Source: Holophagaceae bacterium
GTDB lineage: Bacteria > Acidobacteriota > Holophagae > Holophagales > Holophagaceae
DNA length: 54,216 nt
NCBI GenBank assembly: GCA_017859995.1
Contig: JAFJUR010000008.1
Location: forward strand, 1 to 54,216
Reading direction: 5' to 3'
The notes beneath the pieces are model-generated. The model did no database searches. It was not told the DNA's origin and saw only the letters and a program-made list of their open reading frames with translations. This document shows, piece by piece, positions 1 to 54,216 of the stretch. Made by a program: the position numbers and the translations under genes. Position 1 is the stretch's first letter; every line of letters begins with the position of its first letter.

Positions 1-62
1 GCGCATTTCTGGTAGCGTTGTGCCCAGCACTCTTTCTTCCTCCCGGCTTCCCGAGGTTCCCG

Positions 63-1364
63 ATGCCCCGTCTCCTCCTCGTGGACGACAATCCAAGCAT
101 CCACAGGATTGCCGAGTCCCTCCTGGCTCCCACGGACGTGGAGCTCGTGTGCGTGGACTCCGCGGCGGAGGCCCTGGACCGCATCGGGCGCGGCGAACGC
201 TTCGACGTGGCCCTGGTGGACACGGCCATGCCGGGCATGGACGGCTGGACCCTGCTTGGACGGCTGCGCGGCATGGACGAGACGGCCCGCATGCCCATCG
301 CCCTGATGGCGGGCGTGCTCGACCCGGTGGATCCCTCCAAGCTGGCCAAGGCGCCCATCCAGGGTTTCCTGAAGAAGCCCATCGAGCTCCGCGAGCTGGG
401 GGACCGCGTGAAGGCCCTGCTGGCCACGCCCGTGCCGCCTCCCGGCCCCTCCCCGTTCAGCACCGTGCCTGCGACGCCCGCCCGGGACCTGGTGGCCCGC
501 GCCGAAGCGGTACTGCCCGAGTTCCGGCCCGAACCCGAGCCGTCCCTGGAACCGGAGCTCCCATCTGTGCACCCGTCTGAGCCACCATCGGGGCCGCAAG
601 CTGGGCCGATGACAGACCAGGACTTCCCCGCCGTGGCGGAGCTGCCCGAACCGGAGCTGGAAGACGATCTCCTGGTGCTGACCGCCGAGGACCTCTGGCC
701 GGAGGAGCCGGCCTCCGTGGCGCTCGAGCCAGCCTTCGTGCCTGATTTCGAATCGGCGGGTGAACTCGCGCCGAGCCCCGAGCCAGGGCCGTCCGCGCCG
801 GCCTTGGGCGATGTGCACCTCGAATTGGAAGAGCTCGATCTCGACAGCCTGCAGGACCTGGCGGGCACGCCCCTGCCCGGCGCGCCCGCCATGGAATCGC
901 CATCCTTCGCTGAGCCTCCGACCATCAACCTGCCTGACACCCTGAGCATCGATGAGGAGAACCTCGTCACCCTTTCCGGGCTGGAGGAACTCGAAGGTCC
1001 CGCGGGGACGCACGCGATCCCGATGCCCGACCTCGAAGCGGAGATGGGCATGGATGCGGCGTTTGAACCGTCCGTGGCCCAGGTCGCCGCCGCCGCTGGG
1101 CTCCTGCCGGTCGCAGCCTCCGTCGAGGACCTTCCCGCGCCCCCTGCCGCAGGTGGGCAGACCGCTGCCGCCCCCGGTCAGGTGCTGTCCGTGACGGAAC
1201 CAGTCTCCTCTGACCAGGCGCGGGCCATGGCGCAGGCGCTGCTGGCTGATCCGGCGATGATGGACGCGCTGGTGAAGGCCGTGGTGGCCCGCATGGGCGA
1301 TCAGGTCCTGCGCGAGATCGCCTGGGAAGTCATGCCCGACTTGGCGGGAAGATTGCAGAGATAG
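63..1364 (+). CDS. Response-regulator receiver protein with long acidic linker
   Basis: A two-component receiver (REC) domain fills about residues 1-120. It has the acidic pair D8-D9, the phospho-acceptor D53 in ALVDTAMPGMDG, and a lysine in GFLKKP near 104. No DNA-binding or enzymatic output domain follows. Residues ~130-385 are a low-complexity Pro/Glu/Ala linker. The last ~50 residues are helical and end in the motif WEVMPDLAGRL, which I recall at the C-terminus of similar proteins in Acidobacteria and Deltaproteobacteria. The start is the ATG just before PRLLLVDDN; an upstream in-frame ATG at 18 would add 15 residues that are not REC-like. It probably acts as a phosphorylation-dependent protein-protein switch, but the partner is unknown. 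REC assignment is secure; the role is not. Confidence 0.85.
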   Translation: MPRLLLVDDNPSIHRIAESLLAPTDVELVCVDSAAEALDRIGRGERFDVALVDTAMPGMDGWTLLGRLRGMDETARMPIALMAGVLDPVDPSKLAKAPIQGFLKKPIELRELGDRVKALLATPVPPPGPSPFSTVPATPARDLVARAEAVLPEFRPEPEPSLEPELPSVHPSEPPSGPQAGPMTDQDFPAVAELPEPELEDDLLVLTAEDLWPEEPASVALEPAFVPDFESAGELAPSPEPGPSAPALGDVHLELEELDLDSLQDLAGTPLPGAPAMESPSFAEPPTINLPDTLSIDEENLVTLSGLEELEGPAGTHAIPMPDLEAEMGMDAAFEPSVAQVAAAAGLLPVAASVEDLPAPPAAGGQTAAAPGQVLSVTEPVSSDQARAMAQALLADPAMMDALVKAVVARMGDQVLREIAWEVMPDLAGRLQR

Positions 1365-1430
1365 GCGCATGAAGCGCTTCGATCCCCCGTTCCACGGCCC
1401 CTCCCGAGGGATGTCCCCCAGGCTCCTGCC

Positions 1431-2075
1431 ATGATCACCGGCTACAACACCGATGTGCGCCACGGGAACCGGGTCTTCCATGTGCAGACGGAAGACAAGG
1501 GCTACGCCAATCCCAAGATCGAAACCCTGATCTACGCCGGCGGCGAGATCCTCGACAGCTACCGGTCCTCCTACGAGGACCTGCTCGCCGCGCCCCCGGT
1601 CACCGAATCCGTGATCCAGACCCGCATGGACGAGCAGCACCGCGCCGTCATCCGGGACATCAAGAACGGGAAGTACGACCTCACCCCGCCCGACATGCTC
1701 GAGCAGCAGGCCTTCAACGACCGCCCGCTCGACCAGGCCATCCTCGAGTTCCTGCAGGCGGAGGGGGACGTGGACACCCTGGAGCTGGTGGTGGATCAAC
1801 CCCTGAAGCCTGCCTTTGGGAGCCTCTTCCGGGTGCAGGTTCAGGCGCGGCTCTGCCAGAGCCAGAACCCGGTGGCCGGCGCCGAGGTGTCCGTGAAGCT
1901 GGTCTCCAGCCTCAAGAAGGCCACGGGCCTGCTCTCGGGGCGCACGGGGGCCGACGGCCGCTTCTCGGGCGAGGTCCAGCTGCCCCCCAGCCAGCCGGGC
2001 CAGTGCGCGGTGGTGGTGAGCTGCAACGGGGACCAGGGCTTTGACGAAGTGAAGGCCACGGTGGTGGCCTCTTAG
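1431..2075 (+). CDS. Conserved hypothetical protein, Ig/carboxypeptidase-regulatory-like C-terminus
   Basis: I do not recognise a characterised family. The first ~65 residues (ITGYNTDV, FHVQTEDKG, IETLIYAGGEIL) form a block I recall from uncharacterised Acidobacteria/Deltaproteobacteria proteins. The last ~90 residues look like a beta-sandwich of the carboxypeptidase regulatory or invasin type: V-x-V-Q-A-R, GAEVSVKLVSS, TGADGRFSGEVQLP, ATVVAS. There is no signal peptide or membrane segment, so it is probably cytoplasmic. It lies 66 bases after the receiver protein on the same strand and may be co-transcribed. The next gene is separated by an AT-rich regulatory stretch. Confidence 0.7.
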   Translation: MITGYNTDVRHGNRVFHVQTEDKGYANPKIETLIYAGGEILDSYRSSYEDLLAAPPVTESVIQTRMDEQHRAVIRDIKNGKYDLTPPDMLEQQAFNDRPLDQAILEFLQAEGDVDTLELVVDQPLKPAFGSLFRVQVQARLCQSQNPVAGAEVSVKLVSSLKKATGLLSGRTGADGRFSGEVQLPPSQPGQCAVVVSCNGDQGFDEVKATVVAS

Positions 2076-2076
2076 A

Positions 2077-2104
2077 TTTTGTTCTAATTTAGAGTTGGAC
2101 AAAA
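2077..2104 (+). promoter_or_regulatory. Candidate operator upstream of the CarH-like regulator
   Basis: An inverted repeat lies in an unusually AT-rich gap. Left arm TTTTGTTC (2077-2084) and right arm GGACAAAA (2097-2104) match at 7 of 8 positions around a 12-base spacer. The half-site TTGTnC resembles TTGTAC-type sites described for CarH/LitR MerR regulators, and the site sits 44 bases before the start of such a regulator. Autoregulation is an inference. A TTGGAC hexamer at 2095-2100 could be a -35 element overlapping the site. Confidence 0.4.
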
Positions 2105-2147
2105 CTCCCGAAACCGATTACTTTCAGGTGGTCGGGGGGCGTGTTCC

Positions 2148-2996
2148 ATGGGCAAGGTCGAGCCGGATCTGTTGAGCATTGGAGATATCTGCTCGGAAAC
2201 GGGCCTGTCGGCGGACGTGATCCGGGTCTGGGAGCGGCGCTACGGCTTTCCCGTCCCCGTCCGCCTGGCCTCGGGACACCGGCGCTACCGGCGGGAGGAC
2301 CTCCATCAGTTGCGGCTCATGGCCGAAGCGGTGGCCCAGGGGCATCGGCCCTCGGTGGTGACCCGCTCCGGCGAGGCAGCCCTGAAGCGGATGCTGGTGC
2401 CTGCGGCCAATCCCCTGGTGGAGGCGCTCTTCACCGCGGTCATGGCCATGGATACCGATGGAATGCGCCGGCAGCTGCGGATGGCCCTGGCCGACCTCGG
2501 TTGGAAGCCCTTCCTCCAGCGGGCAGTCTCCCCGCTGCTGGACCGGGTCGGCATGGCCTGGGCCGACGGCAGCATCGGCATCCACCACGAGCACCTGGTG
2601 ACCGAGGTGCTCGAGGATTTCCTGCGGGAGCTGCGCCTGGAGTGCCGCACCCTCCCCAGCCGGGGTCGGGTGCTGCTGTGCACCCTGCCGGGCGAGCGGC
2701 ACCGCCTGGGCCTGCTGATGGCGGCCCTCGCCTACGCCTCCCAGGGCACCCGCACGGAGCTGCTGGGCGTGGACCTGCCCGTGGCGAGCATCGCCCAGGC
2801 GGCGCGCACCTTGAACGTGGACCGGGTGGCGGTGGGGCTCTCTGTCCAGAGCGCGGGGGAGACCACCCGCAAGCTGCTCATGGACCTCAAGGATCGGTTG
2901 CCCGAAGGGTGCCGCCTCATCGTGGGCGGGCAGGGCTCCGTGCGCACCCGCCGCATCGAAGGCGTGGAGCGGATGACCGGGCTGGAGGTGGTCTGA
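2148..2996 (+). CDS. MerR-family regulator with B12-binding photosensory domain (CarH/LitR-like)
   Basis: Residues ~8-75 are a MerR winged helix: LSIGDICSETGL, VIRVWERRYGFPVP, ASGHRRYRREDL. Residues ~85-165 are the helical cap and residues ~172-282 the Rossmann-like cobalamin-binding domain. The cap carries W138-x9-E148-H149, the signature of AdoB12-dependent light sensors of the CarH type. The cobalamin domain has E183-x-H185-x-x-G188, whose histidine is the expected lower axial cobalt ligand. Such proteins repress in the dark as tetramers and release DNA when light breaks the Co-C bond. In known systems they control carotenoid or photolyase genes; none lies nearby, so targets other than itself must be elsewhere. 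The end is convergent with the DUF1275 gene. Confidence 0.88.
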   Translation: MGKVEPDLLSIGDICSETGLSADVIRVWERRYGFPVPVRLASGHRRYRREDLHQLRLMAEAVAQGHRPSVVTRSGEAALKRMLVPAANPLVEALFTAVMAMDTDGMRRQLRMALADLGWKPFLQRAVSPLLDRVGMAWADGSIGIHHEHLVTEVLEDFLRELRLECRTLPSRGRVLLCTLPGERHRLGLLMAALAYASQGTRTELLGVDLPVASIAQAARTLNVDRVAVGLSVQSAGETTRKLLMDLKDRLPEGCRLIVGGQGSVRTRRIEGVERMTGLEVV

Positions 2997-3021
2997 GGGC
3001 CTGATTCCGGCCCCGACTCAG
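2993..3021. terminator. Possible bidirectional hairpin between convergent genes
   Basis: CTGAG-GGCC (2993-3001) pairs with GGCC (3009-3012) and CTCAG (3017-3021), leaving a small bulge. Both stop codons of the converging genes lie inside the stem. There is no T-run, so intrinsic termination is uncertain. Confidence 0.3.
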
Positions 3022-3920
3022 CCGCGGTCCTCCGGGATCCACTGGCGGCGGAGCCGGTTCAGCAGCAGGCGCAGCTCCAGCAGCAGGGGCCGGGCCGCCA
3101 GGAAGCAGAGGAAGCCCGCCAGGGGCACCGTCACCTTGAAGCCGATGTGCTTGAAGCCCAGCGCCCCGACCACCCCGCCCGCCAGGAAGGCCACGAGGAT
3201 GAGGAGCAGGAGGGTGAGCTTCTGTCGGTTCGCGACGATGCGTTCGCGCCCGTGGCGCTGGTGGACGTTCACATAGGTGAGGCGGCTCAGCTCGATGCCG
3301 ATGTCGGTCACCGTGCCGGTGAGGTGCGTGGTGCGCACCGCGGCGCCGGAGATGATCGAGGTCACGGCGTTGTGCAGGCCCATGATGAAGCACAGCAGCA
3401 TCACGGTGATGGGCAGCGAGAACTGGATCTCCTGCTGGAGGCGGTTGCCCATGAAACCGAAGATCAGCATCAGCCCGGCCTCCACCGCCAGCGTTAGGGC
3501 GTAGCGGCTGCGCATCCGGCGGCGCTGTCCGAAGCTGATGAGGGTGGAGCAGACGAAGGCGCCGGCGAGGAAGCTCAGCATCATGGCCAGGGCCGCCAGG
3601 GCGGTGTTGAGGTCCCCGGCGGCCAGTTCGTCGGCCATGGAGGAGACGACGCCGGTGACGTGGGAGGTGTAGTGGCTCACCGCCAGGAAGCCGCCCGCGT
3701 TCACCGCGCCGGCCACGAAGGCCATGGCCCAGGCCAGCTGGCGGTTGAGCGATTCGGAGCGCAGCGCCCCCTCGCGGATCAGCAGCTTCTCCTGGATGGG
3801 GAGGGTGGCCAGGGCCCGGTCCACCACCACCTGCAGCTGCGAGGCCTCCAGGCGGTTCCTCAGCAGCCGCCGGAGGTAGCGGGCCACGATCAGCTGGATG
3901 GCGCGGGGGATTCGACGCAT
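3018..3920 (-). CDS. DUF1275 (YoaK-type) membrane protein
   Basis: This is a 300-residue polytopic inner-membrane protein. After an amphipathic N-terminal ~60 residues comes the DUF1275 hallmark MAFVAGAVNAGGFLAV...YTSHVTG. Further predicted helices lie around residues 110-130, 140-160, 170-190 and 235-285. The internal block MGLHNAVTSIISGAAVRTTHLTGTVTD is also typical of the family. Function is unknown; transport is usually assumed. The N-terminal extension (residues 1-60) before the first membrane helix is longer than in most family members I recall. It stands alone, convergent with the MerR regulator and divergent from the asparaginase. Confidence 0.85.
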   Translation of the reverse strand: MRRIPRAIQLIVARYLRRLLRNRLEASQLQVVVDRALATLPIQEKLLIREGALRSESLNRQLAWAMAFVAGAVNAGGFLAVSHYTSHVTGVVSSMADELAAGDLNTALAALAMMLSFLAGAFVCSTLISFGQRRRMRSRYALTLAVEAGLMLIFGFMGNRLQQEIQFSLPITVMLLCFIMGLHNAVTSIISGAAVRTTHLTGTVTDIGIELSRLTYVNVHQRHGRERIVANRQKLTLLLLILVAFLAGGVVGALGFKHIGFKVTVPLAGFLCFLAARPLLLELRLLLNRLRRQWIPEDRG

Positions 3921-4017
3921 GAATCTTCAGGTTCAGTTAACCATCCGGAAGCCCATCCGGGAACCCGCCAGCCGCTGCGGGCTGGAGCCGGAGCGCCGCT
4001 CTGGATAGGGTGGAGGC

Positions 4018-5025
4018 ATGCGGAAGATCCTGCTTCTCCACACCGGTGGCACCCTGGGCATGGCGCCGAGCGGCGAGCCCGCGTCCCTGGCGCCGGGACG
4101 CTTCCTGGACCACCTGCTCGTGCAGGTGCCCGAACTGGGCCAGCTCGCCGCGCTGTCGGTGGAGGTGCCCTTCAACCAGGATTCCGCCTGCCTCGAGCCC
4201 GCGGACATCCTGGGCCTGGCCGGCCGGCTGCGGAGCGCGGCCCGGGATTTCGACGGCTTCGTGGTCATCCATGGCACGGACACCATGGCCTTCACCGCGT
4301 CGGTGCTGGGCTTCCTCCTGGCCGACCTGGGCCGGCCCGTGGTGCTCACCGGCAGCCAGCGACCCCTGGCCTTCGTCCGCAGCGACGCGCGGAGCAACCT
4401 GGTCAACGCGGTGGACCTGGCCACCCGGGGCATCCCCGAAATCGGCATCTGCTTCGGCAACCACTGGCTGCGCGGCGTGGCCACCGACAAGCTGAGCGCC
4501 AACCAGTTCGAGGCCTTCCAGAGCCCCAACCTGCCGCCCCTGGCGGAGATCGGCGCGGAGATCCAGTTCCATCCCGACGCGGGCCAGTTCACCCGGCAGG
4601 TGCCGATGGGGCTGGGCGCTGCGCTGGACCTGAACATCCATACCGTCACCCCGCATCCAGGCATGGCCTGGAGCCTCGCACCCGCAGGCGTCAGCGGCGT
4701 GCTCATCCAGGCCTTCGGTGCCGGCAACCTGCCCATGGGGCGCCCGGACCTCCAGGCCTTCCTGGAGGACTGCCGCGGCCGCAAGCTGCCCGTGGTGGTG
4801 GTCTCCCAGTGCCCCCACGGCGGGGTGGACCTCTCCGCCTACGAGCTGGGCCGCCAGGTGGAGGCCTTCGGAGCCATCTCCGGCGGCCTGCACACCCGCT
4901 GGACCGCCCTGGCCAAGCTGGGCCTGGTCCTGGGCGCGGGTGGCGACCTCGCCCAGGTGCGCGAGGCTTTTGGGGTGGGGTGGGCGGGAGAGCCCATGCC
5001 TGAGGGGGCCTGGTCGCAGGCCTAA
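4018..5025 (+). CDS. ansA: L-asparaginase, type I (cytoplasmic)
   Basis: This enzyme hydrolyses asparagine to aspartate and ammonia. The catalytic threonine T12 sits in LLHTGGTLGM, and the second signature VIHGTDTMAF holds T87-D88. GSQRPL and the SDARSNLVNAV region are also family-typical. There is no signal peptide, and the 335-residue length fits type I. The ATG follows GGATAGGGTGGAGG, a good ribosome binding site. The last ~14 residues (VGWAGEPMPEGAWSQA) are encoded by a sequence repeated 123 bases downstream in non-coding DNA, so the native C-terminus was probably near REAFG and has been extended by a repeat. Confidence 0.92.
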   Translation: MRKILLLHTGGTLGMAPSGEPASLAPGRFLDHLLVQVPELGQLAALSVEVPFNQDSACLEPADILGLAGRLRSAARDFDGFVVIHGTDTMAFTASVLGFLLADLGRPVVLTGSQRPLAFVRSDARSNLVNAVDLATRGIPEIGICFGNHWLRGVATDKLSANQFEAFQSPNLPPLAEIGAEIQFHPDAGQFTRQVPMGLGAALDLNIHTVTPHPGMAWSLAPAGVSGVLIQAFGAGNLPMGRPDLQAFLEDCRGRKLPVVVVSQCPHGGVDLSAYELGRQVEAFGAISGGLHTRWTALAKLGLVLGAGGDLAQVREAFGVGWAGEPMPEGAWSQA

Positions 5026-5146
5026 TGGCCGCGTGATTCCCTCCTCGCCGGGGCCCGACTCCGGACGCGCCCCCGGCGCGTCCTCCGTCACCCGGCGGTC
5101 GGGAGGGCGGGAGAGCCCATGCCCGATGGGGCGTGGTCGCAGGCCT
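4982..5146 (+). repeat. Two-copy ~42 bp repeat straddling the ansA 3' end
   Basis: Copies at 4982-5023 (inside the end of ansA) and 5105-5146 (intergenic) share GGGCGGGAGAGCCCATGCC and GGTCGCAGGCCT. Each can form GGGC/GCCC, and the first copy also forms GGCCTG-GTCG-CAGGCC. Between the copies is a 9 bp perfect hairpin, GGACGCGCC-CCC-GGCGCGTCC (5063-5083), which could terminate ansA although no T-run follows. Confidence 0.6.
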
Positions 5147-5174
5147 GACCAGGATCGCTCGGGGCCGGTAAACT
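5145..5174 (+). promoter_or_regulatory. Candidate serS promoter
   Basis: CTGACC (5145-5150), an 18-base spacer and TAAACT (5169-5174) give a sigma-70-like promoter ending 21 bases before the serS ATG. The short leader contains GGAGG (5175-5179), which can pair with CCTCC (5190-5194) immediately before the start codon. This would hide the only ribosome binding site-like sequence. Confidence 0.4.
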
Positions 5175-5195
5175 GGAGGTTTCCGGGATCCTCCA

Positions 5196-6728
5196 ATGCT
5201 TGATGCCAACCTCCTGCGCAACGACCTTGATGCCGTGGCGGCCCGGCTGCTGGACCGCGGCTACACGCTGGACCGGGCGCGGTACCAGGAACTGGATCAG
5301 CGCCGCCGCGCGGTGCTGCAGCAGGCCGAGGCCCTGAAGGCCGAGCGCAACCGCGTCAGCGACGAGGTGGGCCGCCTCAAGCGGGCCAAGGAGAATGCCG
5401 ACCATCTCATCGCGCAGCAGCGGGAAGTGGGCGACCAGATGAAGGCGCTGGAGGCGGCGGAGCGCGAGATCGAGGCGGCCTTCAAGGACTTCCTCGCGGG
5501 CATCCCGAATCCGCCCCATGCCTCCGTGCCGGCGGGCCGCGACGAGCACGCCAACATGGAGATCAAGCGCTGGGGCGAGGTCCCCGAGATCGCTGCGCCG
5601 AAAGATCATGTCGAGCTGGGCACCGCCCTCGGCATCCTGGACCTCGACCGCGCCGCCAAGCTCAGTGGCGCGCGCTTTGCGGTGCTGAAGGGCCTGGGCG
5701 CCAAGCTGGAGCGCGCCCTCATCAGCCTCATGCTCGACCGCCAGACCGGCGCGGGCTACCAGGAGGTCATCCCGCCCTACCTGGTGAATGCCGACAGCAT
5801 GTACGGTACGGGCCAGCTGCCGAAGTTCGAGCAGGACCTCTTCAAGGTTCCAGGTGAACCAACCACTGAAAATCTCCATCAAGTTGGGGATGTTCTATTC
5901 ACATACCAACAGACGACTGAAAACACTCTGGTCCTAGAAGCCATTGTTGACTTTAAGATCATTGACGCGATGCTTTGGAATTTTGGGACCAGGAAAACCA
6001 CAAGGTTGAAGGAGTTCGTTCGAGAGTGCGTCTCCATTGGTAATTCAAACACTGAGTGGGATGAAACGAAAACATACGAACTACTCTTTGATCGATTCAG
6101 AGAAATCGAGAAACAGGGGAAACGGCCGAACCCCCTGTACCTCATCCCCACCGCCGAGGTGCCCGTCACCAACCTCTACCGCGATGAGATCCTCGCCGCG
6201 GAATCGCTGCCCCTGCGCCACTGCGCCTTCACGCCCTGCTTTCGCAGCGAGGCCGGCAGCTACGGCAAGGACACCAAGGGCATCATCCGCCAGCACCAGT
6301 TCCACAAGGTCGAGCTCGTCACCTTCGCCGCCGCGGACCAGGCCGAAGCCGAGCTGGAGCGCCTCACGGCCGATGCCGAGGCCATCCTCGAACTCCTGCA
6401 GCTGCCCTACCGCCGCGTGCTGCTCTGCACGGGCGACATGGGCTTCAGCAGCCAGAAGACCTACGACCTGGAAGTCTGGCTGCCTTCGCAGAACACCTAC
6501 CGCGAGATCAGCTCCTGCAGCTGGTTCGGCGATTTCCAGGCCCGCCGCGCCAACATCCGGGCCAAGGGGAAGGAGGGCAAGCCCGCCTTCGCCCACACCC
6601 TGAACGGCAGCGGCCTGGCCGTGGGTCGCACCTGGGTGGCTGTCCTGGAGAACTACCAGCAGCCCGACGGCTCCATCCGCGTGCCCGAGGCCCTGCGGCC
6701 CTACCTGGGCCTCGAGGTCATCCGCTGA
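5196..6728 (+). CDS. serS: Seryl-tRNA synthetase carrying a ~90-residue AT-rich in-frame insert
   Basis: This class II synthetase charges tRNA-Ser. The N-terminal antiparallel coiled coil spans residues ~25-100. The catalytic core shows GTGQLPKFEQDLFKV (205-218), the TxE loop IPTAEVPVTN (317-326), motif 2 CFRSEAGSYGKDTKGIIRQHQF and motif 3 near NGSGLAVGRTWVA. The protein has 510 residues against ~425 normally. The excess is residues ~219-313, between FKV and YLIP, where other SerS proteins have roughly 4-15 residues. DNA coding for it (5850-6134) is about 45% GC by hand count, against ~67% around it, with AT-ending codons unlike its flanks. The frame is unbroken, so the gene may still be expressed. 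It is followed directly by an ABC ATPase frame. Confidence 0.93.
   Translation: MLDANLLRNDLDAVAARLLDRGYTLDRARYQELDQRRRAVLQQAEALKAERNRVSDEVGRLKRAKENADHLIAQQREVGDQMKALEAAEREIEAAFKDFLAGIPNPPHASVPAGRDEHANMEIKRWGEVPEIAAPKDHVELGTALGILDLDRAAKLSGARFAVLKGLGAKLERALISLMLDRQTGAGYQEVIPPYLVNADSMYGTGQLPKFEQDLFKVPGEPTTENLHQVGDVLFTYQQTTENTLVLEAIVDFKIIDAMLWNFGTRKTTRLKEFVRECVSIGNSNTEWDETKTYELLFDRFREIEKQGKRPNPLYLIPTAEVPVTNLYRDEILAAESLPLRHCAFTPCFRSEAGSYGKDTKGIIRQHQFHKVELVTFAAADQAEAELERLTADAEAILELLQLPYRRVLLCTGDMGFSSQKTYDLEVWLPSQNTYREISSCSWFGDFQARRANIRAKGKEGKPAFAHTLNGSGLAVGRTWVAVLENYQQPDGSIRVPEALRPYLGLEVIR
5850..6134 (+). other. AT-rich in-frame insertion within serS
   Basis: This 285-base segment (95 codons, no stop) has abrupt composition edges. 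It is about 45% GC (128/285 counted) inside a high-GC gene. The encoded stretch looks mainly helical and soluble, with segments such as VLEAIVDFKIIDAML, RLKEFVRECV and YELLFDRFREIEKQ. It has no intein motifs and is too short for one. The left end contains GGTTC-CAGGT-GAACC, and GAACC recurs at the right end (6128-6132); neither proves a mobile origin. I cannot assign it to any element. Confidence 0.8.
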
Positions 6729-6796
6729 GCCGAGGCCCGACGCTCACCGTCGAGGGCCTGGGCTTCCGGCGGGGCGACCGCTGGGATCTGAAGGAC

Positions 6797-7489
6797 GTGG
6801 ATTTCGCCCTGGAGGCAGGCACGGCCTTGGGCGTGGTGGGGCAGAGCGGCGTGGGGAAGTCCACGCTGCTGAACCTGGTGCTGGGCCTGCTGGAACCCAC
6901 TGAGGGCCGGATCCTCCTGGAGGGCGAGGCCTGGTCGCCCCTCGCGGAGCCGGCCCGGCGGCTCCGGCGCCCGAGGCTCCAGGCGGTCTTCCAGAATGCG
7001 CTGGCCAGCCTGCCGCCCCACCGCACCGGCTGGGAGATCCTCCAGGAGCCGCTCGACGTCTGGCGGCGGGGCGACTTCGCTTCGCGCCGCGACGCGGCGG
7101 CACGCATGGCGGCCCGGGTCGCCTTCCCCGAGGCCGCGCTGGATCAGCGGCCGGCGGCCTGGTCCGGCGGGCTGGGCCAGCGGCTCTGCCTGGGCCGGGC
7201 CCTCATGCTGGAACCCGCCCTGGTGGTGCTGGACGAGCCCTTCTCAGCCCTCGACGCGACCCTCGCCGGGCACCTGCTCGGCGTGCTGCAACGCGTGAAG
7301 GCCGAGGGCACGGCCCTGCTGATCGCCACCCACGACCTGGCCCTGGCCCGGATCCTCTGCGATCACCTGCTGCTGCTGGGGCAGGGGGAGGTCCTGTGGC
7401 AGGGCCGGACGGATGGAGCCCCGCCCACCCCGGAGCACCCGCATCTGCGGGCGCTCCGGGAGGCGGCGCCTCAGCTTCCGGCCGGCTGA
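6797..7489 (+). CDS. ABC transporter ATP-binding protein (peptide/nickel type), orphan
   Basis: All nucleotide-binding motifs are present: Walker A GQSGVGKST, Q-loop VFQNALASLPP, signature WSGGLGQRLCLGRAL, Walker B ALVVLDEPFSALD and H-loop ATHD. The pattern resembles DppF/NikE-type subunits. The coordinates begin at the first standard start (GTG), but the frame stays open upstream and encodes a proper ABC beginning (TLTVEGLGFRRGDRWDL). Translation may therefore start at the CTG at 6725, overlapping the serS stop. No permease or binding protein lies nearby, so the transported substrate cannot be named. Confidence 0.82.
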   Translation: MDFALEAGTALGVVGQSGVGKSTLLNLVLGLLEPTEGRILLEGEAWSPLAEPARRLRRPRLQAVFQNALASLPPHRTGWEILQEPLDVWRRGDFASRRDAAARMAARVAFPEAALDQRPAAWSGGLGQRLCLGRALMLEPALVVLDEPFSALDATLAGHLLGVLQRVKAEGTALLIATHDLALARILCDHLLLLGQGEVLWQGRTDGAPPTPEHPHLRALREAAPQLPAG

Positions 7490-7492
7490 GAC

Positions 7493-9397
7493 CTACTCCT
7501 CGATGGGCACCTGGACGGCGCTGGCATTGACGTAGATCCCGCCGAAGTGGCCCCAGAAGCTGCTGAAGCCGGGGCGCAGGCGGCCCTGGCGGTCGAGGGC
7601 CTGCATCTCGGCCGAGAGGAGCTTCTGCGCCTCAGTGGTCTGCACGTCCTGGATGAGGGTGCGGCGCGTCTCGAACGTGAGGGCCGGGGCGGGCTCGCGG
7701 GAGGTGATGCGGGCCACCCAGAGCTTGCCGTCCTGGGCCCAGAGCACCGGCGTGGTCTGGCCCACGGGGGTGTCGAGCAGAGCCTTGCGGATGCCGGGGT
7801 GGGCCACGAGGTCGCGGAGGCCGGCGAGGGGCGCCGCCGTCTGGTCGGTGACCGGCCCCACGGCCTGGAGCCCGCCGGCCTTGAGGGCCTGCTCGGCCTT
7901 GGCCAGCGCCTGCTTGCGGGCCTCTTCCAGGCGGAAGGCCGCCAGGACCTTGGCGCGGATCTCCTTGAAGGGCGGGACGGCCTCGGGCAGCTCCTCCTGC
8001 ACGCGGAACAACAGGTGGCGCTCGCCGAAGGCCATGGGCTTGGAGACCTCGCCCACCTTCATGCGGAAGGCCTCGTTGGCGATCTGCGGGAGCTCGGGCA
8101 GGCCTTCCACCTGGGCGGTGGGCTCATTGCTGAAGGGCTGGCTCAGCTGGGCGGGGCTGCCCAGGCTCTTGGCCGCGGCGGCGAGGTCGCCACCGTTGGC
8201 GCGCTTGCGGATCTGCTCAAGGCGCTCCTGCGCCCGGGTGTTGAACCGGCTGTCGGAGATCTCCCGGGCGAGGGCGGCCTTCACATCCTCGAAGGACTTC
8301 TCGCGGCGCCCCTCGAGCTTGATGAGGTGCACGCCGAACTGGGTCCGCACGGGCTGGCTGATCTCGCCGGGCTTCAGGGCCGCGGCGGCATCGGAGAAGG
8401 GCTTGACCATCTTGGAGGCGTTGAACCAGCCAAGGTCGCCGCCGTTGCCCTTCGCGCTGGGATCTTCGCTGAGCTCCTCGGCGGCCTTGCCGAAATCCTG
8501 GCCCTTCACGAGGCGTTCGCGGAGCAGCTGGGCCTTGGCGGTGGCCTCCTGGACCTGGGCGTCGCCCTCGGCCTTGAAGAGGATGTGCCGGGCCTTGAAC
8601 TCGGTGTTGTCGCCCTTGCGGGACTCGAAGGCCGCCTTGAGGGCCGCCTCGTCCACCTGGGCGTCCTTGCCGATGTCCTTGCGGTCGACGGCCACGAACT
8701 GCAGCACGCGGCGGGGGGTCTGGAGGAAGCGCTCGCCGCCTGCCTTGTAGAAGGCCTCGAGGGCGGCATCGCCGGGATCGGCGACGATGGCGGGATCCAC
8801 GGCCAGGGTCGCCTGCTGGAAGGCGACCTTCTCGTTCCGGAGCCGGTTCTCCTGGGCGATCCAGGCCTCATCCACGGGCACCAGCAGGGCGGCCTGCTGG
8901 ACCAGCTTGGTCCTCAGCAGCTCGTTGCGGATGGCGCGTTCCTGCATGGCCGGGTTGAAGCCCGTGTCCTGGAAGACCTGCTTCATCTCGGCGGTGGACT
9001 TCAGGTTGCCCTGGGCGTCGAGGAAGATGGGGTACTGACGGAGGAAGGCCCGCAGGCGGGCGCCCACCTCGTCGTCGGTCACCACCACGTGATGCCGCTC
9101 GGCCAGCTCCTCCATGAGCTTCTGGTTCAGGAGGTCGCGGAGGGCCTGCGACTGGATGAAGGGCTTGAGGGCCTCCTGGCTGGCCTGCTTGCCGTAGCGC
9201 TGGTAGAGCTCCTGCATGTGCTCGGCCAGGTCGCGCATGAGGATCTCATGGCCGTAGGCCCGGGCGACCACCGTGTCCGCGGACATGGCCCCCCCCGACG
9301 GCGCCAGATAGGCCACGAGGCCCAGGAGGACGACGATCATGACCGCGGCCATGGGCGTGCGGTTGGATTTGAAGACCTGGCGGAATGAACGCAGCAT
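7493..9397 (-). CDS. ppiD: PpiD-like periplasmic peptidyl-prolyl isomerase/foldase
   Basis: The 634-residue protein has a PpiD layout. A short cytoplasmic start is followed by one membrane anchor (residues ~16-33, MAAVMIVVLLGLVAYLA). Next come a SurA/PpiD-type helical chaperone domain and a parvulin domain around residues 265-365 (ARHILFKAEG, GGDLGWF, FGVHLIKLEGR). A long C-terminal helical and degenerate isomerase region follows. It would hang from the inner membrane and help outer-membrane and secreted proteins fold. It is divergent from def-fmt, with 77 bases between start codons. The symbol is by architecture; exact orthology to E. coli ppiD is not shown. Confidence 0.85.
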   Translation of the reverse strand: MLRSFRQVFKSNRTPMAAVMIVVLLGLVAYLAPSGGAMSADTVVARAYGHEILMRDLAEHMQELYQRYGKQASQEALKPFIQSQALRDLLNQKLMEELAERHHVVVTDDEVGARLRAFLRQYPIFLDAQGNLKSTAEMKQVFQDTGFNPAMQERAIRNELLRTKLVQQAALLVPVDEAWIAQENRLRNEKVAFQQATLAVDPAIVADPGDAALEAFYKAGGERFLQTPRRVLQFVAVDRKDIGKDAQVDEAALKAAFESRKGDNTEFKARHILFKAEGDAQVQEATAKAQLLRERLVKGQDFGKAAEELSEDPSAKGNGGDLGWFNASKMVKPFSDAAAALKPGEISQPVRTQFGVHLIKLEGRREKSFEDVKAALAREISDSRFNTRAQERLEQIRKRANGGDLAAAAKSLGSPAQLSQPFSNEPTAQVEGLPELPQIANEAFRMKVGEVSKPMAFGERHLLFRVQEELPEAVPPFKEIRAKVLAAFRLEEARKQALAKAEQALKAGGLQAVGPVTDQTAAPLAGLRDLVAHPGIRKALLDTPVGQTTPVLWAQDGKLWVARITSREPAPALTFETRRTLIQDVQTTEAQKLLSAEMQALDRQGRLRPGFSSFWGHFGGIYVNASAVQVPIEE

Positions 9398-9449
9398 GCG
9401 GGGCTCCGGGGTACGGACCTCCCAGATTACCCCGGGAAGGGCGATGGAT

Positions 9450-9455
9450 TACACT
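9450..9455 (+). promoter_or_regulatory. Candidate -10 element of the def-fmt operon
   Basis: TACACT lies 19 bases before the def ATG, with GGAGAGGTTGA as ribosome binding site between them. A 17-base spacer places TTACCC as a poor -35. The same TAnACT form recurs before other genes in the window. Confidence 0.3.
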
Positions 9456-9474
9456 GGAATACTGGAGAGGTTGA

Positions 9475-9978
9475 ATGGCCGTTCTGCCCGTACTCACCTG
9501 GGGGGATCCCCGCCTCAAGAAAAACAGCCAGGATGTGGGCGACTGGACCCCCGAGCTGGAACAGCTCGTGGCCGACATGTTCGAGACCGCCCTGGACGAA
9601 GAAGGGGTCGGCCTGGCGGCGCCCCAGGTCGGCGTGAACCTCAACCTGGCGGTGATCGACTGCTCCTGCGGAGAGGATCCCGCCCAGCAGATCATCCTCG
9701 TCAATCCGGAGATCATCCACGAAGAGGGGAGCCAGGTGGGGCCCGAGGGCTGCCTGTCCATCCCCGGCATCCGCGAGGTGCTGGAGCGCCCCCAGAAGGT
9801 GACGGTCCGGAACCGGAGCAAGGATGGCTCCTGGCATGAGCTCACGGGCGAGGATCTGCTGGCCCGGGCCTTTTGCCACGAGATCGATCACCTGCGGGGC
9901 CGCTTGTTCGTTGAATACTTCGGCCCGGTCAAGCGGCAGGTGATCCAACGGAAGTACCAGAAGCAAGCCAAAGGCTGA
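9475..9978 (+). CDS. def: Peptide deformylase
   Basis: This metalloenzyme removes the formyl group from nascent N-terminal methionine. All three signature motifs are intact: GVGLAAPQVG (Q51), EGCLSIPG (C93 as metal ligand) and HEIDHL (H135, E136, H139). The 167-residue length is normal for bacterial type I/II enzymes. The ATG has a strong GGAGAGG site. fmt starts 2 bases after its stop, so the formylation and deformylation enzymes are co-transcribed, as in many bacteria. Confidence 0.97.
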   Translation: MAVLPVLTWGDPRLKKNSQDVGDWTPELEQLVADMFETALDEEGVGLAAPQVGVNLNLAVIDCSCGEDPAQQIILVNPEIIHEEGSQVGPEGCLSIPGIREVLERPQKVTVRNRSKDGSWHELTGEDLLARAFCHEIDHLRGRLFVEYFGPVKRQVIQRKYQKQAKG

Positions 9979-9980
9979 CC

Positions 9981-10901
9981 ATGACCCGCATCGCATTCCT
10001 CGGCACCCCCCGCGCGGCCGTCCCGGCTTTGAGGGCCCTCGCCGAGGAAGGGGTCGCGGCAGTCTTCTGCAATCCCGACCGGCCCGCCGGCCGGGGCCGC
10101 CACCTGGAGGCCCCGCCGGTGAAGGTGGCCGCCCTGGAGCTGGGCCTGCCCCTCCACCAGCCCCTGGACTGGAAAGCGCCCGAGACCCGCGAGCTGTGGG
10201 AAGGCCTCAAGGTGGATCTGGCCGTGGTGGTGGCCTACGGTCACATCCTGCCCCGCTGGATGCTGGATTCCTGCGCCCTCGGCGTGTGGAACCTCCATTT
10301 CTCCCTGCTGCCCCGGTGGCGCGGGGCCGCGCCCGTGAACCATGCCCTCCTGGCGGGGGATGAGGAAACCGGGGTGAGCCTCATGCGTCTCACCCCGGGG
10401 CTCGACGAGGGGCCGGTGCTGGCCCAGAGCCACCGGGACATCGGGCAGCAGGACACGGCGGAAAGCCTGCTGACGGCCCTCGCCGCCGACGCGGCGGAGC
10501 TGCTCATGGACCAGCTGCCCCTGCTGCTCTGCGGCTGTGCGCGGCCCGAGGAACAGCGGCACGAGCTGGCCACCTACGCCTCGAAGCTGCGGAAGGATAT
10601 GGGCCATCTGGACTGGCGCCGGCCCGCGGCGGACCTGCACCGCCAGGTGCGGGCCCTGTGGCCCTGGCCCGGCTCGGAGCTGCAGATGGAAGGGCAGCCG
10701 CTGAAGGTCTGCGGGGTGGGCGCCCTGCGCACCTGCTACCGAGATCCCGGCCAGCTGCTCTGGGGCAAGGAAGGCGCCTGGCTCACCACCACGGAAGGCG
10801 CCCTGGAGCTGACCCAGCTGCAGCGCCCCGGCAAGCCCGTCCAGCCCGCCCTCCAGGCCCTGCAGCCCTGGGGCGCCAGCGGCAGCCACCTGCTCGCCTG
10901 A
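9981..10901 (+). CDS. fmt: Methionyl-tRNA formyltransferase
   Basis: It transfers a formyl group from 10-formyl-THF to Met-tRNA-fMet. The N-terminal Rossmann-like catalytic domain contains FLGTPRAAVPAL, and WNLHFSLLPRWRGAAP holds catalytic N104 and H106, with the matching Asp at 142 in LTPGLDEGPVL. The C-terminal tRNA-binding OB-like domain follows from about residue 205. At 306 residues it is close to the usual ~310. It is the second gene of the def-fmt operon. The 400 bases after it hold only a hairpin repeat array. Confidence 0.96.
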   Translation: MTRIAFLGTPRAAVPALRALAEEGVAAVFCNPDRPAGRGRHLEAPPVKVAALELGLPLHQPLDWKAPETRELWEGLKVDLAVVVAYGHILPRWMLDSCALGVWNLHFSLLPRWRGAAPVNHALLAGDEETGVSLMRLTPGLDEGPVLAQSHRDIGQQDTAESLLTALAADAAELLMDQLPLLLCGCARPEEQRHELATYASKLRKDMGHLDWRRPAADLHRQVRALWPWPGSELQMEGQPLKVCGVGALRTCYRDPGQLLWGKEGAWLTTTEGALELTQLQRPGKPVQPALQALQPWGASGSHLLA

Positions 10902-10976
10902 AGGCATCCACCCCCGAATTCGCCCCGCCCAACAGAAGGCCCCACCTCCGCAATTCCGCAAGCAATAGCCTAAGGA

Positions 10977-11304
10977 GCGCGGAACCCTGGAGTGCATCAA
11001 GCGAGGCGCAGCTCCGCCGGGTCGAGCGCGGGGGTCCGGGGGTGTGCGCGCAGCGCAGAACCCTGGAGTGAATCAAGCGAGGCGCGGCTCCGCCGGGTCG
11101 AGCGCGGGGGTCCGGGGTGTGCGCGCAGCGCGGAACCCTGGAGTGAATCAAGCGAGGTGCGGCTCTGCCGAGCCAAGCGTGGGGGTCCGGGGCTGTGCAC
11201 GCAGCGCGGAACCCCCGGATGACATCAAGCGAGGCGCGGCTCCGCCGAGCCAAGCGCGGGGGTCCGGGGGTGTGCGCGCAGCGCGGAACCCCCGGATGAC
11301 ATCA
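10977..11304 (+). repeat. Tandem array of ~76 bp hairpin repeats (4 full units plus a partial)
   Basis: Units begin at 10977, 11053, 11128, 11204 and 11281, each with GCGCGGAACCC or a close variant, giving periods of 76, 75, 76 and 77. The fifth is cut at the TPR gene and supplies that gene's stop codon. Each unit folds as nested hairpins. In unit 4 the outer stem CCCCCGGA (11212-11219) pairs with TCCGGGGG (11263-11270), and the inner stem GGCTC-CGCC-GAGCC lies at 11238-11251. Units 1-3 replace outer C-G pairs by T-G, and units 1-2 do so in the inner stem, so pairing survives as G-U in a + strand RNA. There are no unique spacers, so it is not CRISPR. The rest of the gap (10902-10976) shows nothing. 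Confidence 0.88.
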
Positions 11305-14124
11305 GGCCAGGCGGGCCGCCACGTCGCGGTAGTCGGGATCCATGTCGTAGACCGCCTTGAATTCCTCCGAGGCCATGCCGGTGTGGCCCTGCTGGAGGTA
11401 GATCTCGGCCAGGTCGTAGCGGAGCCCGATGCTGTCCTCGGGCGGGAAGCCTGGAGAGAGGATGCCCTGGCGGAGCCATTCCACGGCCGCGCCGAGGTCG
11501 CCCCGGGCCTGCTCGCAGATGCTCAGCATGGAGCAGCACTCGAGGGTGCGCTCCGGATCGCCCATGGCGATCTTGAACTCCTCGATGGCAGGGTCGATGA
11601 GCATCATCTCCTTGTAGGCGATGCCCAGGTTGTAGTGCGTGTCGTAGTCGTCGCCCTTGACCTGCTTCTCCACGCCCTCGCGGAAGGCGCTGAACAGTTC
11701 GTCGACGCTCTGGATCTTCTCCACCACGCGGGTGGCGTCGTGCATCTCCTCGCCCTCGCCCGTGTCCATGAGAGCCGTGCCCAGCACGTCGGTGAGGTCG
11801 AAGAAGGAATTCGCGAAGTCGCTTTCGTCGAGAGCGCTGGCCTTGGCGGGGGCGACTCCCAGTTTCTGGAGGGCCGCTTCCGCGCGGTCGAGCCGCGCCT
11901 CGAGTTCGGGGTGCCCCGGGAACTGGCGCAGGGCCGCCTTGATCTCGACCTTGGCCTCTTCCGGGCTGCCGTAGTCGAGCTGGAAATCGATGTCGCCCAG
12001 CAGGCTGGCCAGGTCTTCCGACAGGGCCGCGGGGACGAGGCCCGGCGCGGCGGGCACCGGGGGGTCGGTGGGAAGGGCCGAGATCGCCTGGATCTCCTCG
12101 GGGGAGAGCTGCCGCGTCGGGATGGGCGGCAGGGGCATCGTGGGCGCCGAGGAGGAATCGGCCGCGGGGATGGGCTCGGGCGAGAGGTCCGTGAGCGTCG
12201 CGTCCATCCAGCTGAGGTCCGAGGCCTCCAGGGCCGCGGGTTCGCGGTTGGGTTCCGGCAGCGGAAGTGGCGGCACATCGAAGGCCAGCGGCGCGAAGGG
12301 AGGCGGCGCGAAGGGATCGGGGGGCAGTTCCGCCTGGTCGGGAAGGAGCGGAAGTCCCTCGCCCAGGGCGATGGGCTCAGGGGCGGAGGCGGCGGGGGCC
12401 TTGGCCGGCGGCGGCGGCTCGAAGCCGGGGACGTCCAGCCCGATGAGCACGTCCAGGTCGTTGGGCGGCGGCAGGGGGATGCTGGGCGATGCCGGGGGGG
12501 CCGCAGGTGCCGAGGGAGACGGGGCGGGGGCGGTCGTGTGGGCCCGGGAGGCGGGCGGTGGCAGCACGCCGGGTTCCGGCAGGCCCATGGCGCGGCGGTG
12601 GATGCGGGTGGAGCCGGGGAAAAGCTGCTCGGCCATGTCCAGCAGGTGGGCGGCCTCCCGCTTCCGGCCCAGGTGCACGAGGGCCTGGGCGCTCTGCACG
12701 TACTGCATCTGAACCTGCGTGAGGCGCCCGGTGGTGCGGTGCACGGCCACGATGGATTCGATGATGGTGAGATCCGTGGGATCCAGATCCAGCGCCTTCT
12801 TGTAGGTCTCGATGGCGCGTTCCGGGCTGCCGCCCCGCAGCAGGGCTTCCGCCTCGCGGGAGAACTGCTCGATGCGCAGACGCTTGACGGGATCCACTTC
12901 CGTTTCGCCGCCGTGCCGGGTGATGTCCTGCGGCGGCAGCGGCTCGAAGCCGCCGGACGTGGGGGCAGCGGAGAACCCGGTCGGCGCCGGGGCGACCGCG
13001 CCAGGCACCACGCCCAGCGCCTGAAGCTGCGTCGCCAGGTGGCTCATGAGGGACTGATCGTGGTTCTGGTGGGCCAGGCCGTAGGCGCTCTGGAGTGCAT
13101 GGACCTGGTCGGCGCGGTTGCCGCTCTGGTGGGCGATCTCGGCGAGCAGGGTCCAGGCCTCGATGCCGATGTTGCCCTGCAGGGCGGTGCGAAGGGTGCG
13201 GCCCACGGTGTCGCCGGAGCCCCGCCGGGCGAGCTCCCGCGCGATGGGGGCGAAGAGGCGGAGGCCCTCCTCGGCGCGATCCGAGTTCACGAGGGTGCGC
13301 AGGGCCTTCTCGCAGAGCGGGAGCGATTTTTCAGGCAGCTGGGCGATCTCGGAGAGCGCCTCAAGGGCCCGGTCCGGATGGCCGCTGCGCAGCTCGATTT
13401 CCGCCAGGGCCTCCAGCAGGTCGGTGTTCCGGGGGTTGGTGGCGAGGCCTTCGCGCAGGTGCTGGGCGGCGGTGGTGTAGTCGCCCTGGATCACCCCCAG
13501 CCGGCTCTGGGTCAGGTAGACCTGGGGCGTGGAGATCATCGCCTTGGCGCGCTCGAGGATCTGGTTGGCCTCGCCGTGCATCTGCTCCATGGCGAGGGAT
13601 TCGGCGACCTCCAGGTAGATGCCGGCCGCACGGTCCTTCATCCCCTCCTTGTTGTAGAGGTCCGCGAGCTTGACCTTCATCTTCAGGTTCTTGGGGTCGA
13701 GGTCGACGACCTTGTTGAATTCCTCGAGGGCGCGCTTGATGAGACCCTTCTTCTGGAAATGCTCGGCCACCTGCAGGTGCACCTTCACCGCGTCGGTGGT
13801 CTTGTTCATCTGGCGGTAGAGGTCCGCCAGGCGCTGGGCTGCGTCGATGTCCTCGGGGGCGTTGCGCACCACCTTCTGGAAGATGGCGGCGGCCCGGGCG
13901 TGAAAGCCGTCGCGCTCGTACGAGCCGCCGAGCCGCTTGTGGATGTCGACGCCTTCCTTCACCCGGCCGATCTGCACGCAGAGGTCGCCGATCTGGTTCA
14001 GGGTGTTGTAGTCCTTCGGATTGTCATCCACGAGCTTCTGGAACTCGTCGATGGCCCGCTCCACCTTGCCCGCCGTCAAGAGCTTGTCGGCTTCCTTCTT
14101 GACTTTGATGCGATCAATGGCCAT
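11302..14124 (-). CDS. Large tetratricopeptide-repeat protein
   Basis: This 940-residue soluble protein is built of TPR helical hairpins. The N-terminal array runs to about residue 380, with units such as AIDEFQKLVDDNPKDYNTLNQIGDL and ALEEFNKVVDLDPKNLKMKVKLADLY. More units lie around 415-510 and near the C-terminus (DTHYNLGIAYKEMMLIDPAIEEFK). A Pro/Ala-rich low-complexity linker (about residues 525-690) separates the groups. There is no signal peptide or catalytic domain. It probably scaffolds a complex; the partner is unknown. The cytidine deaminase lies 65 bases upstream on the same strand, and TACACT (minus strand, 14163-14158) is a candidate own promoter. Confidence 0.87.
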   Translation of the reverse strand: MAIDRIKVKKEADKLLTAGKVERAIDEFQKLVDDNPKDYNTLNQIGDLCVQIGRVKEGVDIHKRLGGSYERDGFHARAAAIFQKVVRNAPEDIDAAQRLADLYRQMNKTTDAVKVHLQVAEHFQKKGLIKRALEEFNKVVDLDPKNLKMKVKLADLYNKEGMKDRAAGIYLEVAESLAMEQMHGEANQILERAKAMISTPQVYLTQSRLGVIQGDYTTAAQHLREGLATNPRNTDLLEALAEIELRSGHPDRALEALSEIAQLPEKSLPLCEKALRTLVNSDRAEEGLRLFAPIARELARRGSGDTVGRTLRTALQGNIGIEAWTLLAEIAHQSGNRADQVHALQSAYGLAHQNHDQSLMSHLATQLQALGVVPGAVAPAPTGFSAAPTSGGFEPLPPQDITRHGGETEVDPVKRLRIEQFSREAEALLRGGSPERAIETYKKALDLDPTDLTIIESIVAVHRTTGRLTQVQMQYVQSAQALVHLGRKREAAHLLDMAEQLFPGSTRIHRRAMGLPEPGVLPPPASRAHTTAPAPSPSAPAAPPASPSIPLPPPNDLDVLIGLDVPGFEPPPPAKAPAASAPEPIALGEGLPLLPDQAELPPDPFAPPPFAPLAFDVPPLPLPEPNREPAALEASDLSWMDATLTDLSPEPIPAADSSSAPTMPLPPIPTRQLSPEEIQAISALPTDPPVPAAPGLVPAALSEDLASLLGDIDFQLDYGSPEEAKVEIKAALRQFPGHPELEARLDRAEAALQKLGVAPAKASALDESDFANSFFDLTDVLGTALMDTGEGEEMHDATRVVEKIQSVDELFSAFREGVEKQVKGDDYDTHYNLGIAYKEMMLIDPAIEEFKIAMGDPERTLECCSMLSICEQARGDLGAAVEWLRQGILSPGFPPEDSIGLRYDLAEIYLQQGHTGMASEEFKAVYDMDPDYRDVAARLA

Positions 14125-14157
14125 TCAGCTGCCTCGATGTGCCTGGCGGGTTCGAAA

Positions 14158-14163
14158 AGTGTA
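14158..14163 (-). promoter_or_regulatory. Candidate -10 element of the TPR gene
   Basis: Read on the minus strand this is TACACT, 33 bases before the TPR start codon. It is one of several TAnACT boxes at similar places in the window. No clear -35 is visible. Confidence 0.25.
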
Positions 14164-14189
14164 GGCGGGGCTGCCTGCCTTGGATAGGG

Positions 14190-14606
14190 CTACAGGAGAT
14201 TGCGTCCGGTGAAGCTGTGGGGGAGCAGATCCTCGAGGCGATGCAGCGTCCGCTCGCTCCGGTTCGCGAGGAGCACCGGCAGGGTGGCGGCGAACTCCGC
14301 CAGGGCCTGGCGGCAGGCGCCGCAGGGCGGCGTCAGCATCGCCGTGTCGGTCACCACGGCGACCGCGGCGAGGTCGCCGGGCCTGAGGCCGTCCGCCACG
14401 GCCGCGCTCAGGGCGCCGCGCTCGGCACAGAGGCTCACGGGGTAGGCGGCGTTCTCCACGTTGCAGCCGCCGACCACCTTCCCATCCCTGGTCAGCAGGG
14501 CGGCGCCCACGTGGAAGCGCGAGTAGGGGGCGTGGGCGTGGCTCCAGGCCTTCCAGGCCGCATCCAGGAGAGGGGTCCAGGCCGGGGACTGCGGATCGTC
14601 GAACAC
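14190..14606 (-). CDS. cdd: Cytidine deaminase
   Basis: This zinc enzyme deaminates cytidine and deoxycytidine in pyrimidine salvage. The motif NVENAAYPVSLCAERGAL holds the C-A-E core (C60, E62 by this start), and PCGACRQ supplies the other two zinc cysteines (C95, C98), so it belongs to the small tetrameric class. I chose the GTG start because GGAGG lies 5 bases before it. The longer TTG-started frame (to 14618) would bury that site in the coding sequence. It follows the DUF58 gene closely on the same strand. Confidence 0.93.
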   Translation of the reverse strand: MFDDPQSPAWTPLLDAAWKAWSHAHAPYSRFHVGAALLTRDGKVVGGCNVENAAYPVSLCAERGALSAAVADGLRPGDLAAVAVVTDTAMLTPPCGACRQALAEFAATLPVLLANRSERTLHRLEDLLPHSFTGRNLL

Positions 14607-14625
14607 CAGAACCTCCAACGGGACT

Positions 14626-15567
14626 TCAGCTTAGCGGAGCGGGCTCGGATCCGTCCTCCTGGGTCCCGGTGGCCTGGGCCAGCGCCAGGGCCCGCCAGCA
14701 GGCCGCGTGGCCGTGGACCTCCCGCAGACCCTCCTCGCTTTGCACCTCCAGGCTGCTCTCGCGTTTCTGGAGCCGGGCCTGGAGGACGGCGCCGGAGAGC
14801 CGCTCCAGCTCCCGCTCGAAAGGGCGGCCGGGGGCCCAGGCGGTGAGATCCAGCCGCAGGTGCAGGCCGATGGGCCGTTCCTCCTCGAAGGTGCGGACCC
14901 AGGGCTGGCTGCGCTGGGCCGTGCGCTTCCAGTGGACCCGGCCTGGCGCGTCGCCCAGGCGCAGGGGCCGGGCGCCTTCGGGACTGCTGGTGCCCTCCTG
15001 GGCCAGGGAGCGGTGTCCCTCGCCGCGCCAGCTGGCGGGCCTGGCCGGGGGCGTGCGGGGGTGCGGCAGCACCAGCAGGGGCTCGTCCAGCGCGATGAAG
15101 CGGGATTTCTCCAGCAGGCCGAAGGGGAAGCGGGTGCGGAGCTCCAGTGCCCGCACCCGGCTCCAGCCACGGTGCCCGGCCCGGGCCTGGAGGACCGCGA
15201 GGGCGTCACCGTCCTTGCGGGTGGCGCCGAGGAAGCCCGGCTCCACAGTGGTGTCATCCATGCCCAGATGCAGCTCGAGGCCGCGGAGCCGGCCGCGGTG
15301 CTGGTCCAGCAGCCGCAGTCGGATGCCGCCGCGCACCCGGGCGAAGAGGTTGCCGCCCTCGATATCCACCACCTTCAGCCCCTGCAGCGCCCGGCGGCTG
15401 AGGATGCCCGAGACCAGGAAGAGTCCGAGCATGAGGGAGAAGACGAGGTAGAGCAGGTTGTTCCCGGTGTTCACGGAGAAAGCCCCCACCGCCATCAGGG
15501 CCAGCAGGTACTGCGCGCCGAGTCCTGTGAGGGACAGGCGCAGGCGGCGGTCGCTCCAGAGCCTCAC
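14626..15567 (-). CDS. DUF58 family membrane-anchored protein
   Basis: Two close N-terminal membrane helices (about residues 14-60: LSLTGLGAQYLLALMAVGAF, LLYLVFSLMLGLFLVSGI) precede a beta-rich region. The DUF58 core follows, with the signature RLGDAPGRVHWKRTA then WVRTFEEER. DUF58 proteins usually accompany a MoxR ATPase and VWA proteins, but none is seen here. The GTG start is supported by GGAGGT six bases upstream; an upstream ATG at 15624 adds residues unlike the family. Its function is unproven, possibly envelope or metal-dependent complex assembly. Confidence 0.85.
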   Translation of the reverse strand: MRLWSDRRLRLSLTGLGAQYLLALMAVGAFSVNTGNNLLYLVFSLMLGLFLVSGILSRRALQGLKVVDIEGGNLFARVRGGIRLRLLDQHRGRLRGLELHLGMDDTTVEPGFLGATRKDGDALAVLQARAGHRGWSRVRALELRTRFPFGLLEKSRFIALDEPLLVLPHPRTPPARPASWRGEGHRSLAQEGTSSPEGARPLRLGDAPGRVHWKRTAQRSQPWVRTFEEERPIGLHLRLDLTAWAPGRPFERELERLSGAVLQARLQKRESSLEVQSEEGLREVHGHAACWRALALAQATGTQEDGSEPAPLS

Positions 15568-15764
15568 GCGGCACCTCCAGTGCCGCGCCCTTCGGGCTTC
15601 GGCTTCGCCAACGTGGCCTTCCATTCATCGGACAGCGCGCTGCGCCGTCCTCCCACTCCCCCCGGCTCGTGGACATGGAGCCCCTGCTCCTGCTTCGTGC
15701 TCATGGCCCTAAGCGTAACGCCCGGAGCCCGCCTGATAGCATGATCCTTCTCCCCAAGGCCTCC

Positions 15765-17363
15765 ATGATCCATCAGCTGCTGCGCACCAAACCCATCGAG
15801 CAGATCCGCGCCAACACGGAGGAACCCGAACAGGGGAAGCTCCGGCGGACGCTCACCGCTTGGGACCTGGCCCTGCTGGGCGTGGGCGCCATCATCGGCG
15901 CGGGCATCCTCTCGGCCCTGGGCACGGGCCTGGCGGGGGGCTTCGACTCCACCTTCGGCGTCACGCGGCCCGCCGCCGGGCCGGCCCTCATCATCAGCTT
16001 CCTGATGACGGCACTGGCCTGCGGCTTCACTGCGCTCTGCTACGCCGAGTTCGCCAGCATGATTCCCGCTTCGGGCAGCGCCTACACCTACACCTACGCC
16101 ACCCTGGGCGAGCTGATGGCCTGGATCATCGGGTGGGACCTGCTGCTGGAATACGCCGTGTCCAACGTGGCGGTGGCCATCAGCTGGGGCAGCTACATGG
16201 ACAACCTGCTGCGGGGCCTGGGCCTGCACATCCCCCGCTGGCTGAGCATGGATCCGCGCACCATGATGTTCCCCACCGAGGCCTTCGCCGCCTCGCACCA
16301 GGGCGCGCTGCACTTCGCCGACAAGCTGCACTACCTGGCCCAGGCCAAGGCCGGCGCGCTCGACGGCGCGGCCGTCTTTCTCAACTGGGAGGTGCTGAAG
16401 ACGGCGCCCACCCTCGGCGGGCTGCCCCTGGGCATGAACCTGCTGGCCATGCTCATCACCATCGCCATCACCGCACTCTGCGTGTGGGGCGTGAAGGAAA
16501 GCGTCCGCGCCAACAACATCATGGTGACGGTGAAGGTGGTGCTGCTCCTCATGGTGATCGCCATCGGCGCCTTCTACGTGAAGCCGGAGAACTTCCACCC
16601 CTTCGCCCCCAACGGGTGGAAGGGCATCCAGGCGGGCGCGGCCATCATCTTCTTCGCCTTCATCGGCTTCGATGCCGTCAGCACCACGGCGGAAGAATGC
16701 CGGGATCCCTCCCGCGACATGCCCCGGGGCATCATCGGCAGCCTGATCATCTGCACGGTGATCTACGTGGGCGTCTGCACGGTGGTGGCGGGCATCCTTC
16801 CCTACAGCGCCTACCACGGCATCGCCGATCCCATCGCCCATGCCTTCACGGCCATCGGCATGAACCGGATCTCGGCCATCGTGAGCATCGGGGCCGTGGT
16901 GGCCCTGGGCAGCGCGCTGCTGGTCTACCAGATGGCCCAGCCCCGCATCTTCATGGTGATGAGCCGCGACGGCCTGCTGCCGCCCTGGTTCGGGACCGTC
17001 AGCCCCCGGTTCCGCACGCCCCTGAACGCGACCCTGCTCACCGGCGTCATCGTCCTGCTGCCCGCCGGGTTCATGAACATCGACGAGATCATCGAGCTGA
17101 CCAACATCGGCACCCTCTTCGCGTTCATCCTGGTCTGCGCGGGGATCCTGGTGCTGCGGGTCCGGCGACCCCTCGCCGAGCGGCGCTTCCGGGCGCCGGC
17201 GGTGTGGCTCACGGCTCCGCTCGGCATCGTGTTCTGCCTCTGGCTGGCTCTGGGCCTGCCGCGCCACACCTGGATCCGGTTCTGGATCTGGCTGGGCATC
17301 GGCCTCCTGGCCTATTTCCTGTACAGTGCGCGGCACAGCCGGCTCCGGGACCGGGCGGCCTGA
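15765..17363 (+). CDS. APC-family amino acid permease
   Basis: This protein of about 532 residues has roughly 12 membrane helices. The N-terminal block HQLLRTKPIEQI is followed by LTAWDLALLGVGAIIGAGI, the helix-1 signature of cationic amino acid/APC permeases. FASMIPASGSAYTYTYATLGELMAWIIGWDLLLEY matches the helix-3 region, and FFAFIGFDAVSTTAEECRDPSRDMPRGI the helix-6 and loop region. The substrate is probably an amino acid and cannot be specified. I start at the ATG preceded by AAGG rather than at the upstream ATGs at 15669 or 15741. It is divergent from DUF58; 15568-15764 shows no strong signal. Confidence 0.9.
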   Translation: MIHQLLRTKPIEQIRANTEEPEQGKLRRTLTAWDLALLGVGAIIGAGILSALGTGLAGGFDSTFGVTRPAAGPALIISFLMTALACGFTALCYAEFASMIPASGSAYTYTYATLGELMAWIIGWDLLLEYAVSNVAVAISWGSYMDNLLRGLGLHIPRWLSMDPRTMMFPTEAFAASHQGALHFADKLHYLAQAKAGALDGAAVFLNWEVLKTAPTLGGLPLGMNLLAMLITIAITALCVWGVKESVRANNIMVTVKVVLLLMVIAIGAFYVKPENFHPFAPNGWKGIQAGAAIIFFAFIGFDAVSTTAEECRDPSRDMPRGIIGSLIICTVIYVGVCTVVAGILPYSAYHGIADPIAHAFTAIGMNRISAIVSIGAVVALGSALLVYQMAQPRIFMVMSRDGLLPPWFGTVSPRFRTPLNATLLTGVIVLLPAGFMNIDEIIELTNIGTLFAFILVCAGILVLRVRRPLAERRFRAPAVWLTAPLGIVFCLWLALGLPRHTWIRFWIWLGIGLLAYFLYSARHSRLRDRAA

Positions 17364-17403
17364 GCGCCTTGCCCGGGCCCGTGAATCCGCGCATGCTTTC
17401 GGC

Positions 17404-18060
17404 ATGTTCACCGGCCTGATCCGTCACCTCGGCACCCTGGATTCCCGCGCGTCGCGGCCCGGGGGAGCCCGCCTCCGCATCGCCGCGCCGCCGGACCTCC
17501 TGGCACGGGCGGAACTGGGCGCGAGCATCGCGGTGAACGGCGTCTGCCTGACCAGCGTGGCGGTGGACGGCCGGGCCTGGGAGGCGGACCTCAGCGAGGA
17601 GACCCTGGCGAAGAGCACCCTGGGCCGCCTCGCCCCGGGCGCGGTCCTGCATCTAGAACCGGCGCTCCGCGTGGGCGAGCCGCTGGATGGCCACCTGGTC
17701 GCGGGTCACGTGGATGGCGTTGGACAGCTGCTGTCGCGCCCCCGGACGGAAGGCAGCGTGGATGAGGGCATCTGGCGCTTCGCCATGCCGCCGATCCTCG
17801 CGCCCATGATGGCGCCCAAAGGCTCTGTGGCGGTGGACGGCATCTCCCTCACGGTGGTGGACTGCGGCCACGACTGGTTCTCCGTGGCGCTCATCCCCGA
17901 GACGGTCACCCGCACCGCGCTGAACGGCCTGCGCCCCGGGGATCCCGTGAACCTCGAGGCCGATCCCGTCGGCCGCTTCGTGGCCCGGGCGCTGGCCCTC
18001 CGCGGCAGCGACGAGCGCCTGACTGCCTTTGCGCAGCGAGGGTGGGGGCAGCAGGGTTGA
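17404..18060 (+). CDS. ribE: Riboflavin synthase, alpha chain
   Basis: It dismutates two molecules of 6,7-dimethyl-8-ribityllumazine into riboflavin. The diagnostic N-terminus MFTGLI fixes the start. Two lumazine-binding repeats follow. Repeat one has SIAVNGVCLTSV and DLSEETLAKSTLG. Repeat two has GSVAVDGISLTVV and ALIPETVTRTAL, with GHVDGVG linking them. At 218 residues it has the family length. No other rib gene and no FMN riboswitch-like leader is visible; it stands 40 bases after the permease. Confidence 0.95.
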   Translation: MFTGLIRHLGTLDSRASRPGGARLRIAAPPDLLARAELGASIAVNGVCLTSVAVDGRAWEADLSEETLAKSTLGRLAPGAVLHLEPALRVGEPLDGHLVAGHVDGVGQLLSRPRTEGSVDEGIWRFAMPPILAPMMAPKGSVAVDGISLTVVDCGHDWFSVALIPETVTRTALNGLRPGDPVNLEADPVGRFVARALALRGSDERLTAFAQRGWGQQG

Positions 18061-18218
18061 GCATCGACCTGGCGTCTAGATTGAAGATGCTTGGGTGTGT
18101 AAAAAACGGGTATTCTCGCGTGCAAATCTTATGTTTCAGGGCTTGCCTGCCGTAGTCGTTTCTACGAGCCGCGCGGGCCTTTTCTGGGCCTGATCGCCGC
18201 GGCGCAAGGAGGCGGCGC
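18061..18218 (+). promoter_or_regulatory. Intergenic leader of the porin gene
   Basis: This 158-base gap is AT-richer near 18075-18135 (TTGAAG, a run of six A, TATTCT), so a promoter is likely there, but no -35/-10 pair is convincing. A CGTAG/CTACG hairpin lies near 18152-18167. AAGGAGG is a strong ribosome binding site before the porin ATG. Confidence 0.3.
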
Positions 18219-19439
18219 ATGTACAAGCCCGTTTGGATGACCGGAGTTCTCGCCGCCCTGGTGGGCGCGGTTCCTGGATCAGCGCAGGGCGCGGACCAGG
18301 ACATGTTCAAGTTCAGCGGCTTCGGCACCTTCGCGGCCGTCCACTCGAGCGAGAAGAACGCGGACTTCACCACCAACTTCTCGCAGCCCAAGGGCCCTGG
18401 TTTCACCCGCAGCACCGACCTGGGCCTGGATTCCAGGCTGGGGCTGCAGGTGGACCTTCGCTTCACGGAGCGCTTCTCCGCCGTGGTCCAGGCGATCGCG
18501 GAACGCCGCTACGACGACAGCTACGATCCCTACCTGAACATGGCTCACCTGAAGTTCCAGGCGCTGCCGGGCCTGGCCTTCCGGGCTGGCCGGATCCCCT
18601 ACTCCGCCTACCTGATCTCCGATTATCAGAAGGTCGGCTACGCCACGCCCTGGGCCCGGCCGCCCGTGGAGGTCTACCAGTTCAATCCGATCACCTTCGT
18701 GGACGGGGTTGATCTCACCTGGCAGGCCACCGCCGGGCCCGTGGCCTTCTCCGGGCAGGTACTCGGAGGCTCGACCATGGCCCGGGTGCCCAGCGCGGCC
18801 GGCGATGCGAAGTTCAAGGGCGATTCCCTTGGCTCCGTCAGCGTCGCCGCGGCTTACGGATCTGCCACCTTCCGGGTGTTCTACCTCCAGATGAAGGGCT
18901 CCTTCGACAGCTCGGCGGTGGACGGCCCGGCTGGGCCCTACGCGCTGCTGCGGACCCTGCCCCCGGCCTTCGGCGGCAACCCTGCGCTGGCAGACCAGTA
19001 CCAGATCAAGAAGGACCGGATCACCTACATCAGCCTCGGATACAACTACGACCCCGGCGACTGGTTCGTGATGGCCGAGGCCGCGCGGACCGGCGGGGAC
19101 GAAAACCAGCTGCTGCACACGACGGCGGGCTACGTGACCGGCGGCTACCGGTTCGGCGCCTGGACCCCCTACCTCACCGCGGGATGGAAGACGACCGACT
19201 CGCCCACGAGCCACGCCAATCCCATCGTCAACGCGATCGTCTCCGGCCAGGATCACGCGCAGAACAGCGTGGCCGTCGGCCTGCGTTGGGACTTCTACAA
19301 GAACCTCGCGGCCAAGGCCCAATTCGACCGCGTGAAGAACGCCACGGGTTCCTACGGGGCCCTCGTCAACATCCACCCGGGCTTCAAGACCGGCGAGACC
19401 TACAACCTCGCCACCCTCGCCCTCGACTTCGTTTTCTGA
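18219..19439 (+). CDS. Outer-membrane porin-like beta-barrel protein
   Basis: A signal peptide (residues ~1-25, ending GSAQGA) precedes alternating amphipathic strands with aromatic girdle residues. Examples are FKFSGFGTFAAVHSS, SRLGLQVDLRFTERFSAVVQAI, AFRAGRIPYSAYLISD and a C-terminal strand ending in ALDFVF, the terminal Phe expected for BAM insertion. The ~406 residues fit a 16-strand gram-negative porin. The substrate is unknown. The next gene, starting 13 bases later, is a small phosphate-binding-like periplasmic protein, which suggests anion uptake; this is an inference from position only. Confidence 0.82.
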   Translation: MYKPVWMTGVLAALVGAVPGSAQGADQDMFKFSGFGTFAAVHSSEKNADFTTNFSQPKGPGFTRSTDLGLDSRLGLQVDLRFTERFSAVVQAIAERRYDDSYDPYLNMAHLKFQALPGLAFRAGRIPYSAYLISDYQKVGYATPWARPPVEVYQFNPITFVDGVDLTWQATAGPVAFSGQVLGGSTMARVPSAAGDAKFKGDSLGSVSVAAAYGSATFRVFYLQMKGSFDSSAVDGPAGPYALLRTLPPAFGGNPALADQYQIKKDRITYISLGYNYDPGDWFVMAEAARTGGDENQLLHTTAGYVTGGYRFGAWTPYLTAGWKTTDSPTSHANPIVNAIVSGQDHAQNSVAVGLRWDFYKNLAAKAQFDRVKNATGSYGALVNIHPGFKTGETYNLATLALDFVF

Positions 19440-19452
19440 CGTGGAGCGCACC

Positions 19453-19881
19453 ATGAGAGCGAATGGCTTGTTTGGAATCCTCCTCGCGGGAACCTTGGGG
19501 ATGGCGGCGGCGACGGCGCAGGCCCAGGTGGTGGTGATCATCTCCACCAAGAACCCCATCTCGAAACTGACCGCGGACCAGGTGTCCCAGATCTTCCTGG
19601 GGCAGGCGAAGACCTTCTACACCGGGGCCATGTGCGAGCCGCTGGATCAGGCGGAAGGCTCCGGTGCGCGCAACGAGTTCTACCAGAAGGTGACGGGCAA
19701 GAACGCGGCCCAGCTGCGGGCCCACTGGTCCAAGCTCACCTTCTCGGGGAAGGCCCAGCCTCCGCAAGCCCTGGCCGGCAACCAGGCCGTGGTCAAGATG
19801 GTTGCCGACAATCCGAAGTTCATCGGCTATGTGGACAAGTCCGCCGTGGACGGCAGCGTCAAGGTCGTGCTGGCGCCCTGA
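19453..19881 (+). CDS. Mini periplasmic substrate-binding-like protein (PstS-like)
   Basis: A 142-residue secreted protein. The signal peptide ends around AQAQ. The next motifs are VVIISTKNPISKLTADQVSQIFLGQAKTF, GARNEFYQKVTG, LAGNQAVVKMVADNPKFIGYVD, characteristic of the small PBP-like phosphate-binding group. At this size it is only about one lobe of PstS, so classical two-lobe ligand trapping is unlikely. GGAG six bases before the ATG fixes the start; an in-frame GTG at 19441 lacks one. It is co-transcribed with the porin. Family members often sit alone, without an ABC transporter, as here. Confidence 0.8.
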   Translation: MRANGLFGILLAGTLGMAAATAQAQVVVIISTKNPISKLTADQVSQIFLGQAKTFYTGAMCEPLDQAEGSGARNEFYQKVTGKNAAQLRAHWSKLTFSGKAQPPQALAGNQAVVKMVADNPKFIGYVDKSAVDGSVKVVLAP

Positions 19882-19901
19882 GTCCTGGCCGCCCCGCTCC
19901 G

Positions 19902-19930
19902 AGCCCCCTGCGAAGGCGGGGGGCTTTCTA
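19902..19930 (+). terminator. Rho-independent terminator after the porin operon
   Basis: AGCCCCC (19902-19908) pairs with GGGGGCT (19919-19925) around a 10-base loop and is followed by TTCTATT. It lies 21 bases after the stop codon and reaches the smpB stop codon on the other strand. Confidence 0.7.
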
Positions 19931-20383
19931 TTCCCGCGAGCCCTTGCGGATGCGGTCCATCTCGCGTTTCTGCTCGCGCTGCTTCAGGGCCTCGCGCTTG
20001 TCGCCCACGGCCTTGCCTTCGGCCAGGGCCACCTTCACCTTGATCATGCCTTTTTCATTGAGGTAGATCGCCAGGGGGATGATGGTGAGGCCCTTGCGCA
20101 CGACCTTGGCGGTCATCTTGGTGATCTCGGCCTTGTGCAGCAGCAGCTTGCGGGCCCGCAGCGGGTCGTGGTTGGCGTAGGTGCCAAATTCGTAGGGCGA
20201 GATGTGGGCCTGCTTGAGCCAGAGCTCGCCGCCCACGGCATCCACATAGGCGTCCTGCAGCTGGCCCAGGCCCGCCCGCAGGGCCTTCACCTCGGTGCCC
20301 TGCAGCGAGATCCCCGCCTCCCAGGTCTCGAGGACGTGGTAGTTGTGGAAGGCCTTGCGGTTGCGGACGAGATCCTCGGACAT
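19928..20383 (-). CDS. smpB: SsrA-binding protein SmpB (tmRNA trans-translation)
   Basis: SmpB binds tmRNA and brings it to stalled ribosomes. The OB-fold signatures are present: RKAFHNYHVLETWEAGISLQGTEVKALR, SPYEFGTYANHDPLRARKLLLHK and VVRKGLTIIPLAIYLNEKG. The basic C-terminal tail (KREALKQREQKREMDRIRKG) becomes helical in the ribosome. The length of 151 is normal. On the minus strand TACACT ends only 6 bases before the ATG, so the mRNA may be nearly leaderless. It is divergent from dedA with 47 bases between them. No ssrA gene is in the window. Confidence 0.97.
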   Translation of the reverse strand: MSEDLVRNRKAFHNYHVLETWEAGISLQGTEVKALRAGLGQLQDAYVDAVGGELWLKQAHISPYEFGTYANHDPLRARKLLLHKAEITKMTAKVVRKGLTIIPLAIYLNEKGMIKVKVALAEGKAVGDKREALKQREQKREMDRIRKGSRE

Positions 20384-20389
20384 GCCACC

Positions 20390-20410
20390 AGTGTAGCCTC
20401 CCGGTAGACT
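20390..20410. promoter_or_regulatory. Divergent -10 boxes between smpB and dedA
   Basis: TACACT on the minus strand (20395-20390) points to smpB and TAGACT on the plus strand (20405-20410) to the DedA gene. They lie ten bases apart in a 47-base gap, so the two promoters probably compete. Neither has a clear -35. Confidence 0.35.
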
Positions 20411-20430
20411 GATCCTTTTGGGATGGCCCG

Positions 20431-21087
20431 ATGCTGCAGAAGATCCTCGCCCCCATCGTCGCCTGGATGGTGGCCGTCATGGCCGCCATGGGCCCCCTGG
20501 GCGTCATGCTGCTCATGGCCATCGAGAGCGCCTGCATACCGCTTCCGAGCGAGGTGATCATGCCCTTCGCGGGCTACCTGGCCTACAAGGGCCAGCTCAC
20601 CTTCTTCGGCCTGGGCGCGGGCAATCCTGTGGCGCAGATCTGGATCGCGGGGGTCTTCGGGGCGCTGGGCTGCAACCTGGGCAGCATTCCGGCCTACGAG
20701 GTGGGCGCCTGGGGCGGGCGGCGCGCCGTGGAGAAGTACGGCCGCTACATCTGGCTGCATACCGGGCACCTGGATCAGGCCCACCGGTTCTTCGAGCGCT
20801 TCGGCACCTGGGCCATCTTCATCGGCCGCCTGCTGCCCGTGGTGCGCACCTTCATCGCCCTGCCCGCGGGCATCGCGCGCATGAACCGCACCCGGTTTCA
20901 CATCTACACGTTCCTCGGCAGCCTCCCCTGGTGCCTCGCCCTCGCCTGGGTGGGCTTCAAGCTCGGCGAGAAGTGGAACACCCTGGGCGCCTACTTCCAC
21001 AAGCTGGACGCCGTCATCGGCGTGCTGATCCTTGCCGGGGTGGGCTGGTTCGTGTACGACCACTTCAAGAACCGGGCGAAAGGCTGA
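20431..21087 (+). CDS. DedA-family membrane protein
   Basis: This 218-residue inner-membrane protein belongs to the DedA (SNARE-associated/VTT) superfamily. Residues ESACIPLPSEVIMPFAGYLA form the first re-entrant loop with its conserved acid and prolines. FIGRLLPVVRTFIALPAGIARM carries the conserved arginines and the G-x-x-x-M-x-x-x-x-F block. A predicted final helix (residues ~190-210) ends at the C-terminus. Family members include undecaprenyl-phosphate and phospholipid flippases or transporters; which one this is cannot be told. Confidence 0.9.
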   Translation: MLQKILAPIVAWMVAVMAAMGPLGVMLLMAIESACIPLPSEVIMPFAGYLAYKGQLTFFGLGAGNPVAQIWIAGVFGALGCNLGSIPAYEVGAWGGRRAVEKYGRYIWLHTGHLDQAHRFFERFGTWAIFIGRLLPVVRTFIALPAGIARMNRTRFHIYTFLGSLPWCLALAWVGFKLGEKWNTLGAYFHKLDAVIGVLILAGVGWFVYDHFKNRAKG

Positions 21088-21102
21088 ACCGACAGGTTCG
21101 GC

Positions 21103-22200
21103 TCAGATCTCCTGGGCCAGCTTCAGCTCCAGGGCCCGGCGGCGTTCCGCGCGGGTGAGGAAGGTCACCGCCACCAGGACGAACCCGAGCGAGATCCAGT
21201 TCTGCAGGCTGGGGAGCTTGCTGCGGAACAGCCAGTGCCCGACCACCGTGGCCGTGGTGCCCGCCACCAGGGAGGTGAGCCGGTTCAGCAGACCCGTGAA
21301 GGTGGCCGTGCGGCCCTTGAACATGAAGATGAACACCGAGAAGAAGGCCACCAGGCCGAAGGCGATGCCCGAGAAGGCCGCCCAAAGCCAGCCCGGGGCG
21401 GGCTGCTGGATCGCGGCGATGAAATCCGCCACCTGCGGGGCTTCGAGCCAGCTCGGAAAGGCGCGGGGTCCGAGCAGGACGGCCAGGGCCATCAGCACCA
21501 TGGTCACGGAGGCTGAAATCTGCTCCAGGCCGAAGTACCCGGTGTTGTCCATGGGGGCGCCCTTGGGCCGGGTGTTCTTGAAGTAGTTCATGATGTAGAT
21601 GCGGATGGCATAGGCCGCGATGTAGCTCGTGAAGATGACCACGGCTGCCCGGTTGCGCAGGAAGGCGAAACCCCCGGTGTGCGACCCGAACAATTCAATG
21701 CAGGCCGCCAGCACTGCGAAGGCCACGGCCGCGTTCTCCTCCCAGTAGATCCGCTTCTGGAGGATGCCCTGGGCGATCTGGAGGCCATCCACCACCCGGC
21801 CGATGACGATCACGCTGGCCCGCATGATGACCATGGCCACCATCACCGAGATGGGCAGGGTGTACATGAGCGTGGTGGTGGGGATGATGATCGCCGTGCA
21901 GATGCCGCTGGGGACGATGTAGAGCAGTTCCGAGGGGAACGTCACCCCGCCTACCGTCACCAGGCGGATGGAGCGGATGCGGAACCACCCCAACGCCAGG
22001 ACAGGGATCAGGCAGGTGAGGTTGGCGCCCAGGGTGTTGTAACCCAGAAACGCGATGGCGTTCATGGGAGGCGTGCCGAGCGGGGTCTGCGGCGCGGCGG
22101 TGAAGGCCTTCACCACCAGGCCCGTGACGATGTAGGCGAGGTAGTAGCCCAGACACAACTGCAGGAGCCGCCCGGTGCTGCCTTCGGTGGTCTTCCACAT
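21103..22200 (-). CDS. Polytopic membrane protein of unknown function
   Basis: This 365-residue protein has about nine or ten hydrophobic helices. Examples are LCLGYYLAYIVTGLVVKAF, LTCLIPVLALGWF, LYIVPSGICTAIII, VAFAVLAACIELFG, FSGIAFGLVAFFSVFIFMF and ISLGFVLVAVTFL. The C-terminal half is vaguely like DMT/EamA transporters, but no firm signature is seen. There is no clear ribosome binding site. The gap upstream (22201-22385) holds a minus-strand TACACT at 22330-22325 and a CGCGGG/CCCGCG inverted repeat near 22348-22372. It converges on dedA with 15 bases between stop codons. Confidence 0.7.
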   Translation of the reverse strand: MWKTTEGSTGRLLQLCLGYYLAYIVTGLVVKAFTAAPQTPLGTPPMNAIAFLGYNTLGANLTCLIPVLALGWFRIRSIRLVTVGGVTFPSELLYIVPSGICTAIIIPTTTLMYTLPISVMVAMVIMRASVIVIGRVVDGLQIAQGILQKRIYWEENAAVAFAVLAACIELFGSHTGGFAFLRNRAAVVIFTSYIAAYAIRIYIMNYFKNTRPKGAPMDNTGYFGLEQISASVTMVLMALAVLLGPRAFPSWLEAPQVADFIAAIQQPAPGWLWAAFSGIAFGLVAFFSVFIFMFKGRTATFTGLLNRLTSLVAGTTATVVGHWLFRSKLPSLQNWISLGFVLVAVTFLTRAERRRALELKLAQEI

Positions 22201-22385
22201 GGCTCAGCGCCTGTGCGGCCGGGAGACCGCCTTCAAATTCCGCCGGAGGACGGGTGCACAACAGCCTGGCGCGGCATCACGAGTTCTCAACATGCGTCGA
22301 CTTCCTTCGCAGACGGAAGCACCAAGTGTAGGCGGGATGGAGCCTTCGCGGGTCGATTCGAACCCCCCGCGCCGGGATAGATCCC

Positions 22386-23348
22386 TTATCCCGCGAACCG
22401 GTCCGTCGCCGCGACCAGCGCGCGGGAGATGCCGGGTTCGTAGGCGCTGTGGCCGGCATCGGGGACGATGACGAGGTCGGCCTCGGACCAGGCCTTGGAG
22501 AGGGCCCAGGCGCTCTCGATGGGACAGACCATGTCGTAGCGGCCCTGGATGATGGCGCCGGGAATGCCCTTGAGGCGACCGGCATCCCGCAGCAGCTGGG
22601 CTTCGTCCATCCAGCCCTGGTTCAGGAAGTAGTGGCACTCGATGCGGGCGAAGGCGAGCGTCGTGGCCTCGTCGCCGTAGGAGGCGATGAAGTCGGGGTC
22701 GGGGACGAGCTTGCTGGTGGCGCCCTCCCAGATGCTCCAGGCCTTGGCGGCGGGCAGGTTCACGGCCGGGTCCTCGCTCAGCAGGCGCTTCGCGTAGGCC
22801 TGCAGGAAGTCGCCGCGCTCGCCCTCGGGGATGGCGTCGCGGTAGGGCTCCCAGGCATCCGGGAAGATGCGGCTGGCGCCCTCCTGGTAGAGCCAGTCCA
22901 CCTCGCGGCGGCGCAGCATGAAGATGCCGCGGAGGATCAGCTCGGTCACCCGCTCGGGATGCCGCTCTGCGTAGGCCAGGCCCAGCGTCGCCCCCCAGGA
23001 GCCCCCGAAGACCATCCAGCGTTCGATGCCCAGGTGCTCACGGATGCGCTCGATGTCGGCCACGAGATCCCAAGTGGAATTCTCGCGGACTTCGGCGTAC
23101 GGCGTGCTCTGGCCGCAGCCCCGCTGATCGAAGAGGATGATGCGGTACTTCGCGGGGTCGAAGTAGCGGCGATGCTTGGGGCTGGTGCCGCCCCCGGGGC
23201 CGCCGTGGAGGAAGACCACGGGCTTGCCGTCGGGATTGCCGCTCTCCTCCACGTGAAGCTCATGCAGATCCGAGACCTTCAGGCGCATCACGCGACGCGG
23301 CTCGATGGGCGGATAGAGCCAGCTGACGGGATCCTTGCGAAGCGACAT
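22386..23348 (-). CDS. pip: Proline iminopeptidase (alpha/beta hydrolase, S33)
   Basis: It releases N-terminal proline from peptides. The S33 signatures are complete: HGGPGGGTSPKHRRYFDP (oxyanion region), FDQRGCGQSTP, and nucleophile S117 in GGSWGATLGLAYAERHP. The likely acid is D272 (QGRYDMVCP) and the histidine H300 (DAGHSAYEP). At 320 residues it is typical, and there is no signal peptide. The ATG has GAAGGAGC upstream, so the longer frame to 23540 is not used; it runs through a repeat. The 133-base gap before it holds a large inverted repeat. Confidence 0.94.
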   Translation of the reverse strand: MSLRKDPVSWLYPPIEPRRVMRLKVSDLHELHVEESGNPDGKPVVFLHGGPGGGTSPKHRRYFDPAKYRIILFDQRGCGQSTPYAEVRENSTWDLVADIERIREHLGIERWMVFGGSWGATLGLAYAERHPERVTELILRGIFMLRRREVDWLYQEGASRIFPDAWEPYRDAIPEGERGDFLQAYAKRLLSEDPAVNLPAAKAWSIWEGATSKLVPDPDFIASYGDEATTLAFARIECHYFLNQGWMDEAQLLRDAGRLKGIPGAIIQGRYDMVCPIESAWALSKAWSEADLVIVPDAGHSAYEPGISRALVAATDRFAG

Positions 23349-23395
23349 GCGCGGCTCCTTCGATGGTGAGCACCTGGGATTGAGAACGTTCATTT

Positions 23396-23456
23396 TCACC
23401 ACCAAGACACCAAGGCACCAAGAACTGCCTCTTCTTTCCTGGTGTATTGGTGGTGA
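23396..23456. repeat. 17-base inverted repeat of CACCAAG type
   Basis: TCACCACCAAGACACCA (23396-23412) and TGGTGTATTGGTGGTGA (23440-23456) are inverted copies matching at 16 of 17, with a 27-base loop that itself contains another CACCAAG. A run of T follows on the plus strand (23457-23462). The flanking genes both run on the minus strand, so the T-run is on the wrong side for terminating them. Confidence 0.75.
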
Positions 23457-23481
23457 TTTTTTCCTTTGACCCCGGCGGGGG

Positions 23482-24369
23482 CTACACGAAGAACAGCGCC
23501 GCCGCGCCCGCCAGGGCCAGCAGGGTTCCGAGGATCGCATGGCCGCCCACCTTCTCCTTGAACAGGAGGTGGGAGATGGGCAGCAGGAGCACGGGGGAGA
23601 GGCTCATCAGGGTGGCGGCCACGCCCATGGGGGCCTTGGCGATGGCGATCAGGGAGAGCACCACCCCCAGCACCGGGCCTGTGAGGGCGCCGAGGCCGAT
23701 GAAGGCCGTGGCCCGGCCGTCGCGCAGCCTCGCCACGGTGCCGCGCAGGCTGCCCGTGACGCCGAAGTAGAGCAGGAGGGCCGCGCCGCCGGCGGTGACC
23801 CGGATGAGGTTCGCCGAGATCGGCGGGAAATCGCCCGCCAGGCCGAACTTGCTGAAGAGCAGGCCGATGGACTGGCCCATGGCCCCGCCGACACCCAGGA
23901 GGATGCCGCGCCAGAGGTGCGGATGGTTCTCGTGGTCGCCGCCGCCCCACACCACCCAGGCGATGCCGCCGAGGGTGACCACCATGGCGAGGAGCTTGGG
24001 CAGGCCGAGATCCTGACCGAGGAACAGCCAGGCCAGCAGGGCGCTGAAGATGGGCGAGAGCGTCATGAGCAGCATGGCCAGCCGCGCCCCGATGAGCACG
24101 AAGGCCTCGAACAGCACCGCGTCGCCCAGGGCGAAGCCGATGAGCCCTGAGACCGCCAGCCAGCCCAGCCGGGCGCCGCCGACCTGCACGGGGAAGAGGC
24201 TGCCGTAGAGGGCCAGGTGCAGCAGGAGGAGCGAGGCCCAGCCCATGAGCATGCGGCCCACGTTCACCGTGGTCGAGCCCACCCGGCGGCCCGCCACCGT
24301 GAAGCAGACGGAGTTCAGCGTCCAGCAGACCGAGGTGAGCAGGGCGGCGCTTTCGCCGAGGTATCTCAT
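23482..24369 (-). CDS. EamA/DMT-family transporter
   Basis: This 295-residue protein has the ten-helix EamA duplication. The first half runs from SAALLTSVCWTLNSVCF to LLAMVVTLGGIAWVVWG and the second from LWRGILLGVGGAMGQSIG to GTLLALAGAAALFFV. Each half ends in the family's conserved final-helix pattern (MLLMTLSPIFSALLAWLFLGQ and ATLMSLSPVLLLPISHLLFKE). It is probably a metabolite or amino acid exporter; the substrate is unknown. Its ATG overlaps the hemW stop by four bases (ATGA), the last step of a gmhA-DUF4124-hemW-EamA operon. Confidence 0.88.
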   Translation of the reverse strand: MRYLGESAALLTSVCWTLNSVCFTVAGRRVGSTTVNVGRMLMGWASLLLLHLALYGSLFPVQVGGARLGWLAVSGLIGFALGDAVLFEAFVLIGARLAMLLMTLSPIFSALLAWLFLGQDLGLPKLLAMVVTLGGIAWVVWGGGDHENHPHLWRGILLGVGGAMGQSIGLLFSKFGLAGDFPPISANLIRVTAGGAALLLYFGVTGSLRGTVARLRDGRATAFIGLGALTGPVLGVVLSLIAIAKAPMGVAATLMSLSPVLLLPISHLLFKEKVGGHAILGTLLALAGAAALFFV

Positions 24370-25544
24370 GTGAACATCCCCAGAATGCCGTTGCTGACGA
24401 GCATCCCGCGGGAGCTGAGGTGCACGCGGTCCGCCTCCCAGATCGCGAGACCCTCCCCGGCCAGGGCGCGGAGGCGGGCCTCCCAGGCGTCGCAGAGGGG
24501 ACGCAGGTTCAGGGCCTCGGCGCGGGCGCGGAGAACACCCCAGTCCAGGCCGCGGTGGAGGCGGAGACCCAGGAGGGGAATCTCCGCCAGCGCCTCCGCG
24601 GGGTCGAGTTCCTGAAAGTCGAGCTCAGCGCGGCCTTCAGCCCAGGCGGGGAGGACGCTGCCCTCCGTCCACCGGAAGTCGCCGATCTGCGAGGCCGCGC
24701 TGGGGCCCAGGCCCAGGTAGGGGCGACGCTCCCAGTAGCGGTTGTTGTGGCGGGACTCGGCGCCGGGCCGGGCGTAGTTGCTGATCTCGTACGGCTGGAG
24801 GCCGAGCCGGGGCAGTTCCTCCTGCAGGGCCTCGAAGACATCGGCCACCTCGTCCTCGGAGGGCAGCGTGAGGCGCCCGGCGTCGATGTCGGCGCGAAGC
24901 GGGCAGGCCTTGTCCAGATCCAGAAGGTAGATGCTGAGGTGCTCAAGGCCGGTGGCGACGAGGGCTCGAGCGTCCGCCAGCACCTTCGACAATGACTGTC
25001 CAGGGATGCCCACCATGAGGTCGGCGCTGCGGCGCTGGAATCCAGCGCGTTCGGCCAGCGCCAGGGCCTCCAGGGCCTGGTCGGCGCCGTGGATGCGGCC
25101 CAGGCGCGCAAGCAGGGTGTCATCCAGGGCCTGCACGCCCAGGCTGATGCGGTCCCAGCCGAGGCCGCGGGCCCGCTCCAGCCAGGCCCGGTCCACGGTG
25201 CCCGGGTTGGCCTCCAGGGTGGCCTCCTGCAGGGGCGACAGGTCGAAGGCTTCCCGCATGGCGAGGGTGAGGCGCTCCAGCTCGGCGACGGTGAGCAGCG
25301 ACGGCGTGCCGCCGCCCAGGTAGAGCGTGTCCACGGCCGGCCGGCCCAGGGCCCGGCCCCACTCGGCGACCTCCTCGGCCAGGCGACGGGCGGTTTCGGG
25401 CTGAAGGCTGCGGTCCCGGGTGGTGGCGAAGGAACAGTAGGTGCAGCGGTCGAGGCAGAAGGGCACGTGGAGGTAGAGCCCGAGCGGCTCCGCCTGGAGG
25501 GCCCGCCGGAGTGCTGGGAGCCGGCGCTCTAGCTCAGGGTTCAA
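24366..25544 (-). CDS. hemW: HemW-like radical SAM protein (heme chaperone family)
   Basis: The radical SAM cluster motif is C30-x3-C34-x2-C37 (PFCLDRCTYCSF). It is followed by LYLGGGTPSLL, ATLEANPGTV, RISLGVQALDD and LMVGIPGQS, all typical of the HemN/HemW group. The short length (392) and C-terminal HemN-C winged domain (LGLRLHRGLDW) favour HemW. HemW inserts heme into respiratory enzymes rather than oxidising coproporphyrinogen. The HNxxYW motif (HNNRYWERRPYLGLGPSA) supports this. The start is a TTG overlapping the upstream gene by 11 bases; its ribosome binding site (AGGTGA) is close, so the exact start is moderately certain. Confidence 0.9.
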   Translation of the reverse strand: MNPELERRLPALRRALQAEPLGLYLHVPFCLDRCTYCSFATTRDRSLQPETARRLAEEVAEWGRALGRPAVDTLYLGGGTPSLLTVAELERLTLAMREAFDLSPLQEATLEANPGTVDRAWLERARGLGWDRISLGVQALDDTLLARLGRIHGADQALEALALAERAGFQRRSADLMVGIPGQSLSKVLADARALVATGLEHLSIYLLDLDKACPLRADIDAGRLTLPSEDEVADVFEALQEELPRLGLQPYEISNYARPGAESRHNNRYWERRPYLGLGPSAASQIGDFRWTEGSVLPAWAEGRAELDFQELDPAEALAEIPLLGLRLHRGLDWGVLRARAEALNLRPLCDAWEARLRALAGEGLAIWEADRVHLSSRGMLVSNGILGMFT

Positions 25545-26289
25545 CCATCACCTGTTTCATGGCCTCGCGCAGGCTCTGCACCTCGGCGGGGAAGCGCCAG
25601 GGGGCCTGGATGGGCTCCGAGGCCTGTTCCAGGGCCTGGTACCGCTGCTGGAGCAGGGTCCGGTGCTCCGGCCGAAGGGCCTTGCCCGTGCCCATGTGGT
25701 GCTCGAGGAGTTCGAGGTTCTGGCGCAGCCGCACCGCCTGGGGATGGTAGAGGAAGACGTTCAGCAGCAGGTGCCCGAAGGCGAGTCCCAGCACCAGGAA
25801 GCCGCCGATAAGGGGGATCTGGGAGCCCAGGCGGAGCCCCAGGGCCAGCCACCACCCCATGAGGCCCAGGAGCAGCACAGAGACGATGGGAACGATGGGC
25901 ATGGCCCAGAGCCCATTGCCCCAGAGGCAGTCCTGGATCAGGGACTCGGTCACGGCCTCCAGGGTGCGGCGGTCTCCCTCGGCGCGGGCCTTGGCCAGGC
26001 GCTGGTTCAGGGCCTCCCAGGCCTGTTGCTGGGCGGGATTGAGGACGACCTGGCGGCGCCCTCCCCGGCTGGCGCTCTGGCGGATCAACTCGGGCGAGCC
26101 CCCCTTGCCGGGCTCCACCGCCGGGGGTGGGGGCGGCTCGAGGATCTCCGCGTTGGCCGGCGGGGGCGTGTTGGTGATGTGGGTCTGGCCACTGGTGTCG
26201 CGCCAGTAGTAGGTGCGCGGCTGGGCCTGGGCCGGAGCCTGGCCCTGTCCCAGGAGGGACAGAAGGAGCAGCCCGGCAGCGGCGATCAA
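25534..26289 (-). CDS. DUF4124-containing membrane protein
   Basis: A secretion signal or anchor (residues 1-22) leads into a DUF4124-like segment, PRTYYWRDTSGQTHITNTPPP. A proline-rich stretch follows, then a helical region (about 80-125) and two to three membrane helices (about 128-185: WAMPIVPIVSVLLLGLMGWWLALGL, LIGGFLVLGLAFGHLLLNVFL). A cytoplasmic or periplasmic helical tail ends the protein. Function is unknown. The start is TTG, supported by GAGGG six bases upstream. It begins 9 bases after gmhA and overlaps hemW. Confidence 0.75.
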   Translation of the reverse strand: MIAAAGLLLLSLLGQGQAPAQAQPRTYYWRDTSGQTHITNTPPPANAEILEPPPPPAVEPGKGGSPELIRQSASRGGRRQVVLNPAQQQAWEALNQRLAKARAEGDRRTLEAVTESLIQDCLWGNGLWAMPIVPIVSVLLLGLMGWWLALGLRLGSQIPLIGGFLVLGLAFGHLLLNVFLYHPQAVRLRQNLELLEHHMGTGKALRPEHRTLLQQRYQALEQASEPIQAPWRFPAEVQSLREAMKQVMVEP

Positions 26290-26298
26290 GAACGGCCC

Positions 26299-26862
26299 TC
26301 AGAAATGCGCATCAAGCGCCTCGCACCAGAAGTGGTAGATCATCTGGTGCACTTCCTGGATGCGCGCCGTGACCGTGGAAGGCACCACCAGGGCGTCGTC
26401 CATGAGACCGGCGAGCTTGCCGCCGTCGCGGCCCAGCAGGCCGAGGGTGCGAACGCCCAGGTCCTTGGCCGAGGCCACGGCCCGGATGACGTTGGGGCTG
26501 TTGCCGCTGGTGCTGATTCCGATGAGCAGGTCGCCGGGACGGCCCAGGGCCTCGACCTGGCGGGAAAAAACCTGGTCAAAGCCATAGTCGTTGCCGATGG
26601 CGGTGAGGGCGGACGTGTCGGTGGTGAGGGCGATGCCCGCCAGGGCCCGGCGTTCCTTCACATAGCGGCCGCTGAGCTCGGCGGCCAAGTGCTGGGCATC
26701 GGCGGCGCTGCCCCCGTTGCCACACACGAGGATCCGGCCGCCCCGGCGCAGGCGCTCGGCCATGTCGTCGGCCTGGGCCACGATCCGGTCCATCTCCTGG
26801 GCGAAGAAGGTCTGCTTCAGCTGGATGGCGTCCTGGACATGCTGGAGGAGGGTCTGCTTCAT
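26299..26862 (-). CDS. gmhA: Phosphoheptose isomerase (sedoheptulose-7-phosphate isomerase)
   Basis: GmhA makes D-glycero-D-manno-heptose 7-phosphate, the first step to the heptose of the LPS inner core. The SIS domain is clear: [21 protein letters not shown] (phosphosugar loop), [29 protein letters not shown] and [14 protein letters not shown]. The 187-residue length is normal. The ATG at KQTLLQHV is chosen; the longer frame upstream is unlike the family. It is the first gene of a four-gene minus-strand operon. A broken kdsA elsewhere in the window bears on whether complete LPS is made. Confidence 0.94.
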
Positions 26863-26870
26863 GGCAGCGA

Positions 26871-26898
26871 TTGTGACAGCAAATCCACTCCCTAGAAT
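26871..26898 (+). promoter_or_regulatory. Candidate sigma-70-type promoter of the DUF2231-like/heme gene
   Basis: TTGTGA (26871-26876), a 16-base spacer and TAGAAT (26893-26898) form the best plus-strand promoter match in the window. It lies about 50 bases before the next ATG and overlaps the control region of the divergent gmhA operon. Confidence 0.45.
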
Positions 26899-26950
26899 CA
26901 GCAGACGCTGGCAGACTGCGGGGAGTCTTGCCACCAACGGTGCGGGTCCC

Positions 26951-27916
26951 ATGGACTGGATTGCCCTCAAACACGCCCTCCTCTCCCACCTCCCGGTGGC
27001 TTCGGGCCTGCTGCTCCCCTGGGCTCTCATCGCCGCGCAGCGGCCTGGGCGCGGGATCCGCCCGTGGTGGACGGTCAGCCGCTACCTCGGCTGGACCGGC
27101 CTGCTCGGCACCCTTGGCGCCGTGGTCAGCGGCTTCGCTTCGGGCCGCCTTCTGAACCTCATCCCCGACCATCGCCTGCTGCCCCTCCCGGCCTCGGGCC
27201 ATGGGCCGGACGCGGTGCTCTTCCGCCATGCTCTGCTGGGAGGGGCGTCCCTCCTCCTGGCCATCGCCGCCCTCTGGGCCATGAACCGGCCGCGCAAGGA
27301 CCACCAGGGCCTCGGATTCCTGACCCTCGTGGTGGGCCTGGCCTGGTCCGCCCTCCTGCTCCTGGCGGGAGAGGGCGGCTATCGGCTGGCCCATGCGAAC
27401 CGGGTTCCGCTCCCTCCGCCGGTGGCCGTACCCGCCTCACCGGCTCAGACCGCCCCGCCAGTGGCGGCGGATCCTGAGGCGAACGCACCCCTCCGGGCCC
27501 TCGACCATGCCGCCCTGGAGCCCATCCACTCCGAGCCCGTGAAGTCCCCGGCCCACGGCGGCCGCTGGATCCGCGCCTGGGCGAGCCCCACGGCGGCCGC
27601 GGCCTACCGGGCCGGCCAGCCCCTGCCCCAGGGCGCCCTGGTGGTGCTCAGCTCCACCGAGGACCGCTGGGGGCGCCCGGGTGCCGATGTCGGCCCCCTC
27701 TATGCCCTGGAGATGAAGCCCCTGGGTCCCTCGCTCACTTTCTACTGGGCGCGCATCCCCATGGAGCAGCGCCGCGAATTTGGTGGCGAATCGCGGGCCT
27801 ACTGGCGAGGGGACGACGCCCACCTCGCCAGCTGCCGCAGCTGCCATGCCAACGGCATGGCCGACCCGGCCCAGCGAAGCCGCTGGCGGGCGAAGAAGGC
27901 TGTTCCAGCCGAATGA
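26951..27916 (+). CDS. Membrane protein with C-terminal CxxCH heme domain (cytochrome P460-like)
   Basis: Residues ~1-150 hold four membrane helices ([75 protein letters not shown]) resembling DUF2231. A Pro/Ala linker follows. A C-terminal domain of ~110 residues is exported to the outer face. It includes [33 protein letters not shown] and SCRSCHAN, a c-type heme site. The arrangement resembles the small cytochrome P460 family, but the cross-linking lysine that defines true P460 is not identified. It was probably a single-heme redox protein. A strong terminator follows. Confidence 0.75.
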
Positions 27917-27917
27917 A

Positions 27918-27943
27918 AAGGGCCAGCCCTGGAGCTGGCCCTT
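27918..27943. terminator. Bidirectional Rho-independent terminator
   Basis: AAGGGCCAGC (27918-27927) and GCTGGCCCTT (27934-27943) form a perfect 10 bp stem with a 6-base loop. It sits between convergent stop codons and can serve both genes. Confidence 0.8.
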
Positions 27944-27961
27944 CCCAGTTGCCGTGAAGGC

Positions 27962-29338
27962 CTAGTCGATGGTGAACTCGCCGCTGTCGATGATGGTGAT
28001 CTCGGCGGGAAGGAAGCGAACGTCGTAGCCCTTCTCCTTCAGCAGGTGGTAGGCCAGCTCGGCGCGGATGCCGGTGGAGCAGTGGCAGAGGATCGCCTTG
28101 CCCTTGGGGATCTCCGACAGGCGGGCCAGCAGCTGAGGCTCGGGGATCGTGAGGGCGCCCTTGATAACGCCGTTCTTGGTCTCGTCGGCATTGCGCACGT
28201 CGAGGATCACGGCGGCGCGCTCGGTTGGGGCAGCCTCGGCGATCTTGGTGAACTCAGCCGGTGAGATGGCGCCCGGACGGGGCTTCGGCACGAAGACAGC
28301 CTTGGCGGCCAGGGTGCCAGTCTCCACGGGCAGGGCGGCGGCCTGCCAGGCCCTGAAGCCGCCGGTGAGGATGTTCACGCCCACATAGCCGGCCTTCACC
28401 AGCTCCATGGCCACAGTCCTGGCGGCCTCGCCGCCGGTCTCATCCACCACCACGACGGGGGGCTTCAGCTTGGCGGCGGGGAAGGTCTTGAGCAGGTCGG
28501 CCACCTTGGCCGGTTCGGCGGCCACGGCCCCCTTCAGGAAGCCCTTGGCGGCCAGCGTGGCGGGGCGGGCGTCGAGGATCACCAGCGGCGTGTTCGTGTC
28601 GAGGTAGGCGGCCTTGAGGGCGGCGGGGCTCAACACGCCGGGCTGTTTCTTGGTCCAGGCGGGCATGCCCTCGATGAAGACCTTGGCGTTCGTGTAGCCG
28701 AGCTTCTTGGCCTTGGCCAGGGACCCCGGGCTCATGTTGCAGGTCTTCCCGCTGCAGTAGAAGATCACGAGCGCGCCCTTGTCGGCGGGCAGCTTGTCGA
28801 GGTTCTTGTCGAAGGCGGGGAAGGGCAGGTTCACGGCCGTGGGAATCGCGCCTTCCAGGAAGCGCGGCGTCGGGCGGGAGTCGTAGAGGAAGTAGTGGCC
28901 CTTCTCCGGGCCCATGGCCACGAGCTTTTGAATCTCGTCGAGGGTGATGGTCTCGTTCGCGGCCAGCTTCACGGGCGGCTTGACGGCCACGGTCACCGCG
29001 GTCTTCACGCCGTCCTTCTCGGTGAATTGCACGCGCACTTCATGGCCTTTGGCGATGCTCTTGAAGGCCGCTTCCACGTCGGAGGCGGGCTCGGGGGTGA
29101 CGACTTTCACCGTGGCCTTGTCGAAGCGGAGCACCTCGGTGCGTTCGTCGATCTTCAGCTGGAAGGAGCTGTTCTTGAGGGCCAGGTTGTCGAAGTGGCC
29201 GCGGAGGTTGTCGGGGGCCGTGGTGTGGCAGGTGGCGCAGATCTTCGCGGCGGCGGGCTTCGGGGCCTGCGGCTCGGCGGCGAAGAGGGCTGCCACGCTC
29301 GCGGCCAGCAGCAGGGAGGTTCGGGCGGCATGTCTCAT
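27962..29338 (-). CDS. Exported triple-rhodanese protein with a c-type heme motif
   Basis: A signal peptide (residues 1-21) is followed by ICATCHTT (C34, C37, H38), a c-type heme site. A ~90-residue beta-rich region comes next, then three rhodanese-like domains. Domain 1 (about 130-235) has catalytic-type Cys C195 in FYCSGKTC. Domain 2 (about 237-340) has VVVDETGGEA, with no Cys. Domain 3 (about 357-458) has C420 in LCHCSTGIRAE. The role is probably periplasmic sulfur or thiol transfer coupled to electron flow, by inference from domains. The 143-base gap upstream (29339-29481) is AT-rich and likely carries its promoter. Confidence 0.85.
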   Translation of the reverse strand: MRHAARTSLLLAASVAALFAAEPQAPKPAAAKICATCHTTAPDNLRGHFDNLALKNSSFQLKIDERTEVLRFDKATVKVVTPEPASDVEAAFKSIAKGHEVRVQFTEKDGVKTAVTVAVKPPVKLAANETITLDEIQKLVAMGPEKGHYFLYDSRPTPRFLEGAIPTAVNLPFPAFDKNLDKLPADKGALVIFYCSGKTCNMSPGSLAKAKKLGYTNAKVFIEGMPAWTKKQPGVLSPAALKAAYLDTNTPLVILDARPATLAAKGFLKGAVAAEPAKVADLLKTFPAAKLKPPVVVVDETGGEAARTVAMELVKAGYVGVNILTGGFRAWQAAALPVETGTLAAKAVFVPKPRPGAISPAEFTKIAEAAPTERAAVILDVRNADETKNGVIKGALTIPEPQLLARLSEIPKGKAILCHCSTGIRAELAYHLLKEKGYDVRFLPAEITIIDSGEFTID

Positions 29339-29481
29339 GGAGGCTCCTGGGTTCGGATATCGGTAGGAGTCTATGGTTGTTTACCTATAAGTCGAGAAAG
29401 ATGTGATCGCGGTCTACAGCCACTCCAGTGGCGACTTCAGACCACGCGCGGGGCGGCTGAGGCGGCCCTCCGGCTGGGCGC

Positions 29482-32025
29482 TCACTCCGCCTGGGCGAAG
29501 ACTTCCCGGGGCTTGCCCGCGCCCCGGTCGGGGCCCACGATGCCCTCTTCCTCCATGCGGTCGATGAGCCGCGCGGCGCGGCCATAGCCGAGGTTCAGCT
29601 TGCGCTGCAGGAGGCTGGTGCTGGCCTTGCGCTCCCGGGTCACCACAGCCACGGCGCGTTGGTAGATGTCGTCCACCCCGGCCATCTCCGCGTCGTCGAA
29701 GAGGGCGGTCTCCTCTTCGGTTTCCATGGCGCTGATGAGGGCCTGGTTGTAGTCGGGCCGCCCGCGCTCGCGCAGCCAGGTGACGAGTCGCAGGGTCTCC
29801 TCTTCGCTCAGGAAGGGGGCATGGATGCGCTTCGGATGGCTGGCGCCGTTGGGCAGGAAGAGCGCGTCGCCGGCGCCCAGCAGCTGCTCGCCGCCGCCGG
29901 AGTCGAGGATGGTGCGGCTGTCGATCTTGGTGCGCACGCGGTAGCTGAGGCGGCTCGGCAGGTTCGCCTTGATGACGCCGGTGACCACGTCCACGCTGGG
30001 GCGCTGCGTGGCGAGGATCAGGTGGATGCCCACGGCACGGGCCTTCTGGGCGATGCGGGCGATGCTGTCTTCCACCTCGCTGCGGGCCACCATCATGAGG
30101 TCGGCCAGCTCGTCGATGACCACGAGCACGTAGGGCAGCGGCTCCAGCACCGAGGGGCGGTCCGGCCAGCGGGGGTTCGGAGTCCGGTCGGTGAGGTCGA
30201 GGGTGCCCCCGGCGTCGGCGATCTTCGCGTTGAAGCCCTTCAGGTCGCGCACGCTCAGCAGCGCCAGGCAGCGGTAGCGATCCTCCATCTGGGCCACCAC
30301 CCACTTGAGGACGCGGCCCGCCTCCTTCATGTCGGTGACCACCGGGGCCCACAGGTGGGGGATGTCCTCGTAGACGCCCAGTTCCACCATCTTGGGATCC
30401 ACGAGGATGAGCTTCACCTCGTCGGGCTGCGCCCGCACGAGGCAGGAGCAGATCATGGCGTTCACGCCCACGCTCTTGCCGCTGCCGGTGCTGCCGCCGA
30501 TGAGCAGGTGGGGCATCTTGTTGAGGTCGGCCACCACGGGGCGGCCGGCGATGTCCTTGCCCAGCGCCAGCTGCAGCAGGCCGCTCGCCTCGCGAAACGC
30601 GGGGCTGTCGATGACTTCGCGGAAGGTAATGATCTCGCGCTTCGGGTTGGGCACCTCGATGCCCACGAGGTTCTTCCCCGGGATGCGATCCATGCGCACG
30701 GCCTCGGCCTGCAGGGCCAGGGCGAGGTCCTCCTCCATGCCCAGGATGCGGCTGAGGGGAATGCCCGCGTCCGGCTGGAACTCGAAGACGGTGACCACCG
30801 GCCCGGGCTGCATGCCGGTGACCGCCCCCTTGATCTTGAATTCCGACAGCTTCTGTCCAATCCGTTCCTTGATGGATTCCAGTGCGCTCAGGTCCGCCTT
30901 GGCGTGCTGGCCGGGCGGATCGAAGAGGCGGCGGGGCGGGAGGGTGTCCCGCTCGGCGAGGGAAGGATGGGCAGGCTCGGGCGGGAGGGGCGGCAGCGGC
31001 TTGGCGGGGGTGGGCTCCGTCAAGGGCAGGGGCGGCTGCACGATCTCGCGTCCGAAGCGGTCCTTTGCCACCTGCGCGCGGGCCACGGTGGGCTTGGCGG
31101 GGGCGGTCGGCGGGGCCGAGGCGAGCAGTTTCGTCCGGAAGGGCGCGGTGGCCTCTGTGCCCGTGGCCACGGGGCCCGCGGCGGGCAGGGCCTGCGCGTC
31201 GAGGGTGGTGGACGCGGCGTCGAGCTGCATGGCGTCGAGGTGCATGGAATGGATGGGCGGGAGCAGGTCTTCGGTGCGGATGATGGGCTTCTTCCGCCGG
31301 GCCTCTGCGGTTTCCAATTCGGCTTTCAGCAGGGCTTCCCGCTGGCCTTCCAGGGCCTGCTGGCGGAGGGCGAGGGCCTGAAGGGCAATGGCGTCGCTGG
31401 CGTCGAGGTCGGGCTGGTGGGGGTTGTGCCCGCGGAGGAAGGGCCGCTTCACCATGGTGAGGAACCCCTGGAAGCCCCGGGCGGGCATGGGCTTCATCCA
31501 GGGCCACGCCTTCTCGCCGAACCACCGGGTGAGCAGGCGGCCCACGGCCCGCGTCAGGGCCGGCGCCAGCACCAGGGCGCAGATGAGCACGATGAGGGCG
31601 AGCAGCAGCGGGAGGCCCACGGGGCCGAGGATGCGGCGGCCCACAGGCCACAGCGCGCTGCCCAGCCAGCCGCCCCAGCGCAGCTGGAGGGTGCCGGCCT
31701 CGGGCAGGCCCGTCCAGAGGCGGGTGCCGAAGGCGCCGAGGGCTGTCCAGATCGACAGGGCGAAGCCGAGCCAGGCCAGCCGCCCGGGCCAGTGGCGGCC
31801 CTCGCGGGGCCAGGCTTCCCACAGCAGGTAGGGCGGCACGATCCAGGCGCCGATGCCGATCAGGGTCTGCAGCAGGCCCGCCAGGGTGGCGCCCACGGTG
31901 CCGCAAAGGTTCTGCACGGCGGTGATGGCGGCGCCCTGCGTGAAGGGGTGGGGATCCAGGGGGTGGTAGCTGGCGAGGGAGAGCATCAGCACCAGGGCGA
32001 TGAAACCCAGCACAGCCCTCAACAT
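29482..32025 (-). CDS. ftsK: DNA translocase FtsK/SpoIIIE
   Basis: It pumps DNA through the septum and activates XerCD at dif. Four or five N-terminal membrane helices (about residues 1-175) anchor it. A Pro/Ala-rich linker (~175-370) leads to the motor: GGSTGSGKSVGVNAMI (Walker A, near residue 515), ILVDPKMVELGVYEDIPHL, LVVIDELADLMM (Walker B) and LATQRPSVDVVTG. The C-terminal winged-helix gamma domain (about 775-835: LLQRKLNLGYGRAARLIDRMEEEGIVG) reads KOPS-like sites. I use the ATG (MLRAVLGF) rather than the TTG seven codons upstream, which has no ribosome binding site. It overlaps the deacetylase stop by a few bases. Confidence 0.95.
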   Translation of the reverse strand: MLRAVLGFIALVLMLSLASYHPLDPHPFTQGAAITAVQNLCGTVGATLAGLLQTLIGIGAWIVPPYLLWEAWPREGRHWPGRLAWLGFALSIWTALGAFGTRLWTGLPEAGTLQLRWGGWLGSALWPVGRRILGPVGLPLLLALIVLICALVLAPALTRAVGRLLTRWFGEKAWPWMKPMPARGFQGFLTMVKRPFLRGHNPHQPDLDASDAIALQALALRQQALEGQREALLKAELETAEARRKKPIIRTEDLLPPIHSMHLDAMQLDAASTTLDAQALPAAGPVATGTEATAPFRTKLLASAPPTAPAKPTVARAQVAKDRFGREIVQPPLPLTEPTPAKPLPPLPPEPAHPSLAERDTLPPRRLFDPPGQHAKADLSALESIKERIGQKLSEFKIKGAVTGMQPGPVVTVFEFQPDAGIPLSRILGMEEDLALALQAEAVRMDRIPGKNLVGIEVPNPKREIITFREVIDSPAFREASGLLQLALGKDIAGRPVVADLNKMPHLLIGGSTGSGKSVGVNAMICSCLVRAQPDEVKLILVDPKMVELGVYEDIPHLWAPVVTDMKEAGRVLKWVVAQMEDRYRCLALLSVRDLKGFNAKIADAGGTLDLTDRTPNPRWPDRPSVLEPLPYVLVVIDELADLMMVARSEVEDSIARIAQKARAVGIHLILATQRPSVDVVTGVIKANLPSRLSYRVRTKIDSRTILDSGGGEQLLGAGDALFLPNGASHPKRIHAPFLSEEETLRLVTWLRERGRPDYNQALISAMETEEETALFDDAEMAGVDDIYQRAVAVVTRERKASTSLLQRKLNLGYGRAARLIDRMEEEGIVGPDRGAGKPREVFAQAE

Positions 32026-33389
32026 CCAGCGGCCGATCCCCTGCAATGGTCGCGCAGGAAGGCGCCGGCCGACACGAAGGTCCAGCCCTCCTTCCGGGCG
32101 CGGTCCATGAAGGCGCCGAGCCCATCGGTGGGCCGGTCGCCCTCGTGGCGGCCCGAGCCCAGGTGCATGAGCACGATCAGGCCGTCGCCGTTCTTCTCCA
32201 GGCGCTGCTCCAGGCGCTTCACGATGGCCTCGCCGCTGCGGTACAGGCGGCGATCCTTGGGGGTCGCCCAGTCCAAGGTGTCGGCACCCTCGCTCCAGCC
32301 CACATGGCGGTAACCCAGTTCTTCAGCCCAGCGGCGGATCTCGGCGGTGTGCTCGCCGTAGGGCGCCCGCCAGAAGGGATCCATGGGTCGCCCGAGAAGG
32401 TTCACCAGGGCGGCGTCCGCTTCCAGCAGCTCGCGCTGCACCCGTTCCCGGGTCCACTTGGCATCCCGTTGCATGCCCGGCGCGAAGTGTGGGTGGTTCA
32501 TGGTGTGGTTGCCCAGCTCGTGGCCCTCGGCGGCCATGCGCTTCACCAGGGCGGGATAGCGCTGGATGAAGACTCCGGTGAGGAACAGCGTGGTGCGCAC
32601 GCCCCGGGCCTTGAGCAGGTCGAGCACCTCCGTGGCCACCTCGGCGCTGGAGCCGCCGTCGAAGCTGAGGAGGATCCGCTTGTGCCCGCCGGGGCCGCGG
32701 GTGAGGTTGAGGGCCTCGCCCATGCCGGGCCAGGCCAGGGCCGGCGCGGCTCCGGCGGTGATTGGGGCCGCGTGGCGGGAGGGGACCGCCGCCTCGGGAA
32801 GGACCGGCAGGGCCGTCGCGGCGCGGCGCAGGGCCTCACCCGGCGCCGGGGTTGGCGCCTGGAAGACCTCGGGCAGGGCGCGGGCATTCCGGCCGGGGAT
32901 GGGGCCGACGGGCAGGGTCCTCAGGCGGACCTCGGCCCGGGTCCTCGGTGCGGGCAGCTCGGGCAGGGGCTTGGCTTTGGGTGCGGCCTCGGGTTTCCGG
33001 GCCAGTCGGGGCGCGGCCTGCGCGGGTTTCCGGAGCGCTTCCAGCGAAAACACGAACCGGGCCAGCTCTCGGCCTTCGGCGGTGCGCAGGATGGCGCTCT
33101 CGCCTTCGGGCGGACGGAAGAATTCCCAGCGAACGGGGCCCGGCTCCGCGAAGCGGTGTTCGCGGATGGAACGACCTTCCAGCACCAGTTCGGTGGCTTG
33201 CGCGACCTCGCCCTCCACCACCGCCAGGCCGCCGAGAGGATGCCAAGACCAGGCCTCTGCGGTCTGAAGCGGGCTGGGTGCTTCCGCGATGGCCGCCGGG
33301 GGGGCCTTCGCGGGGTCGTCCTTCCGGCCACAGCCTGTGATCATCAGCAGCAGGGCCACTCCCGGAACCAGGGCAGGGCAGAGCTTCAC
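32019..33389 (-). CDS. Polysaccharide deacetylase (NodB-type) lipoprotein with altered DD motif
   Basis: A lipoprotein signal (ALLLMITGC, lipid-attachment Cys at 20) precedes ~200 residues of low-complexity and beta-like sequence. The NodB domain fills the last ~220 residues. Motif 1 reads LSFDGGSS, where the usual TFDDG has a second, metal-binding Asp. Motif 2 is intact (GNHTMNHPHF), as are RAPYGEHT and the LMHLG region. Some relatives also have FDGG or FDAG, so activity cannot be excluded. It probably modifies peptidoglycan or an exopolysaccharide at the membrane. The GTG start has GGGGAGG upstream and overlaps the preceding gene by four bases (GTGA). Confidence 0.85.
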   Translation of the reverse strand: MKLCPALVPGVALLLMITGCGRKDDPAKAPPAAIAEAPSPLQTAEAWSWHPLGGLAVVEGEVAQATELVLEGRSIREHRFAEPGPVRWEFFRPPEGESAILRTAEGRELARFVFSLEALRKPAQAAPRLARKPEAAPKAKPLPELPAPRTRAEVRLRTLPVGPIPGRNARALPEVFQAPTPAPGEALRRAATALPVLPEAAVPSRHAAPITAGAAPALAWPGMGEALNLTRGPGGHKRILLSFDGGSSAEVATEVLDLLKARGVRTTLFLTGVFIQRYPALVKRMAAEGHELGNHTMNHPHFAPGMQRDAKWTRERVQRELLEADAALVNLLGRPMDPFWRAPYGEHTAEIRRWAEELGYRHVGWSEGADTLDWATPKDRRLYRSGEAIVKRLEQRLEKNGDGLIVLMHLGSGRHEGDRPTDGLGAFMDRARKEGWTFVSAGAFLRDHCRGSAAGC

Positions 33390-33736
33390 CGAGCCTCCCC
33401 GACGCGGCAGAGGGCCCAGTAGTTTGCCTTCTCGCGGACCTTCACCCAGCGCGGATTCACGGCCGCGGCCTGGAGGTCGCGCAGGGCCCATTCGGCCAGG
33501 GCCTCGGCCGTGGGGTTGCGGCCTGCCAGGGACGGAAGGTCGTTCAGCAGGCGGTAGTCCACGGCGGCCACCCAGGCGTCGAGGGCGGTGGCGAGGAGGG
33601 TCTCATCCGACTCCTGGGCCAGGTCTGCGGCGGCTTCGATCTCCCAGTTGTGGCCGTGGCGGTCCTCCTGGAACCCGGGCAGGTCGTGGAAGTGGTCCGC
33701 CACAAAGGGGCGTCGCAGGGAGAGTGTGAAAGCCAT
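33386..33736 (-). CDS. 6-pyruvoyltetrahydropterin synthase-family protein, PTPS-III-like
   Basis: The 116-residue protein has the zinc ligands of the PTPS/QueD fold: H15 in FVADHFHDLPG and the pair H27/H29 in DRHGHNWEIEA. The family's later conserved NPTAEALAEW and VREKANYWA are present. Canonical QueD has a catalytic Cys four residues before HGH; here that position is Q23, and E24 gives E-x2-HGH. That pattern is known for PTPS-III enzymes, which cleave dihydroneopterin triphosphate to feed folate synthesis in organisms lacking FolB. It is translationally coupled to the deacetylase by overlap. Confidence 0.78.
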   Translation of the reverse strand: MAFTLSLRRPFVADHFHDLPGFQEDRHGHNWEIEAAADLAQESDETLLATALDAWVAAVDYRLLNDLPSLAGRNPTAEALAEWALRDLQAAAVNPRWVKVREKANYWALCRVGEAR

Positions 33737-33751
33737 GGATCAGTATAGCGG

Positions 33752-34411
33752 TCAGGGGGCAAGCTCGGCCCGCAGGGCCTCCAGGTACGTGAGCATGGCC
33801 CGCTCCCGAGCCGCCGCCAGTCGCCGGCCCGAGGGGGTCTTCATGCCTTCGGCCAGCTTGAGCAGCTTCCGCTCGAAGTGATCGAGGCTCCAGGCCTTGT
33901 CGTCGAGGTCGCGCCCGTCGGCCCAGGGATCCTCCGGGTGCCAGAGCCCCGCGCCGAAGCTGGCGCCCGTGGCGAACACCCGGGCGATGCCGATGGCGCC
34001 CAGGGCCTCCAGCCGGTCGGCGTCCTGCACCACGGCGGCCTCCAGGCTGGCGGGCGTGCCGCCGCCGCTCCAGCTGTGGCTGGCCACGGCCGCGGACACG
34101 GCCTCGGCGCGGCTCTCCAGCCCCGGCGTCTCGCGGCACCACTGCGGCACCATGTCCGCGGCCATCTGCGCCGTGAGCGGCGATTCCGGGTGGTTCTTGG
34201 GGCGGTAGACCAGGTCGTGCAGCAGCGCAGCTGCCACACAGGTGTCAGGATCGGCGCCCTCCTCCAGCGCAAGGCGGTGGGCGAGCCTCGCCACGCGCAG
34301 GATGTGGCCCAGGTCGTGGGCGGCGTCCCGGCGGAAGGGCTCGTCCGACAGGTGGTGGCGGAGGCGCTTCAGCAGCGGCTCGGCCCAGGGGAAGGGAAAG
34401 GCGGCGGTCAT
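33752..34411 (-). CDS. HD-domain phosphohydrolase
   Basis: The HD metal-binding pattern is H32 and H36 (AAHDLGHILRVARLAHRL), H65-D66 (AALLHDLVYRPKNHPES), a later His (SHSWSGG) and D (VQDADRLEALGAIGIARVF). This matches YedJ-like HD proteins, thought to be nucleotide or nucleoside phosphohydrolases. The protein has 219 residues, is soluble and has no signal. It lies 15 bases upstream of the PTPS-like gene and probably shares its transcript. A nucleotide substrate would fit, but this is only inferred. Confidence 0.87.
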   Translation of the reverse strand: MTAAFPFPWAEPLLKRLRHHLSDEPFRRDAAHDLGHILRVARLAHRLALEEGADPDTCVAAALLHDLVYRPKNHPESPLTAQMAADMVPQWCRETPGLESRAEAVSAAVASHSWSGGGTPASLEAAVVQDADRLEALGAIGIARVFATGASFGAGLWHPEDPWADGRDLDDKAWSLDHFERKLLKLAEGMKTPSGRRLAAARERAMLTYLEALRAELAP

Positions 34412-34466
34412 GGATCCAGGCTACCGGCTCGCACGAAAGGATTCATGGATCGTCATACGAGGGAGA

Positions 34467-34472
34467 TAAACT
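34467..34472 (+). promoter_or_regulatory. Candidate -10 element of dsbD
   Basis: TAAACT lies 25 bases before the chosen dsbD start, in the 62-base divergent gap. The -35 is unclear. Confidence 0.25.
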
Positions 34473-34497
34473 GATGGATTCCGGCCCGGAGGCCCCC

Positions 34498-36189
34498 ATG
34501 CGTGCCCTGATCCCGTTCTTCCTGAGCTTCGGCCTCGCGGTGACGGCCCTGGCCCAGCGGGCGGACCCGAACTTCGACCCCGTCAAGGATGTGGCCCTGC
34601 GCTTCGAGAAGGGTGCCGTGGTGGCCACCGTGCCCGCCGGCGCACACCTGAAGGCCGCCTTCATGGAGGTGGCGAAGAAGGCCGGCCCCGGCACCCTGAA
34701 GATGGGCAAGCTGCCGCCCACCACGGCCAAGGATGAGATCGGCGACGGCATCTGGTACGGCGCCGTGAAGGTGCCCGTGAGCGGCGAAGGCCTCTCCGGC
34801 ACCGTGACGCTGAACGTGACCTACCAGCCCTGCACCGAGGGCGAAGGCGGCGTCTGCTACCCGCCCACCACCCGCACCCTGGACGTGAAGGCCTCCGAGA
34901 TTCCCCAGGCGAAGCCCGCCGAACCCGCCGCGGTGCCAGCGGCCGAGGCGCCTGTTGTACCCGCTGCGACGCCGAAGACCGCAGAGCCCGCGCCCGTCCA
35001 GGCCACAGTCCCGACACCCGCCGCACCGGAACGAAGCGGGCTGCTGTGGTCGTTCCTCATTGTTTTCCTGTTCGGCATGGGCGCTTCGCTCACGCCCTGT
35101 GTCTACCCGATGATCCCGATCACCATGGCCATCGTGGGCGCCAAGGGAAGCGGCAAGGCCCGGGGGTTCGGCCTTTCCCTGGCGCTGGTGCTGGGCATGG
35201 CCGTCACTTACACGGCGCTGGGAATTCTCGCGGCACGGGCAGGCGCAGCGGCCGGAGCATGGGCCCAGCGTCCAGAGTTCCTGATCCCTGTATCTTTGCT
35301 CTTTGCGGCGTTTGCCCTTTCCCTTTTCGGGGCCTTCGAGATTGCACTTCCTTCCTCGTTGATGACGAAGCTTCAAGGCGATGGCTCTCGCAAGGGCTTC
35401 GGCGGCGCATTCTTCATGGGCATGGTGCTCGGCCCTCTGTCGGCGCCCTGCGTGGGTCCCATCATCGGGTCGGTGCTGGTAGACATCGCGCAGAAGGGCG
35501 AGGTGTTTCTCGGAGGCGCCAAGCTCTTCGTCTTCGCCCTGGGCATGGGCGTGCTGTTCCTGGCGGTGGGCACGTTCTCGGCGGCCCTGCCGAAGAGCGG
35601 CGACTGGCTCACGCGGTTCAAGCAGGGCATGGGCCTGGTGGTGCTGGGCTTCGCGGCGTGGAACGTGGTGCTGCTGGCGGGCAGCGCGGTCTTCGGCGCC
35701 TTCGAGGCGGGCGAAGGCCTGACCGGCCAAGTGCGCAAGGGCTTCGCCATCCTGATGCTGGCCCTGGGGGTGCTGCTCGGCGTGCGGGCCACGGAAACCT
35801 TCCTCAAGGTGGACCTCCTGCCGAAGGGAGGCGCTGTGGCGGCCAAGGATGAACACGCCGGTTGGCTGGAGCAGGATCTCGAAGGGGCACTCGCCAGGGC
35901 CAAGGCCGAACGCAAGGTCGTGGTGGTGGACATCTACGCCGACTGGTGCGCCCAGTGCAAGGAACTGGACGAGAAGACCTGGCCCGAAGCGGGCGTGAAG
36001 CAGTGGCTCGCGCAGAACGCCGTGGCCATCCGCATCGACACGGACGCCAAGCGCAAAGACCTGGCCGCGAAGCTGCAGATCCGAAGCTACCCCACGGTGC
36101 TGATGCTGGATGCGGAAGGCCGCGAGCTGCGGCGGATCCTGGGCTTCCAGAAGGCCGCGACCATGAAGGCCTGGCTCGAAGGGAAGTGA
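34498..36189 (+). CDS. dsbD: Thiol:disulfide interchange protein DsbD
   Basis: It carries reducing power from cytoplasmic thioredoxin across the inner membrane to periplasmic thiol proteins. A signal peptide (residues 1-20) is followed by an N-terminal immunoglobulin-like domain with C112 and C120 (QPCTEGEGGVCYPP). Eight membrane helices (about 185-420) hold C201 (SLTPCVYPM) and C318 (LSAPCVGPIIG). The C-terminal thioredoxin domain has W-C484-A-Q-C487. All six redox cysteines are present. GGAGG five bases before this ATG decides the start over the ATG at 34474. TlpA-like and redoxin proteins nearby are plausible clients. Confidence 0.95.
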   Translation: MRALIPFFLSFGLAVTALAQRADPNFDPVKDVALRFEKGAVVATVPAGAHLKAAFMEVAKKAGPGTLKMGKLPPTTAKDEIGDGIWYGAVKVPVSGEGLSGTVTLNVTYQPCTEGEGGVCYPPTTRTLDVKASEIPQAKPAEPAAVPAAEAPVVPAATPKTAEPAPVQATVPTPAAPERSGLLWSFLIVFLFGMGASLTPCVYPMIPITMAIVGAKGSGKARGFGLSLALVLGMAVTYTALGILAARAGAAAGAWAQRPEFLIPVSLLFAAFALSLFGAFEIALPSSLMTKLQGDGSRKGFGGAFFMGMVLGPLSAPCVGPIIGSVLVDIAQKGEVFLGGAKLFVFALGMGVLFLAVGTFSAALPKSGDWLTRFKQGMGLVVLGFAAWNVVLLAGSAVFGAFEAGEGLTGQVRKGFAILMLALGVLLGVRATETFLKVDLLPKGGAVAAKDEHAGWLEQDLEGALARAKAERKVVVVDIYADWCAQCKELDEKTWPEAGVKQWLAQNAVAIRIDTDAKRKDLAAKLQIRSYPTVLMLDAEGRELRRILGFQKAATMKAWLEGK

Positions 36190-36202
36190 GTCGAAATGAG
36201 CC

Positions 36203-36240
36203 ACACGAAAAGGGCCCGCGATCGTGGGCCCTTTTCGTGT
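36203..36240. terminator. Strong bidirectional terminator after dsbD
   Basis: ACACGAAAAGGGCCC (36203-36217) and GGGCCCTTTTCGTGT (36226-36240) form a perfect 15 bp stem with an 8-base loop. A/T tracts lie inside the stem so that either direction ends in a U-run. It serves both convergent genes. Confidence 0.85.
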
Positions 36241-36251
36241 CGGTGAAGGAC

Positions 36252-37292
36252 TCAGTTCCCCAGGAACTGGGCCAGGGTCTTCTCCAGGTTCGCGCCGCGC
36301 AGCTGGCCGCCGCTGGCGACGATCTTGCCGTCGGGTCCGATGAGCAGGGGCTTGGGGATGCCCTTTACGCCGTAGGCTTCGCTCACGGGGTTCTGGAATC
36401 CGCCTTCGACGAAGGCGTGCTTCCAGGGCATGGGCGTGCTGGCCTGCTGGCGGTAGGGCGCGATGTGCTCGATGCGGCGGTCGAAGGAGAGGGAGAGGAT
36501 GTCGAAGGGCTTGGCCTTGAACTTGGCCCAGGCGGCGTGCATGTTGGGCATCTCGGCGCGGCAGGGCGGGCACCAGGTGGCCCAGAAATCAATGAGGACG
36601 TAGCGGCCCTTGAAGCTGTCCAGGGAGTACGTGGTCTTCGGATCGCCCAGGGCCTTCAGGCTGAAGGCGGGGGCGGGGCGGCCGATGCCGGTCTTCTGCT
36701 CGGCTTCCAGCAGCTCCTTGGCCTGCTTGGCCTGGCGCGAATCGGCGAATTCGGACTGCAGGGTGTCGTAGGCGGGCTTCCAGGTGGCCTCTTCCTTGGC
36801 ATCGAGGCGGTCCCAGAAGAACTCGAAGAGCAGGTGGCGCCGCAGGGCCGGGTCGGGGTGCTTGGTGCGGGCTTCGGTGATGTAGGGGCCCCAGCCGGGC
36901 GCCGCCTCGTCGGCCAGCATGAGGATGAGTCCCTGGTCCAGGGACCAGGCGGTGGCCACGGGCGGCACTTCCTTGCGCACCTGGTCGAGGACGGCGGGCG
37001 TCGGCTCGACCTTCGCCAGTTGCAGGTGGAAGAGGCGGCTCACCAGCAGGGCCTGGCGGATCTCGGGGCGCTTTTCCGTGGCGATCCGGGCGTCGAGGTC
37101 GGCCAGCTCCTTGGTGCAGTCGCCGCGGAAGTCCTTGGTGTTTTTCCCGGCCTGGATGTGGGCCGCGCGGGCCTCCATCACGGCCTTGGACTTGGCCCGG
37201 GCGGCATCCAGAATGGCCTGCGCCTCATTTGCCGGCGCCGGCGCCTGCAGCGCAGGCAGGGCGGTCAGGAGACAGATCATGGGCAAGGTCAT
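36252..37292 (-). CDS. TlpA-like exported thioredoxin-fold protein
   Basis: A signal peptide (residues 1-17, MTLPMICLLTALPALQA) precedes a helical region of ~200 residues rich in Lys, Ala and Glu. A C-terminal TlpA/ResA-type thioredoxin domain begins near residue 208 (GRPAPAFSLKALG). The active site is FWATWCPPCRAEMP, with both Cys. GIPKPLLIGPDGKIV contains the cis-proline loop. It probably reduces or isomerises envelope disulfides, perhaps apocytochrome c, with DsbD as electron source. GGAGGACCC before the ATG sets the start. The helical N-terminal region is not one I recognise. Confidence 0.86.
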   Translation of the reverse strand: MTLPMICLLTALPALQAPAPANEAQAILDAARAKSKAVMEARAAHIQAGKNTKDFRGDCTKELADLDARIATEKRPEIRQALLVSRLFHLQLAKVEPTPAVLDQVRKEVPPVATAWSLDQGLILMLADEAAPGWGPYITEARTKHPDPALRRHLLFEFFWDRLDAKEEATWKPAYDTLQSEFADSRQAKQAKELLEAEQKTGIGRPAPAFSLKALGDPKTTYSLDSFKGRYVLIDFWATWCPPCRAEMPNMHAAWAKFKAKPFDILSLSFDRRIEHIAPYRQQASTPMPWKHAFVEGGFQNPVSEAYGVKGIPKPLLIGPDGKIVASGGQLRGANLEKTLAQFLGN

Positions 37293-37500
37293 GGGTCCTC
37301 CGGCGGACAATCTGGCCGCGCCCCAGGATACCTCGGAAGCTGAGGTTGATTCACACCCTGGGAGAACGGTCCATGCCCTATACTGTGGAACGAAATCCTC
37401 CATAACCGCTGCAGACCCTGTCCGTGTCATTGCGATTCGCAGGCACTCCGTTCATGTGCGCTCGGTATTTCCCTCGACGCATGCAGCCGATAAATAACCG
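37293..37500. promoter_or_regulatory. Divergent control region, TlpA-like / TonB-like
   Basis: This 208-base gap lies between divergent genes. On the plus strand GATAAATAA (37489-37497) sits directly before the TonB-like ATG with no ribosome binding site. A -10 at TAAATA (37491-37496) would make that mRNA leaderless. No convincing -35 is seen. On the minus side GGAGG precedes the TlpA-like start. Confidence 0.3.
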
Positions 37501-38361
37501 ATGCCTGTGTTCCCAGACGTTCACGTTCGATCCATCGACCCTCCTCCCCGGGCCTCTCGGCCTGTCCAGGTCGAGGGTCTGCCCACCTTGCATCCCGGCC
37601 TCCAGCCGGAGCCCATCCTGCATGCGGCGCCTCGCCGGGATCGACGGCTGAGCCTGCTGCTGACCTCTGTGGTCTATGGGCTCACGGCGGGCGCGCTGTT
37701 CCTCTGGGTGACGCAGCGGCCGGTCCAGGCGGCGCGAAGCGACGAGGGACGGCAGACCATCACCCTCACCCTGGATGATGCGCCCAGCCCCGCAGCCCTG
37801 GCGCCCATCGCCCGGCCAGCGGGCGAGGTCGGGGCCGGGGAACCGGAAGGCACCCACACCATCGATCCGGGCCTGCTTGACCAGGAACCGATGGTCCCGG
37901 TCCCGCTCAGGGCCCTGGATCCCGAGACCCTGCCGGACCCCCTGGCCCACCCCGCGCCGCCTGCCGTGGACACCCGGCTGCCAGTGGCGGCAGGTGGAAC
38001 CGGGACCGCCAGGGGCGCGGCCGGGGGCCCCACCGTGGGGCGTGGGGGTGGCCACGCCATCATCCGGGCCGTGCCCGGCATGAACCCGGGCCTCGACCTG
38101 AACGACCTTGAGATCCTCCACGAGGAGATTCCCCATTACCCCCTGCTGGCGGAGTGGAGCCATGTGCAAGGTGACGTGGTGGTGCGGGTCACCATCAACG
38201 AGAAGGGCGTCCCCATCCGGACGGAGCTGATCGAGGGGCCGCCGGCGCTGCAGTCGGAGACCATGCGGGCCGTGAAGCTCTGGCGCTTCGGTTCAGGGAT
38301 CTTCCGGGGCCGCAAGGTGGACGCCACCTTCGACATGACCTTCCGCTACATCCTGCGCTAG
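37501..38361 (+). CDS. TonB-like energy-transducing protein
   Basis: A ~45-residue cytoplasmic stretch leads to one membrane helix (about residues 50-71, LSLLLTSVVYGLTAGALFLWV). A Pro/Ala/Gly-rich periplasmic region then extends to ~200. The C-terminal TonB domain is IPHYPLLAEWSHVQGDVVVRVTINEKGVP, then ETMRAVKLWRFGSG and FDMTFRYIL. TonB carries proton-motive energy from ExbBD to outer-membrane receptors; neither partner is present here. The start is the first ATG but has no ribosome binding site. The 3' end overlaps the redoxin gene by four bases, tail to tail. Confidence 0.82.
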   Translation: MPVFPDVHVRSIDPPPRASRPVQVEGLPTLHPGLQPEPILHAAPRRDRRLSLLLTSVVYGLTAGALFLWVTQRPVQAARSDEGRQTITLTLDDAPSPAALAPIARPAGEVGAGEPEGTHTIDPGLLDQEPMVPVPLRALDPETLPDPLAHPAPPAVDTRLPVAAGGTGTARGAAGGPTVGRGGGHAIIRAVPGMNPGLDLNDLEILHEEIPHYPLLAEWSHVQGDVVVRVTINEKGVPIRTELIEGPPALQSETMRAVKLWRFGSGIFRGRKVDATFDMTFRYILR

Positions 38362-39146
38362 CCGTTCTTGCCTGTGGGCGCCGGGGGCGGCACCGGGACG
38401 GGGGCCGGCGGAGGGACCGCGGTGGCGGGGGGAAGCTTTTCGACCACGGCGCGTTTCAGGGCGTCGCCGACGAACCCCTCCTTGTAGCCGATGTGGAGCT
38501 GGGACAGGTTGCCCGCCCGGTCGACCACGAACAGGGCCGGCAGCGAGTGCACGATGTCCATGAAGTTCGAGGCCCCCTCCTTGCCCAGCCCGGGCGTGAA
38601 CACGGGCATCTGGCTCGCCTCGAAGAACTGGCGGTTCTTGATCTGGAACTTCCGGATGGCCTGCCACCCGCCAACGTTGCCCAGGCTGGGATCAGGGCGG
38701 CTCTCATCGAAGTTGATGGCGAGGATCTCGAAGCCGAACTGCTCGCGCTTGGCGTAGATGCTCGAGAATTCCATGAGCATCTTGGCGGAGGGCGCGCAGT
38801 TGATGCTCCAGAGCCCCACCAGCACCACCTTGCCCTTCAGGCTGGCGATGCTGGTGCCGTGGCCCTTCTCGTCGTAGGCCGTGAAGGCCGTCACGGGCTT
38901 GCGCTGGCCCACGGGGAAGAACTGCCGCCCCTGCTGGTAGAAGAGGGTCGCGGCGGTGTCAGCTCCGGTCTGCCCCCCCGTGCTGCCAAGGGCGCCGGAA
39001 CCGCCGTAATTGAGGCCGGTCTTGTCCCTCTGGATCAGGGGGCAGATGGGATCGTCAGGGGCGTTGGCGTTCTGGTAGGTTCCCTGGGCACCGAGGGCAC
39101 CGGTCAGGCACGCGGCAAGCAGGCCAAGGGGCAGGTGGTTTCGCAT
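38358..39146 (-). CDS. Exported redoxin-like protein with CxxS active site
   Basis: A signal peptide (residues 1-20) is followed by a Gly/Thr-rich stretch and, from about residue 82, a thioredoxin-fold/redoxin domain. The core strand KVVLVGLWSINCAPSAKML has C117-A-P-S120, so the resolving Cys of the usual CxxC is Ser. The cis-proline loop is SLPALFVVDRAGN. The C-terminus is a Pro/Ala-rich tail. CxxS proteins cannot perform a normal two-Cys reduction but can form mixed disulfides or act as isomerases. It overlaps the TonB-like gene tail to tail. Confidence 0.8.
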   Translation of the reverse strand: MRNHLPLGLLAACLTGALGAQGTYQNANAPDDPICPLIQRDKTGLNYGGSGALGSTGGQTGADTAATLFYQQGRQFFPVGQRKPVTAFTAYDEKGHGTSIASLKGKVVLVGLWSINCAPSAKMLMEFSSIYAKREQFGFEILAINFDESRPDPSLGNVGGWQAIRKFQIKNRQFFEASQMPVFTPGLGKEGASNFMDIVHSLPALFVVDRAGNLSQLHIGYKEGFVGDALKRAVVEKLPPATAVPPPAPVPVPPPAPTGKNG

Positions 39147-39175
39147 GGGAGCCTCGTTAGAATCTGTCCATCACC

Positions 39176-40615
39176 CTAGCGGAGGCTTCGCACCAGGTCG
39201 AGCCCCGCTTCGGTCCGGCTGAGATACCAGGTCAGGGCCTGGCCATCCACCAGGTGCACCGTGGCTTCCGGGAAGCGCTTCTGCAGCTCGGCCTGGTGGC
39301 GGCGGTTGAAGCGGTAGGGCTCCGTGGGCAGCAGGATCATCTTCGGCGCGAGGTCGCCCAGGTCGGCATCAGAGAGCACCGGATAGCGGTCGGGACCGAT
39401 GGGTGTAAGGCCGCCCTGGCGCAGGAGGTCTCCGAGGTACGTGTCCGGTCCGGCGCTCATCCAGGGCGCTTTCCAGATCAGGGCCAGGGCGCGGGGGCCC
39501 TTGCGGCGGCGGCCCTTGAGGGCAGTCTCCAGCGCCACGGCTCGGGGCTCCGCGGCCTCGGGGGCGCCCAGCCGCTCGCCGAGCAGCCGCAGACCCCGGG
39601 CGCAGTCCTGGACGGTGCGGATCTCCAGGGCGAGCCAGGGAATGCCCAGGGCCGTGAGGGCCTCGGCCACGGCTTTCGGGTTCTCGTCCTGTTCCAGGAT
39701 CACCAGGTCCGGCGCCAGGTCGCGGATGCGCGCCAGGTCGGGATCCTTGGTGCCGCCCACGGTGGGCACTGTGTTGCGGATCCAGCGCGGCTCGATGCAG
39801 TAGCGCGTTCGGCCCACCAGGCGCGCCGCGAAGCCCCACTGCACGAGGAGTTCCGTCACCGAGGGCACCAGGCTCACGATGCGCTGGGGACCCTGCGCCG
39901 AGGCCTGCCGGCGGTTCAGGGCGGAGGCCGGGAGATCCTGGCTGGGCGCTTCGAACCGGACCCCGAGGTGCGGATCCTTCATCTTCCCCAGGCCCGTGGG
40001 GCAGAGGTCCAGCAGGGGGCAGGCGGCGCAGTCGGGGCGGCGGGCGTCGCAGGTGCGGCGCCCGTGGAAGATGAGCTGGTGGTGCAACTCGATCCAGTCT
40101 GCCCGGGGGAAGGCGCGGCAGAGATCGGCCTCCACCTTCTCGGGGGTGGGGGCCTTCGAGAGCCCCAGGCGCCGCGCCACCCGGAAGATGTGGGTGTCCA
40201 CCGCCAGCGCGGGCACGCCGAAGGCATTGGCAAGGACCACGTTGGCGGTTTTCTGCCCCACGCCGGGCAGGGCCGCCAGGGCCGCGGGGTCGGAGGGCAC
40301 CTGCCCGCCGTGCCGCGCCACCAGCGCCTGTCCGAGGCCGATGAGGTTCCGGGCCTTGTTGCGGAAGAAGCCGGTGGACTTCACCAGGGCCTCCACCTCC
40401 TCCTGTCGGGCGCCGGCCAGGGCCGCGGCGTCGGGGAAGCGGGCGAAGAGGGCCGGCGTGGTGAGGTTCACCCGGGCGTCCGTGCACTGGGCGCTGAGGA
40501 TCGTGGCCACCACCAGCTGGAAGGGATCCTGGTGGTCGAGGGCGCACTGGGCGTCGGGGTAGGCGGCACGAAGGCGCCGCTGGAGCTCGCCGGGGTCGGG
40601 TTTGGGGGTGCGCAT
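39176..40615 (-). CDS. nth: Endonuclease III fused to a BtuF-like cobalamin/metal-binding domain
   Basis: Residues ~1-210 are a full endonuclease III. They include SAQCTD, the HhH LPGVGQKTANVV with catalytic K122, AVDTHIFRV with D140, and the 4Fe-4S set C189-x6-C196-x2-C199-x5-C205. From residue ~245 to 479 the same frame encodes a helical-backbone receptor of the BtuF-like type: RIVSLVPSVTELLVQWG, RTRYCIEP, VGGTKDPDLARIRDLAPDLVILEQDEN. There is no signal peptide or stop between them. Nth excises oxidised pyrimidines. Cytoplasmic BtuF-like proteins are presumed to bind corrinoids. I start at MRTPKPDPGE; the frame extends 29 codons upstream into folD-like sequence. Confidence 0.9.
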   Translation of the reverse strand: MRTPKPDPGELQRRLRAAYPDAQCALDHQDPFQLVVATILSAQCTDARVNLTTPALFARFPDAAALAGARQEEVEALVKSTGFFRNKARNLIGLGQALVARHGGQVPSDPAALAALPGVGQKTANVVLANAFGVPALAVDTHIFRVARRLGLSKAPTPEKVEADLCRAFPRADWIELHHQLIFHGRRTCDARRPDCAACPLLDLCPTGLGKMKDPHLGVRFEAPSQDLPASALNRRQASAQGPQRIVSLVPSVTELLVQWGFAARLVGRTRYCIEPRWIRNTVPTVGGTKDPDLARIRDLAPDLVILEQDENPKAVAEALTALGIPWLALEIRTVQDCARGLRLLGERLGAPEAAEPRAVALETALKGRRRKGPRALALIWKAPWMSAGPDTYLGDLLRQGGLTPIGPDRYPVLSDADLGDLAPKMILLPTEPYRFNRRHQAELQKRFPEATVHLVDGQALTWYLSRTEAGLDLVRSLR

Positions 40616-40661
40616 GGCACCAGGATAGGGTGGCCTGACCGCAGGAGGTGGCGGGTTTCGA

Positions 40662-40667
40662 TAGACT
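40662..40667 (+). promoter_or_regulatory. Candidate -10 element of the methylene-THF dehydrogenase gene
   Basis: TAGACT lies 18 bases before the ATG, followed by GGAGGG. It is another member of the TAnACT boxes; no -35 is evident. Confidence 0.25.
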
Positions 40668-40685
40668 GGAGGGCTGAGGTGCCGC

Positions 40686-41546
40686 ATGCCCACCGCGCTC
40701 ACGGGGAAACTCGACTGCCAGGAAACCGCCCGTCACTACCTGGAGCTGGTGCGATCCAACGTGAAGAAGCTCGGGTTCTCCCCGGGCCTCGGCGTGATCC
40801 TCGGCAGCAGCGATCCCGGCAGCGTCACCTACCAGCACTGGCTCATGAAGGACTGCGAGGACCTGGGCATCAACGCGGCGGACCTGCGCGTCGAGAACGG
40901 CATGCAGATGGTCAAGCTCATCGCCCGCCTCAACCAGGATGAGAAGACCCAGGGCGTGTTCATCTTCTATCCCCTGCGCTACCCCGAGATCAAGGACGAC
41001 GAGGTGATGGACCTCGTGGACCCCAGCAAGGACATCGAGGGTCTGCACGCCATCAACATCGGATTTCTCACCAAGTACCGGAAGCGCATGGATGACGGCA
41101 CCCAGCACCGCTGCATGACGCCGTGCACGGCCAGGGCCATCGTGAAGACCCTCAAGCGCGGCTTCGGCGAGGGTTGGCTGGCGGGCAAGACCGTGCTGGT
41201 GATCAACGACAGCCTGCGCATCGGGCGGCCCCTCACCGCCATGGTGGCCAACCTCAAGGCCACGCCCATCCTCTGCCACGCGAACACCAACAAGGAGCAC
41301 ATGGAGGGCTTCATCCGCGTGGCCGATGTCATCGTCAGCGCCGTGCCCGCCGCCGGGTACCGCATCAACACGGAGTGGATCAAGGACGGCGCCCTCTGCT
41401 TCGACCTCAGCGGCGAAGGGAACTTCGACTACGAGGCCCTCGACCGCCGCGGCATCCCCTACACGGACACCACGAAGAACAGCGTGGGGAAGGTCACGCG
41501 GGCCATGGCGCTGCTCAACCTCACGTATGCCTGTGGGGTGGAGTAG
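40686..41546 (+). CDS. Methylenetetrahydrofolate dehydrogenase, FolD superfamily, Mtd1-like
   Basis: The 286 residues align with FolD: the N-terminal catalytic domain with SVTYQHWLMKDCEDLGI, PCTARAIV, and NAD(P)-binding VINDSLRIGRPLTAMVAN. Key cyclohydrolase residues differ. The Lys four after the conserved Tyr is L53, the Gln of QLPLP is F94, and KDVDGF reads KDIEGL. The sequence resembles yeast Mtd1, a monofunctional NAD-dependent dehydrogenase lacking cyclohydrolase activity. It probably oxidises 5,10-methylene-THF, but cyclohydrolase activity is doubtful. It is divergent from the Nth fusion, with 70 bases between start codons. Confidence 0.85.
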   Translation: MPTALTGKLDCQETARHYLELVRSNVKKLGFSPGLGVILGSSDPGSVTYQHWLMKDCEDLGINAADLRVENGMQMVKLIARLNQDEKTQGVFIFYPLRYPEIKDDEVMDLVDPSKDIEGLHAINIGFLTKYRKRMDDGTQHRCMTPCTARAIVKTLKRGFGEGWLAGKTVLVINDSLRIGRPLTAMVANLKATPILCHANTNKEHMEGFIRVADVIVSAVPAAGYRINTEWIKDGALCFDLSGEGNFDYEALDRRGIPYTDTTKNSVGKVTRAMALLNLTYACGVE

Positions 41547-41558
41547 GCCGGCCGGAGC

Positions 41559-42023
41559 CTAGAACCGGAAGGTCAGGGCCAGGCCGAGGTTGCTGCGCCG
41601 GCGTACCTTCAGGCCGTCGGTGAAGGGCCGCTCCAGGTGCTCGCCCTCGAGGCTGACGGCCCAGGACGGGTGGAAGGCCCAGCCCACGCGCAGCCGGGGG
41701 CCGATGAAGCCGCCCTCTCCGGGCGGCACCTCCACGATGGCGGCGAGGCCCATGAAGACCTCCTCGGCCACCATGTTCGCGTCGACGATGAAGCGCAGGG
41801 CGTTGTCCCCGTCGTCCCAGTGCCGCACGCCAGCGCCCACGCCCACATGGAGGTGGGCCGGATCGCGCTCGGATTTCACGATGAAGTCGGCGATGGGCGT
41901 GGTGAACTCCGCGGCGGTGGCCCGCGGTTGCCGGATCACCGAGACCAGGGTGGATTGGGCGGCCACGGGCAGCGTGGCCAGGGCGAAGCCGGACAGGAGG
42001 AGGGCGGGGGCGAGGCGGCGCAT
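41559..42023 (-). CDS. Small exported beta-barrel-like protein
   Basis: A signal peptide (residues ~1-22, RRLAPALLLSGFALATLPVAAQ) is followed by a ~130-residue domain of alternating beta strands: HLHVGVGAGVRHW, LRFIVDANMVAEEVFMGLAAIVEV, FIGPRLRVGWAFHPSWAVSLEGEHL. It ends in LGLALTFRF, a terminal Phe typical of outer-membrane barrels. An eight-strand OmpA/OmpW-like barrel fits the size. No specific family is recognised. I start at the ATG of the signal peptide; GGAGG lies 11 bases upstream, a little far. Confidence 0.7.
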   Translation of the reverse strand: MRRLAPALLLSGFALATLPVAAQSTLVSVIRQPRATAAEFTTPIADFIVKSERDPAHLHVGVGAGVRHWDDGDNALRFIVDANMVAEEVFMGLAAIVEVPPGEGGFIGPRLRVGWAFHPSWAVSLEGEHLERPFTDGLKVRRRSNLGLALTFRF

Positions 42024-42054
42024 GGGAAGGCTACCCTCCAGGGCCGGGGCGGGT

Positions 42055-42624
42055 TTAGCGGCCCTTCCGTCCCGCCTTCCAGTCGGAGGCCAGCAGCCCG
42101 TAGACCACGTGATCCACGTAGCGCTCACCGAGCCGCTCGGCCTGCCGGAGGATGCCCTCCCGCCGGAAGCCGAGGCGCTCGGGGATGGCGCGGCTGCGCA
42201 GGTTGCGGACGCCGGCGCGGATCTCGATGCGGTTGAGTTCCAGGGTGCGGAAGCCGTGGCGCAGCAGCGCGGCCACGGCGGCGGTCATGAGACCGCGGCC
42301 CTGGGCCGCCTCGGCCAGCCAGTACCCGATGGCGCCGCAACGGTTGGCGCGATCCACCCAGTTGAAGCCCGCCACGCCTACCAGCTCGCCCCTCCACCAG
42401 AGGCCGAAGGACTGGCCGAGGCCCGCCTGGGCGCGGCGGCGGGAGAGCAGGATGTAGGCCCGGGAATCGAGAACCCTCCGGTTGGCTTCGGGCCAGGGCA
42501 GCCAGCGGCTCAAGCGTTCGCGATTGGCCTCCACCAGGGCGAAGAGGGGGCGGGCGTCGCGCAGCGTGAGCTGTCGCAGTTCCAAGCCGCGTCCGGCCTT
42601 CAACGCCTCGACGAGCATGGCCAC
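42055..42624 (-). CDS. GNAT acetyltransferase, RimJ/RimL-like
   Basis: The 189-residue protein has the GNAT fold of the ribosomal-protein serine acetyltransferase group: LELRQLTLRDARPLFALVEANRERL, then LVGVAGFNWVDRANRCGAIGYWLAEAAQGRG (acetyl-CoA loop), ALLRHGFRTLELNRIEIRAGVRNLRSRAIPERLGF. It acetylates an N-terminus or small molecule; the substrate is unknown. The start is GTG (or ATG two codons later). It begins one base after the broken kdsA, so the two share a transcript. Confidence 0.88.
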   Translation of the reverse strand: MAMLVEALKAGRGLELRQLTLRDARPLFALVEANRERLSRWLPWPEANRRVLDSRAYILLSRRRAQAGLGQSFGLWWRGELVGVAGFNWVDRANRCGAIGYWLAEAAQGRGLMTAAVAALLRHGFRTLELNRIEIRAGVRNLRSRAIPERLGFRREGILRQAERLGERYVDHVVYGLLASDWKAGRKGR

Positions 42625-42625
42625 C

Positions 42626-43446
42626 TCACTTGCCGGCAGGATCCTGCAGGGCCGCGGCGCGGCCCGCGCGCCAGAGCACGAGGAGCTGGTCGAGGAGGTC
42701 GCCGAACTGCTCGAGGCGCATGGCGTTCGGCCCGTCGCTGTGGGCCTTCTCGGGGCAGTCGTGCACCTCGAAGAAGAAGCCGTCCACGCAGGTGGCCGCG
42801 GCCCGGGCCAGGGTGGGGATCATCTCCCGGGCCCCGCCGGTGGCGTTGCCGAGCGCGCCGGGCTTCTGCACGCTGTGGGTGGCGTCGAAGACCACCGGGC
42901 AGCCGGTCTTGCGCAGGTGGGGGAAGCTCTGGAAATCCACCACCAGATTGCCGTAGCCGAAGGTGGAGCCGCGCTCGGTGACCCACACGGGGCCGTGGCC
43001 CTTCACGGACTTCAGCTTCTCCACGCCGTGCTTCAGGTCCCAGGGCGGCCCTTCTTCAGGTTCACGGTGCGGCCTGTGCCCGCGGCGGCGACGAGCAGGT
43101 CCGTCTGCCGGCAGAGGAAGGCCGGAATCTGGAGCACGTCCACGGCCTGGGCCGCCGGGGCGCACTGGTCGCTCTCGTGGACATCGGTCAGCACCGGCAC
43201 GCCGTAGCGGCTGCGCACCTCCGCCAGGATGTCGAGGCCGCCTTCCATGCCGGGGCCGCGGTGGCTGCCGCCGCTGGTGCGGTTGGCCTTGTCGAAGCTG
43301 GACTTGTAGATGAAGGGGATGCCCCGGGCCTCGGCCAGGTCCCGCAGGCTGGAGGCCATGAGGTGGGCGTGCTCCCGGCTCTCGATGACGCAGGGCCCGG
43401 CGATGAGGAAGAAGCTCTGGTCGGTGAAGGGTCGGGCGAAATCCAT
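42626..43446 (-). pseudogene. kdsA: kdsA (3-deoxy-8-phosphooctulonate synthase) broken by a frame-shifting deletion
   Basis: KdsA condenses PEP with arabinose 5-phosphate to make Kdo-8-P for lipid A-core. The N-terminal part (43446 to 43033) reads [32 protein letters not shown] and [14 protein letters not shown], then ends [13 protein letters not shown]-stop. The C-terminal part is in another frame (to 42626): [65 protein letters not shown]. Normal KdsA reads KKGQFLAPWD or similar. Here KKG is joined to PWD by two bases instead of about twelve (43046-43047), so ~10 bases are missing. The start is ATG with GAGG. It is either a genuine inactive gene or a sequence/assembly error. Confidence 0.85.
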
Positions 43447-43563
43447 GGGCACCTCGAGACCCAGTTTAACGCCTCGCCATGACATTGACGGGTTGTCACC
43501 CGACTTGTTCAATCAACTGTCATAATGTCCAACAGGCCTCATTCCTTTTGTCCGGAGCCCCCC

Positions 43564-44079
43564 ATGGCGAAGCTGCTGATGGAAGACGATCTGAACCGGC
43601 GCCTGGTGGCGCTGCTCCAGAAGGACGGCCGCATGAGCCACGCGGAGCTGGCCGAGCGGCTGGGCGTGAGCCGGCCCACGATCATCGACCGGGTGAAGCG
43701 CCTGGAGGCCGACGGCGTGCTGGGCGGCTACGCGGCGCGGGTCACGCCGGCGGCGGTGAACAAGCCCACGGTGGCTTTCGTGGCGGTGCGCTACAAGGAC
43801 AACAACGAGGCCATCGAGCAGCGGTTCATCAAGGCGCTGGAGGAGGAGCCCGACATCCTCGAGGCCCACACCATCGCCGGGGAGGACGCGCTGCTGCTGA
43901 AGGTGGTGGCCGACACGCCCGCGGGCATCGCCGAGCGGCTGCGCCGCATCCGGGTGCTGGGCCTCATGGTCACCACCCGCACCACCATGGTGCTGGAGAC
44001 CCACTGGGAGAAGGCGGGTCCGAGCCCCTTCCCCCTGGAGAACCACCGCGCGCCGACTGGCGGCAAAAAGAAGGCCTGA
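43564..44079 (+). CDS. Lrp/AsnC-family transcriptional regulator
   Basis: A helix-turn-helix (residues ~8-60: NRRLVALLQKDGRMSHAELAERLGVSRPTIIDRVKRLEADGVLGGY) is followed by the RAM/AsnC effector domain (~70-150). That domain contains VAFVAVRYKDN, ILEAHTIAGEDALLLKVVADTP and TRTTMVLETHWEK. Lrp-type proteins are octameric sensors of amino acids. It is the first gene of a run whose second gene is a PLP-dependent decarboxylase starting within its stop codon (TGATG), so it may regulate amino acid breakdown; that is inferred. GGAG before the second in-frame ATG decides the start. Confidence 0.92.
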   Translation: MAKLLMEDDLNRRLVALLQKDGRMSHAELAERLGVSRPTIIDRVKRLEADGVLGGYAARVTPAAVNKPTVAFVAVRYKDNNEAIEQRFIKALEEEPDILEAHTIAGEDALLLKVVADTPAGIAERLRRIRVLGLMVTTRTTMVLETHWEKAGPSPFPLENHRAPTGGKKKA

Positions 44080-45449
44080 TGGATCCGCGTCAGGAACTGC
44101 CCGCGCTGGAGGGGCTGCTGTCGGAGGCGACCCGCCTGGGCGCGGCCTTCCGGGCAAGCCTTTCCGACAGGCCCGTGATGGCGCGGGCCCCCTTCAAGCC
44201 TGAAGGCGGGCTGCCGGACCAGGGCCTGGGCACCGCCGCGGTGCTGGGGCTGCTGGAAGCGCGGATCCTGCCTGCCCTGTCCGGTTCCGCGGGGCCGCGG
44301 TATCTCGGCTTCGTCACGGGTGGGTCCACCCCGGCCGCCACCGTCGGGGACCTGCTGGTGGCCATGACCGACCAGAACCTCAGCGACCGTTCCCAGGCGA
44401 CGGCCACGGCCATCGAGCACCACGCCCTGGCGCTGCTGCGGGACCTCTTCGGACTGCCGGGGGCCTTCGAAGGCGCCTTCGTCACCGGCGGCACCCAGGC
44501 GAACCTGGTGGGCCTCGCCGTGGGCCGCCAGTGGGCTGCGCAGCGCCTGGGCTTCGACGCCGCGGAGGACGGCCTGGCGGGGCAGCCCCCGATCCGCCTC
44601 CTCGCCGCCGCGCCCCACGCGAGCCTGCTGAAGGCCGCGGCCGTGCTCGGCCTGGGTCGCCGAGCCTGGCTTCCCGTCGCCTGCGAACCGGGCACGGAGC
44701 GGATGGACCTCACCAGCCTCGCGTCAGCCCTGGCGGGCCTGAAGGGCGCGCCGGCGGTGGTGGCCGCGAGCGCCGGCACGGTGACCACCACCGCGTTCGA
44801 TGACCTGGCCCGCACGGCGGACCTCTGCGAGCGCCACGGCGCGTTCCTGCACGTGGACGGTGCCTTCGGTCTCTTCGCCGCGACGGTTCCAGCCCTGGCG
44901 GGGCGCCTGGAGGGGCTGCAGCGGGCCGACAGCGTGGCCACCGACGCGCACAAGTGGCTGAACGTGCCCTATGACGCCGGGCTGCTGTTCACGCGGCATC
45001 TCGCCCTGCAGGAGCAGGTGTTCAAGGCCAGCGCGGCCTACCTGTCCGCCGGCGGCGACTTGTTCCACCGCACGCCCGAGAACAGCCGGCGGTGGCGCGC
45101 GCTGCCGGTCTGGGCGACGCTCCAGGCCTACGGCCGCTCGGGCGTGGCGGAGGTGGTCTCCCGCTGCTGCGATCTGGCCTCCGCCCTCGGCGACTGGATC
45201 GAGGCGTCCGATGCCTACGACCTGCTCGCGCCGGTGGACCTGAACATCGTCTGCTTCGCGCCGAAGCATGCGGATCCCGCTGTGGTTCTTGATCGACTGG
45301 CGGCGGACGGCCGCTGCTTCCTCACGCCCGGGGCCTGGCAGGGCCGCAAGGGCCTGCGGGCGGCCTTCTCCAACTTCATGACCACCGGTGAGGACCTGGC
45401 TCTTGTCCAGGCCGCCCTCGCAGATGCCGCGCAGATGGAGCGCCCATGA
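44079..45449 (+). CDS. Pyridoxal-phosphate-dependent decarboxylase (group II, aromatic/glutamate type)
   Basis: The 456-residue protein has the group II decarboxylase pattern: PRYLGFVTGGSTPAAT, GAFVTGGTQANLVGLAVGR, PHASLLKAAAVLG, HVDGAFG (PLP-pyridine Asp) and the PLP lysine K292 in DAHKWLNVPYDAG. C-terminally FLTPGAWQGRKGLRAAFSNFMTT matches the family's active-site loop region. The substrate amino acid cannot be fixed from sequence. The ATG overlaps the regulator's stop (TGATG), and its own stop overlaps the next gene (ATGA). Confidence 0.88.
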   Translation: MDPRQELPALEGLLSEATRLGAAFRASLSDRPVMARAPFKPEGGLPDQGLGTAAVLGLLEARILPALSGSAGPRYLGFVTGGSTPAATVGDLLVAMTDQNLSDRSQATATAIEHHALALLRDLFGLPGAFEGAFVTGGTQANLVGLAVGRQWAAQRLGFDAAEDGLAGQPPIRLLAAAPHASLLKAAAVLGLGRRAWLPVACEPGTERMDLTSLASALAGLKGAPAVVAASAGTVTTTAFDDLARTADLCERHGAFLHVDGAFGLFAATVPALAGRLEGLQRADSVATDAHKWLNVPYDAGLLFTRHLALQEQVFKASAAYLSAGGDLFHRTPENSRRWRALPVWATLQAYGRSGVAEVVSRCCDLASALGDWIEASDAYDLLAPVDLNIVCFAPKHADPAVVLDRLAADGRCFLTPGAWQGRKGLRAAFSNFMTTGEDLALVQAALADAAQMERP

Positions 45450-45772
45450 TTGCCGACACCCCCAAGCCGCCATACGTGGCGGTCATCTTCAGCAGCCTGC
45501 GCACTGAGGGCGACCGGGGCTACGGCGCCATGGCCGACCGCATGGAGGAGCTGGCGAAGGCACAGCCGGGCTTCCTGGGCGTGGAGAGCGCGCGGGACGC
45601 GGAAGGCTTCGGCATCACCGTGTCCTACTGGCGGGACGAGGCCTCGGTCGCGGCCTGGAAGGCGCACGCGGAGCATGCCGTGGCCCAGCGCCTCGGGCGC
45701 GAGGCCTGGTACGGGGCCTTCCGCGTCCGGGTCTGCCGGGTCGAGCGCGACTCCGGCATGGGGACGGCCTGA
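45446..45772 (+). CDS. Antibiotic-biosynthesis-monooxygenase (ABM)-like small protein
   Basis: This is a 108-residue ferredoxin-like fold protein. The key segments are YVAVIFSSLRTEGDRGYGAMADRMEELAKAQPGFLGVESARDAEGFGITVSYWRDEASVAAWKAH. That is the ABM pattern, where the Q-P-G-F-L-G turn and WRDEASVAAWK are typical. Members include small monooxygenases and many proteins of unknown role. It is co-transcribed between the decarboxylase and a transporter with overlapping stop/start codons on both sides. Confidence 0.85.
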   Translation: MIADTPKPPYVAVIFSSLRTEGDRGYGAMADRMEELAKAQPGFLGVESARDAEGFGITVSYWRDEASVAAWKAHAEHAVAQRLGREAWYGAFRVRVCRVERDSGMGTA

Positions 45773-46638
45773 TGCTCGGCTGGCTCGCCTACCTCACCGT
45801 GGCCGTGGTGTGGGGCTCCACCTACTTCGCCATCGCCCTGGGCCTGGAGTCCTTCACGCCCTACGGCATGGTGGCCGCGCGGTTCTCGGTGGCCTCGGTG
45901 CTGGCCCTGGTCCTGGGCCGGCTGCGGAAGGAAGCCTGGCCACCACGGCGGGAGGTGGGCCACCTGATGATCGTGGGCGCGCTGCTGCTGGGCGGCTCCA
46001 ATGCCCTGGTCTCCTGGGCGGAACTGCACGTCTCCACCGGCCTCGTCGCAGTGCTCGCGGCCCTCGTGCCCCTGTGGCTCGCCGTGTTCTCCATCGTGAA
46101 GGAGCCACTGGGCCCCAAGGGCTGGGCGGGCCTGGCGCTCGGCATCGCCGGCGTGGCCGTGCTGGTGTGGCCCAGCGGCGGGGTGCGCATCCACGCGGGC
46201 GGCCTGATGGCCATGGTGGCGGCGCCGCTCATCTGGTCCTGGGGCACCCTCCACGGCAAGCACTTCGTCCATGGCGGCGGCCTGCTCACCAACGTGGGCA
46301 TCCAGATGCTCACGGCCGCCGTGATCGGCCTGGCCGTGGCGCCGCTCACGGGCGGCTTCCTCCGGGGGCCCGTCACCCCCAAGGCCCTCCTCGCCATCGG
46401 GTACCTGGCGCTCTTCGGCTCGGTGCTGGCCTTCTCCGCCTACATCTACCTGGCCAAGGCCTGGCCTCCGGCCAAGATGGGCACCTACGCCTACCTCAAC
46501 CCGCTGGTGGCGGTGCTGCTGGGCAGCCTCATCCTGCATGAGGCCTTCGGCTTCCGCGAGGTTCTCGGCATGGTGGTCATCCTGGCGGCGGTGGCCCTGG
46601 TGCAGCTGCGGCCGAAAGAGGCGGATTCAACGCACTGA
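45772..46638 (+). CDS. EamA/DMT-family exporter (YedA-like)
   Basis: This 288-residue, ten-helix transporter begins LAYLTVAVVWGSTYFAIALGLESFTPYGMVAARF, the hallmark of the YedA/RhaT-like DMT branch. The first repeat ends WLAVFSIVKEPLGPKGWAGLALGIAGVAVLVW. The second ends AYIYLAKAWPPAKMGTYAYLNPLVAVLLGSLILHEAFGFREVLGM. It probably exports an amino acid or related metabolite. Being last of the Lrp-decarboxylase-ABM operon (overlap TGATG), it may export the substrate or the amine product. Confidence 0.9.
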   Translation: MLGWLAYLTVAVVWGSTYFAIALGLESFTPYGMVAARFSVASVLALVLGRLRKEAWPPRREVGHLMIVGALLLGGSNALVSWAELHVSTGLVAVLAALVPLWLAVFSIVKEPLGPKGWAGLALGIAGVAVLVWPSGGVRIHAGGLMAMVAAPLIWSWGTLHGKHFVHGGGLLTNVGIQMLTAAVIGLAVAPLTGGFLRGPVTPKALLAIGYLALFGSVLAFSAYIYLAKAWPPAKMGTYAYLNPLVAVLLGSLILHEAFGFREVLGMVVILAAVALVQLRPKEADSTH

Positions 46639-46679
46639 GGTTTATTCGCCGACGATGACCCAACTGCCATGGTTTATTC
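46639..46679 (+). repeat. Direct repeat GGTTTATTC before the MuiA-family gene
   Basis: GGTTTATTC occurs at 46639-46647 and 46671-46679, 32 bases apart, in the 64-base gap at the left edge of the lower-GC gene. It may be a regulator site or a trace of insertion. The start codon lacks a strong ribosome binding site. Confidence 0.4.
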
Positions 46680-46702
46680 TCTGAGCCACTGGGGATTCAA
46701 TC

Positions 46703-48385
46703 ATGGAACGGTTTCCTTTTTTGCTTCTGCCGACCCTGTCTGTGCTGCTCTGCGCCCAAGAGCCGGTGATTTTGCAGGCTCCCATCATCAGGGTGCGATT
46801 GCACCCTGATGAAGCCTGGGTCACCCGATCAGGACGCACTCGGGTGGATGGGGCTGGCATCCATCGCCTAGATATCGGCAATCTTCCCTCCGGACTTCGC
46901 CTAGAGGATTTGCAGGTGAGTGCCAAGGGACCGGCAGGAACGCGCATGGGCGATGTGGCTGTGCGAGCGGATGTGAGGACCGTCACCGAAACGGCGGAAT
47001 GGAGGAAGTTGGAGGGCGAGCGGGAGAGGCTCCGCGATCGACGAGACGATCTAGAGTCCCAGCGCGACTCACTTGCTGCTGAGCAGAAGTTTCTTAGGGA
47101 GCTTCAGGCCACTCACGCCAAGGAATTAAGCACGCGCCTTGCATACACATTGCCCACTTCTCAGGGCCTCACGGAGTTTGGGAAAAGCCTGCAGCAACGG
47201 CTCGCGGTGCTCATGAAGGAGGAGCGTCGTGCAACCCGTGACCTCAACGACCTGACGAAGGAGGAGCGGCGCCTCGATGCGGAACTACTCAAGCGCCAGG
47301 GAGAGCAACGAACAGCGCCTAGCATTGTTCGGGTGGAGCTCACCACCGCAGGAGCGGGGGTGGTTGAAGTCGAGCTGCTCTACCGTCAGACCCAGGCACG
47401 CTGGCGACCAAATTATGAAGCTCGACTCAGCGAGGATCGTAAAACACTCGGGCTGGGACTCTACGCGGCCATTACTCAGAAAACCGGAGAGCCCTGGAAT
47501 GGCGTGAGGTTGGAGATCAGCAACGCTAGACCCAGCCGTGGACTGGATTTTGGAATGTTCGATGGACCACAGATCGTGAGTCTGGACTACTCGAGTCCAG
47601 GGAGTACGCCCATAAAATTTGCACACTCGGAGAGGGCTCTGGCTGCGCAATCCAATACGTACTCGGCAGCACCACCACCACCACCGCCGTCGCCACGCCA
47701 GGCCACCGCCGTGGTTGAGGTTGTTGCTTCCAGCTCAGAGGCGGAAATGGTCGAAGAGGCCACGGGATTGGCTAGTACTTGGGTGCTGGAGGGATCCAAG
47801 GACATTCCAAGTGATGGCGAGCCACATCGCTTTCGAGTGACGGGTCAAGACCTGCAACCAACCATGACCCTCCTTGCCGTGCCTCGATTGGAAACAAATG
47901 TTCAACAAGTGGCCCGCTTCGAGGGGCCCGGAAACCTGCCTCTCTTTCCTTCTGCAACGGTGACGCACTATGTAGGTGCTCAGCGCCTAGGGGAAAGCCA
48001 GTTGGCATTGCCGGCCCCCAAACAGCCATTTCAGCTGGGATTCGGACCCTACAAGCCTCTGCGAGTGTCCTTGCGGTCACTAGATCGTAAAGAAGAGCAG
48101 GTGGGCACCTTCACCAAGGAGCGCCAATGGACCCTTCGGGAACAAGTAATAGTGTCCAATGATGGAGGCGAACCTGTTGAGGTCGAGGTCCAGGATCGTC
48201 TGCTGAAATCCAATCTCGAAACGGTAAAGGTGACCATGCTTCCGGAAACCACGGTCGGATCGGAGGAACGAATCCCTGGCGTGCGCACCTGGAAACTAAT
48301 GGTCCCCGCCCGGGGGTCGTCCACCTTGACCATGGCATGCCAGGTGCGTGCCCCGCTGGATGGTCGGCTGGACGGTTTGGATTAG
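46703..48385 (+). CDS. MuiA-family protein (DUF4140-DUF4139), lower GC
   Basis: A signal peptide (residues 1-18, ending LLCAQ) precedes a DUF4140-like domain (about 25-100: IIRVRLHPDEAWVTRSGRTRVDGAGIHRLDIGNLP). A long charged coiled coil follows (about 90-195), then DUF4139 (about 205-560) with VEVELLYRQTQARWRPNYEARL, ITQKTGEPWNGVRLEISNARP and a Pro run. Relatives are called mucoidy inhibitor A; their function is poorly known. Sampled lines are about 53-58% GC against ~70% in neighbours, with AT-ending codons common. This points to a recent transfer. The 3' end overlaps DUF3999 tail to tail by 4 bases. Confidence 0.85.
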   Translation: MERFPFLLLPTLSVLLCAQEPVILQAPIIRVRLHPDEAWVTRSGRTRVDGAGIHRLDIGNLPSGLRLEDLQVSAKGPAGTRMGDVAVRADVRTVTETAEWRKLEGERERLRDRRDDLESQRDSLAAEQKFLRELQATHAKELSTRLAYTLPTSQGLTEFGKSLQQRLAVLMKEERRATRDLNDLTKEERRLDAELLKRQGEQRTAPSIVRVELTTAGAGVVEVELLYRQTQARWRPNYEARLSEDRKTLGLGLYAAITQKTGEPWNGVRLEISNARPSRGLDFGMFDGPQIVSLDYSSPGSTPIKFAHSERALAAQSNTYSAAPPPPPPSPRQATAVVEVVASSSEAEMVEEATGLASTWVLEGSKDIPSDGEPHRFRVTGQDLQPTMTLLAVPRLETNVQQVARFEGPGNLPLFPSATVTHYVGAQRLGESQLALPAPKQPFQLGFGPYKPLRVSLRSLDRKEEQVGTFTKERQWTLREQVIVSNDGGEPVEVEVQDRLLKSNLETVKVTMLPETTVGSEERIPGVRTWKLMVPARGSSTLTMACQVRAPLDGRLDGLD

Positions 48386-49596
48386 GAACTGCTTGACCGG
48401 AACAGCCGCCAGGCAGCGTAGCCGAGGCCCAGCAGGGCCGCCGCCGCCACCCAAGGCATCCAGGGCCGCGCGCGCTGGTCGGCGCCTTCGCGGCGGGGCA
48501 GGCCCTGGTCGTCCGGCTGGCTGGGACCGAGCTCAAGGGGCGCGGTGGTCGCCAGGGTTCGGATGGAGGGCAGGGCGCCCAGGCTGCCGGGCGCCGGCTT
48601 CGCGAGGCCGCCGAGATGGAGGGCGTAGGCCTGTCCCGCTTCCGCTGGGAAGATCAGGGTCTGGCGCCGCACGAGGATGCGCACGCGCTGCGGCGTGGCG
48701 CCTTCGGGCAGGCTCACGGTGAGCGTTTTCGCCTGCACGGGGGCGAAGGCCAGGCGGCTGGAGCGGGTGCCGAGTGCCGGCAGGTTCCACACGAGGTCGC
48801 CGCAGAACCATTCCCGGTCGGCGTCCTGGTCCCCGTCCTTCGCGCCGCCGATGCGGATGCCGGGATGCAGCGGCGCCGCGGGCGGAGCCAATTCCAGGTC
48901 CAGGCCCACCACGCGCTCGCTGTCGGCCAGGGTGACGCGCCAGGTGCGGGGGCGGCCGGACTCGGGCGCGAAGCTGCCATCCAGGGCGAGCTCGGTCTCC
49001 AGTGCTTCGGGCCGGGCCTCGGCCCGGGCGGAGAGGCCGCGGATGCGGGGCGCCTCGCCCTGGGCGGCGAGGAGGGTCAGGCGGTAGCGGTGGCCGTCCC
49101 AGGGCAGGTCGAGGGTCTGCCGGTGCCCCGAGGGAGACAGGTCGAACAGGTGCAGCGGCGAGGGCGGGTCGTAGGCGATGAAGCCACCCCCTTCGCGTTG
49201 CCGCTCGGCCTTCACCTGCGCCACCCAGGGCGCGCGGCCTTCCAGGTCGAGGTCGAGGCGCAGGGTCTCGCGCTCGCCCACCCGCCAGCCTTCGGGCAGA
49301 CGCAGGGTGAACTCCACCGTGGGGCGGCCCTCTCCGTCCTTGCCCGTGAGCACGTTCTCCAGCGGTAGGGACCGGGCCTCCCACAGGCCCTCGCGGGCCT
49401 CCAGGAAGGGGATGCTGCGGCCGGCGGCGTCGCCGATCCACGCGCCGTCCAGCTGCCGCTGGGCCGCGGCGTCGAGGGGCACGCGCGCCCAACCGCTGGC
49501 GGGGGCCGGGGCGATGGGACGCCGGTGCAGCGCGGCTCGATCCTCCCGAACGCAGGCCGCCGAGAGCAGCAAGAGGATGACGGCGGCGCGGCTCAT
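48382..49596 (-). CDS. DUF3999-like exported protein
   Basis: A short signal sequence (MSRAAVILLLLSAACVRED, lipoprotein-like Cys) is followed by a ~350-residue beta-rich exported region: WARVPLDAAAQRQLDGAWIGDAAGRSIPF, LRLDLDLEGRAPWVAQVKAE, LDLPWDGHRYRLTLLA, IRIGGAKDGDQDADREWFCGDLVW. One C-terminal membrane helix (about 380-398, WMPWVAAAALLGLGYAAWRLF) ends the protein. DUF3999 genes usually follow a DUF2339 gene, exactly as here (ATGA overlap). Function is unknown. The true start is this ATG; the longer open frame on the same strand is out of context. Confidence 0.83.
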   Translation of the reverse strand: MSRAAVILLLLSAACVREDRAALHRRPIAPAPASGWARVPLDAAAQRQLDGAWIGDAAGRSIPFLEAREGLWEARSLPLENVLTGKDGEGRPTVEFTLRLPEGWRVGERETLRLDLDLEGRAPWVAQVKAERQREGGGFIAYDPPSPLHLFDLSPSGHRQTLDLPWDGHRYRLTLLAAQGEAPRIRGLSARAEARPEALETELALDGSFAPESGRPRTWRVTLADSERVVGLDLELAPPAAPLHPGIRIGGAKDGDQDADREWFCGDLVWNLPALGTRSSRLAFAPVQAKTLTVSLPEGATPQRVRILVRRQTLIFPAEAGQAYALHLGGLAKPAPGSLGALPSIRTLATTAPLELGPSQPDDQGLPRREGADQRARPWMPWVAAAALLGLGYAAWRLFRSSSS

Positions 49597-51386
49597 GGGG
49601 CCTCCTCGGCCCGCTTGCGATTGGCGAGGATCGCCGCGGCCATGCCGATGCCGCCCACGCCGAGGAAGGCCAGGGCGCGCAGGGGCGTGTCGGCCCGGTC
49701 GAGGTCCGAGGCGATGAGCTTCAGGCTCGCCAGGCCCATCCACACGTAGCCGGCGATCATCAGCGCCTGCCGCGCGGCGTCGCGCTTGCCGAGGCCGCGC
49801 ATCCACTGCCAGGCGCCGGAGAGCGCCCAGACCAGCGTCATGCTGATGGACGCGGCGCGGGAGGGGCCCCAGCCGGGCGTGGGCGCCTGGAGGCGCTGCA
49901 CCAGGCGGGCGGTCTCGAAGGCGAGGGTCACGTTGGCGGTCAGCTCCAGGGCCATGAAGGACACGAGCCCGAGGGCGCCGCCGCGGCGGGCGAGGAGGAA
50001 CCAAGCGAAGGACGCCAGCGCGCCCTCGGCGAAGGCCGGGTTGAGGAAGGGCGTCATGGTGCCGCTGCGGAACAGGAAGCCGTCGAGGCCGTGGAAGGCC
50101 CAGCGCAGCGTGGTCAGCAGGGCCAGGGCCGCGGCGAGCCAGCGGAGGGCGGAGGCCTCCTCGGCGAAGGCGCTGTCCTCGGCCTTGAGCGAGGCCCAGG
50201 CCAGGCCCAGGGCGAAGGCGCCCCAAAGAGGGCCGACCCAGCGCCAGGCGAGGGCCACGGGCACCGCCAGGGCGAGGTGGCCGGCAGCGAGCGCCAGCAG
50301 CCCCCAGTCGGCCCGGCGCCCCTCCATGCGCCGCCGGAGCGGCTGCACCAGGAGGAGGTTCAGGGCCGCCGCCGCGATCACGGGCATGGCGAAGGTCTCC
50401 GGCGTGAGGTCCAGGCGCTTCCAGAGCAGCCAGCCGAAGGTGGTGGCCAGGATGGAGGCCACCAGCCAGAGCGGCGCGGCCGTGGTGGGGATCTCCTCCG
50501 TGCCCGGCAGCCAGGCCCACAGCCCGGCGAGGACCAGGTGCAGCACCAGCAGCAGGGCGAGGGTGGCCGCGTCGCCCTTCAGCACGTCGGCGCAGGCGGG
50601 CAGCAGCCAGAGCCACACGCCGATGAGGGCCGTCCAGCGGGCGCCGTGCCACCGGCCGCCGGTGCGGGCGAGGTAGGGCACGGCCAGGGCGGCGGCCATG
50701 AGCACGGCAAGGTAGGTCGCGAGGGCGATCTCGTGGTGGCCGCCCTGGCTGAACACCAGGGGCGCCACGAGGCCGGAGACGAGGGAGACGGTGAGGGCGC
50801 CGCCGCTGCCGCCCCGGGCGGCCAGCGCGCCCGCGAGCAGGGTGACGAGGGCCGTGGCCGCCAGGCCGAGCGAGGCGGGGTAGAAGTGGTATTCCATGGC
50901 CCCGGCCCGGAAGGTGAACTGCAGGGTGCCGAGGCCCGCCAGCAGCAACGCCACGCCCAGGCGGCGGCTGTCGCCGAGGATCAGCTTCGCAGCGAAGGCC
51001 GCGATGGCCCCGCCGGCGAGCAGGCCGAGGATGAAGCGCAGCTCCGCGCCCACCCAGCCCTGCTGGATGGCCCAGCGGAAGAAGAAGATGGTGCCGAAGA
51101 GGAAGATGGAAGCGCCGATGCCCGCGATCCACACCACGGGGGAGATCTCTTTCCGCGGCGTCGGGGGGCGGAGGATGGGGCGGGGCAGGGGCTGGCCCTG
51201 AACGGCCGCGGGAGTCGGCTGGGCCTGACCCGGTGCCGGGTGAGCTTGGCCCGGTACCGGGCTGGGCGCGGCCTGGGTTGCGGGCGCCTGCTGGCGCTGG
51301 AGCAGCCAGGCCACCTGGGCCTCCAGCCGGGCCACGCGCCCGGTGAGATCCCGGTCGTTCTGATCACTGGGGGAATTCGGGTCCAT
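49593..51386 (-). CDS. DUF2339 large polytopic membrane protein
   Basis: This is a 597-residue protein. The N-terminus has a short coiled coil (LTGRVARLEAQVAWLLQRQQ). A Pro/Gln-rich repeat-like stretch comes next (GQAHPAPGQAQPTPA). About 17-18 membrane helices start at residue ~85 (SPVVWIAGIGASIFLFGTIFFFRWA). The family hallmark after helix 1 is AIQQGWVGAELRFILGLLAGG. Function is unknown. The gene is cotranslated with DUF3999. The ribosome binding site GGAG lies at the foot of a perfect 8 bp hairpin just upstream, so translation may be structure-controlled. Confidence 0.87.
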   Translation of the reverse strand: MDPNSPSDQNDRDLTGRVARLEAQVAWLLQRQQAPATQAAPSPVPGQAHPAPGQAQPTPAAVQGQPLPRPILRPPTPRKEISPVVWIAGIGASIFLFGTIFFFRWAIQQGWVGAELRFILGLLAGGAIAAFAAKLILGDSRRLGVALLLAGLGTLQFTFRAGAMEYHFYPASLGLAATALVTLLAGALAARGGSGGALTVSLVSGLVAPLVFSQGGHHEIALATYLAVLMAAALAVPYLARTGGRWHGARWTALIGVWLWLLPACADVLKGDAATLALLLVLHLVLAGLWAWLPGTEEIPTTAAPLWLVASILATTFGWLLWKRLDLTPETFAMPVIAAAALNLLLVQPLRRRMEGRRADWGLLALAAGHLALAVPVALAWRWVGPLWGAFALGLAWASLKAEDSAFAEEASALRWLAAALALLTTLRWAFHGLDGFLFRSGTMTPFLNPAFAEGALASFAWFLLARRGGALGLVSFMALELTANVTLAFETARLVQRLQAPTPGWGPSRAASISMTLVWALSGAWQWMRGLGKRDAARQALMIAGYVWMGLASLKLIASDLDRADTPLRALAFLGVGGIGMAAAILANRKRAEEAP

Positions 51387-51392
51387 GGCGAC

Positions 51393-51412
51393 TCCATACG
51401 GAAGCGTATGGA
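51393..51412 (-). promoter_or_regulatory. Hairpin overlapping the DUF2339 ribosome binding site
   Basis: TCCATACG (51393-51400), GAAG, CGTATGGA (51405-51412) form a perfect 8 bp stem with a 4-base loop. On the minus-strand mRNA the second arm ends in UGGA, contributing part of the UGGAG ribosome binding site, which sits five bases before AUG. Alternatively this palindrome is a protein operator. Confidence 0.5.
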
Positions 51413-51466
51413 ATCATGCGGTCGGGTCCCTGGGCCTGTCAAGCATGTCCGGATGCGGGGCGGGAA

Positions 51467-52924
51467 TCAGCTGACGACGCGGTTCCGACCCTGGGCCTTG
51501 GCTTCATACAGAGCCTTGTCGGCCCGCGAGACCAGGCGCTCAGGGGTATCCTCGGGGCCTTCCCAGGTGGCCAGTCCGATGCTCAGGGTGACCCGATCAT
51601 TGCTGGGCAGGCCGGGGATGGTCTCCACGGACACCTGCTCGCGGAGGCGCTCGGCCAGGGCCCGGGCCCCTTCCAGGTCGGTCTGGGGGCAGTAGGCGAG
51701 GAACTCTTCACCGCCGATGCGGCCCAGCTGGTCGACCTTCCGCAGGCCGAAGACCATGCGCTGGGCCATCACGCTGAGCACCTGATCGCCCACCGCGTGG
51801 CCGAACCGGTCGTTCACCGCCTTGAAGTGGTCGAGGTCCACCAGCATGATCGACAGGTCCTGGCCGAACCGGCCGCACTGGTCGAGTTCCATGCCGAGCA
51901 TGTCGAGGATGTGCTTGCGGTTGTAGAGCCCTGTGAGGGGATCGCGGATGGCCTGGTGGTAGAGGCGGAGGCGCGAATCTTCCAGGCTGAGCAGGCGGCC
52001 CAGCTCTTCGGCGGCGATCTCGAAGAGCCGCTCGAAATCCTCGGAGGCCCGTCGCTCGGTGATGAAGGCCAGGGCCCCCACGGCTGGATAGCCGGGGGTG
52101 GTGGCGGTGAAGACGCGGAGGACTGGATCGCGGAGGCTGCGTCGGCGCTCGTCGTCGTCGGCGGCGGGGTGCCAGTGGCAGCCGGTTTGCGTCTGGATGG
52201 GCCCCTGCTCCGCGAGGGCCTTTTCGAGGGTCTGGCGGTCCTCGGCGCTGGTGGAGGAGCCGTGGACGCCGTGGCACCAGGCGCCGTCCTCGCCCAGGTA
52301 GGCCACCATCAGGGCGCCCGGAAGCACCAGCTCCTGGAGGATCTCGATGAAGCCCTGGATCAACCGGGGCGTGTCGTGGTCGGCGGTGTAGAGCCGGGCG
52401 ATGGAATCGCGCAGCGCGGTCTCCACCAGGCGCTGCTCCAGGGCCATGGCCAGCCGCCGCTGGATGGCGTCCACGCCGAAGTTCTCCTGCGCCAGCTTGG
52501 GCACCGCGTGGGTGCTGCGGGGCCTGGAGGACTGTTCGGCGAGGGCCGCGGCGGCCTCCACCACGTGGTCCAGGTCGCGGCCCTTCACCAGGAAGCGGTC
52601 GGCGCCGCAGGTCTTGGCCCAGAACCGGGCGAGGCCGGTGCCCTGGGCCGTGAGGAGGAGGACGGGCAGGTGCCGGGTGGCCCGGTCATCTTTCAGCAGG
52701 CGGCAGAACTGGTAGCCGTCCAGCAGGGGCATGACGCAGTCGCTGACGACCACATCCGGGAATTCGGTGGCCAGGACGATGAGGGCTTCCGCGCCATTGC
52801 GGGCCTCGATGGTCTGGTGGCCGTGGCGCTGGAAGAGGTGCCGCAGCAGGCTCAGCTGGATGGGATTGTCATCCACCAGGAGGACCTGGAGCGCCCGGGG
52901 AGTCGATGGTACGGCAGAGGTCAT
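51467..52924 (-). CDS. Response regulator diguanylate cyclase (REC-GAF-like-GGDEF)
   Basis: The receiver domain (about 12-130) has D18-D19 and phospho-acceptor D62 in VSDCVMPLLDG. A middle ~170 residues resemble a divergent GAF-like sensor. The GGDEF domain (about 325-485) begins DPLTGLYNRKHIL and has LVDLDHFKAVND. The active-site loop is GGEEF (404-408), a permitted form. The product-inhibition site R395-x-x-D398 is present, so cyclic di-GMP feedback is expected. It likely makes c-di-GMP when phosphorylated. No sensor kinase lies nearby. It is divergent from the NFACT gene, with 162 bases between. Confidence 0.93.
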   Translation of the reverse strand: MTSAVPSTPRALQVLLVDDNPIQLSLLRHLFQRHGHQTIEARNGAEALIVLATEFPDVVVSDCVMPLLDGYQFCRLLKDDRATRHLPVLLLTAQGTGLARFWAKTCGADRFLVKGRDLDHVVEAAAALAEQSSRPRSTHAVPKLAQENFGVDAIQRRLAMALEQRLVETALRDSIARLYTADHDTPRLIQGFIEILQELVLPGALMVAYLGEDGAWCHGVHGSSTSAEDRQTLEKALAEQGPIQTQTGCHWHPAADDDERRRSLRDPVLRVFTATTPGYPAVGALAFITERRASEDFERLFEIAAEELGRLLSLEDSRLRLYHQAIRDPLTGLYNRKHILDMLGMELDQCGRFGQDLSIMLVDLDHFKAVNDRFGHAVGDQVLSVMAQRMVFGLRKVDQLGRIGGEEFLAYCPQTDLEGARALAERLREQVSVETIPGLPSNDRVTLSIGLATWEGPEDTPERLVSRADKALYEAKAQGRNRVVS

Positions 52925-53086
52925 AGATTCCGTTTATCGAGAAAGAGGGGACGTCGCATGAGTTCGGGCCCCCTGCATACGCCTGCCCCGTCCGTGGGAT
53001 GCTGGGACGGGGAGCATGCCTCATGATGACCACTGGGCTCGGAAAATGACAAGCAAAGCCACGTTCCGCAGCGGGGGCGAATAGCC

Positions 53087-54216
53087 GTGGAAGCGCCGCT
53101 CCTGCTCGCGCTGGCCCGGGCCTGGGCACGGGACCGGGGCGATCTGCCCGTGGAGGCCGTCTGGGCCTCCGGCCGGGCCCTGGGACTGAAGTGGGCGGGG
53201 CGGAAGGCCGCCGAAGGGTGGGTTCTCCTGCTGCAGCCCAAGCCCGAGCTCTGGCTGCTGGGGGTCGACCATCCCGCCTGGAAGCGCCTGATGGCCGAGG
53301 CCCCGAAGGATTCCGCGAAGCTCTGGGGACCCTGGTTCCAGGGCGCCCGCCTCCGCGCCGTCGAAGGTGATCCGCGGGAGCGGTGGCTGGGCCTCGTCCT
53401 TCAGCGGCGGGTCATCACGGGGCGCCTGGAATCGCTTCGGCTCGCGTTCCAGGCCATTCCCGGCCGACCGGGCATCCGGGTGGACGGGCTGGACACGCAG
53501 GTGCCGCGCCTGGGGCTCGGCACGCCCTTTCCCGCCGCCGCGCCCCAGCCCCAGGGCGATCCGCCGCCCTTCCTGCGCTGGCGGGACCGCTGGGGCGACC
53601 GGTTGGAGGCGGCCCTGGCCGGAGAAGAGCCCGACGTCCTCGCCGGCGAGGGAGACCTGCTCGCCCGGCATCGCGCCTGGTCCGAAGGACGGGCGGAGGA
53701 GCTGATCCTCGCCCCCGCCCGGGCCGCGGTCGAGCGGCGCCGGCAGGCCGAGACGGCCCGCATGGACCGGCTCGGCCAGGCCCTGGCCCGGGACCGGGCG
53801 AAGCACGAAGCGCTGCTGCCCCTGAAGGATCGGGCCCGCCGCGTGTCCGCCGAGCTCTACCGGCTGAAGGGGCTGGCGGGCGAGGTGATCCTGCTGGACG
53901 GCAGCGAGGTCCGCCTGCCCGACGGGCTCAGCGTCGAGGCGGCAGCCCAGGCCTGGTTCCAGGCCGCGAAGAAGGCCGAGCGCGGCCTGGCCCGGATTCG
54001 CGACCTGGAAGCCGAGCTGGCCCGGGAACGGGCGGCCTGGGCGGGCCGGTGCGAGGCGGGGGACCTTGCGCCGGACCCACCGTCCAAGAGACAAACGAAG
54101 GGCGGGGCCAGGGATTCCGCCAGGCCGAAGGACAAGGGGAAGGCACGGATGAAGCCGGACGAAAGCAAGCGCAAGGATGGGAAGGGCGCGGCCTTCCGCA
54201 GCGTCATGGTGGACGG
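53087..54216 (+). CDS. NFACT-family protein (RqcH/Rqc2-like), partial at window end
   Basis: An open frame runs from a GTG to the last base with no stop (about 376 residues visible, family ~540+). The start encodes VEAPLLLALARAWARDRGDL, an NFACT-N-like region with WVLLLQPKPELWLLG and QGARLRAV. A long helical coiled coil (about 210-335) and a basic linker of Lys, Asp and Gly (SKRQTKGGARDSARPKDKGKA) follow. The frame ends AAFRSVMVDG, the beginning of the NFACT-R (DUF814) RNA-binding domain. RqcH adds alanine tails to nascent chains on split ribosomes. GGGGG lies nine bases upstream; other starts are possible. The N-terminus is divergent, so the role is tentative. Confidence 0.75.
   Translation, partial: MEAPLLLALARAWARDRGDLPVEAVWASGRALGLKWAGRKAAEGWVLLLQPKPELWLLGVDHPAWKRLMAEAPKDSAKLWGPWFQGARLRAVEGDPRERWLGLVLQRRVITGRLESLRLAFQAIPGRPGIRVDGLDTQVPRLGLGTPFPAAAPQPQGDPPPFLRWRDRWGDRLEAALAGEEPDVLAGEGDLLARHRAWSEGRAEELILAPARAAVERRRQAETARMDRLGQALARDRAKHEALLPLKDRARRVSAELYRLKGLAGEVILLDGSEVRLPDGLSVEAAAQAWFQAAKKAERGLARIRDLEAELARERAAWAGRCEAGDLAPDPPSKRQTKGGARDSARPKDKGKARMKPDESKRKDGKGAAFRSVMVD

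Follow-up and report, generated by a model that had tools for sequence, protein, structure and literature searches.

A dispersed REP-like element with two hairpins at stop codons of Geothrix genes and its possible role as a transcription terminator

Background

In a contig of a Holophagaceae bacterium, the gap between two convergent genes, fmt and a gene encoding a TPR-repeat protein, is occupied by a tandem array of short repeats that ends on the stop codon of the TPR gene. A preliminary description of the stretch of DNA analysed here (54,216 nucleotides, hereafter the window) read the array as a structured RNA transcribed from the plus strand downstream of fmt, with nested hairpins kept by G-U pairing. 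The locus therefore raises the question of what the repeat unit is, which strand it belongs to and what it does at the end of a gene. The source genome (258 contigs totalling 3.23 Mb, with a completeness of 89%) is probably that of a Geothrix, and the repeat was followed through this genome and its relatives.

Results and discussion

The array and its neighbours

The array was detected with TRF and with a separate repeat search of the window. TRF returned four units of approximately 75 to 77 bp and a partial fifth, with 90% matches and a score of 495 to 497, confirming the earlier account of four full units of about 76 bp and a partial fifth between fmt and the TPR gene (Table 1). That the last unit provides the stop codon of the TPR gene was also correct, as the final TCA of the array is TGA on the minus strand. 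The fmt stop codon lies approximately 75 nt from the array. The TPR protein shows partial similarity to the C-terminal region of SgmX, below the cut-off of the SgmX family.

Table 1. Features of the window and loci with related elements (L and G numbers are our identifiers of loci and genomes)
Feature	Position or loci	Strand	Basis or remark
Whole array, four full units and one partial	10976..11304	-	TRF and repeat search; sense strand from the orientation of arrays
Unit 4, copy anchored at the stop	11229..11305	-	covariance model R1, 77.8 bits
Unit 3	11152..11228	-	covariance model R1, 65.9 bits
Unit 2	11077..11151	-	covariance model R1, 61.8 bits
Unit 1	11000..11076	-	covariance model R1, 58.5 bits
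Partial fifth unit, stub of hairpin B	10977..10999	-	sequence; minus strand TGATGCACTCCAGGGTTCCGCGC
Hairpin B of unit 4	11263..11296	-	alignment, covariation and fold; TCCGGGGG 11263-11270, CCCCCGGA 11289-11296
Hairpin A of unit 4, imperfect in its subfamily	11229..11256	-	alignment, covariation
TPR stop codon TGA, last bases of the element (TGATG boundary)	11302..11304	-	sequence; plus-strand TCA
TPR-repeat gene (940 aa), to which the element belongs	11302..14124	-	gene call
fmt, methionyl-tRNA formyltransferase, convergent neighbour	9981..10901	+	gene call
Long forms of the element	L201, L096, L007, L014, L004, L013, L044; secDF loci L340, L342, L345, L351		
Decayed copies	L247 (G018, TPR); L390, L395 (G049, G050, fur); L378, L373, L369 (fur)		
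Second palindromic repeat at the TPR stop	L225, L228, L235, L239, L241, L248		other Geothrix genomes
Y1 elements of ~770 bp	L018, L020-L024		G020 contig 1, around 0.70, 1.20-1.22, 2.68 and 2.98 Mb

A unit of two hairpins

An alignment of approximately 70 copies, many of them single, defined the true unit as 79 nt consisting of two adjoining hairpins, A and B. On the plus strand of the window, hairpin A is followed by GCGGGGG, hairpin B and GANCATCA. Across the family, hairpin A has a variable, covarying stem of 13 bp with the tip CGGC-NNN-GCCG, and hairpin B, composed of TCCGGGGG, the inner stem GCGC-GCA-GCGC and CCCCCGGA, is nearly fixed in sequence. In the sense RNA, the stop codon (UGA or UAA) is followed by what is usually UG and three bases, then by hairpin B, the spacer CCCCCGCG, hairpin A and a T-rich tail. 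Folding of the sense RNA returned the same two hairpins; in unit 4 the foot of hairpin B lies 5 nt past the TPR stop codon.

The stems of the preliminary description were wrong because the tandem had been cut in the wrong register. Its outer stem, CCCCCGGA...TCCGGGGG, joins the 3' arm of one unit to the 5' arm of the next and is impossible in single copies, which hold only TCCGGGGG-loop-CCCCCGGA. Its inner stem, GGCTC/GAGCC, is off register, with two-sided changes in 2 of 185 cells, barely above shuffles, and unit 1, for which GGCTC had been given, reads CAGCTC.

The corrected stems are supported as being under selection for base pairing. Among 37 curated copies, two-sided changes were found at 14 of the 26 pairs, and at 11 of 13 in hairpin A alone. 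In the set of 122 distinct copies, two-sided changes affect 22 of the 26 pairs, pairing stands at 91.6%, and two-sided cells number 335 compared to 95 in shuffles, with none of 500 shuffles as high; this larger alignment was fitted to the covariance model and hence leans towards it, and slid controls reach at most 104 cells. The sequence of stem A is free, with four pair types at several positions, and its pairs are almost perfect. Compensation in the 122 copies is almost all Watson-Crick and wobble is rare on either strand, with G-U in 47 of 3123 cells on the plus strand and 111 on the minus strand. The outermost pair of hairpin B, which accounts for 51 of those 111 cells, is a standard pair (U-A or U-G) in at least 112 of the 122 copies on the minus strand and in 65 on the plus strand. 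Pairing kept by plus-strand G-U, as described for the window, is thus a correct reading of units 1 to 3 but not a property of the family.

Two other readings of the unit were tried and rejected. In one, the first GGGGG was paired differently (GGGGGTCC with GGAACCCCC), which gained no support from compensated copies, for example CCA/TGA and TGC/GCA. A coding reading, in which TGATG is a start overlapping a stop, was set aside as neither the ATG behind the stop nor the length is constant from copy to copy, and the stems compensate.

Variants of the unit were also noticed. Long forms carry an extra hairpin or a branched insert of approximately 100 nt in the loop of hairpin B, and are possibly the parent form of the element; an Rfam search at eight long-form loci gave no match except a tRNA. 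Decayed copies either retain hairpin A but have lost part or all of B, or consist of just the TGATGTTCTC end, which indicates that the element is lost by internal deletion.

Distribution of the element

The array as a query found 35 places in its own genome. A covariance model (R1), the construction of which had been proposed beforehand, was then built from family copies and gave 52 matches in this genome, mostly intergenic; the four window units, at 58 to 78 bits, score far beyond chance. R1 matched all 47 Geothrix genomes searched, with tens of copies per genome. Several further genera of the family gave weaker matches, and two other families of the class gave none. Among 199 genomes of the phylum, matches at 1e-5 occurred only in Geothrix and one sister genus. 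Many genomic copies with variation that ignores the stems had been named beforehand as grounds for refutation; the copies found are many and their variation respects stems, but other ones than those first drawn. Rfam returned nothing at the array up to E = 1, and the literature searched yielded no paper on such repeats in Geothrix. The best reading of these data is a new dispersed, REP-like element family of Geothrix and its near relatives.

A repeated look-alike, CAGCCCCGCCGGCGTTTGAGGCGCGGGGGTCCGGGGGCGGAGCCCCCGG, with two hairpins around the same 17-nt core, was observed in Streptomyces genomes (L047-L161). Its distance to the upstream stop codon ranges from 2 to more than 1000 nt with no fixed register; it was rejected as a stop-anchored element and served as a negative control.

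Anchoring at stop codons

Genes were called with a simple home-made codon-based caller, which was checked on the window and applied to 71 arrays from the source genome and its relatives. A neighbouring gene past the CATCA end was called for 70 arrays, and in 65 of them it is directed towards the element. The stop codon of this gene occupies one exact register in 33 of 57 arrays; in 50 of the 57 it falls between -9 and +4 nt. By a stricter count, 48 of 71 arrays are anchored at the stop of a co-oriented gene and 23 are not; in a wider set of 147 copies, 69 share the register. The 5' end of the element sits on the stop as TRA-TG, and the usual distance from the stop to the start of hairpin A is 46 nt. 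The orientation of the element and its anchoring to the stop of the co-oriented gene make minus the sense strand in the window, and support the array as a 3'-UTR element of the TPR gene. Selection on RNA structure, as first suggested, therefore holds for the pairing but not for a plus-strand RNA downstream of fmt: the same 48 of 71 arrays end on or within a few nucleotides of the stop of the minus-strand gene, and the T-rich tail follows hairpin A on the minus strand only.

Anchored stops are TGA in 30 cases, TAA in 11 and TAG in 1, compared to 220 TGA, 142 TAG and 32 TAA for other genes, and a T precedes the stop in approximately half of the copies versus 9% in other genes. The boundary reads YTRAT in most copies, with exceptions, and this pentamer was also seen at several copies with no in-frame stop. 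Copies with YTRAT lie at stops in 49 cases and elsewhere in 10, whereas element-free YTRAT sites are divided 55 to 356, an approximate ratio as the sampled loci were chosen for having an element. YTRAT alone thus does not explain the placement.

Genes that carry the element, named by reading their sequences and not by a domain scan, include those for EF-G, DnaK, the ribosomal proteins L21, L27, S15, L31 and L35, SucC, Fur, SecDF and cytochrome oxidase subunits. EF-G, DnaK, L21, L27, S15, L31, L35 and SucC are products of core genes that are usually highly expressed. The next gene is co-directional at 29 anchored arrays, and at 5 of these it is less than 50 nt away. At two loci (L197 and L316, in G024 and G018) copies follow both rplU (L21) and rpmA (L27), one of them within the operon, between rplU and rpmA.

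Gain and loss at fixed genes

Orthologous positions were compared for the TPR gene, secDF and fur. At the TPR stop, the element is present at the same nucleotide in 9 of the 43 genomes with a readable flank (the copy in G018 is truncated), and the other 34 have different DNA after the stop. The stop codon is TAG in 29 of the 34 element-less genomes and TGA in 8 of the 9 that carry the element. The end of the TPR protein, PDYRDVAARLA, is unchanged in nearly all genomes, and the gene has therefore not been shortened by the element. Presence is patchy on the Geothrix tree, with 7 changes for TPR, 9 for secDF and 5 for fur, and at least 4 of the TPR changes are forced by well supported branches of the TPR tree. 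Remnants of the element seen at fur show that losses contribute to this pattern. At the TPR gene, where the element-less genomes mostly stop with TAG, independent acquisition at one position would be the simpler reading. The downstream DNA diverges too fast for a clean empty-site junction to be drawn, and the best cases are G061 versus G046 and G062 versus G023 or G045. In several element-less genomes the corresponding position behind the TPR stop is taken by a second palindromic repeat, GGGACAGGATTAACAGGAT...ATCCTGTTAATCCTGTCC, with a T-run in some.

Terminators at secDF and tails of hairpin A

The ends of secDF were compared between genomes that carry the element and genomes that lack it. 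In each of the 15 readable genomes that lack it, a GC-rich hairpin lies 13 to 37 nt past the stop, in most cases accompanied by A- and T-runs; 2 of the 14 genomes that carry the element keep this native terminator. In these two, G061 and G062, the element separates the secDF stop from the native terminator. No native terminator was detected within 330 nt at the other 12 element-bearing loci, where hairpin A is present with 11 to 14 bp and a T-rich tail. Across 12 genomes the secDF copies contain at least four different A stem sequences, with all 13 pairs kept and one G-U. While this pattern suggests a replacement, loss of the native terminator could also come from deletion or neutral decay without a functional takeover.

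The 13-bp stem A is a GC-rich hairpin of the kind found in intrinsic terminators. The 8 nt after it contain on average 3.5 T versus 1.5 further downstream, and four or more T occur there in 55% of copies versus 3% further on. The U-tract is weak in almost half of the copies, and several tails begin with CTGG or GGAT. Copies inside operons (as at rplU-rpmA, or with gaps below 50 nt) make full termination unlikely at those places, where it may be partial. Termination does not explain why hairpin B is so strongly conserved in sequence. In an E. coli system, terminator efficiency is maximal more than 27 nt from the stop codon, where a stop-bound ribosome no longer blocks folding (PMC4824070).

Proposed function and alternative explanations

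We consider it probable, at about 0.6 and from sequence comparison, that the repeat is a REP-like dispersed element acting as a stop-anchored transcription terminator. Hairpin A and the T-rich tail would form an intrinsic terminator and a barrier at the 3' end, in places probably a partial one. Hairpin B and the spacer may keep hairpin A at a distance of approximately 46 nt from the stop, beyond the reach of a ribosome that is terminating there. We infer termination from the tails and the secDF loci, and mobility from the patchy presence: the unit would have been acquired repeatedly at stop codons and would have taken over from the native terminator, which was then lost. A bolder version is a mobile family delivered specifically to stop codons, with its own TGA/TAA boundary and a ready terminator, that repeatedly displaces the terminators of core genes. 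Such a self-spreading terminator is conceivable, and we hold it tentatively. If the terminator reading is right, a single spreading repeat can replace the terminators of core genes at an invariant position with respect to the stop codon. The genus would then provide genomes with just the native terminator, with both or with just the element, as a natural series for direct study of terminator turnover, ribosome-terminator spacing and stop targeting.

Two alternatives keep the element at gene ends and assign termination a lesser part. It is possible, although doubtful, that the repeat is a purely selfish MITE- or REP-type element with a TTRAT-like pentamer as target, which hits stops because TGA and TAA lie in the target, any terminator effect being incidental. 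The excess of T before the stop, the YTRAT boundaries with no in-frame stop and the patchy occurrence are in keeping with this, as is ISDra2 of the IS200/IS605 family, which inserts 3' of its target TTGAT (PMC2806898). However, background YTRAT sites lie mostly off stops and the element on them, the 29 of 34 element-less TPR relatives that end in TAG have no YTRAT there, and the stems are maintained. Nor is a mobilising enzyme evident: no Y1 transposase (PF01797) was found in the source genome at 89% completeness, 3 of 31 Geothrix genomes have one, and the repeat was not found at the Y1 loci examined in G020, G041 and G014. A REP-like element of translation or mRNA decay is a serious rival, although we regard it as rather unlikely; termination would then not be its job, and hairpin B would tune expression by stalling the terminating ribosome or by blocking 3' exonucleases. 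Such a role would fit the fixed distance of hairpin B from the stop, its conserved sequence and the copies within operons; its foot 5 nt after the stop falls within the range of 15 nt from the stop at which E. coli REPs are reported to stall ribosomes (PMC12306157). It gives no account of native terminators vanishing where the element is present, of the T-rich tail or of the compensatory upkeep of hairpin A.

The remaining alternatives question whether the element acts in the minus-strand transcript. A DNA-level site for protein binding, cruciform formation or recombination is improbable; Watson-Crick compensation serves both strands equally and hairpin B is conserved in sequence, but a sequence-specific site would not leave the sequence of stem A free, and the fixed stop register and the loss of terminators point to transcripts. 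The original proposal, in which G-U pairing maintains a structured RNA transcribed from the plus strand downstream of fmt, now appears very improbable. In its favour, units 1 to 3 keep the pairs of hairpin B through plus-strand G-U, and units 2 to 4 fold mildly better than shuffles on the plus strand (z of -1.5 to -2.3). Against it are the orientation and anchoring of most arrays to the minus-strand gene, the confinement of the T-rich tail to that strand, the distribution of wobble cells (47 plus, 111 minus, the latter mostly at one pair) and the misplaced stems.

Relation to known repeats

Mycobacterial interspersed repetitive units (MIRUs) are 77 to 101 bp long, occur in tandem and have boundaries that overlap stop codons (TGATG); they are coding-like and lie inside operons. 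The Geothrix element differs from this description in its paired stems and in sitting mostly at gene ends. It resembles ordinary intrinsic terminators in having a GC-rich stem followed by a tail that is T-rich overall and in standing in place of the native terminator at secDF, and differs from them in that homologous copies occur at tens of unrelated genes and that a second hairpin fills a fixed 46-nt offset.

The element also resembles REPs and BIMEs (PMC3733652, PMC8266576), which are likewise short, dispersed palindromic repeats with tens of copies, tandem clusters and positions at the 3' ends of genes; the 52 matches in the source genome, mostly intergenic, have this many-copy, extragenic character. 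BIMEs have been reported to terminate or attenuate transcription (PMC2965389). Unlike these repeats, the Geothrix element joins two different hairpins in a fixed order within approximately 79 nt, in a register fixed to the stop. The GTAG and CGTC superfamilies of REPs are defined by a tetranucleotide tag beside the palindrome (PMC3733652); neither tag was present in the consensus of 37 copies and no RAYT was found in the genome. Like the Geothrix element, MITEs derived from IS200/IS605 have a left and a right hairpin, with a TTGAT-like pentamer immediately beyond the left end. The motif at the Geothrix element is only loosely defined, as YTRAT, and most TPR relatives without the element lack it; no partner TnpA or candidate IS was found in the source genome. 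Inverted repeats of the neisserial DUS (PMC2397512) likewise supply rho-independent terminators after genes from a genome-wide repeat; the DUS is an uptake signal of 10 to 12 nt, whereas the Geothrix unit is 79 nt with a terminator stem free in sequence.

As a separate observation, contig 1 of G020 carries six near-identical Y1-transposase elements of approximately 770 bp (Table 1), the right end of which matches repeats of approximately 110 bp that are scattered nearby and resemble an attC array in appearance.
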